64,000 nucleotides of DNA. Source: Claveliimonas bilis (GTDB lineage: Bacteria > Bacillota > Clostridia > Lachnospirales > Lachnospiraceae). Made by a program: the position numbers and the translations under genes. The stretch lies in the NCBI RefSeq assembly GCF_030296775.1, contig NZ_AP027742.1:2170001-2234000 (forward strand). Direction: 5' to 3'. Below are positions 1 through 64,000 of the stretch, in pieces (within the stretch, counting starts at the first letter, position 1; each line of letters starts with the position of its first letter). The notes below the pieces were generated by a model, which was not told where the DNA came from, searched no databases, and saw only the letters and a list, made by a program, of their open reading frames with translations.

Positions 1-1
1 T

Positions 2-85
2 TCCTTTGCCCTGGAAATTGTATTTGCCATCATACTTTATATTATTTCTTATATTATTATGAAAAAGAAAATCAATTTAAGCTAA
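2..85 (+). CDS. C-terminal end of a membrane protein (partial)
   Basis: The window opens inside a plus-strand reading frame that ends at a TAA at 83-85. The visible 27 residues form one hydrophobic helix rich in Ile, Phe and Tyr, followed by a basic tail (MKKKINLS). This is the typical end of a polytopic inner-membrane protein with its C-terminus in the cytoplasm. A strong bidirectional terminator follows at once. The family cannot be told from this fragment; a transporter is possible. Confidence 0.6.
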   Translation, partial: SFALEIVFAIILYIISYIIMKKKINLS

Positions 86-110
86 CCTTGCAGAGAAGGG
101 ATATTTGCAC

Positions 111-170
111 AAAAAGGCATATGACTTCTGCAGTATAATCTGCAGCTCGTCATATGCCTTTTTCTTTTTC
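111..170. terminator. Bidirectional rho-independent terminator
   Basis: A 15-bp stem (AAAAAGGCATATGAC paired with GTCATATGCCTTTTT) encloses a smaller CTGCAG/CTGCAG hairpin and carries T-runs on one side and A-runs on the other. It lies between the convergent partial membrane gene and azlD and probably stops both transcripts. Confidence 0.85.
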
Positions 171-503
171 CTAAAAAAACACTTGAATCAACACCATATA
201 AAGCACAGTGCCTACTCCGATACTTAAAAGGTTATTTCTCTTCCAGGCATGAAGCGCCGCTGTCACAAAGACAGCAGCCGCTTCCGGAATCCCATGGGGC
301 GCTTCTGCCACAGGTGTCGCCCGCAGGCAGTATACCACAAGCATACCGATCACTGCCGGTGTCAGCACTCTTCCAAGATAACGCACCACTTCCGGTATCT
401 CTTTCCCCTTTGGAAATATCAAAAACGGAACGACTCTTGTAGCAAAAGTAGTGGCCGCCACAAGGAAAATAATTACAAATGATACTCCTGCACTTAACGG
501 CAT
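171..503 (-). CDS. azlD: AzlD-family branched-chain amino acid exporter subunit
   Basis: This 110-residue very hydrophobic protein has about four membrane helices. Its RVVPFLIF segment near residue 23 is typical of AzlD. In the known family, the small AzlD works with the larger AzlC in the membrane to export branched-chain amino acids and analogues. Its start overlaps the end of azlC by 10 bp, so the two are translationally coupled. Length matches the family. No regulator (AzlB/Lrp-like) is adjacent in the window. Confidence 0.85.
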   Translation of the reverse strand: MPLSAGVSFVIIFLVAATTFATRVVPFLIFPKGKEIPEVVRYLGRVLTPAVIGMLVVYCLRATPVAEAPHGIPEAAAVFVTAALHAWKRNNLLSIGVGTVLYMVLIQVFF

Positions 504-1201
504 TTTGCCACCTCCTTCTCATCCAGCTTCCTTCGTCCTGCAAAAAGGATCATGATAATAAGAAGCATGGAAGGGAGCACAAAACTGTCGGCTCCGAATA
601 TCTGCAGGCAGAGAAACGCTGCCGCCACGCCTATTGTTTCCGGAATCCTGTTTTTGGCATCCATCCACTGTTCCACAAAGATCACCACAAACAGCGCTGT
701 CATGGCAAAGTCGATCCCTTCCGAATTGAAGGGCAGAAAACTTCCTGCAAGTCCTCCAATGGCAGAACCGATTACCCAGTAGGACTGATTCATAATAGAA
801 ATCGCAAATAGAAATTTTTCTTCTTCTACTCCTTCCGGTATTTTTGTTGTACATAAAAGGGAATAGGTTTCATCAGTCAGACCGAAGATCATATACCACC
901 TTTTTTTCCCCATCTGATTAAATTTGTCAAGCAGTGATATCCCATAAAATATGTGTCTGATATTTACCATTAAAGTCATGAATATCACTTGTACAAAAGA
1001 AATACCCGGCGTAAAAAAATTTACTGCCAGATATTGCCCGGAGCCTGCATATACAAGCAGGCTCATCAATATTGCCCATAAAAAGGAATACCCTTTCTCC
1101 GCATACATAACGCCAAAGGCAATCCCAATAAAAAGATATCCCGTCAAAACAGGAATCGTATAAGGAAACGCCTTTCTGAATGCATGTTTGTAACCTGTCA
1201 T
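494..1201 (-). CDS. azlC: AzlC-family branched-chain amino acid exporter subunit
   Basis: This 235-residue integral membrane protein has the AzlC start, with YTIPVLTGYLFIGIAFGVM near residue 14, and about seven helices. It is the large subunit of the AzlCD efflux system in the cytoplasmic membrane, and azlD follows in the same operon. Substrate assignment to branched-chain amino acids rests on family knowledge. No ribosome-binding site stronger than a purine-rich stretch is visible, but the N-terminus aligns well with the usual start. Confidence 0.85.
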   Translation of the reverse strand: MTGYKHAFRKAFPYTIPVLTGYLFIGIAFGVMYAEKGYSFLWAILMSLLVYAGSGQYLAVNFFTPGISFVQVIFMTLMVNIRHIFYGISLLDKFNQMGKKRWYMIFGLTDETYSLLCTTKIPEGVEEEKFLFAISIMNQSYWVIGSAIGGLAGSFLPFNSEGIDFAMTALFVVIFVEQWMDAKNRIPETIGVAAAFLCLQIFGADSFVLPSMLLIIMILFAGRRKLDEKEVAKCR

Positions 1202-1248
1202 CCCTTATTCCTTTCCTTTATCCGTTGTATATCCTATTTCTTACTTCT

Positions 1249-1878
1249 CTACCGTGAGGAGGCCTGTTCCAGATCTGTCAGCACCTCTGCAAGCATAGCA
1301 TCCGATGCAACCGCACCGGCATAATCCTGCTGCACTCCCGCCATAAACTGCTGTACGTCATTATGGGATGCAACCTCTTCTGCTTCTTGTAGGATCTCAT
1401 CCTCCGCCCCTTCGGAGAGGATCTGCCACTTTCCCTTCTCTTTTCTCAGATACAGTGTTTCCATCCCCGGCACCTCTGTATAAATGTCTTTTATCTTCAT
1501 AGTATATTTCACAAAGGCAATATAGCAATCCTCATATCTTGCCTTTTTCAGATAGATTGTAAGATTGTTATACCCTTCTGCGAAGCCGTTTTCACTTGTC
1601 TTTTGTTCATAATAATCATGGACGGCCTGTTCGATTGCTGTATCCGTATTTTCTTTCAGTGGATTTTCTTCGATCAGCTCCCAGCCTTTGTTTTCTTTCT
1701 TCTGAATGTCTTCCTGCAGCTCTGCTGCCGTATCCTTTGTCTCCTGGCTTTTCGCTTTCTCTTTGGTAAGATTGAATCCCGCTGCAGCCAGCACTAACAA
1801 TATCAGACATCCCGCTGCAATCTTAAGGAGCCTGCCCTTTTTTGCTGTACTGCCGCTGCTTTTCAGTCTTCCCTTCAT
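1249..1878 (-). CDS. Hypothetical membrane-anchored protein
   Basis: I do not recognise a family. The 209-residue product starts at the ATG preceded by GGAGGTAGAA. It has a Lys/Arg-rich cytoplasmic N-terminus, one membrane helix at about residues 20-36, then a charged Glu/Lys-rich linker that probably forms coiled coil. A C-terminal domain (about 80-190) alternates beta-like segments (NNLTIYLKKARYEDCYIAFVKYTMKI). The fold prediction resembles small extracellular NTF2-like or SnoaL-like domains found in Clostridia lipoproteins, but this is a guess. It stands alone between azlC and tRNA-Arg. Confidence 0.7.
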   Translation of the reverse strand: MKGRLKSSGSTAKKGRLLKIAAGCLILLVLAAAGFNLTKEKAKSQETKDTAAELQEDIQKKENKGWELIEENPLKENTDTAIEQAVHDYYEQKTSENGFAEGYNNLTIYLKKARYEDCYIAFVKYTMKIKDIYTEVPGMETLYLRKEKGKWQILSEGAEDEILQEAEEVASHNDVQQFMAGVQQDYAGAVASDAMLAEVLTDLEQASSR

Positions 1879-1952
1879 TTCTACCTCCACTTCTTATTCT
1901 GTATGCAGTCTGGCACTAAAAATAATACTCGCTATTTTTTTGAAAGTCAATC

Positions 1953-1981
1953 TTGTAATTTTGTTCCATTTGTGCTATTAT
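1953..1981 (+). promoter_or_regulatory. Promoter of tRNA-Arg
   Basis: TTGTAA, a 17-bp spacer and TATTAT lie just upstream of the tRNA, with a predicted start about 7 bp downstream near 1988, where the tRNA begins. Confidence 0.65.
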
Positions 1982-1988
1982 ACTACTT

Positions 1989-2060
1989 GTCTCTGTAGCT
2001 CAGTGGATAGAGCACTGCCCTCCGGAGGCAGGTGCGCCAGTTCGACTCTGGTCAGAGACG
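1989..2060 (+). tRNA. tRNA-Arg, anticodon CCG
   Basis: The 72-nt sequence folds into a full cloverleaf: acceptor GTCTCTG/CAGAGAC, D-arm GCTC/GAGC, anticodon stem CTGCC/GGCAG with loop CTCCGGA (anticodon CCG, codon CGG), and T-arm GCCAG/CTGGT with TTCGACT loop. G is the discriminator base and CCA is not encoded. It has its own promoter and terminator, so it is a single-gene unit. Confidence 0.95.
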
Positions 2061-2061
2061 T

Positions 2062-2096
2062 AAAGAGCAGTCAGTTTATACCGACTGCTCTTTTTT
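2062..2096 (+). terminator. Terminator of tRNA-Arg
   Basis: The GAGCAGTC/GACTGCTC hairpin followed by TTTTTT lies directly downstream of the tRNA. On the other strand it has an A/T-rich flank and could also end the convergent DUF5688 transcript. Confidence 0.85.
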
Positions 2097-2105
2097 AATT
2101 TGCCA

Positions 2106-2119
2106 GGAACTCTTTGTTC
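2106..2119 (-). repeat. 14-bp match to the first bases of the dispersed repeat
   Basis: On the minus strand this reads GAACAAAGAGTTCC, exactly the first 14 bases of the three-copy repeat element found at 9679, 38254 and 53019. Nothing further of the element is present. It sits just past the stop of the DUF5688 gene and may be a remnant, an insertion seed or chance. Confidence 0.4.
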
Positions 2120-2122
2120 TTC

Positions 2123-3025
2123 TTATTCTTTTTCCGGCAGCATGAGTTTCTCCTTCTCCCGGCAATAAAAATAGACCCTGTCAGACAGCACATCCTCTCT
2201 GTCAAGCTGCGTCTGATTCATCTCTCTGACGATCAGATCCAGTTCTTCCCAGGAGGGCGCCATACTGACCGGCAGAATGATCACTTCATGGATACTGCTT
2301 GGCATTATATAAAAGTCTTTGCCCAGATATTCCCCGATACGCTTCAGACAGGAAGGATAGAGTATGGCTGCTGCGCCAAAATTCCGGCTGCTGTTTGTCA
2401 GGATATGGACATCCTCTTCGCCCTGCTCCCATTCTTCCGGGCCTTCCTCCCCTGCCATTTCATATATAACAGTCTGCATAGGCGCAAATTCAGCCGGAAG
2501 AAGTCTTGGTGTATTTTGACATGCCTCCCGGTAAACGTCTTCCTTTTTCACATTCCACAGGCGAAGGTGCTCTTCCCCCACAGGCATGAAAGCCGTTTTA
2601 TCTTCACCATCCAGATTCAGCATTACAAAAAAGATAACAGCCAGATCCAAAAAGGGAACATAGGGGATTCCTCTAAGGTAGTCCTGGTTTTTTCGACAGT
2701 TCACTACCCGGTAAATAATCCTCGACCTGACATTTTCATATTCTGTCAGAAATCCTCCCTCCCATCTGTGCGTCACTTTCACATGCTGGTACAGTTCTTT
2801 AATCTGACACCCGATTTCTTCCAGAGTATATCCTCTTTGATATCTCTCGAAATATCCCTCCAAATATATCGTCGGAGAAATATTAAGCCCTGGCTCACGG
2901 ATCACAATACCCTTGCGCTCTCTCCCGTTATTTTTGATCACTGTACGGATACAGATATCCCATTCTTCCGGCAAAGCCTCCCGAAGCCTTTTTTCCAACA
3001 GTTCCACGAATTTTTCATATGACAT
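2123..3025 (-). CDS. DUF5688 family protein
   Basis: The 300-residue soluble protein matches my recollection of the DUF5688 family, which is widespread in Lachnospiraceae and of unknown function. The N-terminus has MSYEKFVELLEKRL, then a conserved segment near residues 45-75 (ISPTIYLEGYFERYQRG with a following helix). No signal peptide, membrane helix or catalytic motif is obvious. It is a stand-alone gene between efp and tRNA-Arg. The start ATG follows a GAAAGGAG-like ribosome-binding site. Members are often found in large paralogous groups, but I see no second copy in this window. Confidence 0.75.
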   Translation of the reverse strand: MSYEKFVELLEKRLREALPEEWDICIRTVIKNNGRERKGIVIREPGLNISPTIYLEGYFERYQRGYTLEEIGCQIKELYQHVKVTHRWEGGFLTEYENVRSRIIYRVVNCRKNQDYLRGIPYVPFLDLAVIFFVMLNLDGEDKTAFMPVGEEHLRLWNVKKEDVYREACQNTPRLLPAEFAPMQTVIYEMAGEEGPEEWEQGEEDVHILTNSSRNFGAAAILYPSCLKRIGEYLGKDFYIMPSSIHEVIILPVSMAPSWEELDLIVREMNQTQLDREDVLSDRVYFYCREKEKLMLPEKE

Positions 3026-3101
3026 AAAGCTCCTTTCTCCATCAGATGCTTTTGTCTTTTTGCAGATCCAGGCAGATAGATATTATGGTAACTTACATTA
3101 T

Positions 3102-3133
3102 AAAAAAGCCCCGCACAAAATGCAAGGCTTTTT
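3102..3133 (-). terminator. Terminator of efp
   Basis: An AAGCC...GGCTT hairpin with inner GCA/TGC pairing is followed on the minus strand by TTTTTT. It lies between efp and the DUF5688 gene. Confidence 0.75.
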
Positions 3134-3181
3134 CTTTTCTTATTAAAATTCAGATGAATCTGTCTCTGTATACACTTCTCA

Positions 3182-3739
3182 TTATACTCTGGACAAATAT
3201 TCTCCTGTACGTGTGTCGATCTTCAGAACATCGTCCTGATTTACAAACAGCGGAACCATGATCTGTGCTCCAGTTTCTACGATAGCCGGCTTTGTAGCAC
3301 CTGTTGCTGTATCTCCCTTCACACCAGGTTCTGTCTCTGTAACTCGCAGCTCTACAGTGATAGGCGGTTCAATAGCAAACACATTTCCCTGATGAGAAAT
3401 CACTTTTACCGTCTCGTTCTCTTTTACGAATTTCAGAGAATCTCCGACCACATCCGCATTTACTGCCAGCTGGTCATATGTCTCCATATCCATAAAGTTA
3501 TACAGATCACCGTCTGTATACAAGTACTGCATATCTTTTCTGTCAATATGAGCTGTCTCAAATTTTTCTGTCGGACGGAATGTCTTTTCTACCACGCCGC
3601 CGTTTATGATATTTTTTAATTTTGTGCGCACGAAAGCAGCGCCTTTACCAGGTTTTACATGCTGGAAATCCAGGATCTGATAAATATTCCCTTCAATTTC
3701 TACAGTCAAACCATTTTTGAAATCACCTGCTGAAACCAT
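3182..3739 (-). CDS. efp: Translation elongation factor P
   Basis: EF-P binds ribosomes stalled on polyproline stretches and promotes peptide bond formation. The 185-residue product has the full KOW, OB and OB domain architecture and starts [10 protein letters not shown], preceded by AAGGAGG at good spacing. A longer in-frame extension upstream (from 3781) lacks a ribosome-binding site and is not family-like. The domain I loop reads [10 protein letters not shown] with Lys32 at the usual modified position. No epmA/epmB, earP or ymfI-like modification gene is seen nearby. Confidence 0.96.
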
Positions 3740-3801
3740 TATAATCCTCCTTAAATCGTGCCTTCCCCCGGCACATGGCATTCTTATTCACTTTTACCAT
3801 T

Positions 3802-4335
3802 TTATAATAGTTTACTGCTTTTTTCAACCTTTTTTTCCTTTTCCAGGCTTTTCTTATAAAAATGCAGTACAATATTTTCCAGATAGCGCTTCAGAACAAT
3901 CTGGATTTCTTCCTTAGGATGAATAGGACGTACCAGGATACTGGGAATGCCTGTGCGTTTGGCGCCCCACACATCCGTAAAGAGCTGGTCGCCTATAAAC
4001 ACCGTATCCGACACATCTGTCCCCATAATCTCCATAGCTTTCTTATAATTCTTTGTGGACGGCTTGTGGGCATTATATACATAATCCACCTGAATGGGTT
4101 CATTAAAAGTCCTTACCCTTTTTTCCTGATTATTGGAAATCAGACAACAGGAAAACCCGATTTCTTTCAGACGTTTAAAAAGCCGGATGGCCCGTTCATC
4201 CGCCGGGGCGCCATGAGGTACAAGTGTATTATCAATATCGAATATCAATCCCCTTATTCCATTTTTATATAATTTTTCAAAGTCTATCACATATGTGGAC
4301 GCCACATACCGGTCCGGGAAAAATTTTTCAAACAT
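3802..4335 (-). CDS. yqeG: YqeG family HAD IIIA-type phosphatase
   Basis: This 177-residue protein carries the HAD nucleophile motif DIDNTLV (Asp33 and Asp35), a lysine in HKPSTKNYKKA and the late acidic motif GDQLFTDVWGAKRTG. These identify the YqeG/PGP-like IIIA HAD subfamily. The start MFEKFFPDRY overlaps the stop of the upstream aroK fusion as TAATG, so translation is coupled. In Bacillus, yqeG sits with yqeH and aroE, so a link with the aromatic pathway is familiar. Substrate is not established; phosphatidylglycerophosphate phosphatase activity is known for some eukaryotic and cyanobacterial relatives. Confidence 0.88.
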   Translation of the reverse strand: MFEKFFPDRYVASTYVIDFEKLYKNGIRGLIFDIDNTLVPHGAPADERAIRLFKRLKEIGFSCCLISNNQEKRVRTFNEPIQVDYVYNAHKPSTKNYKKAMEIMGTDVSDTVFIGDQLFTDVWGAKRTGIPSILVRPIHPKEEIQIVLKRYLENIVLHFYKKSLEKEKKVEKSSKLL

Positions 4336-5120
4336 TATTCTTCTTCCATTTCTGTTAATTTCTGGATCATTTCCTCGCATACCTGCAAAACACTTTTTCC
4401 GTCTGTATTGACAACAATATCTGCCGCTGCTTCATATTTTTCACGGCGCTGCTCCATCAATTCGGAAATTCCAGCCACATTCTTTCTTCCGTTCAAAACC
4501 GGACGGTCGTTGCTGTCCTTTACCCGCTCATAGATTGTCTCCGGGCTCGCTGTCAGAAGAACCACCCTTCCGTTTTTCTTCATCTCTTTTACGTTTCTTT
4601 CTCTTAAGGCAGCTCCCCCTCCACAGGAAACTACGGTATTCTTCCTGCTCTGCATCTCCACCAGAAGATCTGTCTCCAGTTCCCGGAAATACTCTTCTCC
4701 ATATGTAGCGAAAATATCCGGAATGCTCATTTCCTCTCTCTCTGAAATCACCTGATCCATCTCCACAATATTCATGGCGAACATTGTGCTCAAGTAATCG
4801 GAAACTGTTGTTTTGCCTGCTCCCATAAATCCAATCAATATAATATTGTAATCGAACAGTTTTCGAGCCTGTATCCTTTTACTGTTGCGGTTGATCCGAC
4901 GGAACACATCGTAAATTTCTTCTTTATATTTGTTATCATCCAGTTTTTCTTTCAGTCTTGCTTTCTGCTTTTCCTCCTGCTGCGGCTGAAGAATCGGCAT
5001 GCCGTATTTCTCTTTATATGCCATAATCTTCTCCACAATGGAATTTCTCTCCACAAGAGCGTCAATGATTTTATCATCACAAAGCGCCAGCTGTTCACGA
5101 TACATCTCTAAATCATTCAT
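4335..5120 (-). CDS. aroK: Bifunctional chorismate mutase / shikimate kinase
   Basis: The 261-residue protein joins two shikimate-pathway activities. Residues 1-85 are an AroQ-type helical chorismate mutase domain (LALCDDKIIDALVERNSIVEKI). Residues 90-261 are shikimate kinase with Walker A GFMGAGKTT (97-105, Lys103), MDQ (Asp122), FRELE (Arg146) and GGG (167-169). One enzyme acts three steps before chorismate and the other just after it. The gene overlaps yqeG by one base. The fusion is known in Clostridia and leaves both domains intact. Start follows AAAGGAG. Confidence 0.92.
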   Translation of the reverse strand: MNDLEMYREQLALCDDKIIDALVERNSIVEKIMAYKEKYGMPILQPQQEEKQKARLKEKLDDNKYKEEIYDVFRRINRNSKRIQARKLFDYNIILIGFMGAGKTTVSDYLSTMFAMNIVEMDQVISEREEMSIPDIFATYGEEYFRELETDLLVEMQSRKNTVVSCGGGAALRERNVKEMKKNGRVVLLTASPETIYERVKDSNDRPVLNGRKNVAGISELMEQRREKYEAAADIVVNTDGKSVLQVCEEMIQKLTEMEEE

Positions 5121-5325
5121 TACACCTTTTCTCCTTTTCCGTTCAAGTCTCTGATCTACTGCTTAGGCCCATGGCTGAATCGTTACTTATTATAACAAAA
5201 CACTTTTTATTTTTCAATCCATAGACAGATTCTATCATCAAAGGCATAAACATGAATTTGTTTTTGTTTTAACAATATTTTATAATATGATCAAACAAAG
5301 GTTTATAAAACGGAGGTAAACGTAA

Positions 5326-7326
5326 ATGAAGAACAACTTCAAACATATCTTTAGTCCTCTTAAAGTAAGAGGAATGGTCATGCCAAACCGTGTTGCAATG
5401 ATGCCTATGGGAAGCGACTTCGCAGGACATACCGGAGAGCTCACCGACGAACACATCAAATACTATGAACTCAGAGCCCGCGGCGGCACAGGACTTATCA
5501 TTGTAGAAAATGTATGTGTAAAATATCCGGAAGGATCCAATGGAACTACACAGCTTCGTATTGATAAAGACTGCTATATCCCCCGTCTTTTCAATCTCAC
5601 AGAAGCCTGTCACAGATATGGCGCCTGCATAGGCGTGCAGCTGAACCATGCAGGAGCATCCGCTATGTCTTCCAGAATAGGTATGCAGCCTGTCTCCGCT
5701 TCCACCCTTCCTTCCAAACCAGGCGGAGAGCTCCCCCGCCCTCTTACCAGGGAAGAGTTGGAAAGCATTGCCAAAGATTACGGCACTGCTGCCAGGCGCG
5801 CAGTAAACGCAGGATTTGACATGGTAGAGATCCATGCGGGACATTCTTATCTCATCAGCCAGTTTTTATCTCCTACTATGAATGACCGCACGGATGAATT
5901 TGGCGGATGCGCCGAGAACCGAGCCCGCTTCTGCCGTATGGTTATTGACGAGGTGCGAAAGGCTGTCGGTCCTATGATTCCTATTTCTCTTCGTCTCAGC
6001 GTGGACGAGCTTGTAGAAGGCGGAAACACAGTAGATGATTGTCTGGAATATCTGGAATTTTTAAATGATGAGGTTGATATTTTCGATACCTCCTCCGCTT
6101 TAAACCCATCCATCCAGTATCAGATCGACGCAAACTATCTGGAGGACGGCTGGCGTTCCTATATGGCGAAAGCAGTGCGGGACAAATTCCACAAACCGAC
6201 TATCGCTATCGGAAATATCCGGAATCCGCAGGTTGCAGAAGACATCCTGGCACGGGGAGATTCTGACATCATCGGCATCGGCCGCGGACTCATCGCTGAT
6301 CCTGACTGGTGCAACAAGGCAAGATACGGCGATGTAGAGGATATCCGCAAATGTATCTCCTGCAACATCGGCTGTGTAGGAAACCGTATCGGCGGAAACA
6401 AACCACTGCGCTGCACCATCAATCCGGATCTTATCAATGGAGAAGCCTACAAAAAACAGCAGGTAAGGAAACCTTGCAACGTAGTTGTAGTAGGAGCCGG
6501 AACAGCCGGACTTGAGGCAGCATGTACAGCAGCGGAAGTGGGCTGCAGCGTTACTTTACTTGAAAAACAGGATCATATCGGAGGCCTGTCCGTAGAAATT
6601 TCCAAAATCCCTGCAAAGAAAAGACTGGCCGACTTCCCGACCTATCTGAAACACCGGGCGGAAAAACTGAAAAACCTTACAATTAAAACCGGCGTAGACA
6701 CAACGGTAGATATGATCAAATCCTATCATCCGGATCTTGTCGTGAACGCAACCGGATCTGTTCCTCTTCTGCCTCCGATCGACGGGCTTCATGAAAACCT
6801 CGGCAAGGAAGGCTCCGGCGTATACGGAATCAAGGATCTGATGGGAAATGTAGAAGCATTTGACAAAGATATGACCGGAAAGACTGTCATCGTCATCGGC
6901 GGGGGTGCAGTAGGACTGGATGTTGTAGAATTTTTCGCTCCCCGCGGAGCAAAGACAACCATCATTGAAATGCTTCCAACGATCGGAAACGGGCTGGACG
7001 CTTCTTCTACTTCCAGCATGAAAGAATGCATGGAAAAACATCAGGTAACACAGCTTGTCAACACTGCTCTTCAGAAAGTAAATCCTCACTCCTTCATTGT
7101 GAAAAGAGATGGAAAGGAGGAGGAACTTCCCTTTGATTATGGTTTTGTATGCCTCGGCATGAAAGCTTATGCGCCTCTGTGGGATGAGATTGTAGAAGGA
7201 TTCGACGGAGAAGACACCGAGATCCTCAACATCGGAGACTCTGTCCGTGCAAGACGCATCATCGACGGTACCGACGCCGGCCGCCACATGGTACTTGCCA
7301 CATTAGACAGACTGCACTACCTGTAA
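5326..7326 (+). CDS. FAD/FMN and 4Fe-4S old-yellow-enzyme type reductase (enoate / 2,4-dienoyl-CoA reductase family)
   Basis: The 666-residue protein has an N-terminal OYE-like TIM barrel (about 8-335; FSPLKVRGMVMPNRVAMMPM, HAGH at 170-173, SPTMNDRTDEFGG). A 4Fe-4S motif follows (Cys343, Cys346, Cys350, Cys363). The C-terminus is two-dinucleotide-binding, with GAGTAGLEAA near 390 and GGGAVGLDVVEFF near 525. This is the layout of 2,4-dienoyl-CoA reductase, BaiCD/BaiH and gut enoate reductases: NAD(P)H electrons pass through FAD, iron-sulfur and FMN to a C=C bond. The substrate cannot be read from sequence; fatty, steroid, bile-acid or plant-phenolic enones are candidates. It is monocistronic with GGAGG before ATG. 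No bai genes are adjacent. Confidence 0.9.
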   Translation: MKNNFKHIFSPLKVRGMVMPNRVAMMPMGSDFAGHTGELTDEHIKYYELRARGGTGLIIVENVCVKYPEGSNGTTQLRIDKDCYIPRLFNLTEACHRYGACIGVQLNHAGASAMSSRIGMQPVSASTLPSKPGGELPRPLTREELESIAKDYGTAARRAVNAGFDMVEIHAGHSYLISQFLSPTMNDRTDEFGGCAENRARFCRMVIDEVRKAVGPMIPISLRLSVDELVEGGNTVDDCLEYLEFLNDEVDIFDTSSALNPSIQYQIDANYLEDGWRSYMAKAVRDKFHKPTIAIGNIRNPQVAEDILARGDSDIIGIGRGLIADPDWCNKARYGDVEDIRKCISCNIGCVGNRIGGNKPLRCTINPDLINGEAYKKQQVRKPCNVVVVGAGTAGLEAACTAAEVGCSVTLLEKQDHIGGLSVEISKIPAKKRLADFPTYLKHRAEKLKNLTIKTGVDTTVDMIKSYHPDLVVNATGSVPLLPPIDGLHENLGKEGSGVYGIKDLMGNVEAFDKDMTGKTVIVIGGGAVGLDVVEFFAPRGAKTTIIEMLPTIGNGLDASSTSSMKECMEKHQVTQLVNTALQKVNPHSFIVKRDGKEEELPFDYGFVCLGMKAYAPLWDEIVEGFDGEDTEILNIGDSVRARRIIDGTDAGRHMVLATLDRLHYL

Positions 7327-7376
7327 GATTTGCATTTTTCATTCATCTGTATTACAATAGATCCATAATATTTTGA

Positions 7377-7406
7377 CAGTGCTGCCTTGTCTGTAGGGCA
7401 GCGCTG
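7377..7406 (+). other. Strong intergenic hairpin downstream of the reductase gene
   Basis: A 10-bp stem CAGTGCTGCC / GGCAGCGCTG (one wobble) with a 10-nt loop lies 50 bp after the reductase stop and 40 bp before the next start. No T-run follows, so it is either a processed 3-prime end or a weak attenuator. Confidence 0.5.
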
Positions 7407-7445
7407 CCATTATAGAAAAAGATATGAAAGAAAGGACCTTATCCC

Positions 7446-7646
7446 ATGCCCAAAACATTAAATGAAGTTACAAAAGACGTCCAGCAGGTTCTCGCCTTAA
7501 ACGATGACGGGAAAAGCATCAGCGAAATTTCTTCTCTGCTCGAACTGGACGAAACCTATATTTACAATATCCTGATTTCCAGACAGAGCTATGGCGAAGA
7601 TCCGCAGACAGTTGCCAGAATGGTTATCATGGAAAATCCTATGTGA
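7446..7646 (+). CDS. Small HTH-like hypothetical protein
   Basis: This 66-residue protein is preceded by AAAGAAAGGA at proper spacing. Its middle (ISEISSLLELDETYIYNILIS) looks like a helix-turn-helix of the kind that recognises DNA, but it is too short for a full regulator family and I do not recognise a name. It is in line with the flavin reductase gene upstream, separated by a hairpin, and might be co-transcribed with it. Function is unknown; a small DNA-binding or adaptor protein is a reasonable reading. Confidence 0.6.
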   Translation: MPKTLNEVTKDVQQVLALNDDGKSISEISSLLELDETYIYNILISRQSYGEDPQTVARMVIMENPM

Positions 7647-7780
7647 ACTTAGGGAACAGATCTTCAAGCCTTCTGTAAATCTCCTGATAAAGTCTGAAAT
7701 ATTCCATATATCTTTTGTGATGAGCAGTACAGTACGTATCTGCTTTTTTTCTTTTTATCATTTGACTGACTGCTTCAGGG

Positions 7781-7827
7781 CAAAAAGAAGCAGGGACAAT
7801 ATCTTTTTCAGATACTATCCCCGCTTC
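7781..7827 (-). terminator. Terminator of thrS
   Basis: On the minus strand, GAAGCGGGGA pairs with TCCCTGCTTC (one mismatch) around an ATCT/AGAT inner stem and is followed by TTCTTTTT. It is the only good stop signal downstream of thrS. Confidence 0.75.
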
Positions 7828-7889
7828 TATCCTTCTTTCAGCGCTTGACGCTGTCTTTTACCTTCTTTTCCTCTTCTGCTGATTCAGCA

Positions 7890-9641
7890 CTATTTATCTT
7901 CCAGCACTTTCGCGGTAAATTCCTCTACTTTCATGCTTCCAATGTCGCCTTCGTCTCTCTTACGGACTGACACTGCTTTCTCTTCTACCTCTTTCTCACC
8001 AACAATCAGCATGTATGGAACTTTTTCCATCTGAGCGCTGCGGATCTTGTATCCCAGCTTCTCATTTCTGTCATCAGTCTCTACGCGGATTCCCGCTGCT
8101 TTCAAAGAATCAGAAACTTCTTTTGCATAGTCTGCAAATTTCTCTGATACCGGAAGGATTTTCACCTGTACAGGCGCAAGCCAGGTCGGGAATTTCCCTG
8201 CATAATGTTCGATCAGGATACCGATGAAACGCTCAATGGATCCAAAGGCTACTCTGTGGATCATGATCGGACGGTGTTTCTCCCCGTCTGCTCCTGTATA
8301 CTCCAGTTCAAATCTCTGTGGCATCTGGAAGTCGAGCTGAATTGTTCCGCACTGCCATGTCCTTCCGATAGAATCTTCCAGATGGAAGTCGATCTTCGGT
8401 CCATAGAACGCACCGTCTCCTTCATTTACCACATAATCAAGACCAAGATCTTCCAGTGCTCCACGGAGAGCATCTGTTGCCATCTCCCAGTCTGCGTCGC
8501 TTCCCATACTGTCTTCCGGTCTTGTAGAAAGCTCTACATGATATTTAAATCCGAATTTGGAATATACCTCATCAATCAGTCTTGCAACGCCTTTGATCTC
8601 GTCCTGGATTTGATCTTCTGTCATGAAAATATGGGCATCGTCCTGTGTGAAGCAGCGCACACGCATCAGGCCGTGAAGCTGTCCGGATTTTTCATGACGG
8701 TGAACCAATCCCAGCTCACCAACCCGCATCGGGAGATCTTTATAAGAACGCGGCTCTACTTTATATACCAGCATTCCGCCCGGGCAGTTCATTGGTTTTA
8801 CTGCATAATCTTCCTCGTCAATGACTGTGGTATACATGTTGTCTTTGTAGTGATCCCAGTGTCCTGAATTTTCCCACAGATGACGGCTTAAAATGATAGG
8901 AGTGGAAATCTCCACATATCCTTCTCTTGTATGGAGTTCTCTCCAGTAATCGATCAGAAGGTTTTTAAGAACCATTCCTTTCGGAAGGAAGAATGGAAAT
9001 CCCGGACCCTCCTCCATGATGGCAAACAGTCCAAGCTCTTTTCCAAGCTTTCTGTGGTCTCTCTTTTTTGCCTCTTCCATACGTTTCAGGTATTCGTCCA
9101 GCTCCGCTGCTTTCGGGAAGGATGTACCGTAAATTCTTGTCAGCATCTGATTGTGCTCATCACCATGCCAGTATGCTCCTGCCACACTCTGGAGCTTAAA
9201 TGCTTTCACAACACTTGTGTTGGAAACATGAGGTCCTGCACACAGGTCTACGAATTCTCCCTGTCTGTAGAGGCTGATCTCTTCTCCTTCCGGCAGCTCT
9301 TCTATCAGTTCCACCTTATAAGGTTCATTTCTCTCCTCCATCAGTTTGAGAGCTTCTTCTCTGCTGACGCTGCTTCTCTCAAGAGGAAGGGCTTCCTTTA
9401 CAATCTTTCTCATTTCCTTTTCTACATCTGCCAGATTTTCAGATGTAAACGGAAAACTAAATTCAAAATCATAGTAAAATCCGTCCTTGATGGCCGGCCC
9501 GATAGCACATTTCGTATCAGGATAGAGCCGTTTTACCGCCTGTGCCAGAATATGGGATGTAGTGTGACGAAACGCCTCCTGCCCGATCTCATCCGTAAAT
9601 GCCATTTCCTGAACAGATCCGTCTTTCATGCTTACTTTCAT
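7890..9641 (-). CDS. thrS: Threonyl-tRNA synthetase, short form without TGS domain
   Basis: The enzyme charges tRNA-Thr with threonine in the cytoplasm. The 583-residue product keeps the N2 editing domain (HTTSH, His26 and His30), the class II catalytic core with NCPGGM and the anticodon-binding C-terminus. It lacks the roughly 60-residue TGS (N1) domain seen in E. coli (642 residues). The start MKVSMKDGS follows AAAGGAGAAAAGAT. An in-frame extension to 9674 enters the upstream repeat element and is not plausible. A T-box leader with Thr specifier precedes it, so expression should rise when tRNA-Thr is uncharged. Confidence 0.95.
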   Translation of the reverse strand: MKVSMKDGSVQEMAFTDEIGQEAFRHTTSHILAQAVKRLYPDTKCAIGPAIKDGFYYDFEFSFPFTSENLADVEKEMRKIVKEALPLERSSVSREEALKLMEERNEPYKVELIEELPEGEEISLYRQGEFVDLCAGPHVSNTSVVKAFKLQSVAGAYWHGDEHNQMLTRIYGTSFPKAAELDEYLKRMEEAKKRDHRKLGKELGLFAIMEEGPGFPFFLPKGMVLKNLLIDYWRELHTREGYVEISTPIILSRHLWENSGHWDHYKDNMYTTVIDEEDYAVKPMNCPGGMLVYKVEPRSYKDLPMRVGELGLVHRHEKSGQLHGLMRVRCFTQDDAHIFMTEDQIQDEIKGVARLIDEVYSKFGFKYHVELSTRPEDSMGSDADWEMATDALRGALEDLGLDYVVNEGDGAFYGPKIDFHLEDSIGRTWQCGTIQLDFQMPQRFELEYTGADGEKHRPIMIHRVAFGSIERFIGILIEHYAGKFPTWLAPVQVKILPVSEKFADYAKEVSDSLKAAGIRVETDDRNEKLGYKIRSAQMEKVPYMLIVGEKEVEEKAVSVRKRDEGDIGSMKVEEFTAKVLEDK

Positions 9642-9678
9642 ATCTTTTCTCCTTTCTTTTTCAAAACCCTGCATTGAA

Positions 9679-9810
9679 GAACAAAGAGTTCCGCAAGAGG
9701 AACTCTCGCGCCGAGCGCGGTCGCTTTAACGGCAACTTCCACTTCGCGCGAGTGCGCATCCCGCGGAGCGTTTTATTCGATAGGGAACGGAGTTCCTATT
9801 GAATAAAAAA
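9679..9810 (+). repeat. Dispersed multi-hairpin repeat, copy 1 (divergent)
   Basis: This 132-bp copy begins GAACAAAGAGTTCC and ends in a TTTTATTC...GAATAAAA hairpin. It contains a GC-rich core with several short stems. Compared with copies 2 and 3 it has paired substitutions in the terminal stem (T-A to C-G, A-T to C-G) and an inverted loop in the first hairpin (GCAAG instead of CTTGC). It lies inside the thrS leader, between the T-box terminator and the thrS ribosome-binding site, so it is transcribed as its reverse complement. No open reading frame is present. Confidence 0.9.
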
Positions 9811-10097
9811 GCACCCCTGCCCGACAGCTTATGCTGCCTGTTGCAAGGGTGCGGTCTTTCGCACGGTTCCACCTTCATTTTTCACTTTGGTCTAAAAAAC
9901 CTGTCCCCTTAACGCGGAGTTACGATGCTGCATACTGAAAGCTTCTGCTTCGTTGGGCAGCACAGCTCGGGAATGGTTTTCTGTCATCTTCTGCTATAAG
10001 AGGCTTCCACCAACTGCCCCTCTCTCTGGATAGTTCACATGCATACTCTTTTCCGTCTCTGCTTTTATCTTTTTAATTTTCACTGACTGACCAGCTA
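9800..10097 (-). promoter_or_regulatory. T-box leader (threonine) of thrS
   Basis: The minus strand carries the T-box sequence AGGTGGAACCGTGCG (plus 9860-9874), whose TGGA bulge would pair with the UCCA end of uncharged tRNA-Thr. Upstream are the stem I landmarks: an AGTA loop-E-like motif, a distal GGTGGAAG loop and a specifier context GAA-ACC-A, where ACC is a threonine codon. The competing terminator is GCACCC...GGGGTGC followed by TTTTTT. Uncharged tRNA-Thr should favour the antiterminator and read-through into thrS. Confidence 0.93.
9805..9852 (-). terminator. T-box conditional terminator of thrS
   Basis: GCACCCTTGC pairs with GGGCAGGGGTGC around a CAGCATAAGCTG hairpin and ends in TTTTTTATT. 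Its U-tract coincides with the right end of repeat copy 1. Confidence 0.88.
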
Positions 10098-10103
10098 TTT
10101 TTT

Positions 10104-10131
10104 ATTATAACCATCTACATAGAAAAGTCAA
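10104..10131 (-). promoter_or_regulatory. Promoter of the thrS T-box transcript
   Basis: On the minus strand TTGACT, a 16-bp spacer and a perfect TATAAT precede the T-box leader, with a predicted start near 10097. Confidence 0.8.
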
Positions 10132-10207
10132 TCTTTTTCGCTTTTTCCATACAAAATCGAATGTCTTTTTCCTGCAAAGCCGAAGGAACACAACGACAAA
10201 ACGCCTC

Positions 10208-10807
10208 TTATTCCTTATCGCGCCTTTTATGTACTGCATCAGACATTCCCGCAATTTCCTGATAACGAAAACAGGATTCCTGATGATCATTGATCATCCC
10301 GCAGGCCTGCAGATGAGAGTAAACTGTAATGGAGCCCATGTATTTCATCCCCCTTTTCTTCAGGTCAGCGCTCACCCTGTCAGATAATCCGTTTCTTGCA
10401 GGTATCTTGCCATCTTTATGTCCGGTGTAGAGATAGGTCTTTCCATCCGTAAAATGCCAGATATAGGCGCTGAAAGATCCCCATTCTTCTCTGATCTTCT
10501 GAAAACAGCGGGCATTATGTATAACAGCCTCAATTTTTCTTCTGGAGCGGATCATTCCTTCCGTGTTCATAATCCGCTCGATATCCTTTTCTTCATATTC
10601 TGCTACTTTTTCAAAATCAAATCCCTCAAAACATTTCCGGAAGATTTCCCTCTTCTGTATCATCATGTTCCAGTTGAGGCCGCACTGCATGACTTCCATC
10701 ATAAGAAATTCAAACTGTTTTTGATCATCATGAAGCGGGACTCCCCACTCTTCATCATGATAACGGATCATTTTATCATTACATGTACACCATGGGCATC
10801 GGTTCAT
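10208..10807 (-). CDS. tag: DNA-3-methyladenine glycosylase I
   Basis: Tag removes 3-methyladenine from alkylated DNA and starts base excision repair. The 199-residue product has the typical start MNRCPWC, the first zinc ligands Cys4 and His17 (MIRYHDEEWG), the catalytic-pocket glutamate in MEVMQCGLNW and the second ligand pair HQESC near the end. Length fits the family (about 187-200). It follows the amidase gene by 14 bp on the same strand and probably shares its transcript. Confidence 0.95.
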   Translation of the reverse strand: MNRCPWCTCNDKMIRYHDEEWGVPLHDDQKQFEFLMMEVMQCGLNWNMMIQKREIFRKCFEGFDFEKVAEYEEKDIERIMNTEGMIRSRRKIEAVIHNARCFQKIREEWGSFSAYIWHFTDGKTYLYTGHKDGKIPARNGLSDRVSADLKKRGMKYMGSITVYSHLQACGMINDHQESCFRYQEIAGMSDAVHKRRDKE

Positions 10808-10821
10808 TCAGCATCCCCCTC

Positions 10822-11511
10822 TCAGGTCCGGTCTATAGCCGCCTGTACATCTTCCTTAAAATTACTCCAGGCATCTTCATTCTCCACAAAATACTTTGGA
10901 CAGATCTTTCCTGTCACATCATAATGGCGTATGACATCCTCTGCGTCCAGCTGAAACTTCATACACAGCCAGGCACACAGCTGCACCAGGGAGTTGTAGG
11001 TTTCATCTGTAAACTCTCCTGTCTCATCCGGATGACAGCATTCAATGGAGACCGTATCTATATTTCTGGAATTAGAAGCATAGGCCACTTCCCATGTCGG
11101 AACGCACTGTACAACCTCCCCATCCAATCCTACAATAAAATTACTGCTGGCCTGAGTCTCATGGCTGTCTTTTAATCCCTCAAAATAATCCCTGTTTTCC
11201 ATTGCTGTAGAACCGGGATTGGCTGTATAATGCACTACAATTCCTGTAATCCTATTTGTCTCTGCCCCCGGCCGGGAATATGGATTTACTGTCAGCAGCT
11301 CCACATCTATATCCGGCTTGCTGGCGTCGATCTCATCGCTTTGAAACTCTATGTACCCTCTGCCAAGCCATTCCGGTTTCAGAACTCTTATCCCGATCAA
11401 AGCGACCAGAAGGACAGCCAGGAAGATCATTCCTCTCTTCCAGTATTTTTTCATCTGCCTTTGATGCTGTGCTTTTGTCTTTCTCCTTTTTATATTTCTC
11501 GTTGTATTCAT
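10822..11511 (-). CDS. Membrane-anchored N-acetylmuramoyl-L-alanine amidase (Amidase_2/PGRP)
   Basis: The enzyme should cleave the bond between muramic acid and the stem peptide of peptidoglycan outside the membrane. The 229-residue protein has a basic N-terminus, one membrane anchor at about 27-45 and an Amidase_2 domain (about 85-225). Zinc-site features are VVHYTANPG and HYDVTGKICPKYF, and SSNFIVGLDGEVVQCVP is typical of the PGRP/T7-lysozyme fold. No SH3 or wall-binding repeats are attached. Germination, sporulation or wall turnover roles are all possible. It is just upstream of tag. Confidence 0.88.
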   Translation of the reverse strand: MNTTRNIKRRKTKAQHQRQMKKYWKRGMIFLAVLLVALIGIRVLKPEWLGRGYIEFQSDEIDASKPDIDVELLTVNPYSRPGAETNRITGIVVHYTANPGSTAMENRDYFEGLKDSHETQASSNFIVGLDGEVVQCVPTWEVAYASNSRNIDTVSIECCHPDETGEFTDETYNSLVQLCAWLCMKFQLDAEDVIRHYDVTGKICPKYFVENEDAWSNFKEDVQAAIDRT

Positions 11512-11604
11512 CTTCTCTTTCCCACACTTTTGCCATACTGTATATTCATTCTATCATATGCTGCGAAAAGAAATCTGAAGACTTACTTATCTTTTCCTGA
11601 AATT

Positions 11605-12639
11605 TTAAGAAACAACAGAAAAGCAATATCTTGTTTCTGTCTCATAAATTTCTCCTGCTGAAACAACAGGACTTGCAAACTGCTCTTTATTTACTGCATC
11701 CGGGAAATACTGTGTCTCAAAACACACTGCGCTTCTTCTTCCATATGTATGACCGTTTTTCCCGTGGTCATCTTCCAGAAAATTCGCTGTATACACCTGC
11801 ATTCCCGGAAGATCCGTATAAACTTCCATTTTGATCCCGCTTTGCCCTGAAAGGAGTTCTGCCGCTTTCCTAAGCCCGCTTCCATTCAGTACCCAGTTAT
11901 GATCATATCCGCCTCCCAACTTTAACGCCTCATAGCTGCTGTCTATCTCCTCTCCGAGTAACTTTCCTGTCCGGAAGTCCATAGGAGTTCCTGCTACCGG
12001 GATAATCTCTCCTGTCGGAATGGAAGCTTTATCTGCCGGAGTATAGGTATCAGCATTTATCCACACTTTCTGCTCCAACACCGTCCCTGTTCCCTCTCCA
12101 TCCAGATTAAAATAACTGTGATTCGTCAGATTCAAAATGGTATCTGCTGCGGGTACTGCATGATAATGGATATTTACTCCGTTGTCCTCTGTCAGAGTGT
12201 ACGTCACTTCGATATCCACGGCTCCCGGATACCCCTGATCCATATCCGGACTGTGAAGCAGGAAGATCACATGGCTGTCATCTGCCTCTTTCACCTGCCA
12301 TATCCGCTTATTATAAAAATCCATCCCACTATGGAGGTTATTGTCATGATCGTTTTTTTCCAGCCGATATGTTTTTCCGTTCAAAGTGAAGCAGGCCCCT
12401 CCAATACGATTGGCGCTTCTTCCCACTATAGCCCCGAAAAATTTGTCTCCATTTTCATATCCTTGCGGATTGTCATACCCCAATACCACATCCCGTTTTT
12501 CTCCGTTTTTATCCGGCACAAATACATTGACCAAAACCGCGCCGTAATCACTGACCCGGATTTCCATACCGTTTTTGTTCTTCAGAGTAAAAAGGGATAT
12601 CTCCCGTCCGTCTGATAATTTTCCAAATATCTCTTTCAT
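11605..12639 (-). CDS. galM: Aldose 1-epimerase (mutarotase)
   Basis: GalM interconverts alpha and beta anomers of glucose or galactose, feeding the Leloir pathway. The 344-residue protein has the expected features: GAIVGRSANRI near residue 72, the catalytic histidine in NLTNHSYFNLDGEG and the catalytic glutamate in CFETQYFPDA near the C-terminus. Length is usual for bacterial GalM. The start follows GAGAGGAG. No galK, galT or galE is adjacent, so it appears to be a stand-alone gene. Confidence 0.93.
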   Translation of the reverse strand: MKEIFGKLSDGREISLFTLKNKNGMEIRVSDYGAVLVNVFVPDKNGEKRDVVLGYDNPQGYENGDKFFGAIVGRSANRIGGACFTLNGKTYRLEKNDHDNNLHSGMDFYNKRIWQVKEADDSHVIFLLHSPDMDQGYPGAVDIEVTYTLTEDNGVNIHYHAVPAADTILNLTNHSYFNLDGEGTGTVLEQKVWINADTYTPADKASIPTGEIIPVAGTPMDFRTGKLLGEEIDSSYEALKLGGGYDHNWVLNGSGLRKAAELLSGQSGIKMEVYTDLPGMQVYTANFLEDDHGKNGHTYGRRSAVCFETQYFPDAVNKEQFASPVVSAGEIYETETRYCFSVVS

Positions 12640-12776
12640 AGTTTCTTTCTCCTCTCATACACCGACACTTCTATCAATTATTATAGCGAAAAAGAAAAGA
12701 AGGAACAATGCAAATTTCTCTGCCCTTGCTCCTTCTTATATATTTCTATTGATACGCCGTTTCCGCTAAACTCTCT

Positions 12777-14273
<1,497 letters not shown>

Positions 14274-14329
14274 CTATCATACATAATACTGTGGTTCTTT
14301 GTCAACAGGTTTCCACATATTCTTTTTCA

Positions 14330-14824
14330 TTATTTTCGAATCACTTTCCTGGGGGCCAGAAGGTAAACTCCTTCTATCAGCTCCTCTTTCGGCTCAAAAA
14401 GAACTTTTGTGATCTCTCCTGAACGACTGATCACAAGTATATATCTATTCCGGGACTCCGGATTTCCGCTGCTGTAATCATAGAACTTAGACTCTCTGAA
14501 ATCCTTCAGTTGGAAAGCATTTTCCGGCGCCAGAATCTCCATATCTTTTACATTTGCAGAAAACATGTGTTTTCTCTTTTCTTTGTGCATGATCTTATCA
14601 ATATCGAGATCACCATTGATATAGATATATTCATATTCCACATCCAATTTTCTGAACAGAAACACATCCACAACGATCATAATAACCGGAAGGAGCATAA
14701 GAAGCGGAAATAAAAAAGCGGCAAAAAATGAAATTACCGTCAGGGCAATCAGCACTGTCTTTTTCATAATGTCCTTCCCGTCTGTACGTTTCTTTATCAG
14801 CTGTTCTGTATAAAAATCACTCAT
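14330..14824 (-). CDS. DUF6106 family membrane protein
   Basis: The 164-residue protein matches what I recall of DUF6106, found in Lachnospiraceae next to groEL or guaB. Residues 1-20 are charged (MSDFYTEQLIKKRT), two close membrane helices follow (about 22-57, VLIALTVISFFAAFLFPLLMLLPVIMIVVDVF) and a soluble PH-like domain (about 60-164) faces the cytoplasm. The function is unknown. The start has GCGGAGGAAAAAACA upstream, and a perfect 22-bp stem-loop lies 25 bp further up in the predicted 5-prime leader. Confidence 0.78.
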   Translation of the reverse strand: MSDFYTEQLIKKRTDGKDIMKKTVLIALTVISFFAAFLFPLLMLLPVIMIVVDVFLFRKLDVEYEYIYINGDLDIDKIMHKEKRKHMFSANVKDMEILAPENAFQLKDFRESKFYDYSSGNPESRNRYILVISRSGEITKVLFEPKEELIEGVYLLAPRKVIRK

Positions 14825-14848
14825 TGTTTTTTCCTCCGCTTTGTATTG

Positions 14849-14903
14849 ATATGTACCCTCTCTTTGTAAGGGAATCTATCTCTTACAAAGAGAGGGTACA
14901 TAT
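14849..14903. repeat. Perfect 22-bp inverted repeat upstream of DUF6106 gene
   Basis: The arms 14849-14870 and 14882-14903 are perfect reverse complements over 22 bases around an 11-nt loop. The arm contains TACCCTCTCTTTGTAAG. No T-run follows on either strand, so it is not a standard terminator. It falls in the expected 5-prime leader of the DUF6106 gene, downstream of groEL's own terminator. Confidence 0.85.
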
Positions 14904-14921
14904 ATTGTATCACAAATGGAC

Positions 14922-14962
14922 AAAAAAAGAAAACTCCCCTTACAGAGAGTTTTCTTTTTTTA
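14922..14962 (-). terminator. Terminator of groESL
   Basis: A GAAAACTC/GAGTTTTC hairpin is flanked by A7 and T7 on either side, so it can work in both directions. On the minus strand it is 30 bp past the groEL stop. Confidence 0.88.
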
Positions 14963-14992
14963 TTCTTTTTTTATATTCCGCACTGCGAGGAA

Positions 14993-16669
<1,677 letters not shown>

Positions 16670-16686
16670 TTAGCTTATTTGTATCT

Positions 16687-16971
16687 CTATTCAATCACTG
16701 CAAGAATATCGCTCTGTCTTACAATGATGTATGTTTCTTCATCAGCTTCTACTTCTGTACCAGCATACTTGGAATAGATAACCTGCTGTCCTTCTTTCAC
16801 ATGCATTTCTACTTCTTTGCCGTCTACAACTCCACCCGGTCCTACTGCGATAACTTCTGCCTGCTGCGGTTTTTCCTTATTCTGTCCCGGCAGAACAATT
16901 CCGGATTTTGTTGTTTCTTCAGCAACTAACTGTTTCAATACAACTCTGTCTCCCAATGGTACTAATTTCAT
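16687..16971 (-). CDS. groS: Co-chaperonin GroES (10 kDa)
   Basis: GroES caps the GroEL chamber. The 94-residue protein starts MKLVPLGDRVVLKQL with GGAGGAACCATTC upstream; a longer in-frame start at 17013 falls in the CIRCE region and is rejected. The mobile loop (EETTKSGIVLPGQNKEKPQ) and the roof segment are present. It is the first gene of the groES-groEL operon. Confidence 0.97.
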   Translation of the reverse strand: MKLVPLGDRVVLKQLVAEETTKSGIVLPGQNKEKPQQAEVIAVGPGGVVDGKEVEMHVKEGQQVIYSKYAGTEVEADEETYIIVRQSDILAVIE

Positions 16972-17002
16972 GAATGGTTCCTCCTTTAAGCTATCTATTT
17001 TG

Positions 17003-17029
17003 TTAGCACTCATAAAAAGAGAGTGCTAA
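17003..17029 (-). promoter_or_regulatory. CIRCE operator of groESL
   Basis: TTAGCACTC-N9-GAGTGCTAA is the perfect consensus binding site for the heat-shock repressor HrcA. It lies between the promoter and groES. hrcA itself is not in this window. Confidence 0.96.
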
Positions 17030-17043
17030 AAAACTCTAGTTAT

Positions 17044-17072
17044 AAAATAGCACTCTCCTTTTCGTTTGTCAA
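17044..17072 (-). promoter_or_regulatory. Promoter of groESL
   Basis: On the minus strand a perfect TTGACA, a 17-bp spacer and TATTTT lie just upstream of CIRCE. The spacer also holds a GAGTGCTA half-site resembling one CIRCE arm. Confidence 0.8.
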
Positions 17073-17083
17073 CACACTTTCTG

Positions 17084-17386
17084 TTAGTTTAGATTATTTT
17101 TATAAAATCCATTTTCAATGCCAAATACAAGCTGGCTTCCATTTTTATCAAGAAATCTTTCCTTTACTCTCCCCTGGCATACCAGCTCCTCTTCAGCCAT
17201 AAGGGTACAGCTGTATTCTGCATCCAGCGATATCCTTGTAATATCTTCTCCGTTCATAACCAGATATATGCGTTCCCCTTCCTCATCATACCTGCTGACT
17301 GTGCATGTGTACTCTGTCCTGTCCAGGGGTTCGTCTTCCAGGAATACACTGGTCATCTTCAGCACTGCGCTGCATTTTTCAAACAT
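17084..17386 (-). CDS. Hypothetical protein (100 aa)
   Basis: I do not recognise this family. The 100-residue acidic protein is soluble and beta-rich (EYTCTVSRYDEEGERIYLVMNGEDITRISLDAEYSCTL), which recalls small PilZ-like or YcgR-N barrels, but no RxxxR or DxSxxG motif is visible. It starts after GAAGGAGGACTTT, a strong site, so it is surely translated. It lies between codY and groES on the same strand; a terminator separates it from codY. Confidence 0.75.
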   Translation of the reverse strand: MFEKCSAVLKMTSVFLEDEPLDRTEYTCTVSRYDEEGERIYLVMNGEDITRISLDAEYSCTLMAEEELVCQGRVKERFLDKNGSQLVFGIENGFYKNNLN

Positions 17387-17398
17387 AAAGTCCTCCTT

Positions 17399-17435
17399 CT
17401 CAAAAGAAGGGTATCAGTTCCCCGATACCCTTTGC
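17399..17435 (-). terminator. Terminator of codY
   Basis: AAGGGTATC pairs with GATACCCTT around GGGGAACT and is followed by CTTTT on the minus strand, just downstream of codY. Confidence 0.7.
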
Positions 17436-17453
17436 TTTGTGCTGTCCTGATTT

Positions 17454-18236
17454 TTATTTGTTTCTTTCTTCTTTGATCTTTTCCAGTTCTGTGAAAACAT
17501 AATCATTCACTACTTTAATGTAAGTACCTTTCATTCCGGAAGATCTTGATTCGATTACTCCGGCGCTTTCAAATTTCCGGAGCGCATTTACAATGACTGA
17601 TCTGGTAATTCCCACCCGGTCTGCAATTTTGCTTGCCACAAGAATCCCTTCTGTTCCTTCCAGTTCATCAAAAATATGAATGATCGCTTCCAGCTCCGAG
17701 AAGGACAATGTGCTGATGGCTGACTGTACAATGTGTTCTTTTCTTGTCTCCTCTGCATTTTCTTCGTTTACAGAACGAAGCATTTCCAAGCCTACTACTG
17801 TTGTTCCATACTCACTTAAAATAATATCATCAATTTCATAGCCGGCATTCTGTTTGTAGATAAATAATGTTCCAAGCCTCTCTCCAGCAATATCAATGGG
17901 AGTGATGATCGCCTGATATCCTTTTGCTGCCTCCGGGGAAAATCCCAGAGTTTCCAAATTTACATTTTCCTTAGTAGACAGGATATTCAAAAGCCTCTCA
18001 TTGAGCATCTCATCAATGTGGCAGCCCACTTCACCTTTGATCAATTCTGTGATCACACCTACACCACTGCATCTGCTGACTCCAAGAACTTTTCCTTTTT
18101 TACTGATTACCAATACATTGGAATCCAATATTTCTGTCAACACTTCACAGATGTCATTGAAAACTACTTTGCTGGAGTTATTGTTGTGCAGTAATTTATT
18201 GATTTTTCTTGTTTTATCTAATAATTGTACACTCAT
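17454..18236 (-). CDS. codY: GTP- and isoleucine-sensing repressor CodY
   Basis: CodY binds branched-chain amino acids and GTP and represses stationary-phase and nutrient genes. The 260-residue protein has the N-terminal GAF domain (MSVQLLDKTRKINKLLHNN onward) and a C-terminal winged helix (ASKIADRVGITRSVIVNALRKFESAGVIESRSSGMKG). The start is the ATG after GGAGGATGCTT; upstream in-frame ATGs are less favoured. It is downstream of topA, the usual order in Clostridia. Given codY's role, azlCD in the same window is a plausible target, but I saw no clear CodY box. Confidence 0.96.
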   Translation of the reverse strand: MSVQLLDKTRKINKLLHNNNSSKVVFNDICEVLTEILDSNVLVISKKGKVLGVSRCSGVGVITELIKGEVGCHIDEMLNERLLNILSTKENVNLETLGFSPEAAKGYQAIITPIDIAGERLGTLFIYKQNAGYEIDDIILSEYGTTVVGLEMLRSVNEENAEETRKEHIVQSAISTLSFSELEAIIHIFDELEGTEGILVASKIADRVGITRSVIVNALRKFESAGVIESRSSGMKGTYIKVVNDYVFTELEKIKEERNK

Positions 18237-18308
18237 AAGCATCCTCCATCCTTTGAACATTATATTATCATACAATTCTGGAAATTACAATGATTATGCG
18301 AAATTTTC

Positions 18309-20387
18309 TTAATTATCTTTTGCTTTTTTTGCTTCTACATATCCGCATTTTTCATTCATACAGACAAGTTTACTTCCCTTTTCTACCATGTAACCGCCGC
18401 ATTTTGAACATTTCTGCTCTGACGGCTTCTGCCAGGACATAAAATCACAATCCGGATTATCTTCACATCCGTAATATTTTCTTCCTTTTTTCGTTTTTCT
18501 AAGGACAATATCTTTCCCGCATTTGGGACATTTCACTCCGATTTTTTCCAGATAGGGCTTCGTATTGCGGCACTCCGGAAATCCGGGGCAGGCAAGAAAT
18601 CTTCCGTGAGGTCCATACTTGATCACCATATTCCGTCCGCATTCTTCACAGATCACATCTGTGACTTCATCTTCAATCTTGACGCTTTCCTGCTCTTTTT
18701 CTGCAATCTTTACCGCTTCTTCCAGATCAGGGTAAAAATTTTCAATTACTGTTTTCCATGCGACTTTTCCTTCTGCAACTTTATCAAGAAGGCCTTCCAT
18801 GTTTGCCGTAAAATTCACATCTACAATGGCCGGAAAGGACTGCTTCATAATATTGTTCACTACCTCTCCGATCTCCGTCAGGTAAAGATTCCTGTTTTCC
18901 TTTGCTACATATCTTCTGGCTATAATTGTAGAAATCGTGGGGGCATAAGTACTGGGGCGCCCGATTCCAAGCTCTTCCAGTGTCTTTACAAGGGAAGCTT
19001 CCGTATAATGTGCCGGCGGCTGGGTAAAATGCTGTTTTGTGTCAAATTTTTCCCAATTCAGGACAGAATCTTTATCCAGTCCCTTCAAGAGCACATTGGT
19101 TTCTTCTTTTTCCTCATCTGCTTCTGTGTAAACTGTGCGGAATCCTTCAAAAACAATCTTAGAAGCCGCAACCTGAAAACGGTAATCTCCCGCCGCAATT
19201 CTGACAGATGTTGTCTCATATTTTGCCGGTTTCATCCTGCTGGCGACAAATCTCTTCCAGATCAACTGATACAGGCGGAACTGATCTCTGCTCAAAGATT
19301 CTTTCATAGCAGCCGGAGTTCTTGTTACATCTGTAGGACGAATAGCCTCATGGGCATCCTGTATGTTCTTTCCATTTTCCTTTCCCGCTGCACCGGAAGC
19401 GACAAATTCACTTCCGTAATTTCCCGAGATGTACTCCCTTACACTGGCTTCCGCCTCATCGGAAACACGGGTGGAGTCTGTACGCAGATAAGTGATAAGA
19501 CCCACTGTTCCGTTTCCTTTAATATCGATTCCTTCATAAAGCTGCTGTGCAATACGCATCGTTTTCTGCGTAGCAAAGTTCAGCACTTTCGATGCCTCCT
19601 GCTGCATGGTACTGGTAGTGAAAGGCACCGGAGCTTTTTTGTAGCGCTCTCCTTTTTTGATATCTGCCACCTGATAGTCTGCTCCCTCCAGCTCTTTTAC
19701 TATCTGGTTCAGCTCGCTTTCAGAACGAATCGTCATTTTTTGCTTTTCAGTCCCATAGAATTTAGCTGTCAGAGGCTTCCTCTCACCCTTTACTTTTAAG
19801 ACGGCATCCAGAGTCCAATATTCTTCGGGAATAAAGGCATTGATCTCTTCCTCCCGGTCTGCGATGATCCGAAGAGCCACAGACTGTACACGTCCGGCGC
19901 TTAATCCCCTCTTTACTTTCGCCCACAAAAGAGGACTGATCTTATATCCAACGACACGATCCAGCGCCCGCCGGGCCTGCTGGGCATCTACAAGATCCAT
20001 ATCAATCTCTCTTGCATTTTTAATGGATGCTTTTACTGCATTTTTAGTGATCTCGTTAAAGCTGATCCTATATGTCTTTTTATCTTCCAGTTTCAATGCT
20101 TTACACAAATGCCAGGAAATCGCTTCCCCTTCGCGGTCAGGGTCGGTTGCAAGATAAACTTTATCCGCTTTTTTTACTTCCTTGCGAAGGCTGGCAAGAA
20201 TATCCCCCTTCCCGCGGATGGTAATATATTTCGGTTCATAATCATGCCCCACATCGATTCCAAGCTGACTTTTTGGGAGATCCCGCACATGACCATTGGA
20301 AGCCATAACTGTATAATTACTTCCCAAAAACTTTTTTATTGTTTTTACTTTTGCAGGAGACTCTACAATAACAAGATAATGAGCCAT
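18309..20387 (-). CDS. topA: DNA topoisomerase I
   Basis: TopA relaxes negative supercoils by single-strand passage. The 692-residue protein has an N-terminal Toprim domain (HYLVIVESPAKVKTI, DPDREGEAISWHL) and the catalytic tyrosine in GLITYLRTDSTRVS. Three C-terminal four-cysteine zinc ribbons follow (CEECGRN, CPKCGKD, CSKCGGY). It starts at MAHYLV after TTGGAGG. It is followed by codY and preceded by dprA, all on one strand. Confidence 0.97.
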   Translation of the reverse strand: MAHYLVIVESPAKVKTIKKFLGSNYTVMASNGHVRDLPKSQLGIDVGHDYEPKYITIRGKGDILASLRKEVKKADKVYLATDPDREGEAISWHLCKALKLEDKKTYRISFNEITKNAVKASIKNAREIDMDLVDAQQARRALDRVVGYKISPLLWAKVKRGLSAGRVQSVALRIIADREEEINAFIPEEYWTLDAVLKVKGERKPLTAKFYGTEKQKMTIRSESELNQIVKELEGADYQVADIKKGERYKKAPVPFTTSTMQQEASKVLNFATQKTMRIAQQLYEGIDIKGNGTVGLITYLRTDSTRVSDEAEASVREYISGNYGSEFVASGAAGKENGKNIQDAHEAIRPTDVTRTPAAMKESLSRDQFRLYQLIWKRFVASRMKPAKYETTSVRIAAGDYRFQVAASKIVFEGFRTVYTEADEEKEETNVLLKGLDKDSVLNWEKFDTKQHFTQPPAHYTEASLVKTLEELGIGRPSTYAPTISTIIARRYVAKENRNLYLTEIGEVVNNIMKQSFPAIVDVNFTANMEGLLDKVAEGKVAWKTVIENFYPDLEEAVKIAEKEQESVKIEDEVTDVICEECGRNMVIKYGPHGRFLACPGFPECRNTKPYLEKIGVKCPKCGKDIVLRKTKKGRKYYGCEDNPDCDFMSWQKPSEQKCSKCGGYMVEKGSKLVCMNEKCGYVEAKKAKDN

Positions 20388-20417
20388 ACTTTTTTCCTCC
20401 AATACCCTCTGCGTTTC

Positions 20418-21506
20418 TTATTCTGAACGGATATAATAATTTTTCGAAATTTCCTGAATGTATCCTTTTAATTCCAAAGCCACCAGCGTTTCCATAACCT
20501 GAAACGGTTCCAATCCTGTTTCTTCTATGAGCTGATGAACTCCCTTGGGAAACAAATCGAGACAACTATACAATATATTTTCGGTGCTTTCAAGCATTTT
20601 TTTATTTTTGTCTGATTTTTTAGCGAAATTCTTCCTTAAATAGCCCATTGTTTTCATCTCCTCCACAAAGTCTTCCGCTGAAATCAATATCCCCGCTCCC
20701 TGCCGGATCAAAGCATTGCATCCCCGGCTCAAAGGACTTGTCACCGGTCCCGGAAGCGCATACACCTCCTTTCCCTGTTCCAATGCAAAATCTGCTGTAA
20801 TCAGCGAACCGCTCTTTTCTCTTGCTTCCATGACAAGTACAAGCTCCGAAAGAGCGCTGATGATCCGATTTCTTCTGGGGAAATTCCCCTGCAGAGGCGG
20901 ACTGCCGGGAAGCTGCTCCGATAAGATTCCTCCTGATTTTTGTATATCAACATAAAGTCCCCTGTTCTCCCGCGGATAGCATACATCCACGCCAGATCCC
21001 AATACAGCATATGTGCATCCGCCTGCATTTATTGCCCCTCTTCCTGCCGCCCCATCTATCCCCCTTGCCATCCCGCTGATGATCTGTACTCCCGCCCCTG
21101 CAAGGAGTTCCGCAAAAGCGATTGCCTGCCTTTCTCCATAAGCACTGCACTGTCTGGCACCTACAATTGCTGCCGACACCCTGTCTTCTTTTGGCAGATT
21201 TCCCCTGACAAACAAAGCATAAGGCTGGTCATTCAAGTCTTTCATTCTCTGCGGATAAGCCGGATCAAAATAAGGGATAAACTTTATATTTTTCTCCAGA
21301 AATCTTTCATACTCTTCTCCCACTTTGCTGTTCTTCTGACAAAATCCGATGGTTTTTCTGTCATTTTCTGTCAGGTATTCCTGCTTTTTCAGCAAGCTTT
21401 CTTCTATATAATATATGGCTTCCCCACTGCCCGCTGCATCCCGCAGCCTTCTCTTTTTCTGATGTGAAAGTCCCCGGATCGAAGCAAACCAGTATTCATA
21501 TTTCAT
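20418..21506 (-). CDS. dprA: DNA-processing protein DprA
   Basis: DprA loads RecA onto incoming single-stranded DNA during transformation. The 362-residue protein has an N-terminal helical segment, the Rossmann-like DprA domain (about 65-275; VGARQCSAYGERQA, GMARGIDGAAGRGA, NFPRRNRIISALS) and a C-terminal winged helix (about 295-360). It overlaps the upstream comM by 4 bp, so the two competence-related genes are coupled. Whether this organism is naturally transformable cannot be told from here. Confidence 0.95.
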   Translation of the reverse strand: MKYEYWFASIRGLSHQKKRRLRDAAGSGEAIYYIEESLLKKQEYLTENDRKTIGFCQKNSKVGEEYERFLEKNIKFIPYFDPAYPQRMKDLNDQPYALFVRGNLPKEDRVSAAIVGARQCSAYGERQAIAFAELLAGAGVQIISGMARGIDGAAGRGAINAGGCTYAVLGSGVDVCYPRENRGLYVDIQKSGGILSEQLPGSPPLQGNFPRRNRIISALSELVLVMEAREKSGSLITADFALEQGKEVYALPGPVTSPLSRGCNALIRQGAGILISAEDFVEEMKTMGYLRKNFAKKSDKNKKMLESTENILYSCLDLFPKGVHQLIEETGLEPFQVMETLVALELKGYIQEISKNYYIRSE

Positions 21507-23047
21507 TTCAGATTCCCCCAGTATCTTTGATCCGGCATACGATAGGCGATTGCCTCTCTTAAATGTCTTACGCCAATCTTCTCCTGTCCTGCAAGATCCG
21601 CAATGGTTCTTGCCACCTTCAGTGTTTTGTGATAAGTACGCGCCGTCAGCCCGATCCTTGTAAACGCTTCTTTTATCACTCTTTCTTCCTCCGCTCCCAA
21701 AGAGCAGTATAAAGAGATCCTGGATGCCGGAATCAGGGCGTTGACAAGAAAATCCTCCTCTTTGTATCTTCTCCTCTGACGTTCCCGGGCCTCACATACC
21801 CGGGCTCTGATCTCTGCAGAGGATTCCTCTTTTGATGAAGATTTCAGCGTACCGTAATCCAGTCCCGGCGAGTCAATACAAAGGTCAATACGGCTAAGCA
21901 GCGGTTGGCTGATTTTCCCCAGATACTGCTGGATCTGACCGGAAGTACAGCTGCACCTTGACAAATCCGGATAGTATCCGCAGGGACAGGGGTTCATTGC
22001 TGCAACCAGCATAAAATCAGCAGGAAATATATACACTCCCTGTTTTCTCACCAGCCGTATCCTTTTTTCTTCCAGAGGCTGACGGAGCACTTCAAGTACC
22101 GGTCTTGCAAACTCTGTCAGCTCATCCAGGAACAGAACTCCCTTATCTGCCATAGTGATTTCTCCAGGCACAGGATACTGGCCGCCTCCGATCAGCGCCG
22201 CCTTTGTCACTGTATGATGCACCTCCCGAAAAGGTCGCTTTGTTATAAGCGGGAACTCATTTTGCAAAAGTCCCTGTACGCTGTATATTTTCGTCAGCTC
22301 AATGCTCTCTTTTTCGGTCAGAGGGGGAAGTATGGTAGAAACGCGGCTTGCGATCATAGATTTTCCGCTTCCCGGCGGTCCGATCATCAAAAGATTATGC
22401 CCGCCGCTTACTGCAATTTCTGCTGCACGCTTTACACCTTTTTGCCCTTTTACATCTGCAAAATCCAGGGAAGATTCCTTCTCTGTCCTTTCTGCAGTTA
22501 TTTTGCTTCTCCTACTCTTTTGGGGCACAATACCGCCGGACAGTGTTTCCCACAATTCTCGGAGCGTCCGGAATGCATAAATGCGGATCCCGTCTACTAA
22601 AGCTGCTTCCTCTCTGTTTTCTACAGGAATCAGGCACATCTTCATCCCCTGTTCTCTCGCTTCCCACACAATAGGAAGCACTCCCGCCACCTGACGGATA
22701 GAACCGTCAAGCCCCAGCTCTCCTACAACAACTGCAGATTCCAGTACCGAGATGGGAATTTCCCCCAGAGACACCAGGATAGACAGTGCGATTGCAAGAT
22801 CAAAAGAAGAACCTCTCTTTCTTATATTTCCGGGAGACAGATTGATCACCGTTCTTTTGGGCGGAAAAGTAATGCCGGAATTTCGGATAGCTGTCCTTAC
22901 TCTTTCTCCGGCTTCCTTCACCTCTGCCGCAAGGTACCCCACCATATGAAACATGGGGAGTCCGGTGCTTAGATCTGCCTCCACCTGTACAAATTTTACT
23001 TCAAGTCCCTGGAGAGCTGCGGAATATACCGTACCTACACTCATCAT
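21503..23047 (-). CDS. comM: ComM/YifB family Mg-chelatase-like AAA+ ATPase
   Basis: ComM-type helicases promote branch migration during recombination of transformed DNA. The 514-residue protein has the N-terminal ChlI-like Lon-protease-fold domain (MMSVGTVYSAALQGLEVKFVQVEADLS onward). The AAA+ core has Walker A GPPGSGKSM (about residue 221), Walker B GVLFLDEL and the NPCPCGYYPD zinc segment, and a C-terminal Mg-chelatase domain follows. It is full length. The gene leads the comM-dprA-topA-codY run. Confidence 0.94.
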   Translation of the reverse strand: MMSVGTVYSAALQGLEVKFVQVEADLSTGLPMFHMVGYLAAEVKEAGERVRTAIRNSGITFPPKRTVINLSPGNIRKRGSSFDLAIALSILVSLGEIPISVLESAVVVGELGLDGSIRQVAGVLPIVWEAREQGMKMCLIPVENREEAALVDGIRIYAFRTLRELWETLSGGIVPQKSRRSKITAERTEKESSLDFADVKGQKGVKRAAEIAVSGGHNLLMIGPPGSGKSMIASRVSTILPPLTEKESIELTKIYSVQGLLQNEFPLITKRPFREVHHTVTKAALIGGGQYPVPGEITMADKGVLFLDELTEFARPVLEVLRQPLEEKRIRLVRKQGVYIFPADFMLVAAMNPCPCGYYPDLSRCSCTSGQIQQYLGKISQPLLSRIDLCIDSPGLDYGTLKSSSKEESSAEIRARVCEARERQRRRYKEEDFLVNALIPASRISLYCSLGAEEERVIKEAFTRIGLTARTYHKTLKVARTIADLAGQEKIGVRHLREAIAYRMPDQRYWGNLK

Positions 23048-23243
23048 ATTCCTCCTTTTTCATTTGACATGTGAGATTGTTTCCTCAGGCAGACTGCCTG
23101 AATTGAAATTGATCGAAACAGAACTTTTTGATCATTTATGTTACCTTTTATAGTCCACATAATATATTATTTACGTAAACTTGTCAACTCAAATTCCCAT
23201 GTTGCTGTTTTCTTGGACAAAAGAGATATTTGCACATGGAAAA

Positions 23244-23272
23244 GCACGAATCAGCCTGTTTTCACATAGACT
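23244..23272 (+). promoter_or_regulatory. Possible mother-cell sigma (sigma-E/K type) promoter of sigK
   Basis: GCACGAA and CATAGACT are spaced about 14-16 bp apart and resemble sigma-E/sigma-K promoters (AC at -35, CATA at -10). The match is partial. Confidence 0.35.
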
Positions 23273-23301
23273 GTAATTAACTACGCTAAGAGGTGCTTCT
23301 A

Positions 23302-23919
23302 TTGAAATCCTTTCCTTCTCCTCTAACAGCCGCTGAAGAGCAATACTACCTGCAGAAATATACGGAAGGAGACCTGGAAGCCAAACACATCCTTATCGAG
23401 AGAAACCTGCGCCTGGTCGCGCACATCGTCCGCAAATACCAGACTGCAGATGAGGACACAGAAGATCTTCTCTCCATCGGCACCATCGGGCTGATCAAAG
23501 CGGTCGTTACTTTCAATCCTGACAAATCTGTACGCCTCGGAACTTATGCGGCAAGGTGTATCGAAAATGAAATTTTGATGTATTTAAGAACGAAGAAAAA
23601 ATCTTCAAAAGAAATCTCTCTCTATGAACCCATCGGAACAGATCGGGAGGGCAATGAAATCCAGCTTTTTGACATCATTGAATCACAAAATGATGATGCC
23701 CATGAGAAAGTTATGCTGGGAGACGATATCCGGCTTCTGTACTCCAAAGTGGAATCCGTCCTCTCTCCACGGGAACGTCTGGTCCTGAAAATGAGATATG
23801 GTTTATATAACGAAGAAGAATACACACAGCGGGAGATTGCCAGACAGCTTGGTATCTCTCGTTCTTACGTTTCCAGAATCGAAAAGAGTGCAATAGAAAA
23901 GCTGCGGGCCTATTTTTGA
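23302..23919 (+). CDS. sigK: RNA polymerase sporulation sigma factor SigK
   Basis: SigK drives late mother-cell gene expression in sporulation. The protein has region 2 (RNLRLVAHIVRKYQ, DLLSIGTIGLIKAV, TYAARCIENEILMYLR) and region 4 (LSPRERLVLKMRYGL, QREIARQLGISRSYVSRIEKSAIEKL). The ribosome-binding site AAGAGGTG favours the TTG at 23302; a GTG at 23293 lies inside that site. A TAA two codons upstream of the GTG rules out the 20-residue pro-sequence of Bacillus pro-sigma-K. The gene is continuous, without a skin-type insertion. It points to a spore former. Confidence 0.92.
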   Translation: MKSFPSPLTAAEEQYYLQKYTEGDLEAKHILIERNLRLVAHIVRKYQTADEDTEDLLSIGTIGLIKAVVTFNPDKSVRLGTYAARCIENEILMYLRTKKKSSKEISLYEPIGTDREGNEIQLFDIIESQNDDAHEKVMLGDDIRLLYSKVESVLSPRERLVLKMRYGLYNEEEYTQREIARQLGISRSYVSRIEKSAIEKLRAYF

Positions 23920-23941
23920 TCTGCCCGCAGCTTCCTGCACT

Positions 23942-25174
23942 TTATTCTATTTCTTTTCTTCTTAAAATATCATACCGATCCGCTTTTTCTCCCAGATCCA
24001 CATACAGAACCTGCTTCGGATGAGGCGCGCTCTCCTGTTCGTTTCCATCTTCATCAAGAATCCTCTTCACCTTTACCTCTGCATTTGTTCCGTCCGGCTT
24101 CATGATCTCAATCTGTTCCCCCACAGAAAATTTATTTCTCTGTTCGATCCGGTACAATCCGTCCTTTTCTTCTCCTATGATTCCAAGATAGGTATAATCT
24201 TTTGCGTAAGTATTGTTGTCATATATCTGGCTTGTCTCATCCGGTTTTCCAAAATAAAATCCCGTGGTAAACTGCCGGTATGTACAGCCTATGATCTGTT
24301 CCAGATACCAGGGCATATTTTTCCGATAAAGCTCCGGATCTTTCTGGTAGTCGTCAATAGCCCGGCGGTATGTTCTTGCCACTGTAGCTACATAGAGGGC
24401 TGTTTTCATGCGCCCTTCAATTTTCAGACTGTCTATACCGGCGTCGATCAATTCCGGGATATGCTCGATCATGCACAGATCCTTGGAGTTAAAGATAAAC
24501 GTACCTCTTTCATTTTCATAAACCGGCATATATTCGCCAGGTCTTGTCTCCTCCATGACAGAATACTTCCATCTGCAGGGATGGGTGCAGGCTCCGTGGT
24601 TTGCATCTCTTCCTGTGAAGAAATTGCTCAGAAGACATCTTCCGGAATAGGAAATACACATAGCGCCGTGCACAAAACTTTCAATTTCCATCTCTTCCGG
24701 AATATTGCGGCGGATCTCCTTGATTTCTTCCAGAGACAGCTCCCTCGCCGACACCACCCTCTTTGCCCCCAGGCGCCACCAGAAATTATATGTTCCATAA
24801 TTCGTATTGTTGGCCTGAGTGCTGATATGCCGCTCGATTTCAGGACAGATTTCTCCTGCAATATCGAAAATGGCCGGATCGGCAATGATCAGCGCATCGG
24901 GCTTCATTTCCTTCAACTCTTCAAAATATTCCCTCACTCCCGGCAGATCATCATTGTGAGCCAGAATATTGGCTGTCACATAAACTTTTACTCCGTGTTC
25001 GTGAGCAAACTTTATCCCCTCTTCCATATCAGAACGGGAAAAATTCTTTGCTTTCGCACGCAGTCCAAATGCCTCTCCGCCGATATAAACTGCATCGGCT
25101 CCAAAAATAACTGCTGTTTTCAATACTTCCAGGCTGCTTGCCGGGATCAGCAGTTCCGGGTGTCTTTTCTTCAT
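23942..25174 (-). CDS. trhP: U32 family protein, tRNA hydroxylation protein TrhP
   Basis: The U32 family includes TrhP/YrrO, which with prephenate makes 5-hydroxyuridine at tRNA position 34. The 410-residue protein shows the U32 barrel (ELLIPASSLEVLKTAVIFGADAVYIGGEAFGLR). It also has the family signature ESFVHGAMCISYSGRCLLS with cysteines, CTHPCRW, and the C-terminal beta domain. It was formerly annotated as a peptidase. Directly upstream on the same strand is trmR, whose product methylates that hydroxyl, so the pair forms a mo5U34 pathway. A smaller U32 partner (YrrN) is not adjacent. Confidence 0.9.
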   Translation of the reverse strand: MKKRHPELLIPASSLEVLKTAVIFGADAVYIGGEAFGLRAKAKNFSRSDMEEGIKFAHEHGVKVYVTANILAHNDDLPGVREYFEELKEMKPDALIIADPAIFDIAGEICPEIERHISTQANNTNYGTYNFWWRLGAKRVVSARELSLEEIKEIRRNIPEEMEIESFVHGAMCISYSGRCLLSNFFTGRDANHGACTHPCRWKYSVMEETRPGEYMPVYENERGTFIFNSKDLCMIEHIPELIDAGIDSLKIEGRMKTALYVATVARTYRRAIDDYQKDPELYRKNMPWYLEQIIGCTYRQFTTGFYFGKPDETSQIYDNNTYAKDYTYLGIIGEEKDGLYRIEQRNKFSVGEQIEIMKPDGTNAEVKVKRILDEDGNEQESAPHPKQVLYVDLGEKADRYDILRRKEIE

Positions 25175-25229
25175 TTTCTCCCTTTATCCTTTCCATTATT
25201 GTTTCATACTCAGCTGTTTTATACTGAAT

Positions 25230-25871
25230 CTATTGCTTTACACTCAGCGCAATTCCATCTCCCAGCGGAACAATGGAAGTAAGAAGTCTCTCATCGTGCT
25301 TCAGTTCATACAGATATTCCCTCATTCTGCTGTGAATGGTCCGGTTTCTCCTCTCCACCGCAAAGCGGGATTCCAGAATATCTCCATCCTGCAGCACATT
25401 ATCAGATACCAAAAGGCCTCCTTTTCTTAAGAGCCGGATCGCCTCCGGCATATAATGAATATACTGTCCTTTTGCCGCGTCCATGAAAATAAGATCAAAG
25501 GGTCCCTCGAGACCTTTCATCACTTCCAGGGCATCCCCCTCTACCAGGGTAATTGCCTCTTCTTTTCCTGCCCGGCGGAAATTTTCCCTCGCGATCGGAA
25601 TACGCTTTTCATAATTTTCAATTGTAGTAATATGACATCCCTCCGGGGCATAGGCGTTCATCAAAAGCGCGGAAAATCCCACTGCCGTTCCGGCTTCCAG
25701 TATACGCATGGGCCGATGGATCTGAAGCAATACCTTCAGAAAGCTTTGGGTTTCCTTTCGGATGATCGGCACATTCGCATCCAGAGCCTCCTGCTCAATT
25801 TCCTCCAAAATAGGCAAATCCCGGCTCTCCAGAGAGTTGATAAATGTTGTCAAACGTTCGTCCGTTATCAC
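25230..25871 (-). CDS. trmR: O-methyltransferase TrmR (tRNA 5-hydroxyuridine methyltransferase)
   Basis: TrmR/YrrM transfers methyl from S-adenosylmethionine to 5-hydroxyuridine-34, giving 5-methoxyuridine. The 213-residue protein has the COMT-like class I fold with SAM motif ILEAGTAVGFSALLM (about 57-71), the acidic IENYEKR end of strand 2 and the metal-binding DAAKGQYIHYMPEA. It is 55 bp before trhP. Functional assignment rests on this pairing, since the sequence alone says catechol-type O-methyltransferase. Confidence 0.9.
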   Translation of the reverse strand: MITDERLTTFINSLESRDLPILEEIEQEALDANVPIIRKETQSFLKVLLQIHRPMRILEAGTAVGFSALLMNAYAPEGCHITTIENYEKRIPIARENFRRAGKEEAITLVEGDALEVMKGLEGPFDLIFMDAAKGQYIHYMPEAIRLLRKGGLLVSDNVLQDGDILESRFAVERRNRTIHSRMREYLYELKHDERLLTSIVPLGDGIALSVKQ

Positions 25872-25937
25872 TTTTACATATACTCCATTTCATTTTTACA
25901 CAGGGTTATTTGCAGTTTTACCCACCACTTACGTTAA

Positions 25938-25976
25938 TTTGGGACGTAACACTTTTGAAAAGTGTTACGTCCCAAA
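25938..25976. repeat. Perfect 39-bp palindrome between rnj and trmR
   Basis: The arms TTTGGGACGTAACACTTTT and its exact complement meet at a single central G (25957). No T-run follows on the minus strand, so it lacks the tail of an intrinsic terminator. It lies 6 bp past the ribonuclease J stop. Confidence 0.9.
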
Positions 25977-25981
25977 GTGTA

Positions 25982-27649
25982 TTAAACATCCATAATAATC
26001 GGCAGGATCATCGGGCGTCTCTTCGTGCGTTTCCAGATAAATTCATTCATCGTGTCACGTACTACCAGCTTGATCTTGCTCCAGTCAGCGCCTCTTTGCC
26101 GATGCAGGCAATTGTCCACCGCCTCCACCAGCACTTTTCTTGCATCTTCCATAAGACCTTCGGATTCTCTGACATATACGAAGCCTCGTGATACAATATC
26201 CGGTCCTGCCAGAAGCTGGTTAGTTCCCCGCTCCAGCGTCATGACAACGATCAGGATTCCGTCTTCTGCAAGATGCTGACGATCTCTCAATACAATATTT
26301 CCTACATCGCCGACACCAAGACCGTCTACCAGCACTTCTCCTGTGTGTACTTTATCGACTACTTTTGCTTCCTTATCGCTGACTTCCAGCACATCGCCGG
26401 ACTGCAGCATAAAAATGTTCTCTTTCGGGATTCCAAGGGACTGTGCCAGAGAAGCGTTTGCCTTTCTGTGACGGTATTCCCCGTGGATCGGAACCGCATA
26501 TTTCGGTTTCACAAGAGAATAGATCAGTTTCAACTCTTCCTGACAGGCATGTCCGGAAACATGGGCATCCTGGAAAATAACGTTGGCCCCTTTTTCAGAA
26601 AGTTCATTGATCACTCTTGATACAGACTTTTCATTCCCCGGTATAGGATTGGAACTGAAAATAACCGTATCTCCCGGCATGATCGTCACTTTCTTATGAA
26701 TATCAGCTGCCATTCTGGATAACGCAGCCATAGATTCTCCCTGGCTTCCTGTGGTGATCAGAACTGTCTTCTCCGGCGGATAATTCTTCAGCTGGTCAAT
26801 CTCGATCAGAGTTTTATCCGGTACGTTCAGATAACCAAGTTCCTGAGCCGTAGAAATGATATTTACCATGCTCCGGCCTTCCACAACAACTTTTCTGTCA
26901 TATTTGTAAGCCGAATTAATAATCTGCTGCACGCGGTCCACGTTGGATGCAAATGTAGCAATAATAATCCTTGTATTACGGTGTTCCGCAAACAGATGGT
27001 CAAAAGTATGACCTACTGTGCGTTCTGACTGTGTAAATCCGGGTCTCTCGGCATTGGTACTGTCTGACATCAGCGCCAATACTCCTTTCTTCCCAATCTC
27101 TCCGAATCTTTGCAGGTCAATAGCATCGCCAAATACCGGCGTATAGTCCACCTTAAAGTCTCCGGTATGCACCACGATCCCTGCCGGTGAATAGATGGCA
27201 AGGGCAGAGGCATCCTGGATGCTGTGGTTTGTCTTGATAAATTCAATCCGGAACTGTCCCAGATTGATAGACTGTCCGAATCTTACGACCTTCCTTCGTG
27301 TACTGCGCAGAAGGTTATGCTCTGTCAGCTTCTTTTCAATAATACCCATTGTAAGTTTTGTTGCATAAATGGGAAGATTCATTTCCTTTAAAACATATGA
27401 CAGCGCTCCGATGTGATCCTCGTGTCCATGGGTAATGACAAATCCCTTTACTTTCTGAATATTATCCTTCAGATAAGTAATATCCGGGATGACCAGATCA
27501 ATACCGAGCATATCATCCTCCGGGAAAGCCAGACCGCAGTCCACCACAATAATACTGTCTTCGTATTCAAAGGCAGTAATATTCATTCCGATCTTCTCCA
27601 GGCCTCCAAGCGGAATGATACGCAGTTTTCCATTGTTTTCTTTCTTCAA
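25982..27649 (-). CDS. rnj: Ribonuclease J
   Basis: RNase J is an endo- and 5-prime exoribonuclease used in Gram-positive RNA decay. The 555-residue protein carries the metallo-beta-lactamase motif HGHEDHIGAL (about residue 75), the beta-CASP domain (SDSTNAERPGFTQSE, TTGSQGE) and HVSGHACQEE. A C-terminal dimerisation domain completes it. The start is a TTG after GGAGGTGTAAAC. Only one RNase J is in this window. Confidence 0.95.
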   Translation of the reverse strand: MKKENNGKLRIIPLGGLEKIGMNITAFEYEDSIIVVDCGLAFPEDDMLGIDLVIPDITYLKDNIQKVKGFVITHGHEDHIGALSYVLKEMNLPIYATKLTMGIIEKKLTEHNLLRSTRRKVVRFGQSINLGQFRIEFIKTNHSIQDASALAIYSPAGIVVHTGDFKVDYTPVFGDAIDLQRFGEIGKKGVLALMSDSTNAERPGFTQSERTVGHTFDHLFAEHRNTRIIIATFASNVDRVQQIINSAYKYDRKVVVEGRSMVNIISTAQELGYLNVPDKTLIEIDQLKNYPPEKTVLITTGSQGESMAALSRMAADIHKKVTIMPGDTVIFSSNPIPGNEKSVSRVINELSEKGANVIFQDAHVSGHACQEELKLIYSLVKPKYAVPIHGEYRHRKANASLAQSLGIPKENIFMLQSGDVLEVSDKEAKVVDKVHTGEVLVDGLGVGDVGNIVLRDRQHLAEDGILIVVMTLERGTNQLLAGPDIVSRGFVYVRESEGLMEDARKVLVEAVDNCLHRQRGADWSKIKLVVRDTMNEFIWKRTKRRPMILPIIMDV

Positions 27650-27667
27650 GTTTACACCTCCATAGGT

Positions 27668-28138
27668 TTATTTTCCGTTATTTTGCTTTTCCCGACATTT
27701 TCTGCACTGTCCATAGAATTTCAGCTCGTGATCCATAACGTGGAAGCCTGTTTCTTTCTCAATATGATCCTCCAGGTTCTCCAGAAGATCATCCCGAAAT
27801 TCCATTACGCTCCCACAGTCACGGCAGATCAAATGATGATGGTGATGATGGGGTTCTGTTCTTTCGTCGCAGAAATCCCCTATCTCGTACCGCACACACC
27901 CATCATCCAAAATAATCCTATCTACAAGCTGCATTTCCAGCAGAAGCTGAACCGTCCGATAGATCGTTGCCAGACCGATCTCCGGATAGTCCTCCTTCAC
28001 CAGTTCAAAAATGTCTTCTGCAGTCATGTGCTGCTCATGATGCTCTGCAAGCACTTGTAACACAAGTAACCTTTGATTGGTTACTTTGAGTCCTTTTTCT
28101 TTCAGCATTTCCTTAAATTTTTCCTGACTTATAGACAT
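27668..28138 (-). CDS. fur: Fur family metal-dependent transcriptional regulator
   Basis: The 156-residue protein has the Fur winged helix (LKVTNQRLLVLQVLAEH, EIGLATIYRTVQLL) and a dimerisation domain. The regulatory metal site is HHHHHHLIC and two structural zinc pairs are visible (CRDCGS, CRKC). The six-histidine run at about residue 97 is longer than the two or three usual here. Family members sense iron (Fur), peroxide (PerR) or zinc (Zur); sequence alone leaves this open, although Fur is favoured by the order and length. It sits between rnj and the DUF1292 gene. Confidence 0.9.
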   Translation of the reverse strand: MSISQEKFKEMLKEKGLKVTNQRLLVLQVLAEHHEQHMTAEDIFELVKEDYPEIGLATIYRTVQLLLEMQLVDRIILDDGCVRYEIGDFCDERTEPHHHHHHLICRDCGSVMEFRDDLLENLEDHIEKETGFHVMDHELKFYGQCRKCREKQNNGK

Positions 28139-28144
28139 AGTATG

Positions 28145-28405
28145 CTACCTTTCAATTTCAACATCTTCAAGCAGTTCCTCAAATACTTTGGATACGGCCA
28201 TCAGCTCTGTATCATCCTCCACAATTTCGTAAATGCTGTCTGTATCTTTATCTTCTGATCTATCCTTCAAAATCAGGCATTCTGCATCGCCTTCTTCTGA
28301 ATCAGTCACCAGAATATAGGACGTTCCGTTAATTCTCGTCTGCTCCAGTACGTAAAACTCAACTTCCTCCGCACCATCTGCACAAAATTTAATTTTTTCC
28401 ATCAT
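28145..28405 (-). CDS. DUF1292 family protein
   Basis: This 86-residue acidic protein fits DUF1292 (YrzB-like), a small beta-strand domain common in Firmicutes next to ruvX and ireB. It has the family pattern FYVLEQTRINGTSYILVTDSE and a Glu/Asp-rich C-terminus. ATG at 28405 has GAGGTG seven bases upstream. Function is unknown in the literature I know. The order ireB-ruvX-DUF1292 is conserved in Bacilli and Clostridia and repeats here. Confidence 0.88.
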   Translation of the reverse strand: MMEKIKFCADGAEEVEFYVLEQTRINGTSYILVTDSEEGDAECLILKDRSEDKDTDSIYEIVEDDTELMAVSKVFEELLEDVEIER

Positions 28406-28449
28406 AATTAACACCTCAAAACAAGCTCTGTAAATCTTTGGCGCCGCCT

Positions 28450-28881
28450 TTATCGCTCTGTCTGTGTATTTGCATCCAGATATCCCTGCAATATAAAAAC
28501 AGCCGCAATCTGATCCACATACTTCTTGCGGTCTTCCCTTCTAACTTTGCTTTCTTTTAAAGTCCGTTCCGCTTCCACTGTAGTCAGACGCTCGTCCCAC
28601 ATCACGACCTCCAGGCCGGTACGCCGGCGGAGCATCTCACCAAACTCCAACGCTTTTTCCGCTCTTTCTCCCACATCGTAATTCATATGCCGGGGAAGTC
28701 CCAGTACGATGGACTCCACCTGATATTCCCGAATAATCTCCTCAATGCGGGCACATGTTTTTCTAAGCTTGTTCTCTTCCTTTCTCCAAATGGTTTCCAC
28801 TGCCTGCGCTGTAATGCCCATGGGATCACTTACAGCCACACCTACAGTCTTGGAACCATAGTCCAGTCCCATAATTCTCAT
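28450..28881 (-). CDS. ruvX: Holliday junction resolvase-like RuvX/YqgF
   Basis: YqgF has an RNase H-like fold and acts in pre-16S rRNA 5-prime end processing and possibly junction resolution. The 143-residue protein starts [19 protein letters not shown], has the acidic active-site Asp in that motif, [13 protein letters not shown], and [10 protein letters not shown] near the middle. Starting at 28881 removes five extra residues from a longer in-frame start. It follows ireB with 5 bp between. Confidence 0.93.
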
Positions 28882-28886
28882 AGAAA

Positions 28887-29150
28887 TTATTCCCAATCAT
28901 GATGCGCAATATACGTCTTGAGCATCTCTTCTACCAGTTCATCCCGCTCTACTTTCATGATCAGGCTCCTCGCTCCATTATGGCTGGTAATATAAGTGGG
29001 ATCTCCGGACATAATATAACCCACGATCTGGTTGACCGGATTATATCCCTTTTCGCTCAGCGCTTTATACACTATTTCTAGGATGTCCTTGGCCTGAATC
29101 TGCGGGCCGCTTTCCACCTGGAAAAACTGAGTATTTGTTAATTCTCTCAT
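28887..29150 (-). CDS. ireB: IreB family regulatory phosphoprotein (UPF0297)
   Basis: IreB in Enterococcus is phosphorylated by the kinase IreK and limits cephalosporin resistance. The 87-residue protein begins [10 protein letters not shown] with the conserved N-terminal threonines that are phosphorylated. It continues with the UPF0297 block [32 protein letters not shown]. It is upstream of ruvX in the usual gene order. The kinase gene is not in this window. Confidence 0.92.
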
Positions 29151-29205
29151 ATTCACGTCCTCCAAAAATACTTCATACTTATTCTACTCTATTCCCATCT
29201 GAAAT

Positions 29206-30507
29206 TCAATGAATTATTTGTAAACGGTTCTCAATTTCTACATTTATCAACTGATTCGCCAAATTTTCTGGCGTTTTTTGTCCGACTTTCACATATTCCG
29301 GAGTATAGCCGACCTGATAAATACCATCTTCTCTTTGCACAGCCTCCTCTATAAGCACTTCCCTGCTGGTGCCGATCAGCTTTTCTTCATAAGCGTTCTG
29401 TTTCTTCCGGCTAAGTTGGATCAGCGCATTGCTCCGCTCTGCTTTTACTTGCTCCGGGACCTGCCTGTCCATAGCAGCAGCCTTCGTCCCTTTACGGGGG
29501 GAATATTTGAAAATATGTGTCTCATAAAAATTAACTTTATCAATAAAGTCTCTGGACTTTTCAAACTCCTCCTCGGTTTCTCCCGGGAATCCTACGATCA
29601 CATCTGTCGTGAGAGCCGGATCCTGAAAATATTTTCGGAGAAGACAACATTTTTCATAATATTCTTCAGAGGTATATCTCCGGTTCATTCTTTTCAGCGT
29701 TTCGTCGCATCCGCTTTGCAAAGAAAGATGAAAGTGGGGGCAAATCTTGGGAAGTTCTGCCAGAGTACGTGCAAACTCCTCTGTAATGATCCTTGGTTCC
29801 AATGAACCCAGCCGGATCCTTCGTATTCCTTCTACTTTATGCACAGCCTGGATCAGATTCAGCAAATTGTCCTCCTGATCAATTCCGTAAGAGCTCAAAT
29901 GGATTCCTGTCAGTACGACTTCTTTATATCCGCCTTTTGCCAGCTCTTTTACTTCCCGAACCACATCTTCTCTTTTCCGGCTTCTCACCCTTCCTCTTGC
30001 ATAGGGAATAATACAGTAGGAGCAAAACTGATTGCATCCATCCTGTACTTTGATATATGCGCGGGTATGTTCTCCCGTATGGGTCAGATGAAGCTCCTCA
30101 TACTCCGAAGTATGACCAATATCTACAATTTCTTTTTGAACAGCAGTCTGCCTGCCTCTCTTTTCCCTCTCCTGCCAATAGTGTTCCAGGATTCCGGCAA
30201 GCTCCTGCTTTCTGTTGTTACCGATCACAATATCGATCCCTTCCTCCAGCTCATCTCCCCGCGCCTGCACATAGCAGCCTGCCGCAACAATAACCGCATC
30301 GGGATTCATTTTTCTTGCCCGGTGAATCATCTGTCTGGATTTCCGGTCTGCCATATTGGTTACTGTACAGGTATTAATAACATAGACGTCGGCTTTATCA
30401 TGAAAGGAAACGATCTCATAACCGCTCTTTTCCAAAATCTCCTGCATCGCTTCTGTTTCATATGCGTTTACTTTGCATCCCAAATTGTGAAGTGCTGCCT
30501 TTTTCAT
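29206..30507 (-). CDS. mtaB: tRNA t6A37 methylthiotransferase MtaB
   Basis: MtaB converts t6A to ms2t6A at position 37 of tRNAs reading ANN codons. The 433-residue radical-SAM enzyme has the UPF0004 domain (LGCKVNAYE, NTCTVTN, AAGCYVQ cysteines), the CNQFCSYCIIPYARGR radical SAM cluster (CxxxCxxC near residue 157) and a C-terminal TRAM domain. All six cluster cysteines are present. The start follows AGAGAGGAAATCA. With trhP/trmR, thiI and the cysteine desulfurase, this stretch is rich in tRNA-modification genes. Confidence 0.94.
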   Translation of the reverse strand: MKKAALHNLGCKVNAYETEAMQEILEKSGYEIVSFHDKADVYVINTCTVTNMADRKSRQMIHRARKMNPDAVIVAAGCYVQARGDELEEGIDIVIGNNRKQELAGILEHYWQEREKRGRQTAVQKEIVDIGHTSEYEELHLTHTGEHTRAYIKVQDGCNQFCSYCIIPYARGRVRSRKREDVVREVKELAKGGYKEVVLTGIHLSSYGIDQEDNLLNLIQAVHKVEGIRRIRLGSLEPRIITEEFARTLAELPKICPHFHLSLQSGCDETLKRMNRRYTSEEYYEKCCLLRKYFQDPALTTDVIVGFPGETEEEFEKSRDFIDKVNFYETHIFKYSPRKGTKAAAMDRQVPEQVKAERSNALIQLSRKKQNAYEEKLIGTSREVLIEEAVQREDGIYQVGYTPEYVKVGQKTPENLANQLINVEIENRLQIIH

Positions 30508-30702
30508 TGATTTCCTCTCTTTTCTTATATTGCTTTGTATAAATGATATCGTAAGCTGCTCTGCCTGACGGCTTCATACAAATTGTTGTATGCTTTAACG
30601 AATTTCAGCCTGATTCTTTGGCAATTTGTTCCTTGACTTTTATCTATGCACCTCTTAAGATGTTTATAGAAAATGAATTAGAAATCAAGGAGGTTTTTCC
30701 AA

Positions 30703-30939
30703 ATGAAAACAGTACAAATTTCTTTAAACTCAATTGACAAAGTAAAATCTTTTGTAAATGATATTACAAAATTTGACTATGATTTCGATTTAGTATCCGG
30801 CAGATATGTAATTGATGCCAAATCTATCATGGGTATTTTCAGCCTGGACCTGTCCAAGGCAATCGACCTGAATATTCATGCCGACAATGACAGTGATGTA
30901 GCTGAAATCCTGGAAGTTCTGAAACCATACCTTGTATAG
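30703..30939 (+). CDS. HPr-like protein lacking the phosphorylatable histidine
   Basis: The 78-residue protein has the size and serine-46 region of the PTS carrier HPr (AKSIMGIFSLDLSKA, Ser41 here). The N-terminal GIHARPA site is replaced by SIDKVKSF, and the only histidine (His59) is in another part of the fold. It cannot accept phosphate from enzyme I in the usual way. It may be a regulatory HPr like Crh, able to receive phosphate only on serine. Similar proteins occur in other Clostridia. GGAGG precedes the ATG and a terminator follows. Confidence 0.85.
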   Translation: MKTVQISLNSIDKVKSFVNDITKFDYDFDLVSGRYVIDAKSIMGIFSLDLSKAIDLNIHADNDSDVAEILEVLKPYLV

Positions 30940-30988
30940 ACCGATTGGTACTGCACCGAATATCATATAGACAAACATAAAATAACAG

Positions 30989-31026
30989 ATACGCCGAAAT
31001 GCTCTGACATTCCGGCGTATTTTTTA
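30989..31026 (+). terminator. Terminator of the HPr-like gene
   Basis: ATACGCCGAAATG pairs with CATTCCGGCGTAT (one mismatch) and is followed by TTTTTT. It overlaps the end of the convergent thiI gene. Confidence 0.85.
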
Positions 31027-32205
31027 CTGAACTTCAATCACTTCCACAGAACGAACAGCCTGCTCCACAAGCTCATCAATCTTCTCTGTCAGATTTTCCT
31101 CTGACTTGTGAATTACATTGATATTAGGCTTTGTCACAGGATGCTTTGCCACAAAAATCGTACAGCAGTCTTCAAAAGGCTGAATAGAGGTCTCATAAGA
31201 TCCGATCTTTTCCGACACTTCCACAATCTCTCTCTTGTCGAAACCGATCAGCGGACGATAAACCGGAAGCGTACATACTTCATTTGTCGCCGCAAGGCTC
31301 TGCATAGTCTGACTTGCCACCTGTCCGATACTCTCTCCTGTGATCATGCCAAGGCACCCGTCTTCCTTCGCAAAACGCTCTGCAATTTTCATCATATAAC
31401 GCCGCATAATAATGGTCAGTTCCTCATGGGGACACTGATCATAAATATAGAGCTGAATATCTGTAAAGTTTACCACATGAAGCTTAATGGGACCCGCATA
31501 GGATGCAACGATCCTGGCCAGATCCACCACTTTTTGTTTTGCCCTTTCACTGGTATACGGAGGTGCATGGAAATAAGTGGCCTCCAGCGCCACACCCCGT
31601 TTTGCAATCATGTACCCTGCCACCGGGCTGTCAATTCCTCCAGACAGAAGGAGCATTGCTTTTCCATTTGTTCCAACCGGCATTCCTCCCGGCCCCGGTA
31701 TAATTCTGGAGTAAATATAAATCTGTTCTCTTACTTCGATATTGAGCAGGACATCCGGCTTATGGACATCGACCCGTATTTCAGGAAAAGCATCCAAAAC
31801 CGCCTCTCCCACCAGGCAGTTGATCTCCATGGAATTGACCGGATAAGTCTTTCTGCTTCTTCGCGCTTCTACTTTAAAAGTAAGGTTTTTATCCGGATAC
31901 AATTCGTCCATATAGGCAACTACATCCTTCTTGAGCTGCTCAAATCCGCGGTCTTCCACACAGACAACCGGACAGATACCGACGATCCCGAACACTTTCT
32001 GCAGGCAGGATGTCACTTCATCTGCATCATACTCTCCCTCGCAGTCCACGTAAATTCTGCCTCTTGACTTGTGAACTTTAAAAGAACCGTCCGCTTCCCG
32101 AAGTGCATAGCGGATCTGTCTGACAAGCGCATCCTCAAACAGATAGCGGTTCTTTCCCTTAATTCCGATTTCTCCGTATTTTATCAAAAAAGTATGAAAT
32201 GTCAT
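31024..32205 (-). CDS. thiI: tRNA 4-thiouridine sulfurtransferase ThiI
   Basis: ThiI adenylates and sulfurates U8 of tRNA and in some bacteria supplies sulfur for thiamine. The 393-residue protein has the N-terminal ferredoxin-like and THUMP domains (about 60-165) and the PP-loop ATP site SGGIDSPVAGYM (about residue 188). It ends without the rhodanese domain of the E. coli enzyme (482). That short form is normal in Gram-positives, where a dedicated cysteine desulfurase acts directly; such a gene sits 26 bp upstream. Confidence 0.95.
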   Translation of the reverse strand: MTFHTFLIKYGEIGIKGKNRYLFEDALVRQIRYALREADGSFKVHKSRGRIYVDCEGEYDADEVTSCLQKVFGIVGICPVVCVEDRGFEQLKKDVVAYMDELYPDKNLTFKVEARRSRKTYPVNSMEINCLVGEAVLDAFPEIRVDVHKPDVLLNIEVREQIYIYSRIIPGPGGMPVGTNGKAMLLLSGGIDSPVAGYMIAKRGVALEATYFHAPPYTSERAKQKVVDLARIVASYAGPIKLHVVNFTDIQLYIYDQCPHEELTIIMRRYMMKIAERFAKEDGCLGMITGESIGQVASQTMQSLAATNEVCTLPVYRPLIGFDKREIVEVSEKIGSYETSIQPFEDCCTIFVAKHPVTKPNINVIHKSEENLTEKIDELVEQAVRSVEVIEVQ

Positions 32206-32231
32206 TTTTCTTCCCTCTCCTTCGCTGACGG

Positions 32232-33389
32232 CTATCTTCGCGTATAGCGCCGCAGCACCGGTACTAAATTATATAGTGTTTCCAGTGTATAGTCAATCTC
32301 TTCTCTTGTAGTAAACTCTGACATACTGAACCGCAGCGTGGCATCCAGATATTCCTTTCCTGCTCCAATACCTTTAAGCACACCGCTGATGGCCGGGTGA
32401 TTGGATGCGCAGGCTGATCCGGAAGAGACACAGATTCCCTTTTCTTCCAGCGCGTGAAGAAGCACCTCGCTCCTTACTCCCGCAAATCCCACACTGATGA
32501 TATGGGGCGCGCTGGTCTCATCATAAAGACCGTGCACTGTCGTATCTTCCAGCTTTGTCACACCTTCAATAAAATGCTTTTTCAGCTCCCTCATGCGGGC
32601 CACCTTCTCTTCAAGGTCTGTATAGATTTCCTTTGCCGCAAGTGCAAGCCCTGCAATGCCAGGAACGTTTTCCGTGCCGGAGCGGATATTTTTCTGCTGC
32701 TCCCCGCCAAAGACAATGGGTTTTATCTTCACTCCTTCTGAAATATAAAGCACGCCAGTTCCCTTCGGCCCATGGATCTTATGCCCACTGATGGACAGCA
32801 GGTCAATCTTGGACCTTTTCGGATAAATCCTGTATTTTCCAAATCCCTGCACTGCATCCACATGAAAAACGATCTCTCTATTGTAGGCCTTGACAATCCC
32901 GGCAGCCTCATCTACCGGCTGTACAGAACCCACTTCATTATTTACATACATAACGGAAACCAGGATCGTTTCCGGGCAGAGAGCTTCCTGAAGGTCAGAC
33001 AGTTTCACCCGTCCAAACCGGTCTACCGGAAGAAACGTCACCCGGAAGCCTTCCTCCTCTTCCAGATAACGCATGGTATTCAGGACAGCCGGATGCTCTA
33101 TGGATGTAGTGATCAGATGATTTCCCCTTCTCTTATTGGCACGGGCAGCGCCGATCAGCGCAAGATTGTCACTCTCCGTTCCGCCGGAAGTAAAGAAAAT
33201 TTCCTTTTCCTGAACTTTTAAAAGCTTTGCCAGAATTTCCTTTGCTTCTTTTATATAATGCTCTGCCTCCACTCCTTTCATATGCATAGAAGAAGGATTT
33301 CCATAATCCTCGCACATGACCTTTCTTACAAGATCCCCCACGCATTCATACGCTTTGGTAGTGGCAGAATTATCAAGATAAACTTCCAT
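32232..33389 (-). CDS. Cysteine desulfurase (NifS/IscS-like, ThiI partner)
   Basis: This PLP enzyme takes sulfur from cysteine and passes it on as persulfide. The 385-residue protein has the start MEVYLDNSATTKA, the PLP lysine in SISGHKIHGPKG, and the persulfide cysteine in SSGSACASNH. The pairing with thiI matches the NifZ-ThiI arrangement of Bacillus, so its sulfur probably goes to s4U. It could also serve iron-sulfur clusters. The start with AGGAG at about ten bases is the ATG at 33389 or the one just before it. Confidence 0.92.
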   Translation of the reverse strand: MEVYLDNSATTKAYECVGDLVRKVMCEDYGNPSSMHMKGVEAEHYIKEAKEILAKLLKVQEKEIFFTSGGTESDNLALIGAARANKRRGNHLITTSIEHPAVLNTMRYLEEEEGFRVTFLPVDRFGRVKLSDLQEALCPETILVSVMYVNNEVGSVQPVDEAAGIVKAYNREIVFHVDAVQGFGKYRIYPKRSKIDLLSISGHKIHGPKGTGVLYISEGVKIKPIVFGGEQQKNIRSGTENVPGIAGLALAAKEIYTDLEEKVARMRELKKHFIEGVTKLEDTTVHGLYDETSAPHIISVGFAGVRSEVLLHALEEKGICVSSGSACASNHPAISGVLKGIGAGKEYLDATLRFSMSEFTTREEIDYTLETLYNLVPVLRRYTRR

Positions 33390-33445
33390 CATTTCCCAAC
33401 AACTCCTGATCTATTGATTCATTTTTACTATTAACTTATGCGCTT

Positions 33446-34183
33446 CTAGGATTCCAGGTGATACATCAGCAATGAGAGTACGGTAATAGCAGCTGTTTCC
33501 GTTCTTAAAATCCGCCGCCCGAGTGTAATGGTCGCAGCACCCTTTTTATCTGCAAGATCAGCCTCCTCTTTCTCAAATCCGCCTTCAGGCCCGATAAACA
33601 CGCCCACAGACTGTCCCTGCTTCACCGAGGAGATCACCTCCCTGGAATGAGCGATCCCCTCTGCCAACTCATAGGGAAATAAGATCACATCCAAAGCAGC
33701 GGCATATTCCAGCGCTTCCTGATAAGACATGATCCGGGAAACCTGGGGAATCACTCCCCGCCCCGCCTGTTTGGCGGCGCTTTTGGCAATCTCATTCCAT
33801 CGCTGCACCTTCTTTTCTCCCTTTTTGGCATCCAGCTTTACTACTGATCTTTTCGTGATTACAGGAATGATCTCTGCCGCTCCCAGTTCTACCGCTTTCT
33901 GGATAACAAGCTCCATCTTGTCTGCCTTTGGCAGACCCTGGAACAGGCAGATCCTGGCATTGAGCTCTGTATCCAGCTCCTTTTCCTCAAGGATCGTAAG
34001 GACCGCCTTCCCTTCTTCATAGCATTCTACCGCGCACACATATTTCCGGTTGTTCCCATCGCTTATTTCCACCTTTTCCCCTTTTTTCATCCGAAGTACA
34101 TTTTTCATATGGTTCACGTCAGAACCTTCCAGATAAATATAGGGCTTTTCCACCTGCATCGGTGTCACAAAAAAATGCTGCAT
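33446..34183 (-). CDS. rsmE: 16S rRNA m3U1498 methyltransferase RsmE
   Basis: RsmE methylates N3 of U1498 in the 30S subunit. The 245-residue SPOUT enzyme starts MQHFFVTPMQ and has the N-terminal PUA-like domain. Its knotted SAM site includes GVFIGPEGGFEKEEADLA and TLGRRILRTETAAITVLSL. It begins directly after the prmA stop (TAG-ATG, no gap), so the two rRNA/ribosome modification genes are coupled, as in many Firmicutes. Confidence 0.95.
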   Translation of the reverse strand: MQHFFVTPMQVEKPYIYLEGSDVNHMKNVLRMKKGEKVEISDGNNRKYVCAVECYEEGKAVLTILEEKELDTELNARICLFQGLPKADKMELVIQKAVELGAAEIIPVITKRSVVKLDAKKGEKKVQRWNEIAKSAAKQAGRGVIPQVSRIMSYQEALEYAAALDVILFPYELAEGIAHSREVISSVKQGQSVGVFIGPEGGFEKEEADLADKKGAATITLGRRILRTETAAITVLSLLMYHLES

Positions 34184-35137
34184 CTATTTCTTCCTCGCTG
34201 TTACGCTGACCCATTCTCCCTGGTGTCCGATTTCCAGAATTTCCATTCCGGCTGCTTCCACAGCCTCTTTGACTGCCTCTTCTTTGTCATCTATGATTCC
34301 GCTGGTGATATAGATTCCCCCGCTCTTTAAGTGAGAAAGAATAACAGGAGTCAGAGGGATCAGGACGTCCGCCAGAATATTGGCTGCTACAATATCATAT
34401 TTTTCATATCCCACCTTATCCTGGATTTCCTTATCATCAATAATATTTCCGATCATCACCTCATACTGATCTCTGGAAATTCCATTTACTTCCATATTCT
34501 CATGGGTGGCATCGATGGCACAGGGATCAAGATCCGTTCCCACACTATGCCGTGCTCCGAACTTCAAAGCCAGCATTCCCAGGATTCCGCTTCCGCACCC
34601 CACGTCCAGTATCTCTGTGTCCGGCGTGACATACTTACGGATCTGCCGGATACAAAGCTGCGTCGTTTCATGCATTCCCGTTCCAAAGGCTGTTCCCGGA
34701 TCAATATGAATGATCATTTTGTTTTCATCCTCCGGCTTTACATCCTCCCAGGATGGGATGATCAGCACATCATCAATCGTAAACTGGTGGAAATACTGTT
34801 TCCAGTTATTTACCCAGTCCACATCTTCTGTCTGTGATTCCTCAATGAACGCCTCACCGATATCCAGAAATTCCGACAGATCATCCAGCTCTTCTCTTAC
34901 TCTCTGAAGTACAGCGTCTTTATCTTCTTCCTCCTCCAGATAAAACGTAATGTATGCTATCCCATCATCTTCGGCTGTTTCCGGCAGGATATCCACAAAC
35001 ATCTGCTCTTTATCTTTCTGAGTCAAAGGGATTTTATCCTCAATCTCTACTCCCTGGATCCCCAACTCCATCAAAGTACTGCTGACGATCTCCTCTGCGG
35101 CAGTCGTTGTCTTTAACCGGAATTTATTCCATTTCAT
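34184..35137 (-). CDS. prmA: Ribosomal protein L11 methyltransferase
   Basis: PrmA trimethylates lysines and the N-terminus of L11. The 317-residue protein has an N-terminal alpha/beta substrate domain (about 1-90) and a class I methyltransferase with the SAM motif ILDVGCGSGILGMLALKFGA (about 183). DPGTAFGTGMHETTQLC is a PrmA hallmark, and NILADVLIPL follows. It is translationally coupled to rsmE. Confidence 0.95.
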   Translation of the reverse strand: MKWNKFRLKTTTAAEEIVSSTLMELGIQGVEIEDKIPLTQKDKEQMFVDILPETAEDDGIAYITFYLEEEEDKDAVLQRVREELDDLSEFLDIGEAFIEESQTEDVDWVNNWKQYFHQFTIDDVLIIPSWEDVKPEDENKMIIHIDPGTAFGTGMHETTQLCIRQIRKYVTPDTEILDVGCGSGILGMLALKFGARHSVGTDLDPCAIDATHENMEVNGISRDQYEVMIGNIIDDKEIQDKVGYEKYDIVAANILADVLIPLTPVILSHLKSGGIYITSGIIDDKEEAVKEAVEAAGMEILEIGHQGEWVSVTARKK

Positions 35138-35215
35138 AGCTTCACCTCAATTGTTTTCTTATTTTTTCTATTTCGTCCTTTTGCAAATCGGTCAAATACC
35201 TGTCATTTTAGTGTA

Positions 35216-35797
35216 TCATATCAGTCCCAAATGCTCAATGAGGATTTTCACGCCAAGCAAAATCAAAATCACGCCACCTGTGATCTGTGCCCCTTTCTGC
35301 CAGCGTCCGCCAAAGATATTTCCAACCTTGACTCCCGCTGCTGAAATAAGAAAGGTCGTTACGCCGATGAAGCTGACTGCCGGCACGATCTCTACTTGCA
35401 GAAATGCAAAAGTAACCCCTACTGCAAGCGCATCAATACTTGTAGCTACCGCAAGTCCCAGCATGGTTCTGATATCCAGCGATTCCTCTTCTTCTGTCGC
35501 TTCTCCACATTCTTTACATTCTCCATCTTCAAATGCTTCTTTGAGCATCCCTCCTCCAATAATGCCCAAAAGAATAAATGCGATCCAGTGATCAACAGAT
35601 GTGATCACATTTTTAAACTGAATTCCCAAAAGATATCCGATCATCGGCATGCCGGCCTGGAACACGCCAAAATACAATCCAACGACCCCCGCCTTAGTCC
35701 AAGTACATTTCTTCATGGCGAGGCCCTTACAGACAGCTACTGCAAAGGCATCCATTGATAATCCTACTGCCATCAGAAAAAGTTCTGCAATTCCCAT
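35216..35797 (-). CDS. mntP: Manganese efflux pump MntP
   Basis: MntP exports Mn2+ from the cell. The 193-residue protein has six membrane helices and two inverted halves, each with a conserved aspartate motif (GLSMDAFAVAVCKG and ATSIDALAVGVTFAF). The cytoplasmic loop is acidic and contains a CxxC (GECKECGEATEEEE). ATG at 35797 follows AAAGGAG; an in-frame extension to 35848 is rejected. A yybP-ykoY manganese riboswitch lies directly upstream, supporting the assignment. Confidence 0.96.
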   Translation of the reverse strand: MGIAELFLMAVGLSMDAFAVAVCKGLAMKKCTWTKAGVVGLYFGVFQAGMPMIGYLLGIQFKNVITSVDHWIAFILLGIIGGGMLKEAFEDGECKECGEATEEEESLDIRTMLGLAVATSIDALAVGVTFAFLQVEIVPAVSFIGVTTFLISAAGVKVGNIFGGRWQKGAQITGGVILILLGVKILIEHLGLI

Positions 35798-35846
35798 ATA
35801 TTTGTCTCCTTTTGTTGTTTTCCCTTCCGGAAGGTTCGGCGATATC

Positions 35847-35985
35847 ACAAAAAAGACCTATCCGCAGGTCACTCCCACGGATAAGTCTCATTATTTAAAG
35901 TAATGCCAGATGTTCTCACATCAGTATGTTGACAATACTGCGCTTATATGCGCCAACTACTCCCTTATCGCTTGGCTTATTATAT
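35847..35985 (-). promoter_or_regulatory. yybP-ykoY manganese riboswitch
   Basis: The minus strand has the conserved AAGGGAGTAGTTGGCGC segment and the partner region GTCAACATACTGATGTG, which resembles the Lactococcus yybP aptamer. A terminator GACTTATCCG...CGGATAGGTC-TTTTTT (35847-35886) follows. Mn2+ binding should favour the antiterminated state and turn on mntP. Exact pairings were judged by eye. Confidence 0.9.
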
Positions 35986-36083
35986 AGAAATTCCTATAGC
36001 CTGTCAACCTTTACTTTTCCTTTGTTGTATGTTACATTTTTCTTATCTTGGACAGCAATGCGATTGCAAAAGGAGGTTAAAAG

Positions 36084-37148
36084 GTGAAGAAGATACTTTC
36101 CAATAACTGGATGATTACATGTCTTATACTGATTCCTGCAACAATGCTTTCCTTTTTATTCTTTCGTTTTGTCCCGGAAAATTCTGCCAATATTGCTCTG
36201 ATCTATATACTGGCACTGATCATCATTTCTCTTTGCACCAGCGGTTATCGATATGGTATCTTCACCGCTCTGTTTTCTGTCGTCTGCATCAATTATTTTT
36301 TTACCTATCCTTATTTTGACCTCAATTTCACATTGACCGGTTATCCTATTACCTTTATCGGAATGCTTGTCATTACCTTACTGACCACCACAGTCACCAG
36401 CAGACTGAAAAAGCAGATTGCCATTAACGCTGAAAGGGAAAAAGAAATGGAAGAAGCGGAACGTGAAAAACTAAGAGCTAACCTTCTCCGCGCTGTCTCC
36501 CATGATCTAAGAACACCGCTTACCGGGATTATCGGAGCCTCTGCTTCTTATCTGGACGCCGAGGATTCTCTCTCTTCTCAGGAGAAAAGAGAACTGCTCC
36601 AGAATATTAATGATGACTCCCACTGGCTCCTTAATATGGTAGAAAATCTGTTAAGCGTTACCCGTATCCAGACCAATGACCGAAAGGTACATAAGTCTCC
36701 TGAAGTTGTAGAAGAAGTTGTATCAGAAGCCGTATTAAGGCTGCAGAAAAGGATTCCCGACGCCCGTTTTGAAGTCCATGTGCCGGATGACTTCCTGATG
36801 ATTCCCATGGACGCAACCCTAATTGAACAGGTATTGATCAATCTTCTGGAAAATGCAGTCGTTCATTCTGACAGTCATCTTCCTACTGTCCTTACTATCA
36901 GTCAATCCGACCTCTTTACCACCTTTGAAGTGAAAGATTTCGGGCGGGGAATTGATGAAAACCGGATCGACAGTTTGTTCCTCGGTACCTACTCATCCGG
37001 TGACAGCAGTGATATTCACAAAGGCATGGGAATCGGACTTTCTATATGCCGGACAATTGTAGAAGCCCATGGCGGAGAAATCACAGCCCGAAACCATGAA
37101 CACGGCGCAGTATTCACATTCACCTTACCAAATTCGGAGGAAAATTAA
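36084..37148 (+). CDS. KdpD-like sensor histidine kinase (C-terminal half type)
   Basis: The 354-residue protein keeps only the membrane and kinase parts of KdpD. It has four helices of the DUF4118 domain (about 8-110), a short linker, HisKA (HDLRTPLTGIIGAS, His140) and HATPase_c (NLLENAVVH, KDFGRGID, GMGIGLSICRTIVEAHGG). The cytoplasmic N-terminal KdpD and USP domains, about 400 residues, are missing. The start is GTG after AGGAGG. The response regulator follows directly. No kdpFABC genes are nearby, so the target is unknown. Potassium or turgor sensing is inference. Confidence 0.9.
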   Translation: MKKILSNNWMITCLILIPATMLSFLFFRFVPENSANIALIYILALIIISLCTSGYRYGIFTALFSVVCINYFFTYPYFDLNFTLTGYPITFIGMLVITLLTTTVTSRLKKQIAINAEREKEMEEAEREKLRANLLRAVSHDLRTPLTGIIGASASYLDAEDSLSSQEKRELLQNINDDSHWLLNMVENLLSVTRIQTNDRKVHKSPEVVEEVVSEAVLRLQKRIPDARFEVHVPDDFLMIPMDATLIEQVLINLLENAVVHSDSHLPTVLTISQSDLFTTFEVKDFGRGIDENRIDSLFLGTYSSGDSSDIHKGMGIGLSICRTIVEAHGGEITARNHEHGAVFTFTLPNSEEN

Positions 37149-37149
37149 G

Positions 37150-37857
37150 ATGCAGCAAAAAATAACCGTCCTTTTTATTGAAGATGAGAAAAATATCCTG
37201 GCCTTTATGAGCAAAGTGTTAAAAAATCACGGGTACAAAACTGTAACAGCAAGTACCGGAAAAGAAGGACTCCAGCTGATCAGTTCCAACTGTCCCGATC
37301 TGATTCTGCTCGATCTTGGCCTGCCTGATATAGACGGACAGTCCATCATCCGCTCTGTCCGAAGCTGGACAAGCTGTCCGATCATTGTAATCTCTGCCCG
37401 AACAACAGAAAAAGAAAAGGTACTGGCTCTGGACAACGGCGCAGACGATTATATTACAAAACCCTTCGGAACCTCCGAGCTTCTCGCAAGAATCCGGACA
37501 AGCCTCCGTCACAGCAGCCGCCCTCTGGCTGCGTCGTCCGCCAATATTCATACCTATCACTGCCGTGACCTGGTACTCGATTTTGACAAGAGAAGCCTTA
37601 CTATTTCCGGGGAATTTGTCCATCTCACCCCTGTCGAATATAAAATAGTGGCGCTCCTGGCTCAAAATTCAGGCAAGGTCATTACCTACTCCACTCTTCT
37701 CCATGATGTGTGGGGACCATACGCTGATGAGGACAACAAGATCCTCAGGGTAAATATGGCTAATATTCGCCGAAAAATCGAAAAAAATCCGGCGCAGCCG
37801 GAATACATCTTTACAGAAGTAGGCGTAGGATACCGCATGAAGGAGGAGGATTGTTAA
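37150..37857 (+). CDS. KdpE-like response regulator (OmpR family)
   Basis: The 235-residue protein has a receiver domain (acidic EDE at about 9-11, phosphoacceptor Asp55 in LLDLGLPDIDG, Lys in YITKPFG) and a winged-helix DNA-binding domain (RSLTISGEFVHLTPVEYKIVALLAQNSG, VNMANIRRKIE). It starts one base after the kinase stop with GGAGG inside the kinase end. It should be phosphorylated by the upstream kinase. Its promoter targets are not evident from the window. Confidence 0.92.
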   Translation: MQQKITVLFIEDEKNILAFMSKVLKNHGYKTVTASTGKEGLQLISSNCPDLILLDLGLPDIDGQSIIRSVRSWTSCPIIVISARTTEKEKVLALDNGADDYITKPFGTSELLARIRTSLRHSSRPLAASSANIHTYHCRDLVLDFDKRSLTISGEFVHLTPVEYKIVALLAQNSGKVITYSTLLHDVWGPYADEDNKILRVNMANIRRKIEKNPAQPEYIFTEVGVGYRMKEEDC

Positions 37858-37954
37858 AATTTTGCTAAAGAATCTCGAGATCTCTTTCCTTTGCCGGGCC
37901 CAAGAATTAAAATAAGGGTTGTACATCGTTGAAAAGGCAAAGGAGTGGTCTAAA

Positions 37955-38107
37955 ATGGATATCGGAAATATAGGAATGATGCTGCTTGTAATTATCGGAG
38001 GATGTACCGGACTTCTGACGACAGTTGTCATCACGCTGGGAATCCCCATTGTAGTAATCTGGAAAATCATCCGCCGCATTACAAAGGGTATTCCGATCAC
38101 AAAATAG
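37955..38107 (+). CDS. Small hydrophobic membrane peptide (50 aa)
   Basis: The 50-residue reading frame has AAAGGAG eight to nine bases upstream of ATG. It encodes two hydrophobic stretches rich in Ile, Val and Leu, (MMLLVIIGGCTGLL and VVITLGIPIVVIW), and a basic tail (KIIRRITKGIPITK). I recognise no family. It is 97 bp after the KdpE-like gene, a position where KdpF-like small subunits or regulatory micropeptides occur. A type I toxin is another reading. It is not long enough to be certain. Confidence 0.6.
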   Translation: MDIGNIGMMLLVIIGGCTGLLTTVVITLGIPIVVIWKIIRRITKGIPITK

Positions 38108-38154
38108 AGGCATTCTGCCCCTGTAACCTTACATATCATCCCACGGATTTTTAC

Positions 38155-38183
38155 TTGCAAATCCAAAAAACAAATGTTATAAT
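38155..38183 (+). promoter_or_regulatory. Consensus promoter of a putative small RNA
   Basis: TTGCAA, exactly 17 bp, and a perfect TATAAT at 38178-38183 predict a start near 38190, in a stretch without a reading frame. Confidence 0.7.
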
Positions 38184-38189
38184 CAAACC

Positions 38190-38249
38190 GCTTAAGCGAG
38201 CAGTGCATGTCACGTAAGTCCAGTTGACAGCCTGCTCGTTTATTTTTTT
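38190..38249 (+). ncRNA. Putative ~60-nt small RNA with terminator hairpin
   Basis: The stretch after the promoter folds into GCGAGCAG ... CTGCTCGT with a second inner helix TGTCA/TGACA and ends TTTATTTTTTT, the tail of an intrinsic terminator. The predicted RNA is about 60 nt. No protein frame with a ribosome-binding site fits. No known family is recognised by eye. It could also be the left-over leader of a lost gene, since a repeat element and a broken cas3 gene now follow. Confidence 0.55.
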
Positions 38250-38253
38250 GCAA

Positions 38254-38389
38254 GAACAAAGAGTTCCCTTGCGGAACTCTCGCGCCGAGCGCGGTCGCTT
38301 TAGCGGCAACTTCCACTTCTCGCGAGTGCGCATCCCGCGGAGCGTTTTATTTAATAGGAAAGAAATTTCCTATTAAATAAAAAAACAAT
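38254..38389 (+). repeat. Dispersed multi-hairpin repeat, copy 2
   Basis: This 136-bp copy is identical to copy 3 at 53019. It opens with GAACAAAG and an AGAGTTCC/GGAACTCT hairpin (loop CTTGC). A GC-rich core has GTCGC/GCGGC and other short stems. It ends with a 16-bp perfect stem TTTATTTAATAGGAAA / complement with loop GAAA. Its right end provides the last codons and the stop of the truncated cas3 gene on the opposite strand. Confidence 0.92.
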
Positions 38390-38809
38390 TAATTCCGGCA
38401 GAAACAGTTCGCTTTTATATTCACTATAGTCCTCAAACTGTCTCTTCATCCTCCCCTGCAGCGTCGGCATATCGCTGCTGTCATTTGCAAATCCCCCATC
38501 CGGTATCCCGGAATGATGTCCTGCAATGCAATATTCCATCATCAGCGCCATAGGACCAGTTGTATAATTCTCACAGGCAGCCAAGGCTCCACAGGTAGAA
38601 TGCTCTACCCGGATATTGGCACCATTGATCCTTTTCGTAAAAGATTCCTGGTATTTCCCTACATCATGAAGCAGCCCTATTACAAACAAAAAGTCTTTCA
38701 ATTCAGGAATAGAAAATTTCCGACATAACTCAGCCGTATTCTCACAGTGAACTTTTACTGTTTGTATCGAACCTGTAAACTCATTTCTGTGAGCTACATA
38801 TTTTTCCAA
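38351..38809 (-). pseudogene. Truncated Cas3 HD-nuclease domain (CRISPR remnant)
   Basis: Cas3 HD nucleases degrade DNA in type I CRISPR interference. Residues 1-139 match the start of a Cas3 HD domain, with the metal-ligand pattern His21, HD48-49 in LLHDVGKYQ, His70 in VEHSTCGA and GHHSG at 97-101. The remaining HD part, the helicase and the accessory domain (over 550 residues) are gone. The last 12 residues are encoded by the dispersed repeat, so insertion or deletion at that element broke the gene. It uses a TTG start. No other cas gene or CRISPR array is in the window. Confidence 0.85.
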
Positions 38810-38950
38810 ACTACCCCTTCTTTCGTATAATTACATATGTTTTCACACTAACAAATAAATTTACAAAGCATTGATTCGTCCCATCATTTGTTCTATATTA
38901 AATTAATCCTTTAATTTATAATATCATAGCCCCTATCTTTTTCTTACAAC

Positions 38951-39910
38951 TTAAATATTGGGATTTGGCTCAATAACTACTAATTTGAATCCCGGTTCCC
39001 AGTAATTAATTTCGGTTTTATATACCGATATCTTTCTTTTCCTACATATATCTATAATTTCTTTTTGATTATTTCTTTCACACTGTGCCCCCAAAATTAC
39101 AGCTTTCGGTCGTACTTTCATATAACTAAGATTAGACGAATTTTCCAAATTAATATGTCTTGGAATCACACGCCATTCCCTTTCATATGACCAATCCTGT
39201 GACTTTTCTAATAAAGTTGTTCGAAGTTTTTCTACAGACAAATGACACTGTGGTGGGGTTACATCTCCTAAAGTTTTCATTCGATACGCTCTAACATATT
39301 CTTCTAATTCTTCTGTAAGATCAATTTGTTGTTCAACATAATTTACTGGTCTCAATAATGGTTTTTTTTTGATAACTGTATTATCCGCAGTAAAATTATC
39401 AGCATTAGCAATAGCGTCTCTATCATAGATAATAGCAAATCCTTTATGATTGTCTGCATAATGTGACCACATCAACATTGATAAATAATCTTCTGAAAAA
39501 CATATAATTCTAGCATTATTTCTAAGGGACTCTTTTAATTCTTTTGCCGCATTATGTATAGACTGAAAAAAACTCTCTAAAAAATCATCTTTTTTATTAC
39601 CATACCACATAGCAATGCCAAAAGAAGCTAAAAATTTATCTTTTTCCTTTAAACACTTAAGATAATTTTCCATTCCTATATTAAGATTTTCCGCGACATC
39701 ATCTAATATTCTAAAATAGTTTGCATATAAAAGTGTATCAAACGGATCATTAAAATTAATAGGTGTCGAATAGTAAAGACGATCTTTTTTCAAATTTTCA
39801 ATATTCTGTAAAATACAGGTTCTATATCTAGTTAACGTGTTTTCCTTTAGCAAAGAAGCCATCGTAAAATCATATTTTTTAAAATCAGGTGGCATTTGAT
39901 TATTATTCAT
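38951..39910 (-). CDS. DUF2971 domain protein
   Basis: The 319-residue AT-rich gene encodes a soluble protein with the DUF2971 pattern. It has YYSTPINFNDPFDTLL near residue 45, a CFSEDYLSMLMWSHYADNHKGFAIIYD block near 140 and SYEREWRVIPR near 230. The family is of unknown function and often occurs in defence or mobile islands. Composition is clearly more AT-rich than the housekeeping genes nearby, which fits transfer. It lies next to a cas3 remnant and has no partner gene. ATG at 39910 is chosen over 39928, since it follows the AAAGGAAT site. Confidence 0.82.
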   Translation of the reverse strand: MNNNQMPPDFKKYDFTMASLLKENTLTRYRTCILQNIENLKKDRLYYSTPINFNDPFDTLLYANYFRILDDVAENLNIGMENYLKCLKEKDKFLASFGIAMWYGNKKDDFLESFFQSIHNAAKELKESLRNNARIICFSEDYLSMLMWSHYADNHKGFAIIYDRDAIANADNFTADNTVIKKKPLLRPVNYVEQQIDLTEELEEYVRAYRMKTLGDVTPPQCHLSVEKLRTTLLEKSQDWSYEREWRVIPRHINLENSSNLSYMKVRPKAVILGAQCERNNQKEIIDICRKRKISVYKTEINYWEPGFKLVVIEPNPNI

Positions 39911-40278
39911 AATAAATATTCCTTTCACCCAAAATCTACTGTTAATGGAACACCATGTTTTATATACCGAAAAAGGACTGCGAAATCAACATCTTATTTT
40001 TATAATTTCAGCAATTCTACTACACCATTTTCTTTCAAAATGACGATTTTTGACGCTCCCAGACAAAAAGTAAGAACCCGCAAAAACCTTGTAAAATAAG
40101 GCTTTACGGGCTCTGACGCCACAGGACAAAACCACCCCAAACGAGCCAAGAGGTGAGTACTAATTTTTTTAATAATATTTTTGGAGAATTAATTCTTCTT
40201 GACCAGATCCACTCTCATCTTTAACTTTTTTTTACAGATCTCTTCATTCGCCCTTTTCTGACTTCCGCCGTTTGAGTT
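39911..40278. other. Gene-free stretch with hairpin, possible element scar
   Basis: No convincing gene is present in these 368 bp. A hairpin CCCGCAAAAACCTT / AAGGCTTTACGGG lies at 40074-40114 between two TGACGC words, followed by a stretch (40118-40158) that reminds me of sequences at ends of integrative elements in gut Clostridia. This resemblance is from memory and not proof. The rest is AT-rich with no signal. Confidence 0.4.
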
Positions 40279-41445
40279 TTATCCCTGCTTTTCGAACAGT
40301 GCAAACACTGTCTTCACGAATTCATCCTCGTTCATCTTGCTTTCCACATATTCATCAAAAGCTTCTTCATCAATTTTCTGTCCGTTGACCACCTGATGGT
40401 ACTCTGGATAATTCTGCTCCACTTCCTTTCTGGTAATCACATAACTGCTGCCGCTGAAGTTATACCGTATATATTCCAAATTCCTAATCAGGGCAAATGC
40501 GGAAACTGAATTGTAAATCAGTCCTTTTTCTGTATAGAGATCTTCATTTCCATACCAGTCTGTTGTATGGTAATCGATGGTTGCGCCACAGTTCTCCGAA
40601 TCAATCTCAAATACATATCCACGCTCTGACAGAGGCAGCGCATGGAATAAATTCCCGATATTGCTGTTGTCTCCGATGTAATTACTCTGATACCGGATAA
40701 TCTGCCTTATCCCGCATTTATCCCGGTTAAAGGGGCTGACCGGAACTGTATCCACGCCATACTCCTTTTTTGTATCAATAATAAAATACTCATTCGGCGT
40801 ATCTGCATTAATCTGAAACACATGATAAAACAAGTTGCGGTATTCTATGATCTTCCCTTTGGTAAAATAAGTTATAGTCGAATACCGGTAACCAGGCGGG
40901 CGTTTATATTCTGATACGCCCACAAAGTCAGCCGCTATAAAACTCCCGATCAGCAGCAGAAATGCACCGGCACCGACCAGTATTCTCTTCAGCAAGGACA
41001 TGGCTCTTAATTCCCGGAAAATCCCGGCTGTTATCAGAAGACATCCGAGGATGGAATAGATTTCTCCCCAACTGCTTTCCGGTTCGAATATAGAAAATGA
41101 GAATATACAGATCAGGATTCCTACGATCATGATACAAACAGATATCTTCTTATGTTCATTTTTGATTTTCTTTACACTGTAGTCAATAGCGCTGATCAAA
41201 TTCTTTTCTGCACGGGCGGCACTCTCTTCCTCCCTGATCTCTTCTCCGGCCAGAAGCTCATTCAGCGTGATCTCCAGTTCCTTACTTAGCGGTTCCAGCA
41301 TCGACAAGTCCGGCATATAGTTTCCATTCTCCCAGCGCGATATGGTCTTATTGGTGACGCCAAGTCTCTCCCCCAGCTGTTCCTGGGTCAGTCCTTTCTT
41401 CTTGCGATTGACGGCGATGAACGCCCCAATCTTCTTACTGTCCAT
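40279..41445 (-). CDS. XRE-family regulator with membrane and extracytoplasmic domain
   Basis: The 388-residue protein has an N-terminal Cro/C1 helix-turn-helix (about 3-60; GAFIAVNRKKKGLTQEQLGERLGVTNKTISRWENG), a linker and three membrane helices (about 95-185; ISVCIMIVGILICIFSFSIF and others). A C-terminal extracytoplasmic domain (about 195-388) follows. This design, common in Clostridia, could couple a signal outside the cell to a DNA site. The upstream extension to 41592 has no ribosome-binding site; GGAAAGGAGTTGAAGAT precedes the chosen ATG. Target genes are unknown. Confidence 0.85.
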   Translation of the reverse strand: MDSKKIGAFIAVNRKKKGLTQEQLGERLGVTNKTISRWENGNYMPDLSMLEPLSKELEITLNELLAGEEIREEESAARAEKNLISAIDYSVKKIKNEHKKISVCIMIVGILICIFSFSIFEPESSWGEIYSILGCLLITAGIFRELRAMSLLKRILVGAGAFLLLIGSFIAADFVGVSEYKRPPGYRYSTITYFTKGKIIEYRNLFYHVFQINADTPNEYFIIDTKKEYGVDTVPVSPFNRDKCGIRQIIRYQSNYIGDNSNIGNLFHALPLSERGYVFEIDSENCGATIDYHTTDWYGNEDLYTEKGLIYNSVSAFALIRNLEYIRYNFSGSSYVITRKEVEQNYPEYHQVVNGQKIDEEAFDEYVESKMNEDEFVKTVFALFEKQG

Positions 41446-41549
41446 ATCTTCAACTCCTTTCCAGACATATCTTATCCTTTCCGCCAAAAAACGTACACCC
41501 CACAGATAGCGAATCCCGCAATATTCCATGATTTCTGATATCATACTAT

Positions 41550-41600
41550 AAAAACACCATTGGAATCCACCCTCAAAAGGTATTGATTTCAATGGTGTTT
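41550..41600 (-). terminator. Hairpin between ABM gene and XRE regulator
   Basis: AAACACCATTG and CAATGGTGTTT pair over 11 bp around a 26-nt loop, with T-rich flanks. On the minus strand it lies after the monooxygenase gene and probably ends that transcript. Confidence 0.6.
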
Positions 41601-41666
41601 CTTTTACCGCATGGGCACCATATCATTTGTGCGCCTCACAAAATTTTACCGGTTTGTTCCTTTCAG

Positions 41667-41999
41667 CTATTTTCGAATATATGCCCTGTCTTTTTCGGAG
41701 ATTCTTTCTTCATCTGAAAGGTACCTTTCCACCCTCATATGGAGATCATACTTCTCTCGAAGTTCAGCAATCCTTTCCATCATGGGCGATGCATGATGCC
41801 GGTCAATGGCTTCCTGACCTTTCCAGCTGTCAATCAACAGGACGGTTTCCGGATCCTCCAGAGGGATGAAGTACTCATAACGAAGATTCCCTTCTTCATT
41901 GCGGATCATTTCAACCATCCCGCTCTTTGTCATTTCTTCTGCAAATTTTCTCGCATTTCCCTTTTCTCCCGTATAATATAAATTTACTGTTATACTCAT
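41667..41999 (-). CDS. Antibiotic biosynthesis monooxygenase (ABM) family protein
   Basis: The 110-residue protein has the dimeric alpha/beta-barrel ABM pattern (VNLYYTGEKGNARKFAEEM, RYEYFIPLEDPETVLLIDSWKGQEAIDRHHASPMM). Relatives include quinol monooxygenases such as YgiN and heme-related HmoB, but most gut members have no known substrate. It overlaps the upstream CYTH gene by 4 bp and is thus in one operon with it. A role in quinone or stress chemistry is inference. Confidence 0.85.
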   Translation of the reverse strand: MSITVNLYYTGEKGNARKFAEEMTKSGMVEMIRNEEGNLRYEYFIPLEDPETVLLIDSWKGQEAIDRHHASPMMERIAELREKYDLHMRVERYLSDEERISEKDRAYIRK

Positions 42000-42589
42000 T
42001 TCTTCTGCACCTCGCCCTCTTCTTTCTTCTGCAACATGGACAGATAAGAAGTTCTTATGGTGTCTTTCTGTTCATACCCCAGTTCCTTCATAACTGCTTC
42101 AATCTCTTTCAGGCAGGCTGGCCTCTGCTCCTCTCCCTGACCTATGATCTCCAGTTCCAGATAATTTCCCAGGCCTTCTACCCGATCTACGGCCACGGTA
42201 ACTCTTCCTCTGGTATAGGTGAAACGTGTCTTTCTGACAGCGCATGGTACAGGCAGGAATGTAAGCTCTTCCAGGATCCGCTCTAGAATCTCCGGTGTTT
42301 CCAGATGCATCTCCAGCTCCATTCTGGAGACGGATACCTGATCTAGTTTCGGACCTTTGCAGTTGAATTCTGCCCTGGTTTTTCCCGTATCCAAATCTGT
42401 TACCCGGCGAATCCGAAGAGCTTTGTCATGTTCCCTCAAATCATAATGTGCGCTGTTATAATACACGTCCTCTTCCCGGCATGTACCCGCCAGGCAGAAT
42501 CCATCTTGTTCCAGACGCTTTATAGTGTCTTCCAGACTGCACACCGGTATCTTCACTTCCACTTCCACCGGTGTGTATTCATTCCTCAT
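41996..42589 (-). CDS. CYTH domain protein (class IV adenylyl cyclase/ThTPase-like)
   Basis: CYTH enzymes act on triphosphates: cAMP formation in CyaB, or hydrolysis of thiamine or inorganic triphosphate. The 197-residue protein has the EVEVK signature (residues 8-12), LRIRRVTD and a C-terminal LELEIIG, forming the triphosphate tunnel. I choose the ATG at 42589 since it places the motif near the N-terminus as in the family and has GGAGG upstream. An alternative ATG at 42619 exists. Triphosphatase function is more likely than cyclase in this phylum. Confidence 0.88.
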   Translation of the reverse strand: MRNEYTPVEVEVKIPVCSLEDTIKRLEQDGFCLAGTCREEDVYYNSAHYDLREHDKALRIRRVTDLDTGKTRAEFNCKGPKLDQVSVSRMELEMHLETPEILERILEELTFLPVPCAVRKTRFTYTRGRVTVAVDRVEGLGNYLELEIIGQGEEQRPACLKEIEAVMKELGYEQKDTIRTSYLSMLQKKEEGEVQKK

Positions 42590-42680
42590 TTCTATCTTAA
42601 CCTCCGTTTTGTTATTCATCAGGCCCCTCTAATAATATTCAAATAATCATCTTCCACTTCTAAAATTGTAGCCCCTTCGT

Positions 42681-44288
42681 TTATATCTGCTTTTTATTGA
42701 TGAACTGAGTCAGTACCAGAATATCCCCCGGTTGGATTACTGTGCTTCCATCCGGAATAATCGTTTGAATCCCTCTCTTTATCAAAATTACACGGTTGGA
42801 TTTTTCGCGAAAGCTCTGTGACAGAGGCCTGTTGGCATATTGCTTTCCACGCTCTACTACAACCTCACGAAGTGCCAGTTTTGCCCGATCCTCAAAGCTT
42901 CGAGCCGCAAGCACAAGCAAATCTCCCACTTCCAGCCTGGTATCACCGTTCGGAATGACAATTTCATGATTCCGCACAATCATAGCAACCAGCAGATCAG
43001 CTGGAAACTGCAGATCAACAAGTGTTTTCCCGCACCAGGCATGACCTGCATCAATCCGAAGTTTTATAAAACTGATATCACTATCTTCCTGATAATCGTT
43101 GAAGGTACTGCCCACATCTGCCGTCAGGTCAATCATAGCAAGCTTTTTCGCTACTGCCGGAAGCAAAGTCCCCTGGATGGAGATAGATAACAATACCATA
43201 CAGAATACAAGATTGTAGAGATTGTATGTTGTTTCCACGCCAGCAAGGACCACGGAAATCGCAAATACGATTGACGCCGCACCTCGAAGTCCGGACCAGG
43301 ATACCAGCGCAATCTGTCTAAGTTTTGCCCTGAACGGAACTAACAGTGCTGTACAAACTACCGGTCTTGCAACCAATGTTAAAAATACCATCAGAATAAC
43401 CGCCGGCACAATGACAGACGGAAGCTTTACAGGAGTTACAAGCAAACCAAGTAAAAAGAAAATCTGCACCTGTGCCACATGTGTCAACACATCAAAAAAA
43501 TGTACCAGATATTTCTTTTTAGGAAGATTGGAGTTTCCAATCCAGATTCCGCATAAATACACACTCAGATAGCCATTTCCATTTAGCTGTGCCGGAATGG
43601 TATAGGCAAGGAACATAACCGCCAGTAGGAAAATGGTATGGCTTTGCTGCGAAGGAAGAAGCTGCCGATGAAGCAGCTTTACCGCCAGATACCCCATCAA
43701 AATCCCGCAAAAAACTCCAATAATGATTTGCTGTGCCAATAAAAGCGGAACCAAAACAGACTCTCCGCTCAGAAACGCAATAGCAACCGTAGTAAGCATG
43801 TAGGACATGGGGGCGTTGGAACCGGACTCCACCTCCAGCAAAGAGTCTGTGTGATATTTCAAAGCCAGATTCTGTGAACGTAAGATGTTAAAAACCGAAG
43901 CCGCATCTGTTGAAGAAATAACGGAGCCGATCAGAAAACATTCCAGCCAGGGAAGGTTTAATGCAAAATGTGCAAACATTGCTACCACTCCGGCGGTTCC
44001 TATAACACCAAGTGTCGATAACAGAATGGAGGGAGCCAGTACCGGACGGGCTGTCAGAATATTAGTCCCAAACCCGCCATAAAACATAATAAAAATCAGG
44101 CAGATGGAACAAATTACATTAACCACTCCATAATTGTCAAATGGAATTTTCAGAACTCCGTTTTCCCCAAAAAACATGCCCAGTGCAATAAAAATCAACA
44201 GCGATGGGACAGGAATTTTCTCTAGCAACTGATTCAGCAGAATACAGATCAAAATCACAACTCCCATCAACAATAAAGGTTCATTCAA
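42681..44288 (-). CDS. CPA1-type potassium(sodium)/proton antiporter with RCK_C domain
   Basis: The 535-residue protein has about 12 membrane helices (1-385) of the NhaP2/CvrA type, with the conserved helix SSTDAASVFNILR. A cytoplasmic C-terminus (about 400-535) carries a TrkA-C/RCK_C domain (LRIDAGHAWCGKTLVDLQFPADLLVAMIVRN) and a second, related block. Family members exchange K+ or Na+ for H+ and may bind c-di-AMP at the RCK_C domain. It is a single-gene unit. Its neighbourhood with a KdpD/E-like pair hints at ion regulation. Confidence 0.9.
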   Translation of the reverse strand: MNEPLLLMGVVILICILLNQLLEKIPVPSLLIFIALGMFFGENGVLKIPFDNYGVVNVICSICLIFIMFYGGFGTNILTARPVLAPSILLSTLGVIGTAGVVAMFAHFALNLPWLECFLIGSVISSTDAASVFNILRSQNLALKYHTDSLLEVESGSNAPMSYMLTTVAIAFLSGESVLVPLLLAQQIIIGVFCGILMGYLAVKLLHRQLLPSQQSHTIFLLAVMFLAYTIPAQLNGNGYLSVYLCGIWIGNSNLPKKKYLVHFFDVLTHVAQVQIFFLLGLLVTPVKLPSVIVPAVILMVFLTLVARPVVCTALLVPFRAKLRQIALVSWSGLRGAASIVFAISVVLAGVETTYNLYNLVFCMVLLSISIQGTLLPAVAKKLAMIDLTADVGSTFNDYQEDSDISFIKLRIDAGHAWCGKTLVDLQFPADLLVAMIVRNHEIVIPNGDTRLEVGDLLVLAARSFEDRAKLALREVVVERGKQYANRPLSQSFREKSNRVILIKRGIQTIIPDGSTVIQPGDILVLTQFINKKQI

Positions 44289-44479
44289 ACAATCACCACT
44301 TCCCTCAAATCTATTATTGATATATAAAGTTACTAAATTTTTGACTGAATATTGCCAGATAATGGCAAAAGATTATTGTTTTTAGAAAGATGGATTTATT
44401 ATAACAAAAAGTATTCTACATGTCCATGGTTGCAGTTCCTGCAATAACCGGGTATATTTACTATGTGAACCATCTGATT

Positions 44480-45274
44480 TTATCCTATCAGCAAATTTTC
44501 TAAGAGGCTCTTTGCATCTTCAAATACATAAGATATCAAAATATTACTATTTTCCATATCCTTCTTGGAAGTCGCACCACTTAGTAGTAATGCGCCTTCC
44601 ACTCCTGCATTTTGTGCACATACCATGTCAGTATCAATGCGGTCACCGACGACAATCGCTTCTTCAGAATTACAGCCTGTCTTCTTTAAGCATAACTCTA
44701 CAATATCAGGTGCCGGTTTTCCTATATATCTTGGTTTTCTTCCTGTAACACATTCAATCATTTTGCAGATTGAACCACAATCCGGAATAACTCCACAATC
44801 TGTAGGACAGCTCAAATCCATATTAGTTGCATAAAATAAAACATTTTCATCCTGTAGCAAGCGGCAGGCATCCGCAAGTTTTTGAAAAGTCATAGTTTTA
44901 TCCAAGCAGATTAATACGCAGTCAATATCTTCTTCATAATGATCTACAATATGTAATCCTCTTTTTGCAAACTCTTCTGTCAATTCAGAACTTGCCATAA
45001 GAAAAATTTTCTTATCAAATAAATTTTTTTTGAAATATTCTGCCGTTAAAACGCCTGCCGTCATAAACATTTCTTCAGATACTGCTATCCCCCATTGTTC
45101 AAAATACGCAACATAATCCTGCTGGCTTCTTGTAGAATTATTCGTTATAAAAAATATAGTTTTTTTCTTTTCCACTAGATAATCCAGTAATTCTCTTGCA
45201 CCGTTTATCAATTGATTTCCTAAAGCTATTGTACCATCGATATCAAATAGGAAAAGTTTCTTTTTTTGCAACAT
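44480..45274 (-). CDS. HAD-IIA family phosphatase (NagD/PGP-like)
   Basis: The 264-residue HAD phosphatase has the nucleophile motif FLFDIDGTIALG (Asp11, Asp13), the TNNSTRS motif of class IIA, a C2-type cap and the final GDRIDTDMVCAQNAG. Relatives dephosphorylate glycerol-1(3)-phosphate, p-nitrophenyl phosphate or nucleotides. It is the last gene of the importer operon, 3 bp after the ATPase gene, so it probably removes phosphate from the imported compound or its breakdown product. AT-rich like its neighbours. Confidence 0.9.
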   Translation of the reverse strand: MLQKKKLFLFDIDGTIALGNQLINGARELLDYLVEKKKTIFFITNNSTRSQQDYVAYFEQWGIAVSEEMFMTAGVLTAEYFKKNLFDKKIFLMASSELTEEFAKRGLHIVDHYEEDIDCVLICLDKTMTFQKLADACRLLQDENVLFYATNMDLSCPTDCGVIPDCGSICKMIECVTGRKPRYIGKPAPDIVELCLKKTGCNSEEAIVVGDRIDTDMVCAQNAGVEGALLLSGATSKKDMENSNILISYVFEDAKSLLENLLIG

Positions 45275-45277
45275 ATT

Positions 45278-46435
45278 TCATTTTTCCTTTTTATTTACAT
45301 TTACCTCATTCATGTGAATGCTCATAAGCATTGGAATTTCTTTTGGATATCCGATTGATTTCCCATTTTCTTTTTTGAACAAATGAATTTTCTCTGGATT
45401 TAGGTTGATATAGACATTTTTACCACACTGTGGAACCATATCTTCACACAATGCAATCAACTCTATTCCCTCTACCTCAAGATAAACACCATATCGATTT
45501 CCGTAATCTTCCACATATTTTACTGTCGCACACAAAGTATCTTGTTCTTGCTTATCACTGAATATCAAATGTTCGGGTCTAATACCTAATAATAGGTTCT
45601 CCGTCTCAGCACATAGTATTTGTTTGCACCAAATTTCCGGTATATGAACACTTTGTTTTCCTATCCATAATTTCCCTGATCCATATTTCGCATCCACAAT
45701 ATTCATAGATGGAGATCCAATAAATTTTGCTGTAAAGATATTTGCCGGACGGTTATAAATCACCGATGGATGATCTATCATCTGTAGTTCTCCTTTGTTC
45801 AACAATGCAATTCTGTGCCCCACAGTCATGGCCTCAATCTGATCATGAGTCACATAAACCAGAGTCTGGTGATATCTCTCATGTATTTTCACCAGCTCTT
45901 TTCTTGCATGAAGTCTTAATTGCGCATCCAGATTAGACAACGGTTCATCTAATAGAAAATATGGGGAACGTTTTACCACCGCTCTCGCCAATGCCACTCG
46001 TTGCCTTTGTCCACCAGATAACTGCTTGGGTGTTCTTTGGGCATATTCTACTAAATCAAGCATTTCTAATGCTTCATCTAACCTTTTTTTAATTTCACCT
46101 TTTTCAATTTTATGGGCTTTTAAACCATATGTAATATTCTGGGCCACAGTCATATGTGGATACAAAGCATAGTTTTGGAACACCATTGCCACATTTCTTT
46201 CGCCGCACGGTACATCATTTACTCGTTTTCCTGACATATATAAGTTACCTGAATTAATATCTTCCAACCCTGCTATAATTCTTAATGTTGTAGATTTTCC
46301 GCATCCAGATGGTCCCAGAAGAATAATCCTTTCTCCATCTTTTATTTGCAGATTAAAATCTTTTATTACATAATTTTTACCGTAACATTTATCTACCTGC
46401 TCGAATATAATCTCTTTAGTATTCTTGTTATTCAT
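45278..46435 (-). CDS. ABC importer ATPase, UgpC/MsmK-like
   Basis: The 385-residue ATPase powers the importer encoded upstream. It has Walker A GPSGCGKST (about 37-45), the signature LSGGQRQR, Walker B YFLLDEPLSNLDA and a C-terminal regulatory OB/TOBE domain typical of MalK/UgpC. UgpC-type proteins feed on sn-glycerol-3-phosphate or sugars, and sequence alone cannot choose. It lies between the permease and HAD phosphatase genes with short gaps. Confidence 0.95.
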   Translation of the reverse strand: MNNKNTKEIIFEQVDKCYGKNYVIKDFNLQIKDGERIILLGPSGCGKSTTLRIIAGLEDINSGNLYMSGKRVNDVPCGERNVAMVFQNYALYPHMTVAQNITYGLKAHKIEKGEIKKRLDEALEMLDLVEYAQRTPKQLSGGQRQRVALARAVVKRSPYFLLDEPLSNLDAQLRLHARKELVKIHERYHQTLVYVTHDQIEAMTVGHRIALLNKGELQMIDHPSVIYNRPANIFTAKFIGSPSMNIVDAKYGSGKLWIGKQSVHIPEIWCKQILCAETENLLLGIRPEHLIFSDKQEQDTLCATVKYVEDYGNRYGVYLEVEGIELIALCEDMVPQCGKNVYINLNPEKIHLFKKENGKSIGYPKEIPMLMSIHMNEVNVNKKEK

Positions 46436-46453
46436 TCCTTATCCCAAACCTTC

Positions 46454-47290
46454 CTATCCTTTAATGCCAGACATTGCAAACGTATTAATAATGTATCTTT
46501 GAAAAATCAGATATAATATCAGAGGAATTATCATCGTCATAACAGACACCGCCATGGCTAGAGAAAAATTTGTCCCACCTTCTGCACTGACAAACATTTG
46601 CAGCGCTAAGGATAAGGTATAGTTTTCTTTACTCTTTAGAATTAAAACCGGCCATACATATTCATTCCAAGAATTAATAAAAAAGATAATCCCTGTTGAA
46701 ATAACTGCCGGACGAGCCAATGGCAATACAATGTCTTTCAATATCTTGAAATTTCCAATATTATCTAATTTTGCAACTTCAACTAGTGACTTATTGATGC
46801 CTCTCATTGCCTGCCTCAACATAAAAATTCCCAACACATCTGCAAACTGTGGCAACATAACACCCCAAATGGAATCTGACAATCCTAATTTTGAAATCAA
46901 TAAATAATTAGGAATCATGGTAACAGTAAACGGTATAAACATTGTGCTCAGCATGATAAAATATATCAGCGTTTTCCCTTTAAATGTAAAATAGACAAAT
47001 GCATATGCCGCCAGCAAGCTCGTAATCGTTTTAAGGCATGTCACTATTATTGCAATCACAAATGTATTCACTGTAATTTGAACAAATGGTAATTTTTCAA
47101 AAACTTGAAAATAGTTTTCTATTGTAGGGTTTTGAGGTATCAAACTCATTACTGTATTAACAGCTTCTTGATTTGTCTTAAATGAGTTGCAGATTGCAAA
47201 TACAATTGGGAAAAGAGATGTAATTACCATAATTCCCAAAAGGATATGCCAAGGAATTTGCAAGTCTTTTATCTTGTGTCTAGTTTTCAT
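46454..47290 (-). CDS. ABC importer permease, MalG/UgpE-like
   Basis: The 278-residue permease has six membrane helices and the EAA loop (EVAKLDNIGNFKILKDIVLPLARPA, about residues 188-212) that contacts the ATPase. The C-terminus ends QRYIINTFAMSGIKG, as in the CUT1 carbohydrate/glycerol-phosphate subfamily. Its start overlaps the end of the first permease gene by 11 bp. Confidence 0.93.
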   Translation of the reverse strand: MKTRHKIKDLQIPWHILLGIMVITSLFPIVFAICNSFKTNQEAVNTVMSLIPQNPTIENYFQVFEKLPFVQITVNTFVIAIIVTCLKTITSLLAAYAFVYFTFKGKTLIYFIMLSTMFIPFTVTMIPNYLLISKLGLSDSIWGVMLPQFADVLGIFMLRQAMRGINKSLVEVAKLDNIGNFKILKDIVLPLARPAVISTGIIFFINSWNEYVWPVLILKSKENYTLSLALQMFVSAEGGTNFSLAMAVSVMTMIIPLILYLIFQRYIINTFAMSGIKG

Positions 47291-48164
47291 AGTAAACTCC
47301 TTTCTCTACAAATCGAAATTCTAAAACAAGAAGCAGCATAAAAATAATCACTGTAATGACCGCCACAGCGGAGCTTGAACCCGTTCGATACAGAGTAAAC
47401 GCCTCATGATACGCCATATATATCAAATTTGAGCTGGCATAATTAGGTCCACCCTGGGTAATGACTTTTATAGGTGTATAAACGTACTGCAGCCCCTGTA
47501 CAATAGTATATATGAATACGTAAATTCCTGTTGCAGAACTCATCGGAATAATGATATCCTTGAAAATCTTAAGTGTAGAAACACCATCCAATTTAGCAGC
47601 TTCAATCACTTCCTGCGATACTCCAGATACCCCTGCTAAAATAACTATAAAATTGTATCCAAATGCTTTCCACGAAGTAATAATACATAATACTGCAATC
47701 ACCCAGCCTTCCGTTTTAGACCACACAGGAATGGTTATTCCAAAATTATTACATATAATTGCTATAGGTCCAGACACTGGATTTAATATCCATGTGTATA
47801 AAATAGATCCGACCACAAGTGATATTACACTTGGAAGAAAAAATATGGCTTTATAGAAGTTTTTCCCCTTCTTAATAATCACTGACAATATAAATGATAA
47901 AATGTATGGTATCACCATATTAGCAATTAATAATATAAGAATATATACTAATGTATTTTGTAGAATTTTCCATGTATTTGAATCTGTAAATAAAGTAATA
48001 TAATTATTTAAACCAACAAATTCTTTTGTAGAACTCACAAGATTCCAATCAAAAAAGCTTAAATATATCGTCTGTGCCATGGGATAAAACATAAAAATCC
48101 CAAATGCTAAAATCGATGGAATTAAAAAAAGATACCCCAGACCTTTTTGTTTTATTTTTTTCAT
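47280..48164 (-). CDS. ABC importer permease, MalF/UgpA-like
   Basis: The 294-residue permease of the CUT1 family has six helices and the EAA loop EAAKLDGVSTLKIFKDIIIPM (about residue 190). ATG at 48164 follows GGAGAGCGTT. It pairs with the MalG-like permease that overlaps it. It is 57 bp after the RpiR regulator gene. Confidence 0.93.
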   Translation of the reverse strand: MKKIKQKGLGYLFLIPSILAFGIFMFYPMAQTIYLSFFDWNLVSSTKEFVGLNNYITLFTDSNTWKILQNTLVYILILLIANMVIPYILSFILSVIIKKGKNFYKAIFFLPSVISLVVGSILYTWILNPVSGPIAIICNNFGITIPVWSKTEGWVIAVLCIITSWKAFGYNFIVILAGVSGVSQEVIEAAKLDGVSTLKIFKDIIIPMSSATGIYVFIYTIVQGLQYVYTPIKVITQGGPNYASSNLIYMAYHEAFTLYRTGSSSAVAVITVIIFMLLLVLEFRFVEKGVYYEN

Positions 48165-48221
48165 AACGCTCTCCAATCATTGTATCTGCCTGCTAATTAT
48201 CCAAAGACAGATTTCTCAAGT

Positions 48222-49076
48222 CTATTCAAATCTCATTTTATTAATAATTTCCGAGTTTTTCTCAATTCTTTTTGTAGTCTGCTCATATCTGGAAATTCCA
48301 AGACAAGTACAAAGAGCATCCATTACTGCAATATGACTAATTCTAGATGATACTGCCTCCATGACTCCTTCAGAAGCTGAAGAACAAATTACAAGTGAAA
48401 TATCCGCGACATCTAAAATAGGACTCCTTACAAAACTTGTCAGCGCAATTACTTTTGCGCCATTTTCTTTCGCCAAACGCAAGGTCTCTATCGTTTCCTT
48501 TGTTCTTCCGGTATGAGAAACTCCCAAAACTACACAATTCTCATCCAGCATACTGGCGGCTATCTTCGCTTCATATGGATCTGTAAAACAAAAAACAGGA
48601 TATCCAATTCGATACAAACGCATGTACGCATCATGCACAATTGTAGAAGATGTATACATTCCACAAAAAATAATTTTATTTGCATTTCGTATACATTCCA
48701 CGGCCTCACCAAATTTTTTATGATTTATGAAATCTCGAGTTTCGCTTAACACTTGTATACTTGCCCCTAAGACCTTGTCTAATATTTCTGCCGTACTGTC
48801 ATCCTTTTTTACATTCCCAAACGGAAGAACCGGTTTTTCCTTTGGACGGCATGCCAAATTGAGTTTCAATTCTCCAAATCCACCCAAATGCAGTATTTTA
48901 CAAAATCTCACAATGCTGGATTCTGCAACTTCAAGATTTTTTGCCAACTCCGATATTGAAAGTGTTACCACTTCCTCTGAATTTTCCAAAATGTAATCCG
49001 CAATTTTTTTTTCTACACGATGAAAACTAGGATACATACTTTGTATTAACAAAATACAATTTTCTGCTTTCTGCAT
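48222..49076 (-). CDS. RpiR/MurR family regulator of the importer operon
   Basis: The 284-residue regulator has an N-terminal RpiR helix-turn-helix (about 1-75, VVTLSISELAKNLEVAESSIVRFCKILHLGGFGELKL) and a C-terminal SIS sugar-phosphate-binding domain (about 125-260). It contains VVLGVSHTGRTKETIETLRLAKENGAKVIALTSF. SIS domains usually bind phosphosugars, so the inducer may be a phosphorylated intermediate of this pathway. It is inside the operon, between the phosphodiesterase and permease genes, and may regulate its own promoter. Confidence 0.92.
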   Translation of the reverse strand: MQKAENCILLIQSMYPSFHRVEKKIADYILENSEEVVTLSISELAKNLEVAESSIVRFCKILHLGGFGELKLNLACRPKEKPVLPFGNVKKDDSTAEILDKVLGASIQVLSETRDFINHKKFGEAVECIRNANKIIFCGMYTSSTIVHDAYMRLYRIGYPVFCFTDPYEAKIAASMLDENCVVLGVSHTGRTKETIETLRLAKENGAKVIALTSFVRSPILDVADISLVICSSASEGVMEAVSSRISHIAVMDALCTCLGISRYEQTTKRIEKNSEIINKMRFE

Positions 49077-49080
49077 TTTT

Positions 49081-49893
49081 TTACTCCTTTTTATCCAATA
49101 CTTCTTTCAAAATCTCCTTTGGTATTTGGTAAACCTCCTTAGTTCCACATATGCAATTTTCTACTTTCATCCCATCATTGTCCATTATACAAGAAAGATA
49201 GCCACTTCTTTCCTGCTCTGAAATACCTTTCTCAATATAATCAAACCCACATGCAGATGATTCTACTGTAAATTGGCAAATCTGTTTTTCTATCTTCATA
49301 CTGTTCCTATGTACATGACCACAAAAAATACCTTTTACATTTGAACGTGACAAAAATTTCTGTAATCTTTTTCCATTTTTTCCTATTTGAAGCAAATAAT
49401 CATCCCAAAAAAGCGGGTGATGCACGAAAACAACTATTTTGTCCTTTTTATCGTAAATCCGTTCCAGCCATTCTATCTGAATGTCATCAATTTCACCCAC
49501 TCCATGTTCCCTGTCTGCGCTATCTAACACAACAATCTTCCATTCTCGTATCTGATAAAAATAATAGTACCTTCCATGAGTTAGCTTCTGCTCAAATACA
49601 TTGCAAAACGCTTCTTTATTGTCATGATTTCCAAGCGCCAGTAAAACCGGCACCTGGATTCTTGACTCATCCAAAATCTTTTTAAACTGGTGATAGTCAA
49701 CTTCTTCTCCTTCATGAACTAAATCACCGCTTATCACAATAAAATCAAGGGGTTGGCTTTGAACGACAGACAATATTTTTCTAAGCTTTTCATCCGGAGA
49801 TAATAATGAAGTGAACATGCCGCTCAATAATCCTACACTGTAATCTTTTCTTATATGCGTATCTGATAATTGTGCAAAATGAAGTTGACTCAT
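49081..49893 (-). CDS. Calcineurin-like metallophosphoesterase (GpdQ/CpdA type)
   Basis: The 270-residue cytoplasmic enzyme has all five metal motifs of the family: LSDTHIR (about 9), SGDLVHEG (about 55), GNHDNKEAF (about 87), VHHPLFWDD (about 155) and CGHVHRNS (about 192). The order and spacing resemble GpdQ, which cleaves glycerophosphodiesters, and the cAMP phosphodiesterase CpdA. In this operon with an importer and a HAD phosphatase, phosphodiester breakdown of the imported substrate is likely. No signal peptide is present. Confidence 0.9.
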   Translation of the reverse strand: MSQLHFAQLSDTHIRKDYSVGLLSGMFTSLLSPDEKLRKILSVVQSQPLDFIVISGDLVHEGEEVDYHQFKKILDESRIQVPVLLALGNHDNKEAFCNVFEQKLTHGRYYYFYQIREWKIVVLDSADREHGVGEIDDIQIEWLERIYDKKDKIVVFVHHPLFWDDYLLQIGKNGKRLQKFLSRSNVKGIFCGHVHRNSMKIEKQICQFTVESSACGFDYIEKGISEQERSGYLSCIMDNDGMKVENCICGTKEVYQIPKEILKEVLDKKE

Positions 49894-49907
49894 TATTTTC
49901 CTTCTTT

Positions 49908-51233
49908 CTATTCCATAATCTGATTAATGGAATCTTGTGTTTCTTTCATTTCCTTCTCTATGTCTACGGTTCCGCTTAATATCTGATCTCTCATATCAAT
50001 TAACATTTGTTCTGCTTCCAGACCTGCATCACCTGGAAAAGATGCCCATGAAGCAACACCGTTCATTTGATCTGCCGCCGCTGTAAACATAGGGTGCTCT
50101 TCTACAAAATCTTTTAATCCGTTTTCTGCCTCAATTACATTATTTCTCGGAGGAACATAACCGGTTCCCTCGGTCCATTTTGCCATTGATTCAACAGAGT
50201 ACAGATATTTTTCAAACTCCCATGCTGCCTTTTGTTCTTCTTCGTCTTGCGCAGTAATAGCTAGGAAGCATCCTCCTGCAGGTACAACTCGATCTTTCCC
50301 TTCCCACACGGGTGAACTTACTGCTCTGACATCAAACTGTGCCGTATCTTCTATCGTTGCCATATATGCTATCGTAGTATGCAACATAGCAACTTCTCCA
50401 TTAATAAATGCCTGAAATCCTTCTTCCCAGCTTGCGTGCAATGCTTCCTGGTCAGATACCATATCAGCATACATCGTATATGCTTCAACCCCTTCTTCAG
50501 AAGCAAAAGAAGCTTTATATTTCCCGTCTTCTTCTGAAATAATCTGTGCGCCATTACTTTCCAACAATGCTTGTTGATTCCAACTATCAGGTCCTTCACG
50601 CATATACAGGCCATACTTACCTGTGCTTTCTTTTATTTTACTTGAAAATTCTTCCACTTCTTCCCATGTTTCGGGTCCCTCTTCTGGAAGCCCCGCTTCC
50701 TTTAATATATCAGCATTGTAGAACAAAACCGGTGTACTTAAAGAATAAGGCATTCCCACCTGCTCACCATCACTATTTTGCGCCAATTCTAAAATATTAG
50801 CATTGAAATTATCTGTAATAAAACTACTATCTTCCGGGAAAAATTCATCAATTATATTCTGTGGTGAAACATAATCAAAATTACTCGAGAAATAATTCAA
50901 ATAAGTCCATCCTATCTGTACTACAGCCGGCGCATTACCTGCTGCTGTTTCAGCCTGCAAATTCTGCATTAATCCTTTATATTCCTCTGGATTGTATCGC
51001 GCTACTACTTCAATTTCATTATTAGATTCATTAAATTCCTTTACTAATTCATCAACCGTTTTTCCACCTACAGTTTCCGAATTAATATGCCAATACTCAA
51101 TTACTGTTTTGTCTTCATTGTTTTTGGTATTCTCTGCCTCTCCTTCTCCTGCAATACCACAGCCTCCTAACATTCCCATCGTCAAACCACATGATAATAC
51201 AACTGCTACTCCTCTTAATTTCTTTTTTCTCAT
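49908..51233 (-). CDS. ABC importer substrate-binding lipoprotein (UgpB-like)
   Basis: The 441-residue lipoprotein captures the substrate outside the cell. It has a basic, hydrophobic signal with lipobox LGGC (Cys25), then an extracytoplasmic family 1 binding protein (IEYWHINSETVGGKTVDELVKEFNES, AAWEFEKYLYSVES). The alignment with UgpB-type glycerophosphate binders is by pattern only; ligand residues cannot be assigned. It is the first gene of a seven-gene operon. GGAGGAAGAAC precedes ATG. Confidence 0.93.
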   Translation of the reverse strand: MRKKKLRGVAVVLSCGLTMGMLGGCGIAGEGEAENTKNNEDKTVIEYWHINSETVGGKTVDELVKEFNESNNEIEVVARYNPEEYKGLMQNLQAETAAGNAPAVVQIGWTYLNYFSSNFDYVSPQNIIDEFFPEDSSFITDNFNANILELAQNSDGEQVGMPYSLSTPVLFYNADILKEAGLPEEGPETWEEVEEFSSKIKESTGKYGLYMREGPDSWNQQALLESNGAQIISEEDGKYKASFASEEGVEAYTMYADMVSDQEALHASWEEGFQAFINGEVAMLHTTIAYMATIEDTAQFDVRAVSSPVWEGKDRVVPAGGCFLAITAQDEEEQKAAWEFEKYLYSVESMAKWTEGTGYVPPRNNVIEAENGLKDFVEEHPMFTAAADQMNGVASWASFPGDAGLEAEQMLIDMRDQILSGTVDIEKEMKETQDSINQIME

Positions 51234-51297
51234 GTTCTTCCTCCTTGTTTTTATTCACTTAACAAAGAACTTATTTCATTTTCTTATCATATCCGCG

Positions 51298-51308
51298 GAA
51301 CTAAGTTC
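51298..51308 (-). promoter_or_regulatory. Palindromic operator candidate of the importer operon
   Basis: GAACTTAGTTC on the minus strand is a perfect 11-bp palindrome placed 4 bp downstream of the -10 box, right at the predicted start site. A related GAACTTATTTC-like half lies at 51266. RpiR is a natural candidate to bind it. Confidence 0.4.
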
Positions 51309-51311
51309 ATT

Positions 51312-51340
51312 TTTATAATACCATGTGCCTTATCACCCAA
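51312..51340 (-). promoter_or_regulatory. Promoter of the importer operon
   Basis: TTGGGT, 17 bp and TATAAA on the minus strand lie about 80 bp upstream of the binding-protein gene. The -35 is weak, consistent with regulation. Confidence 0.5.
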
Positions 51341-51516
51341 CTATCATCATTCAGTAAATCATATGTAAAGTTTTTGTAAGAAACATACATGTATGCGAAT
51401 CATTCTTTGACGCTTTCATCCATAAAAAAGTGTCTTCGACACTTCAACTCCCCCGCCCCTCAATCTTGAGGGGATTAGGGGTTTCTTTTTGTGTCTTTTC
51501 CCTTCATAATAGTCTT

Positions 51517-52698
51517 ATGAATATCTTACAGAAGATTTTTACAGACCATTTTGAAGAAATGCTCTATATCCAACATCCTCGTGACTCTGTCATCGAAAAT
51601 GTAGAAAAAATGATCCATTACGGCGATCCCTCTTTTGGTGGCACCATGTATGCCTGCCCTTCCTGCGGTAATCTTAAGTTTCTCCCTTTTCGCTGTCACT
51701 CCCGCTTCTGTCCTTCCTGCGGTAACATGTATTCCATTGACAGGACTACCTCGATGTCTTTTAAAATCATCCATGTCCAGCATCTCCATTGTGTGTTTAC
51801 CATTGCCAGAGAACTCCGTCCTCTGTTCCTGCAGGACCGTTCGCTCTTAAATTGCCTCTTTTCTGCTGTCAACCGCGTCGTCTCCCGTATGTTCCTCAAA
51901 GATAACTATGCTGAACGCTTTACTCCTGGTTTTATCTGTGTCCTTCATACCTTTGGCAGGGATCTGAAATGGAATCCTCATATCCATTGTCTCGTTTCCG
52001 AAGGCGGCGTTGGCCTCTCTCTGCGCTGGCGCCACAAAAAGCACTTCAACTACAAACTCCTGCGGGATTCTTTCCAGACCGTTCTTCTCAACGAATTACA
52101 TTCCAGGATCGGTGACCCTTTTAAAAAGCTTAAGGCTTCTGTCTATGCCGATCACAAAAATGGTTTTTACGTCCGGGCCTTACCCAACAAATGTAATCCA
52201 TCTCACGTGATCAAGTACATTGGCCGTTATCTCGGACGCCCTGTGATCGCAACCTCCCGCATTGATTCTTATGATGGCGAATTTGTTACCTTTCATTATC
52301 ATCGGCATGAAGATGAAAAACTGGTCTCTGAAACCATCCCGGTCCTTGATTTCATAGCCAGGCTTACCCAGCATATCCCGGAAAAACATTTCAAAATGAT
52401 CCGTTACTATGGCATCTATGCCAGGCACCGTAAATCTGACAAATACCTCCGCCGGGCTATTTCAAGAGAAAAGCATAAGATATTTCTTTCTTTTAACCGT
52501 TGGCGGGATTCCATCCTGCATTCCTTCGGATATGATCCTTTAAAGTGTCCTTCCTGTGGTACGACCATGCTTTTTCTTGAATTATATTTCAACCACAGAC
52601 CGGTTCCTTTGCATGAATTATACGAAAAGGTTATGCGAAAGCATCGGTGCCGGGCTCCTGCCTCTTTTTCTTTTCTTCCATCGTCTCCTTCTGCGTGA
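51517..52698 (+). CDS. IS91-like family transposase (HUH, Y2)
   Basis: The 393-residue protein has an N-terminal zinc-ribbon region (CPSCGNLKFLPFRCHSRFCPSC), the HUH motif HIH (His155, His157) and the twin catalytic tyrosines Tyr234 and Tyr238 in YIGRYLG. A further zinc pair CPSC lies near the end. This is the rolling-circle Y2 layout of IS91 transposases. I choose the ATG at 51517; an in-frame extension to 51430 covers the palindromes of the left end. All catalytic residues are present, so it may be active. Confidence 0.92.
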   Translation: MNILQKIFTDHFEEMLYIQHPRDSVIENVEKMIHYGDPSFGGTMYACPSCGNLKFLPFRCHSRFCPSCGNMYSIDRTTSMSFKIIHVQHLHCVFTIARELRPLFLQDRSLLNCLFSAVNRVVSRMFLKDNYAERFTPGFICVLHTFGRDLKWNPHIHCLVSEGGVGLSLRWRHKKHFNYKLLRDSFQTVLLNELHSRIGDPFKKLKASVYADHKNGFYVRALPNKCNPSHVIKYIGRYLGRPVIATSRIDSYDGEFVTFHYHRHEDEKLVSETIPVLDFIARLTQHIPEKHFKMIRYYGIYARHRKSDKYLRRAISREKHKIFLSFNRWRDSILHSFGYDPLKCPSCGTTMLFLELYFNHRPVPLHELYEKVMRKHRCRAPASFSFLPSSPSA

Positions 52699-52723
52699 TA
52701 CAATCAATATATCTGATACAGAA

Positions 52724-52933
52724 ATGGAGGCGGACAATATCAAACGAATTACTGAGGCAGAACTTGCAAAGGAACTTCGGGAACAGTATATAAAAAATCC
52801 TCCAGAAGGTATGACCTCTGATGAAATCCGTGATATGAGCGACGATGACCTTTTGGACATGGATTATTTCTTACACGAATTTGACGATCTGGATGATGAC
52901 GGTTTTGGCGAAGAAGGTTTTTATATTTTCTAA
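52724..52933 (+). CDS. Small acidic companion protein of the IS91-like element
   Basis: This 69-residue frame starts 25 bp after the transposase stop and is extremely acidic in its second half (DEIRDMSDDDLLDMDYFLHEFDDLDDDGFGEEGF). The N-terminal half is helical and mixed in charge. I recognise no family. Its place inside the element suggests it travels with the transposase, perhaps as a DNA mimic or regulator. No strong ribosome-binding site is visible beyond ACAGAAATGGAGG within the start, so translation may rely on coupling. Confidence 0.6.
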   Translation: MEADNIKRITEAELAKELREQYIKNPPEGMTSDEIRDMSDDDLLDMDYFLHEFDDLDDDGFGEEGFYIF

Positions 52934-53018
52934 AACAAAATCGTCTGTTTCCTATGCCCGCCTTTGTGCGGGCTAGTTTCATTCAAGAGTTCAGCAAAAG
53001 TTGAACTTTCCTATAAAG

Positions 53019-53154
53019 GAACAAAGAGTTCCCTTGCGGAACTCTCGCGCCGAGCGCGGTCGCTTTAGCGGCAACTTCCACTTCTCGCGAGTGCGCATCC
53101 CGCGGAGCGTTTTATTTAATAGGAAAGAAATTTCCTATTAAATAAAAAAACAAT
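53019..53154 (+). repeat. Dispersed multi-hairpin repeat, copy 3
   Basis: This 136-bp copy is identical to copy 2 at 38254, including the terminal 16-bp stem and the trailing AAAAAAACAAT. It lies 46 bp after the last hairpin of the IS91-like element and about 20 bp before the DUF2798 gene, so it is in that gene's upstream region. Confidence 0.92.
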
Positions 53155-53173
53155 AGAATGTGAGGTTATGCAC

Positions 53174-53653
53174 ATGCCAAAAAATCGTTTTCAGGAAATC
53201 ATTTTTACTTTACTGATGTCTTTCTTTATGGTACTTGCGATGGAAATTTATAATACCGCTCTCCTTCAGGGAGGCATGTCTAATTCCTGCTTTATCCATG
53301 CACTGTCGGAACTTCCTTTTATGATTCCTTTGTGCTTTGCAACCAGCTATTTTCTGATGGATCGGATTGCTTCCGGAATTGCGTTTCGTATGGCGGATCC
53401 AAAGAGGGATCATCCTGTACTTGTCACTCTTGTGCGCGCTGGCGTCACTGTATGCTTTATGTGTCCTTCCATGAGTCTGTGGGCAACCCTCATCTTTAAG
53501 CAAGCTGGAGTGCAGATTGCAGCAGTGTGGCTTCAGACAGTAGCCATCAATTTTCCCATGGCGCTTTGCTGGCAGATTTTTTTCTGCGGTCCGCTTGTCA
53601 GATTTCTGTTCCGCCTGATCTTCCGCCGGCAGCTTCAGGAATGTACTCTGTAA
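53174..53653 (+). CDS. DUF2798 family membrane protein
   Basis: The 159-residue protein has four membrane helices in two DUF2798 repeats (about 8-72 and 85-150), each beginning with a basic loop. It is of unknown function. The ATG at 53174 has GTGAGG eight bases upstream; another two residues earlier is possible. It lies directly before the ABC exporter pair on the same strand, 77 bp away, and after repeat copy 3. Confidence 0.85.
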   Translation: MPKNRFQEIIFTLLMSFFMVLAMEIYNTALLQGGMSNSCFIHALSELPFMIPLCFATSYFLMDRIASGIAFRMADPKRDHPVLVTLVRAGVTVCFMCPSMSLWATLIFKQAGVQIAAVWLQTVAINFPMALCWQIFFCGPLVRFLFRLIFRRQLQECTL

Positions 53654-53730
53654 AGAGAGGAAATTATTTCGTGATTTTCTTTCCTAACCCTGCTATAATA
53701 TCTTTATAAATGAGGAAGGGAGTCCTTATC

Positions 53731-55473
53731 TTGCATGATCTGAAACGGATTTTTTCTCATCTCGGGCCATTCAGGCGGGAATTTATTCTCAGTATTCTCT
53801 TTATTATCGCGGAAACCGGATTTGAACTTGTCATCCCTCTGATCATGGCCGACATCATCGATGTGGGAGTGGCAAACAGAAATATACATTATATTCTTAT
53901 AAAAGGTATGCAGATGGGAATCTGTGCTGTCCTGTCTCTCATTACAGGACTGTTTTACGCAAAATTTGCCGCCAAAGCCGCCCTTGGCTTTGGTGCTTTT
54001 GTGCGCGAACAGGAATTTGCCCGTATTCAGACATATTCCTTTTCCAATCTGGATCATTTTGCCACCTCCTCTTTGATCACTCGTATGACAACCGATATCA
54101 CCGTGATACAAAATGCGATCACCGGAGGAATACGGCCGATGGTAAGAGGTCCTGTTATGCTCATTCTCGGACTTTTTCTTGCTTTCCTGATGAATGCAAA
54201 ACTCTCGCTTGTTTTCCTTGCCTGCATCCCTGTGCTTGGAGTCATCCTTTTTTTCATTGTGCGAAAAGTCGCGCCTCTGTACGGAAGACTGCAGATATGC
54301 ATGGACAGAGTAAATGCCGCTATCCAGGAAAATCTCACCGCCATCCGTGCTGTGAAGGCTTTTGTAAGAGAGGAGTATGAAGAAGAATTTTTTGAAAAGG
54401 CTAACCACTCTCTTGCAGATACCAGCCGCACTACCTTTCACTTTGCCGTTCTCAATCTCCCTGCTTTCCAGGCCACCATGTACACTGCCATTGTGCTGAT
54501 TCTCTGGTTTGGCGGAAACTTTATAAGGACCGGACAGATGCAGGTAGGGCAGCTTACCGGTTTTCTAAGCTATGTATTGCAGATCGTCAATTCCCTCATG
54601 CTGATCTCCAACGTATTTCTTATGCTTACCCGATCTCTTGCCAGTGCACGGCGAATCAATCAAGTATTTGACGAATGTCCAGATCTTTCTGATCCCAAGG
54701 ATCCTGTCACCGAAATTTCAGACGGACGGATCGACTTTGAACATGTATATTTCAAGTATAAAAGAGACGCACAGCAGTATACCCTTTCTGACATCGACCT
54801 TCATATCCGTTCCGGGGAAACAGTAGGAATTATCGGCGGGACCGGTTCCTCTAAAACCACCCTGGTACAGCTCATTCCCCGACTCTATGACGCATCCGGC
54901 GGCAGAGTACTTGTAGGCGGATCCGACGTCCGTTCTTATTCTCTTTGTGCTCTCCGGGACGCTGTGGGAATTGTCCTTCAAAAGAATGTGCTTTTTTCCG
55001 GGACGATCCGTGAAAATCTCCAGTGGGGAAATCCCGACGCTTCTGATACAGAGATTTGGAATGCTTGTCATACTGCCTGCGCTGATGAGTTTATCCGCCA
55101 TTTTCCTGACGGACTGGATACCAGACTGGAGCAGGGCGGCATTAATTTGTCCGGCGGGCAAAAGCAGCGGCTGTGTATTGCCCGTACTCTTTTAAAGCAT
55201 CCGAAAATTCTGATCTTTGATGATTCTACAAGCGCAGTTGACACCGCCACGGAAGAAAAAATGCGCCGCAGACTTTCGGCTCTTTCTTCCATGACCAAAC
55301 TGGTCATTGCCCAGCGGGTTACTTCTGTCATGCATGCAGATAAAATCCTGATCCTGGATGACGGACACCTTCATGCCCTGGGCACTCATGAGTCGCTCCT
55401 TGCATCCTGCCCCGTCTATCAGGAAATTTATGATTCTCAGATGAGAGGAGGCACGACAAATGGCAACGCTTAG
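53731..55473 (+). CDS. ABC exporter half with degenerate ATPase site (heterodimer subunit 1)
   Basis: The 580-residue half-transporter has a six-helix membrane domain (about 15-310) and an ATPase domain. Walker A reads GGTGSSKTT with Ser in place of the usual Gly before Lys. The signature is intact (LSGGQKQR), but Walker B ends in FDDSTSAVD, so the catalytic Glu is Asp. This pattern is typical of the non-catalytic subunit of TM287/288- or BmrCD-like heterodimers. The TTG at 53731 follows AAGGGAG; a start at 53710 is less likely. It overlaps the partner gene by 14 bp. Likely multidrug or lipid export. Confidence 0.92.
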   Translation: MHDLKRIFSHLGPFRREFILSILFIIAETGFELVIPLIMADIIDVGVANRNIHYILIKGMQMGICAVLSLITGLFYAKFAAKAALGFGAFVREQEFARIQTYSFSNLDHFATSSLITRMTTDITVIQNAITGGIRPMVRGPVMLILGLFLAFLMNAKLSLVFLACIPVLGVILFFIVRKVAPLYGRLQICMDRVNAAIQENLTAIRAVKAFVREEYEEEFFEKANHSLADTSRTTFHFAVLNLPAFQATMYTAIVLILWFGGNFIRTGQMQVGQLTGFLSYVLQIVNSLMLISNVFLMLTRSLASARRINQVFDECPDLSDPKDPVTEISDGRIDFEHVYFKYKRDAQQYTLSDIDLHIRSGETVGIIGGTGSSKTTLVQLIPRLYDASGGRVLVGGSDVRSYSLCALRDAVGIVLQKNVLFSGTIRENLQWGNPDASDTEIWNACHTACADEFIRHFPDGLDTRLEQGGINLSGGQKQRLCIARTLLKHPKILIFDDSTSAVDTATEEKMRRRLSALSSMTKLVIAQRVTSVMHADKILILDDGHLHALGTHESLLASCPVYQEIYDSQMRGGTTNGNA

Positions 55474-57307
55474 CAGAAAACGTCCAAAAGATCCGAAAAA
55501 AACTTTCGTCAGGCTTTTATCCTATATGGGAATGCATAAGTTTCTTCTGGCTGCCGTGGCTGTTCTTGTCACCATCAGCGCCGGAGCAAACCTTCTTGGC
55601 ACCTATATGGTAAAGCCTCTTGTCAATCGGTATATTGTTCCCGGTGATTTTTCCGGCCTGCTTTTTGGTGTCCTTTTTACTGCCGCCATCTACCTCGCCG
55701 GAGCGCTCTCTTCTTATGGCTACAGCCAGACCATGGTAAAGGCAGCGCAGAAGATTATCTATGATATTCGCCGGGATCTGTTTCACACGATGGAAAAACT
55801 TCCCCTGGACTATTTTGACCGGCATCCTTACGGAGATACCATGAGCCGCTTCACCAACGATGTGGACACCATATCCGATGCCCTGAACAACAGCTTTGCC
55901 ATGATTATCCAGAGTTTTATTCAGGTTGCGGGGACACTGACAATTCTTTTTGTCCTGAACTGGCGCTTAAGCTTTCTTGTTGTTCTGGGCTATATCTCTA
56001 TGTTTCTCTACATTCGCTACAGCGGGAAAAAAAGCACCTACTATTTCAACCGTCAGCAGCAGTACCTTGGAGAACTGAACGGATATATTGAGGAGCTGAT
56101 TCAGGGACAGAAGGTGGTAAAAGTCTTCAACCATGAATCTGACAGCCTGCAACATTTTCAGGAAAAAAATGCTCTGCTGCAGGAAGCCGGTACAAAAGCA
56201 GTTTCCTACTCCAGCACGATGATTCCCATGGTCGTCAGTATTTCCTATATTAACTATGCTGTAGTATCTGTCCTGGGCGCTCTTATGGCTATTTACGGCA
56301 TGACAGATATCGGCAGCCTTGCCAGCTACCTGATCTTCGTACGCCAGTCTACCCTTCCGGTAAACCAGTTCACGCAGCAGTCTAATTTTATGCTCTCCGC
56401 GCTGGCGGGTGCAGAAAGGATCTTTCAGATGATGGAGGAAACACCAGAGGAAGACGATGGAACCATTGTCCTTGTCAATGCAGCCGAAACCGCAGATCAC
56501 ACCCTTGTCAAATCCAAGAAGCACACAGGAATATGGGCATGGGAGAATACTTCTTCCCACATGCTCACTCCATTAAAAGGTGATGTACGCTTCCACCATG
56601 TTTCTTTCGGATACCGGGAGGACAAAATGATTCTTGACCAGATCAGCCTCTATGCCAAACCGGGACAAAAGATTGCCTTTGTCGGTTCCACCGGAGCCGG
56701 GAAAACAACAATAATCAACCTTATCAGCCGGTTTTATGAAATCAGCAAAGGAACGATCACCTACGACGGAATTGATATACGTAATATCCGTAAGGAGTCT
56801 CTTCGCCGTTCCATGGCTGTCGTACTCCAGGATACTCACCTCTTTACCGGAACTATTGCTGATAATATTCGTTTTGGAAAACTGGACGCCTCCGACGAAG
56901 AAGTAACGAAAGCCGCTGTTCTTGCCAACGCCGATTCCTTTATCCGCAGGATGCCGGACGGATATGACACATGGATCACCGGAGACGGCCAGGGCCTTTC
57001 CCAGGGACAGCGCCAGCTTCTTGCTATTGCAAGGGCAGCCGTGGCAGATCCCCCAGTTCTCGTTCTTGATGAAGCAACCAGCAGCATTGATACGCGAACG
57101 GAACGCCTGATTGAAAAAGGCATGGACCGCCTCATGGAAGGACGTACCGTCTTTGTCATCGCCCATCGCCTCAGTACTGTGCGAAACGCCAATGCCATCC
57201 TCGTTCTGGAACACGGACGGATCATAGAACGCGGGGATCATGAGGAACTTTTGGCTCAAAAAGGCATGTACTACCAGCTCTATCATGGCATGTCTGAGCT
57301 GACCTGA
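55460..57307 (+). CDS. ABC exporter half with intact ATPase site (heterodimer subunit 2)
   Basis: The 615-residue partner has the same layout with an extra loop (about 345-380) before the ATPase domain. Walker A is consensus (GSTGAGKTT), Walker B is VLVLDEATSSID with catalytic Glu, but the signature is altered to LSQGQRQL. The consensus ATP site would therefore form from its Walker motifs and the signature of subunit 1. It overlaps that gene by 14 bp. Function is probably drug or lipid efflux. Confidence 0.93.
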   Translation: MATLSRKRPKDPKKTFVRLLSYMGMHKFLLAAVAVLVTISAGANLLGTYMVKPLVNRYIVPGDFSGLLFGVLFTAAIYLAGALSSYGYSQTMVKAAQKIIYDIRRDLFHTMEKLPLDYFDRHPYGDTMSRFTNDVDTISDALNNSFAMIIQSFIQVAGTLTILFVLNWRLSFLVVLGYISMFLYIRYSGKKSTYYFNRQQQYLGELNGYIEELIQGQKVVKVFNHESDSLQHFQEKNALLQEAGTKAVSYSSTMIPMVVSISYINYAVVSVLGALMAIYGMTDIGSLASYLIFVRQSTLPVNQFTQQSNFMLSALAGAERIFQMMEETPEEDDGTIVLVNAAETADHTLVKSKKHTGIWAWENTSSHMLTPLKGDVRFHHVSFGYREDKMILDQISLYAKPGQKIAFVGSTGAGKTTIINLISRFYEISKGTITYDGIDIRNIRKESLRRSMAVVLQDTHLFTGTIADNIRFGKLDASDEEVTKAAVLANADSFIRRMPDGYDTWITGDGQGLSQGQRQLLAIARAAVADPPVLVLDEATSSIDTRTERLIEKGMDRLMEGRTVFVIAHRLSTVRNANAILVLEHGRIIERGDHEELLAQKGMYYQLYHGMSELT

Positions 57308-57329
57308 TCTGTATTTAAATTTACCTCCG

Positions 57330-58463
57330 TTATCTTACTCTTTCTTGACTGTATCCGTCCCTTCCATTCAATTCAAGCTGTACCGGCTCCTGCCGCTCTT
57401 TCAGATCGGCAAGGGCTGCACAGCGGATATTCATATTCTCAAAAGTTGTCCAGTAAAACCTTCCCGACTGTGCACACATCACGGAGGTGTAAATCGTATA
57501 GTCATAGGGAACCATTCTCTCATCATACGGCATATTCTCCCCCGGTTCGCCGACCACTGCAAGTCCCGGCGGGAACGCAGCGTGATGCATCATATGAAAC
57601 AGCCTTGTCACCCCGTCTTTTTCATTCTTTCCCTTCACCCCATACTTCTTCAAAAAGGCCAGACGCACAAACCGTGACGGAGAGGTAAAATCTCCTGGAA
57701 GCCCCAGAGTACCGCTGCCGGAAAAGCAGGGCTCTACTCTCTCTCCATCAAACTCCCTTATGCCATAATCTTCCTGCCTGATCTGCACATAATTTAAGAT
57801 GTTCAACCGATGCCATTCATAATCCGGGCTGTTCGTCATGATTCCCATTGTATCCGGATAGACATGAAGACCATCCCGCCGCTCCTCTACTACAATGCTT
57901 CTTCCCCTCCTGTCTGTAAACATCCAGTGCACCTGCACCACAGTTCCCAGAATCGGCAAATCTACAAGACTGATCCGGTTTTTCAGTTCTTCTTCTACTT
58001 CCTTTGTATCTTTGCACTGCAACAGGACATGTGTCAGGAGCACCGAAGGCTGTACCGGTATACGTCCGGACTGACAGTTCTTTGGATATGCGGCGAATTT
58101 ACGGAAATAGAGCTGACCTCCCATCAGCCCTTCCTCGTTCATGCCTTCATAAAAAAGAGGCGTGTCGGAAAGAAAAAGCCCTCCGATTCCAATTGCCGCA
58201 TATTTTCCCCGCTTCTTTGAGGGTAATGTCTTTTCTTCCGGCAGTACGCCGCCGCATGTATCATAAGGAATCTCCGCCGGGACATACAGGACATTTGTCC
58301 CTTTCGCTATCCTGTTAAAATCGAAGTTTCTTCCCCACAGTACAAGACCATCTTCTGTCTCCCAGGACATAGCGCTGCATCCTCCCTCAGATGCCAGAAG
58401 AAATTCCCTGGCATTCCGCTTTCTTTCCTCCTTCTTCAACTGGTTTTCCCTGCATTTCTCCAT
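57330..58463 (-). CDS. Choloylglycine hydrolase family protein (bile salt hydrolase / penicillin V acylase-like)
   Basis: These Ntn-hydrolases cut amides in bile salts, penicillin V or acyl-homoserine lactones. The 377-residue protein shows the catalytic set: Cys29, Arg45 and Asp48 (spacing 16 and 19, as Cys2-Arg18-Asp21 of BSH), NSPDYEWH for the Asn and SRFVRLAF for the late Arg. Unlike typical BSH, 28 residues rich in Lys, Arg and Glu come before the Cys and must be removed for the N-terminal nucleophile to work. No signal peptide is seen. ATG follows AAAGGAGAAATCAG. Substrate is open; bile salts are plausible in a gut bacterium. Confidence 0.88.
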   Translation of the reverse strand: MEKCRENQLKKEERKRNAREFLLASEGGCSAMSWETEDGLVLWGRNFDFNRIAKGTNVLYVPAEIPYDTCGGVLPEEKTLPSKKRGKYAAIGIGGLFLSDTPLFYEGMNEEGLMGGQLYFRKFAAYPKNCQSGRIPVQPSVLLTHVLLQCKDTKEVEEELKNRISLVDLPILGTVVQVHWMFTDRRGRSIVVEERRDGLHVYPDTMGIMTNSPDYEWHRLNILNYVQIRQEDYGIREFDGERVEPCFSGSGTLGLPGDFTSPSRFVRLAFLKKYGVKGKNEKDGVTRLFHMMHHAAFPPGLAVVGEPGENMPYDERMVPYDYTIYTSVMCAQSGRFYWTTFENMNIRCAALADLKERQEPVQLELNGRDGYSQERVR

Positions 58464-58552
58464 CTGATTTCTCCTTTTTTCACTTATGCCCTTATTATAT
58501 CCTGGCTGCAAGGAAAAATATGCAGTAACTGTCACATTTGCTGTTTCCGATC

Positions 58553-59371
58553 TCAGATTTCCGAATGCTGCAGATCATAATAAAAAATATACTGCTGCAG
58601 GATTCCTTCCGACCCTTTATATTTTTCAAAAGGAAATCCCTGTGGATAGTTCTTTTTTAGAACTTTTTTGATATGTGTGTCAACGGGAAATGCTTCCAGA
58701 TGGTGGAGTGCAAAAAGACAGATACAGTCTGCCACCTTCTCCCCTACTCCGCTAAGCTTCATCAGCTCCTTGCGTGCCTCTTGATAGCACATCCCTTTTA
58801 TCTTCTCCAGGTCTGCTTCTCCGGAAAGCACACTGTTTACCGTATTTTTTATATATCTGCTTCTGTATCCAAGATTACATGCCCGAAGTGCATCTTCATC
58901 CGCCTGAGCCAGTTCTTCCGGTTTCGGGAACGCATAGTATTCCTTTCCCTGTAAATCAGTCATCTTTGTTCCATATCTCTGTGATAAAAGTTCCAGAATT
59001 TTCTTGATACGGCGAATATTATTTTGCTGTGAAACGATAAAAGACACGATCATTTCCCACAGATCCTGACGCAAAATCCGAATACCGGAACCGAAACGGG
59101 CCGCATCCATAAGATAGCTGTCCCTGGGATCAATTGCCCTTATACAGGCGCTATAGTCTCCATCCATATCGAAATATCCTCTCCAAAATTTTTCAAACTC
59201 TTCCCTGGTACAGGAAAAAAGAAAGCTCTGGTCCCCCACTTCTTCTATTTCCAGGTAATACCCGGACGCAATCAGAGCATACCGCTTCTCTCCTACAGGA
59301 TCCATTCGGAAGCACTGGCCGGATGCGCAGATCTGTCCTGGATGAAAGTTCTCTTTTGTAATTTTTATCAT
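58553..59371 (-). CDS. ogg: 8-oxoguanine DNA glycosylase, OGG1-type
   Basis: The 272-residue protein removes oxidised guanine from DNA. It has the N-terminal OGG domain, then the HhH-GPD helix-hairpin-helix LSGVGEKVADCICLFAL with the catalytic Lys, and the Asp in FPVDTHIKKVL. Relatives with the same fold include AlkA-type enzymes, but the GEKVAD...PVDTH pairing favours OGG. It stands alone between the hsp20-dnaJ unit and the choloylglycine hydrolase gene on one strand. Confidence 0.92.
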   Translation of the reverse strand: MIKITKENFHPGQICASGQCFRMDPVGEKRYALIASGYYLEIEEVGDQSFLFSCTREEFEKFWRGYFDMDGDYSACIRAIDPRDSYLMDAARFGSGIRILRQDLWEMIVSFIVSQQNNIRRIKKILELLSQRYGTKMTDLQGKEYYAFPKPEELAQADEDALRACNLGYRSRYIKNTVNSVLSGEADLEKIKGMCYQEARKELMKLSGVGEKVADCICLFALHHLEAFPVDTHIKKVLKKNYPQGFPFEKYKGSEGILQQYIFYYDLQHSEI

Positions 59372-59444
59372 TTTCCGGTTGTCTCCTTATTCTAAATTAC
59401 CCTTTTTCCTCTACACGGGTATGTAATCATTATATCACGTGTAT

Positions 59445-59502
59445 AAAAAAGGAAGGGAAAAATCACAGAACAGCTCCTTCGCTTTCTCAGTGATCTTCCC
59501 TT
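59445..59502 (-). terminator. Terminator of the hsp20-dnaJ operon
   Basis: On the minus strand AAGGGAAGATCAC pairs with GTGATTTTTCCCTT around a GAAGGAGC loop region and ends CCTTTTTTA. Confidence 0.75.
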
Positions 59503-59545
59503 CTGGTTCTTCTTACAGATAATTTTGTATACCCTGGACTGGAAC

Positions 59546-60571
59546 TTAAGCTACACTCTTCCTTCCATGACCGCCGTTATTCAATCCTGCCGCTTTTTCA
59601 AACTCTTTTAATTTCTTCTTTGCCTCCGGATTTAAATTTCTCGGCACCTCAATCTGTACTGTTACATAATGATCGCCGTGTATCCCCGGATTTTCCAGAG
59701 ACACAATCCCTTTTCCCCGCAGCCGGATCTTCGTACCTGACTGTGTACCTTCTTTTATTTTGCACATTACATTTCCATAGAGAGTATTCACCAGAGCTTC
59801 CCCTCCAAACACTGCTGTTGTAAATGGAATTTGAAGGGTAGAATAAACATCTATTCCTTTTCGCTCAAATCCTCTCTTTTCTCCTACTTTCACTTTCAAG
59901 AGAAGATCTCCCGGCTCTCCGCCTCCGTTTCCGGGCATTCCCTTCCCTTTCAGACGTATGCTCTTCCCGGTGTCAATACCTGCCGGAATATGCACCTGAA
60001 GGGTCTGTACCTTACCGTCAGTCCCACTGGGATCCTGGAAACTTATAATCTTATCACATCCAAAGACAGCCTCTTCAAAGCTGATATTGGTTTCTGCCTT
60101 TAAATCGGCGCCCTTTTGCCTGAACCCGCCTGTATGAAAATCGTTTTGAAAACCGCCGAAATCATTGCTGTAAAAAGACCTTTTTCCAAAACCGTCTTTC
60201 TTTTTTCCATGAAAAAAGTTGCCGAAAATATCATCAAAAATGTCATCCATATTTCCATTTTCAAAATGAAATTCCTGATAACCGCTTCCTGCAGATCCTC
60301 CGTATGTTCTGCCCGAATAACCACTGCCTCCCGGTGCGCTGCCGTCAAAGGCAGCATAGCCAAACTGATCATACATTTTTTTCTTTTCAGGGTCACTTAG
60401 GATCGCATAGGCTTCCGTAATTTCCTTAAATTTCTGCTCTGCCTGCGGATTGCCGGCATTTGTATCTGGATGATACTTTTTAGCTAATTTCCTATATGCT
60501 TTTTTTATTGTACCTGCATCTGCATTTTTATCCACTCCAAGAACCTCATAGCAATCTTTTTTTGTTTCCAA
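59546..60571 (-). CDS. DnaJ-like co-chaperone (CbpA type, no zinc finger)
   Basis: The 341-residue protein has an N-terminal J domain with the HPD motif ([10 protein letters not shown], about residue 33), a Gly/Phe-rich linker (about 75-150) and the two beta-barrel substrate-binding DnaJ C domains. The CxxCxGxG zinc repeats of DnaJ are missing, so it is a CbpA-type partner of DnaK. It lies 76 bp after hsp20 in one unit under a CIRCE-like operator. Confidence 0.92.
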
Positions 60572-60647
60572 TTACATCACCTCCCGATCCTTTGCCTTTT
60601 CACCAACGCTAAATTCCCCGGAAATCATTCCGGGGAATTTCTGCAGG

Positions 60648-61079
60648 TTATCCTTCAATTGTAACATAACGGTTTTCTTCCACCTGCTTCTCATCCACTT
60701 TAGGAATGTCTAATGTAAGAATACCATTCTCAAATTTCGCATGGATATCATTCTGCGTAATATTCTTTCCAACATAAAAGCTTCTGCTCAGATTGCCTGT
60801 GAAACGCTCCTGACGGATATATTTTCCTTCCTTTTTCTCTTCATTGCTGACATTTCTGGCAGCGCTGATCGTCAGATATCCTTCTTTCAATTCTGCCTTA
60901 ATATCTTCTTTCTTGAATCCAGGCAGATCAATCTCCACTTCATAACCATTGTCTTTTTCCTTAACGTCCGTCTTCATAATCTGATCCGTACGTCCTGTAT
61001 ATCTTCTGTCCACCTCCGGAAATGAAAAATCAAACCAGTCATTAAATAAATTCTCTCCAAAAATACTAGGCATCATCAT
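60648..61079 (-). CDS. Small heat shock protein Hsp20
   Basis: The 143-residue chaperone holds unfolded proteins without ATP. It has an alpha-crystallin domain (about 35-135; DVKEKDNGYEVEIDLPGFKKEDI, and the ENGILTLDIPK signature). The N-terminal arm is short and the C-terminal IxI motif is weak. ATG follows AGGAGAGATGATTT. It is the first gene of the unit with dnaJ. Confidence 0.95.
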   Translation of the reverse strand: MMMPSIFGENLFNDWFDFSFPEVDRRYTGRTDQIMKTDVKEKDNGYEVEIDLPGFKKEDIKAELKEGYLTISAARNVSNEEKKEGKYIRQERFTGNLSRSFYVGKNITQNDIHAKFENGILTLDIPKVDEKQVEENRYVTIEG

Positions 61080-61213
61080 AAATCATCTCTCCTATCTTTT
61101 ATTTATATTAGCATTTCCTGCAGTAAAATATGCAGCTGAAATGTTGTTTTTGAACTTCAGGAATCTGCTCATCTCTATCTCTATCTCTATCTCTTTCCCT
61201 TTGTTCTATTTGT

Positions 61214-61242
61214 AATATAACACTTATTATTAGCAGTGTCAA
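61214..61242 (-). promoter_or_regulatory. Promoter of hsp20-dnaJ
   Basis: A perfect TTGACA, 17 bp and TATATT on the minus strand. The -35 box lies inside the CIRCE-like operator. Confidence 0.8.
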
Positions 61243-61256
61243 TAGGTGAGTGCTAA
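61230..61256 (-). promoter_or_regulatory. CIRCE-like operator of hsp20-dnaJ
   Basis: TTAGCAGTG-N9-GAGTGCTAA matches CIRCE in one full arm and in six of nine positions plus one in the other arm. It covers the -35 box, unlike the groES site, which lies downstream of the -10. HrcA repression is inferred. Confidence 0.75.
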
Positions 61257-61279
61257 TTTTTCTAATTTTTTACGGCTTC

Positions 61280-62989
61280 CGTTAATTGAAAAAGTTATTT
61301 CTGTTTTTTTTCCTTTTTTGCTTCTCTATAAATCAGGGGTGGATTTTACCTTTGCAATCGTGTTATCCTGTACTCCCCGGAGCGGATTGGAGGTCATCAT
61401 GGCAACTCATCATATTGGTAACTTTAAGCATCTTACTCTTTCTGATCGTGCAGAGATTGAAATCATGATCGAAAAAGGCTTCTCTTTTTCTCAAATGGCC
61501 AGGGCTCTTTCCAAAGACTCCTCTACCATCTCTAAAGAAATCCGGCGGCATCGTTTCCTTGTTCCACACTATCGGGACGAGAACAGCCGCAGACGCTCGG
61601 AATGCGCTCATTTTTCTTCCTGTACCAGGCAGCACCTGTGCGGACGCACTTCCTGTCTCTCCCTTTGCTCCAAATGCCGCAGCAAGCGCTGTTCTTTTTA
61701 CTGTCCGGACTTTTCTCCCTTGATCTGTCCACGGCTCTTAAAGCCTCCTTACGTTTGCAACAGCTGTCCTAAACTGCGTACTTGTTCCCATGACTTCTAT
61801 TTTTATCGGGCAAAATACGCAGAAGATTCCTATCAGGAGGTCAAATCTTCTTCCAGATCCGGGATCAATCAGTCTCCGGAATCCCTGGAAAAACTGGACA
61901 AGCTCATCTCTCCTCTTTTGAAGCAAGGGCAGCCTCTGTCCCATATTTATCTCACCCACAGGGAGGAGATCAACTGTTCCCAGCGGACTCTTTACAACTA
62001 TATCGATCTCCGTTGTTTCTCTGCAGTAAATCTGGATCTCCCCAGAAAAGTTTCTTATAAACCCAGGAAAAAACGGCGGTCTGAACCAGAAATTCCCGGC
62101 TATCGTATGGGGCGCACATATCTGGACTTTGAGCAGTACATAGCCGCTCATCCAGACTGTTCCATTGTGGAAATGGATGTGGTGGAAGGCGCCGGCGGCA
62201 AAAGCTCTCCTGTCCTCCTTACTCTTTTCTTTCGCAGCTGTTCCTTTATGCTCCTTTTTCTCATGGAGAGCGACTGCAGAGCTTCTGTCAGGGATGTTTT
62301 TGACTTCCTATATGCCTCCCTGGGACCTGCCCGGTATTCTAGGCTTTTTTCCGTGATCCTGACGGATAATGGTTCCTCTTTTAAAGATCCTTCCGTCTTT
62401 GAACGAAATAATGGCCATGGTTCTCATACTCTCATTTTCTACTGTGACCCGATGGCTTCCTGGCAAAAGGGAAGGTTGGAAAAGAACCATGAATTTATCC
62501 GCTATGTTCTTCCCAAGGGAAAAACTTTCTCCGGGTTGACACAGGCACAGGCCACGCTCATAGCTAATCATATCAATAGTACGGCAAGAGCCAGTCTAAA
62601 CGGCTGCACCCCGTTTGAACTGGCTCTTCTCCTATTGGACAGAAAACTGCTGGAGCTCTGCCATATGGCATGGATCCCGGTTGATCAGGTCACACTGAAA
62701 CCTACGCTTTTAAAGTAAATTTTTTCAACAACCTAAAATACAAAAAGCTCCGGGCCAATGACAGGATTTCATACAAACCATACAGAAAAACCGGTGGAAG
62801 TTAGTTTTTCAAAAACACTTCCTGCGGTCTTTTTTGAATGTCATAAAATACACATCCAGCTGCTTTTCTCCTTTTCATTATAAAGAAAATGTCCCTTAAA
62901 ATCTATGGAAATCCAGAAATAAGTTTTTCTAAAATCCTTTATTTATCGATAAGATCCGATGGTGGAAATTAGTTTTTATTATAGAAACC
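61280..62989 (+). mobile_element. IS30-family insertion element
   Basis: The IS30 transposase is flanked by a 13-bp direct repeat TTTTTACGGCTTC at 61267-61279 and 62990-63002, which could be a target duplication. Inside the left end is GAAAAAGTTATTTCTG (61288-61303). Its inverted partner is best matched at 62914-62929 (15 of 16), with weaker copies at 62796-62810 and 62965-62977. The right boundary is therefore uncertain. The 380 bp after the transposase hold no gene. Confidence 0.65.
61399..62718 (+). CDS. IS30 family transposase
   Basis: The 439-residue DDE transposase has an N-terminal helix-turn-helix pair (LTLSDRAEIEIMIEKGFSFSQMARALSKDSSTISKEIRRHR) and a Cys-rich linker (about 80-145). 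The catalytic core has Asp in VEMDVVEG, Asp in ILTDNGSSFKDP and Glu in KGRLEKNHEFIRYVLPKG. Compared with IS30 (383 residues) it is longer by the Cys-rich part, as in other Clostridia members. ATG has GGAGGTCATC. All three catalytic residues are present. Confidence 0.93.
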   Translation: MATHHIGNFKHLTLSDRAEIEIMIEKGFSFSQMARALSKDSSTISKEIRRHRFLVPHYRDENSRRRSECAHFSSCTRQHLCGRTSCLSLCSKCRSKRCSFYCPDFSPLICPRLLKPPYVCNSCPKLRTCSHDFYFYRAKYAEDSYQEVKSSSRSGINQSPESLEKLDKLISPLLKQGQPLSHIYLTHREEINCSQRTLYNYIDLRCFSAVNLDLPRKVSYKPRKKRRSEPEIPGYRMGRTYLDFEQYIAAHPDCSIVEMDVVEGAGGKSSPVLLTLFFRSCSFMLLFLMESDCRASVRDVFDFLYASLGPARYSRLFSVILTDNGSSFKDPSVFERNNGHGSHTLIFYCDPMASWQKGRLEKNHEFIRYVLPKGKTFSGLTQAQATLIANHINSTARASLNGCTPFELALLLLDRKLLELCHMAWIPVDQVTLKPTLLK

Positions 62990-63098
62990 TTTTTACGGCT
63001 TCTTGCCAGACAGTTACCCGACCCAAAAGAAGTAAAAAAATACCGGGGATTCCCGGTTATGGTATTCTGATATAAGACTGGCAGTGTATTTACCAATC

Positions 63099-63914
63099 TT
63101 ATTTTCGTCCTACCAGCATCCGGGAGTCTCCCAGCATCATCCATGCTGCGCGGCGGTGTGAACCGAAGGCTTCCTGTGCTGTATTGATGATCTGTACTTC
63201 CTGGTATCCCATTTTGCGCAGTTTCTCTACGAACTTCTCCATATCCCCGTACATCCGAGGCTTCATGTCGTCGTTAAGGGCAAACACACCGCCTTTTTTC
63301 AGCACCCGCAGACTTTCCAGCAGCAGGGCCTGCTTGTCCGCGCCGTTGATATTATGATAGACATAGTTGCTCACCACAGCGTCAAAACTCTCATCCGGGA
63401 AATCCAGTTTCCGTGCGTCGCCGCGAAGAAACCTGCAGCGGCCGGCTGTGCCCTCGCTCTGCGCATTTCTCTCACACATGGTCTGGCTGTAATCGTAAAC
63501 AGCCCCCCAGTAATCAATGCCGGTAACTTCCGTCTCCGGCCAGGATAGCGCTGCCCTGATGGAGAGCGCTCCCGATCCGCAGCCCACCTCCAAAAGCTTC
63601 CCTTTCCCGTCATAATCGAGATGGGATAAAAGAACCTCATGAACCTTTTCCATCATGCCGCCTCCGCCAAAGGCGTACTGTCGCCGGATCCAGGTGGTCC
63701 AGGCAAGCAGGATCAATACTGCTACTGCAGCGATCAACGCTAAAATTCCAATCACCCTTATGCCGGGAATAAAATGCGATACGACGCATAAAACTGCCAT
63801 AAGGACAACCAGCGCGCCCATCATATAAAAGACCGGCGCGGACATCCAGTTCCCATAATTTTCTCCATGTGTACCGAGTCTAATCGAATCCCGGTTTCTT
63901 CCATTCATCTTCAT
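63099..63914 (-). CDS. Membrane-anchored class I SAM-dependent methyltransferase
   Basis: The 271-residue protein has two membrane helices (about 27-47 and 52-72) followed by a methyltransferase domain with SAM motif LLEVGCGSGALSIRAA (about residue 107) and VVSNYVYHNING. The C-terminal part has NDDMKPRMYGDMEKFVEKLRKMGY. This layout occurs in Clostridia next to unknown lipid or quinone genes; no substrate can be given. It is a single gene between the IS30-like element and the window end. Confidence 0.88.
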   Translation of the reverse strand: MKMNGRNRDSIRLGTHGENYGNWMSAPVFYMMGALVVLMAVLCVVSHFIPGIRVIGILALIAAVAVLILLAWTTWIRRQYAFGGGGMMEKVHEVLLSHLDYDGKGKLLEVGCGSGALSIRAALSWPETEVTGIDYWGAVYDYSQTMCERNAQSEGTAGRCRFLRGDARKLDFPDESFDAVVSNYVYHNINGADKQALLLESLRVLKKGGVFALNDDMKPRMYGDMEKFVEKLRKMGYQEVQIINTAQEAFGSHRRAAWMMLGDSRMLVGRK

Positions 63915-63975
63915 ATCCTTTATCTTCCTATACTTCCTTTCTGCTCGAGACGATATTCATAAATAAGCGTTTTCT

Positions 63976-64000
63976 GTCCGGATCCGTCCGGATCCGTCCG
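63976..64000. repeat. Start of a 10-bp tandem repeat
   Basis: GTCCGGATCC is repeated two and a half times up to the last base of the window and may go on beyond it. Each unit contains a BamHI-type palindrome GGATCC. Confidence 0.7.

Follow-up and report, generated by a model that had tools for sequence, protein, structure and literature searches.

The window, which is the whole stretch of 64,000 nucleotides analysed here (C1:2170001-2234000 of the closed 3.11 Mb genome G000 of Claveliimonas bilis), contains three copies of a short repeated element, the third of which adjoins a transposon unit of the IS91 family. The following features were located, with the strand of each copy being the terminator-first one.

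9679..9813, (-) strand: copy 1 of the element (blastn, 89%; covariance model, 151.6 bits)
9842..10068, (-) strand: T-box leader, whose terminator T-run contains copy 1 (Rfam RF00230, 100.8 bits; junction read)
38254..38389, (-) strand: copy 2 of the element (blastn; covariance model, 149.9 bits)
38260..38280, (-) strand: H6 of copy 2, the distal hairpin, followed by TTTGTTC on the (-) strand (fold; pairing)
38281..38339, (-) strand: conserved GC-rich core of copy 2, with H2, P3 and H4 (fold; core alignment; pairing)
38345..38382, (-) strand: H1 of copy 2, an AT-rich palindrome with AGGAAA/TTTCCT at its terminator-proximal end (fold)
about 51424..53018, (+) strand: IS91-family unit, with left end AAAAAAGTGTCTTCGACACTT and right end TTTCCTATAAAG abutting copy 3 (ends placed by comparison with L362, L363 and L371; limits inferred)
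51517..52698, (+) strand: Y2 HUH transposase gene, with NPHIHC and YIGRY motifs visible (PF04986, 2.3e-40; PF14319, 1.2e-21)
52724..52933, (+) strand: small ORF downstream of the transposase gene, resembling by eye ORFs of L362 and L363 and possibly encoding an accessory protein (no Pfam match)
53019..53154, (-) strand: copy 3 of the element, equal to copy 2 in sequence (blastn; covariance model, 149.9 bits)

The three copies in the same orientation that had been described in the original prediction were recovered (about 9679-9813, 38254-38389 and 53019-53154); by blastn, copies 2 and 3 show no difference over 136 bp, and copy 1 is 89% identical to them. Copy 1 is flanked by the T-box on one side and by a threonyl-tRNA synthetase gene on the other, and the Y2 transposase ORF lies ~320 bp from copy 3. 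An ORF at 38351-38809 begins within H1 of copy 2, its true start probably being downstream, and it presented a weak HD-domain match (PF01966, 1.2e-4; Cas3_HD, 3.9e-4, below the cut-off). When the whole genome was searched with copy 2, 28 blastn matches were obtained at E ≤ 1e-3, corresponding to 22 places, full or partial, because six were reverse-strand echoes of the palindrome; the genome thus contains more copies than the three originally described. Nine of the 22 places span at least 105 of the 136 bases, and the others mainly consist of H1 plus the first half, or are remnants. A second strain of the same species (G296, whose element loci are those of C. bilis c-25, NZ_AP024845) carries all three window copies at the same sites, and copies 2 and 3 were therefore already identical before the two strains split, which corrects the age implied by the earlier view of recent movement or gene conversion; differences between the strains were found at other sites.

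Structure and distribution of the element

Read terminator-first, which is the minus strand for the window copies, the element follows the order host hairpin, T-run with A, H1, H2, P3 enclosing H4, H6 and T-rich tail (e.g., TTTGTTC, TTTATT or TTTTTTA). H1 is an AT-rich palindrome with ATAGGAAA. Both strands fold better than 200 of 200 shuffles (z = -6.3 and -4.5). The sequences of H1 and H6 diverge widely between genera with their pairing kept, and the core GATGCGCACTCGCGCG...CGCGCTCGGCGC is conserved between genera. Pairing was evaluated in 90-92 elements against 500 shuffles of the partners, a type of test that is inflated by related sequences. Under these conditions H6 was paired at 98.4% (60.7% when shuffled), followed by H4 at 92.7% (84.8%), inner P3 at 89.0% (85.0%) and positions 7-17 of H1 at 79.1% (64.0%), with none of the 500 shuffles reaching the observed value for any of these helices. 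The outer P3 register, as tested, was only 2.7% paired and was dropped. A weak strand test on the terminator-first strand revealed no overall G.U excess among the helix mismatches, with A.C and G.U counts of 68 vs 18 in H1, where recurring positions supply much of the count, 7 vs 6 in H4 and 2 vs 6 in H6. In the pairing analysis itself, the G.U and A.C mismatches numbered 10 and 17 in H4 and 11 and 13 in inner P3.

Two ideas on the terminator-proximal half were discarded. A guide function, in which the A-run behind H1 would pair with the target T-run, gave 67.0% pairing compared with 64.7% for shuffles (highest shuffle 66.8), which is hardly above composition. H1 as a copy of the target sequence was rejected because copies of genome G265 at different sites share a common H1. 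Separately, the elements L206-L211 of genome G002 were found to have the core and H6 in common and wholly different H1 palindromes, each well paired; an older age or a special process of change might explain these H1 differences.

At E ≤ 1e-4, a covariance model (R1; 18 sequences, 28 pairs) matched 10 of 11 genomes from the genus; at E ≤ 1e-3, with strict filters and no more than 11 candidates scored in each genome, it placed the element in at least 151 of 299 Lachnospiraceae genomes. In a sample of the phylum, R1 matched only two of 348 genomes, both of them Lachnospiraceae. The search with such a model, which had been proposed together with the original prediction, thus yielded further copies in Lachnospiraceae relatives, whose stems vary with compensating changes and so support the reading of a selected structure. 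Similarly, the paired changes described for the AT-rich stem of copy 1 (T-A to C-G and A-T to C-G) were seen by reading to keep the stem, together with one G.T. No match of the element to Rfam 15 was obtained at the gathering score in the window, nor at E ≤ 1 in five loci, nor in the Rfam scans of 20 loci from the own genome and 20 from other genera. Two exact core patterns gave no matches in viral contigs, and partial blastn matches to the element came from 2 plasmid records and 9 labelled as phage. In the literature search, no description of this element family was recognised.

Mobility and insertion target

Empty sites, also suggested as a check, were found in three occupied/empty pairs between the two strains (L045 vs L126; L041 vs L151; and L070 vs L152, the last occupied in G296 and empty in G000), demonstrating that the element is mobile. 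In two of the three, TTTTTTA is already present at the insertion point of the empty site; the third reads TTTCGTTA, so the junction there needs a second change. No clear target duplication was seen at the three sites, where up to three T are ambiguous and the third junction is altered, and no terminal inverted repeats were found, the ends being different. A MITE of the DDE type was rejected since the ends differ and the three empty sites present no clear duplication. Behind the T-run of the empty counterpart L126 (G296) lies a palindrome of its own (ATTTGCCCGGAAA...GCCGGGCAAAT), which may be what is left of an older element. In the closed genome G265, three identical copies occupy different sites, with others at 99.3%, and 13 of 36 copy pairs are at least 98% identical; the nine copies read each lie behind a different flank, these flanks being hairpins by eye. 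Additionally, elements form arrays (L182, L183 and L254), and at L033 and L081 one element sits behind the H6-type hairpin of another.

The element inserts in one orientation, into a T-run directly behind a terminator-like hairpin and often after TTTTTTA. A hairpin with a score of at least 18 and its end no more than 3 nt from the T-run was present at 70 of 90 elements (77.8%), two of the 92 having been dropped for short or masked flanks. By comparison, such a hairpin was present in 4.4% of flanks after shuffling and in 5.6% of those downstream; for T-runs elsewhere, the figures were 9.9% (3005 other T5-7 runs) and 20% (305 intergenic T-runs). The hairpin was weak or absent at the other 20 sites, including L046, copy 2 of the window (tested as L043) and two kin of the empty-site pairs, such as L041, whose site in the pair with L151 shows no clear stem. 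The original prediction was right about the repeat, its conserved structure and its mobility, but did not recognise that most insertions have a hairpin next to them, nor that a transposase gene adjoins copy 3. Some elements follow leaders called by Rfam: in the own genome, five of 20 element loci lie behind such leaders (3 T-box, 1 lysine and 1 TPP), and in other genera two of 20 (1 T-box and 1 TPP), the remaining loci of both sets having no leader at the gathering score. Among the proteins encoded near elements at 149 loci, the two largest clusters covered 7 loci each and were, by reading, threonyl-tRNA synthetase and an ABC transporter.

The IS91-family unit and its relatives

The proximal end could be seen in five Y2 loci and lies behind a stem and T-run in all of them (L371, L363, L366, L368 and, as judged by eye, L370); in four of the five, ATAGGAAA comes no more than a few bases after TTTTT(T)A. 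The relatives of the transposon thus start with TTTTT(T)A..TATAGGAAA behind hairpins, which is the proximal end of the element as well; the spaced motif had no match in 1,018,264 shuffled bases, and TTTTTTACTTTATAGGAAATT is common to L363, L371 and the element copy L213 of genome G172. The distal ends of the Y2 units consist of a hairpin plus T-run, like H6 of the element, and the distal hairpin with an A-run was observed in the window, L362, L363, L364, L365, L367, L371, L372 and L373. The Y2 transposons thus resemble the element at both ends, the terminator-proximal one being the same and the distal one of the same kind, and their target and orientation of insertion are also those of the element. 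The end of an element abuts a Y2-type end in the window, at L034 and at L299/L374; L374 (G110) presents the Y2-type end only, with no Y2 gene found by tblastn in that 5 kb. R1 gave no match at E ≤ 0.01 in 11 Y2-type loci, where the conserved GC-rich core was not found; ends and target alone are thus common to the element and the transposons. So far, a Y2 gene alongside the element is certain only for the window and its G296 counterpart. The ORFs of the paired-copy loci L180 and L181, where an autonomous element between copies was sought, included no recognised transposase. Two further observations concern single loci of this group. In the more distant L368 and L370 the transposase gene is oriented away from the terminator-proximal end, the reverse of the arrangement in the window, although the ends look alike; and at L371 the hairpin before the Y2 unit (GAATGTGCCAAGGCACATTC) equals a common H6 of the elements, with no element found there by R1.

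Transposons of the IS91 family move by a rolling circle, produce no target duplication, have no terminal inverted repeats and use one specific target adjoining one end, the tetranucleotide GAAC/CAAG in IS91. The unit beside copy 3 resembles them in its Y2_Tnp and zinc-binding domains, and the element in its lack of terminal inverted repeats and its single specific target beside one end, no clear duplication having been seen at its three empty sites, with up to three T ambiguous. The element differs, however, in being geneless, in its core and in a target made of a hairpin plus T-run instead of that tetranucleotide.

These comparisons suggest, with a probability of about 0.7, that the element is a non-autonomous, structured mobile DNA of the Lachnospiraceae and a satellite of an IS91-family (Y2 HUH) transposon, the link to the enzyme being drawn from ends, target and adjacency. 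Against this reading stand the lack of R1 matches in the Y2-type loci, the missing Y2 gene at L374, the 20 sites with a weak or absent hairpin, the altered junction of the third empty site and the fresher copies of RT-bearing genomes (RT, reverse transcriptase). In this model the Y2 transposase would work in trans: it would recognise the end hairpins of the element as single-stranded DNA and, in the manner of rolling-circle transposases, attach the AGGAAA end to the T-run at a hairpin site. The distal hairpin plus T-run of the element would mimic a terminator and provide a fresh landing site, which would explain both the tandem arrays and the adjacency of element and transposon; the conserved core may be needed in cis. 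The original prediction had left open whether the structure acts as RNA or, in single-stranded form, as DNA for a transposase; the latter is favoured because ends and target match those of an IS91-family HUH transposon and, by the weak strand test, there is no overall G.U excess. A bolder version is proposed tentatively, with the odds rather against it: a structure-targeted HUH system, in which the IS91-like Y2 enzyme would read terminator hairpins as DNA, the end hairpin of the satellite would rebuild the landing site after each insertion and the core would be an active cis cofactor, as DNA or RNA.

Competing explanations and known systems

Movement through RNA by a reverse transcriptase (RT) of the group IIC intron type, with the element being transcribed, ending at its own H6 terminator and being copied into terminator sites, is considered unlikely. 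According to an excerpt of one report (PMC10190682), group IIC introns are directed to a DNA stem with a T-rich stretch, the IBS1, behind it, a target like that of the element, and the RT element of c-25, judged to be of group IIC without tool classification, sits behind stems. Pairs at least 98% identical were found in 7 of 15 RT-bearing genomes and in none of 8 RT-lacking ones (p = 0.052), a hint of fresher copies that would fit a retroelement, obtained in a test prompted by an earlier observation on some of the same genomes. However, the presence of RT and element was not associated (both, 91; element only, 60; enzyme only, 74; neither, 74; p = 0.08), copies occur in genomes without an RT at E ≤ 1 (G172, G177, G256, G166, G212 and G174), including pairs at 97.7% in G172, and the ends of the element match the Y2 units instead. 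The identification of the element itself as a group IIC intron or derivative was rejected, since it is 130 bp long, has no intron ribozyme or RT and has no Rfam match. As to the RT elements themselves, near-identical copies (L220-L223 of G296; 456 aa), taken for a group IIC intron, also lie behind hairpins, and RT matches numbered 3 in the window strain and 8 in c-25.

It is more improbable still that some other, unidentified enzyme moves the element and that the Y2-like ends reflect common targeting only. The core is not common to the Y2 loci, which would suit such an enzyme, but motif and target are common with the Y2 units, and adjacency adds to them. A Y1 transposase (IS200/IS605 or RAYT) acting on a REP-like or palindrome-associated element has very little probability. 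The logic of Y1 systems is alike, with hairpins, no duplication, one orientation and a short target on the 5' side of the insertion, REP/RAYT being described as palindromic repeats associated with an HUH enzyme in an excerpt of the published account (PMC3733652), and pairs at least 98% identical occurred in 6 of 12 genomes with Y1 and 1 of 11 without (p = 0.069), also a hint. Nevertheless, REP elements are 20-40 bp long and carry a GTAG or CGTC tag, the presence of Y1 and element was not associated (both, 87; element only, 64; enzyme only, 78; neither, 70; p = 0.42), G000 has three Y1 genes with no element near any of them, and the closed G265, with its three identical copies, has no Y1 at E ≤ 1, which weakens this explanation. 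A regulatory RNA under selection at leaders, tuning expression from between attenuator and gene, would fit the leader loci and the covarying stems, but is equally remote given the loci without a leader, the strain-variable occupancy, the arrays and remnants, and the lack of an overall G.U excess.

Among other short repeats, the EFAR repeats of Enterococcus faecalis are about 170 bp long, have a fold and insert at stem-loop sequences, the target stem being largely lost upon insertion. Compared by description only, they differ from the element, whose target stem is kept. Additionally, bcr1 and other repeats of Bacillus cereus are portrayed in excerpts of one report (PMC6542083) as short, geneless and present in many copies, with mobile features, a TTTAT motif and an unknown mover, bcr1 being reported there as confined to the B. 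cereus group. As far as these descriptions go, bcr1 resembles the element in size, copy number, absence of a gene and T-rich motif; placement at terminators is a feature of the element here.

If the element is indeed a satellite of a terminator-seeking IS91-family transposon, it would represent a mobile DNA family that is large, apparently undescribed and found in a dominant gut bacterial family, and that follows the simple targeting rule of a hairpin plus T-run. IS91-type transposition would thereby be extended to structured DNA targets, and the element would provide a natural example of a satellite restoring its own landing site. Since some copies lie between attenuator and gene, their insertion may also have effects on genes for tRNA synthetases and on vitamin genes.
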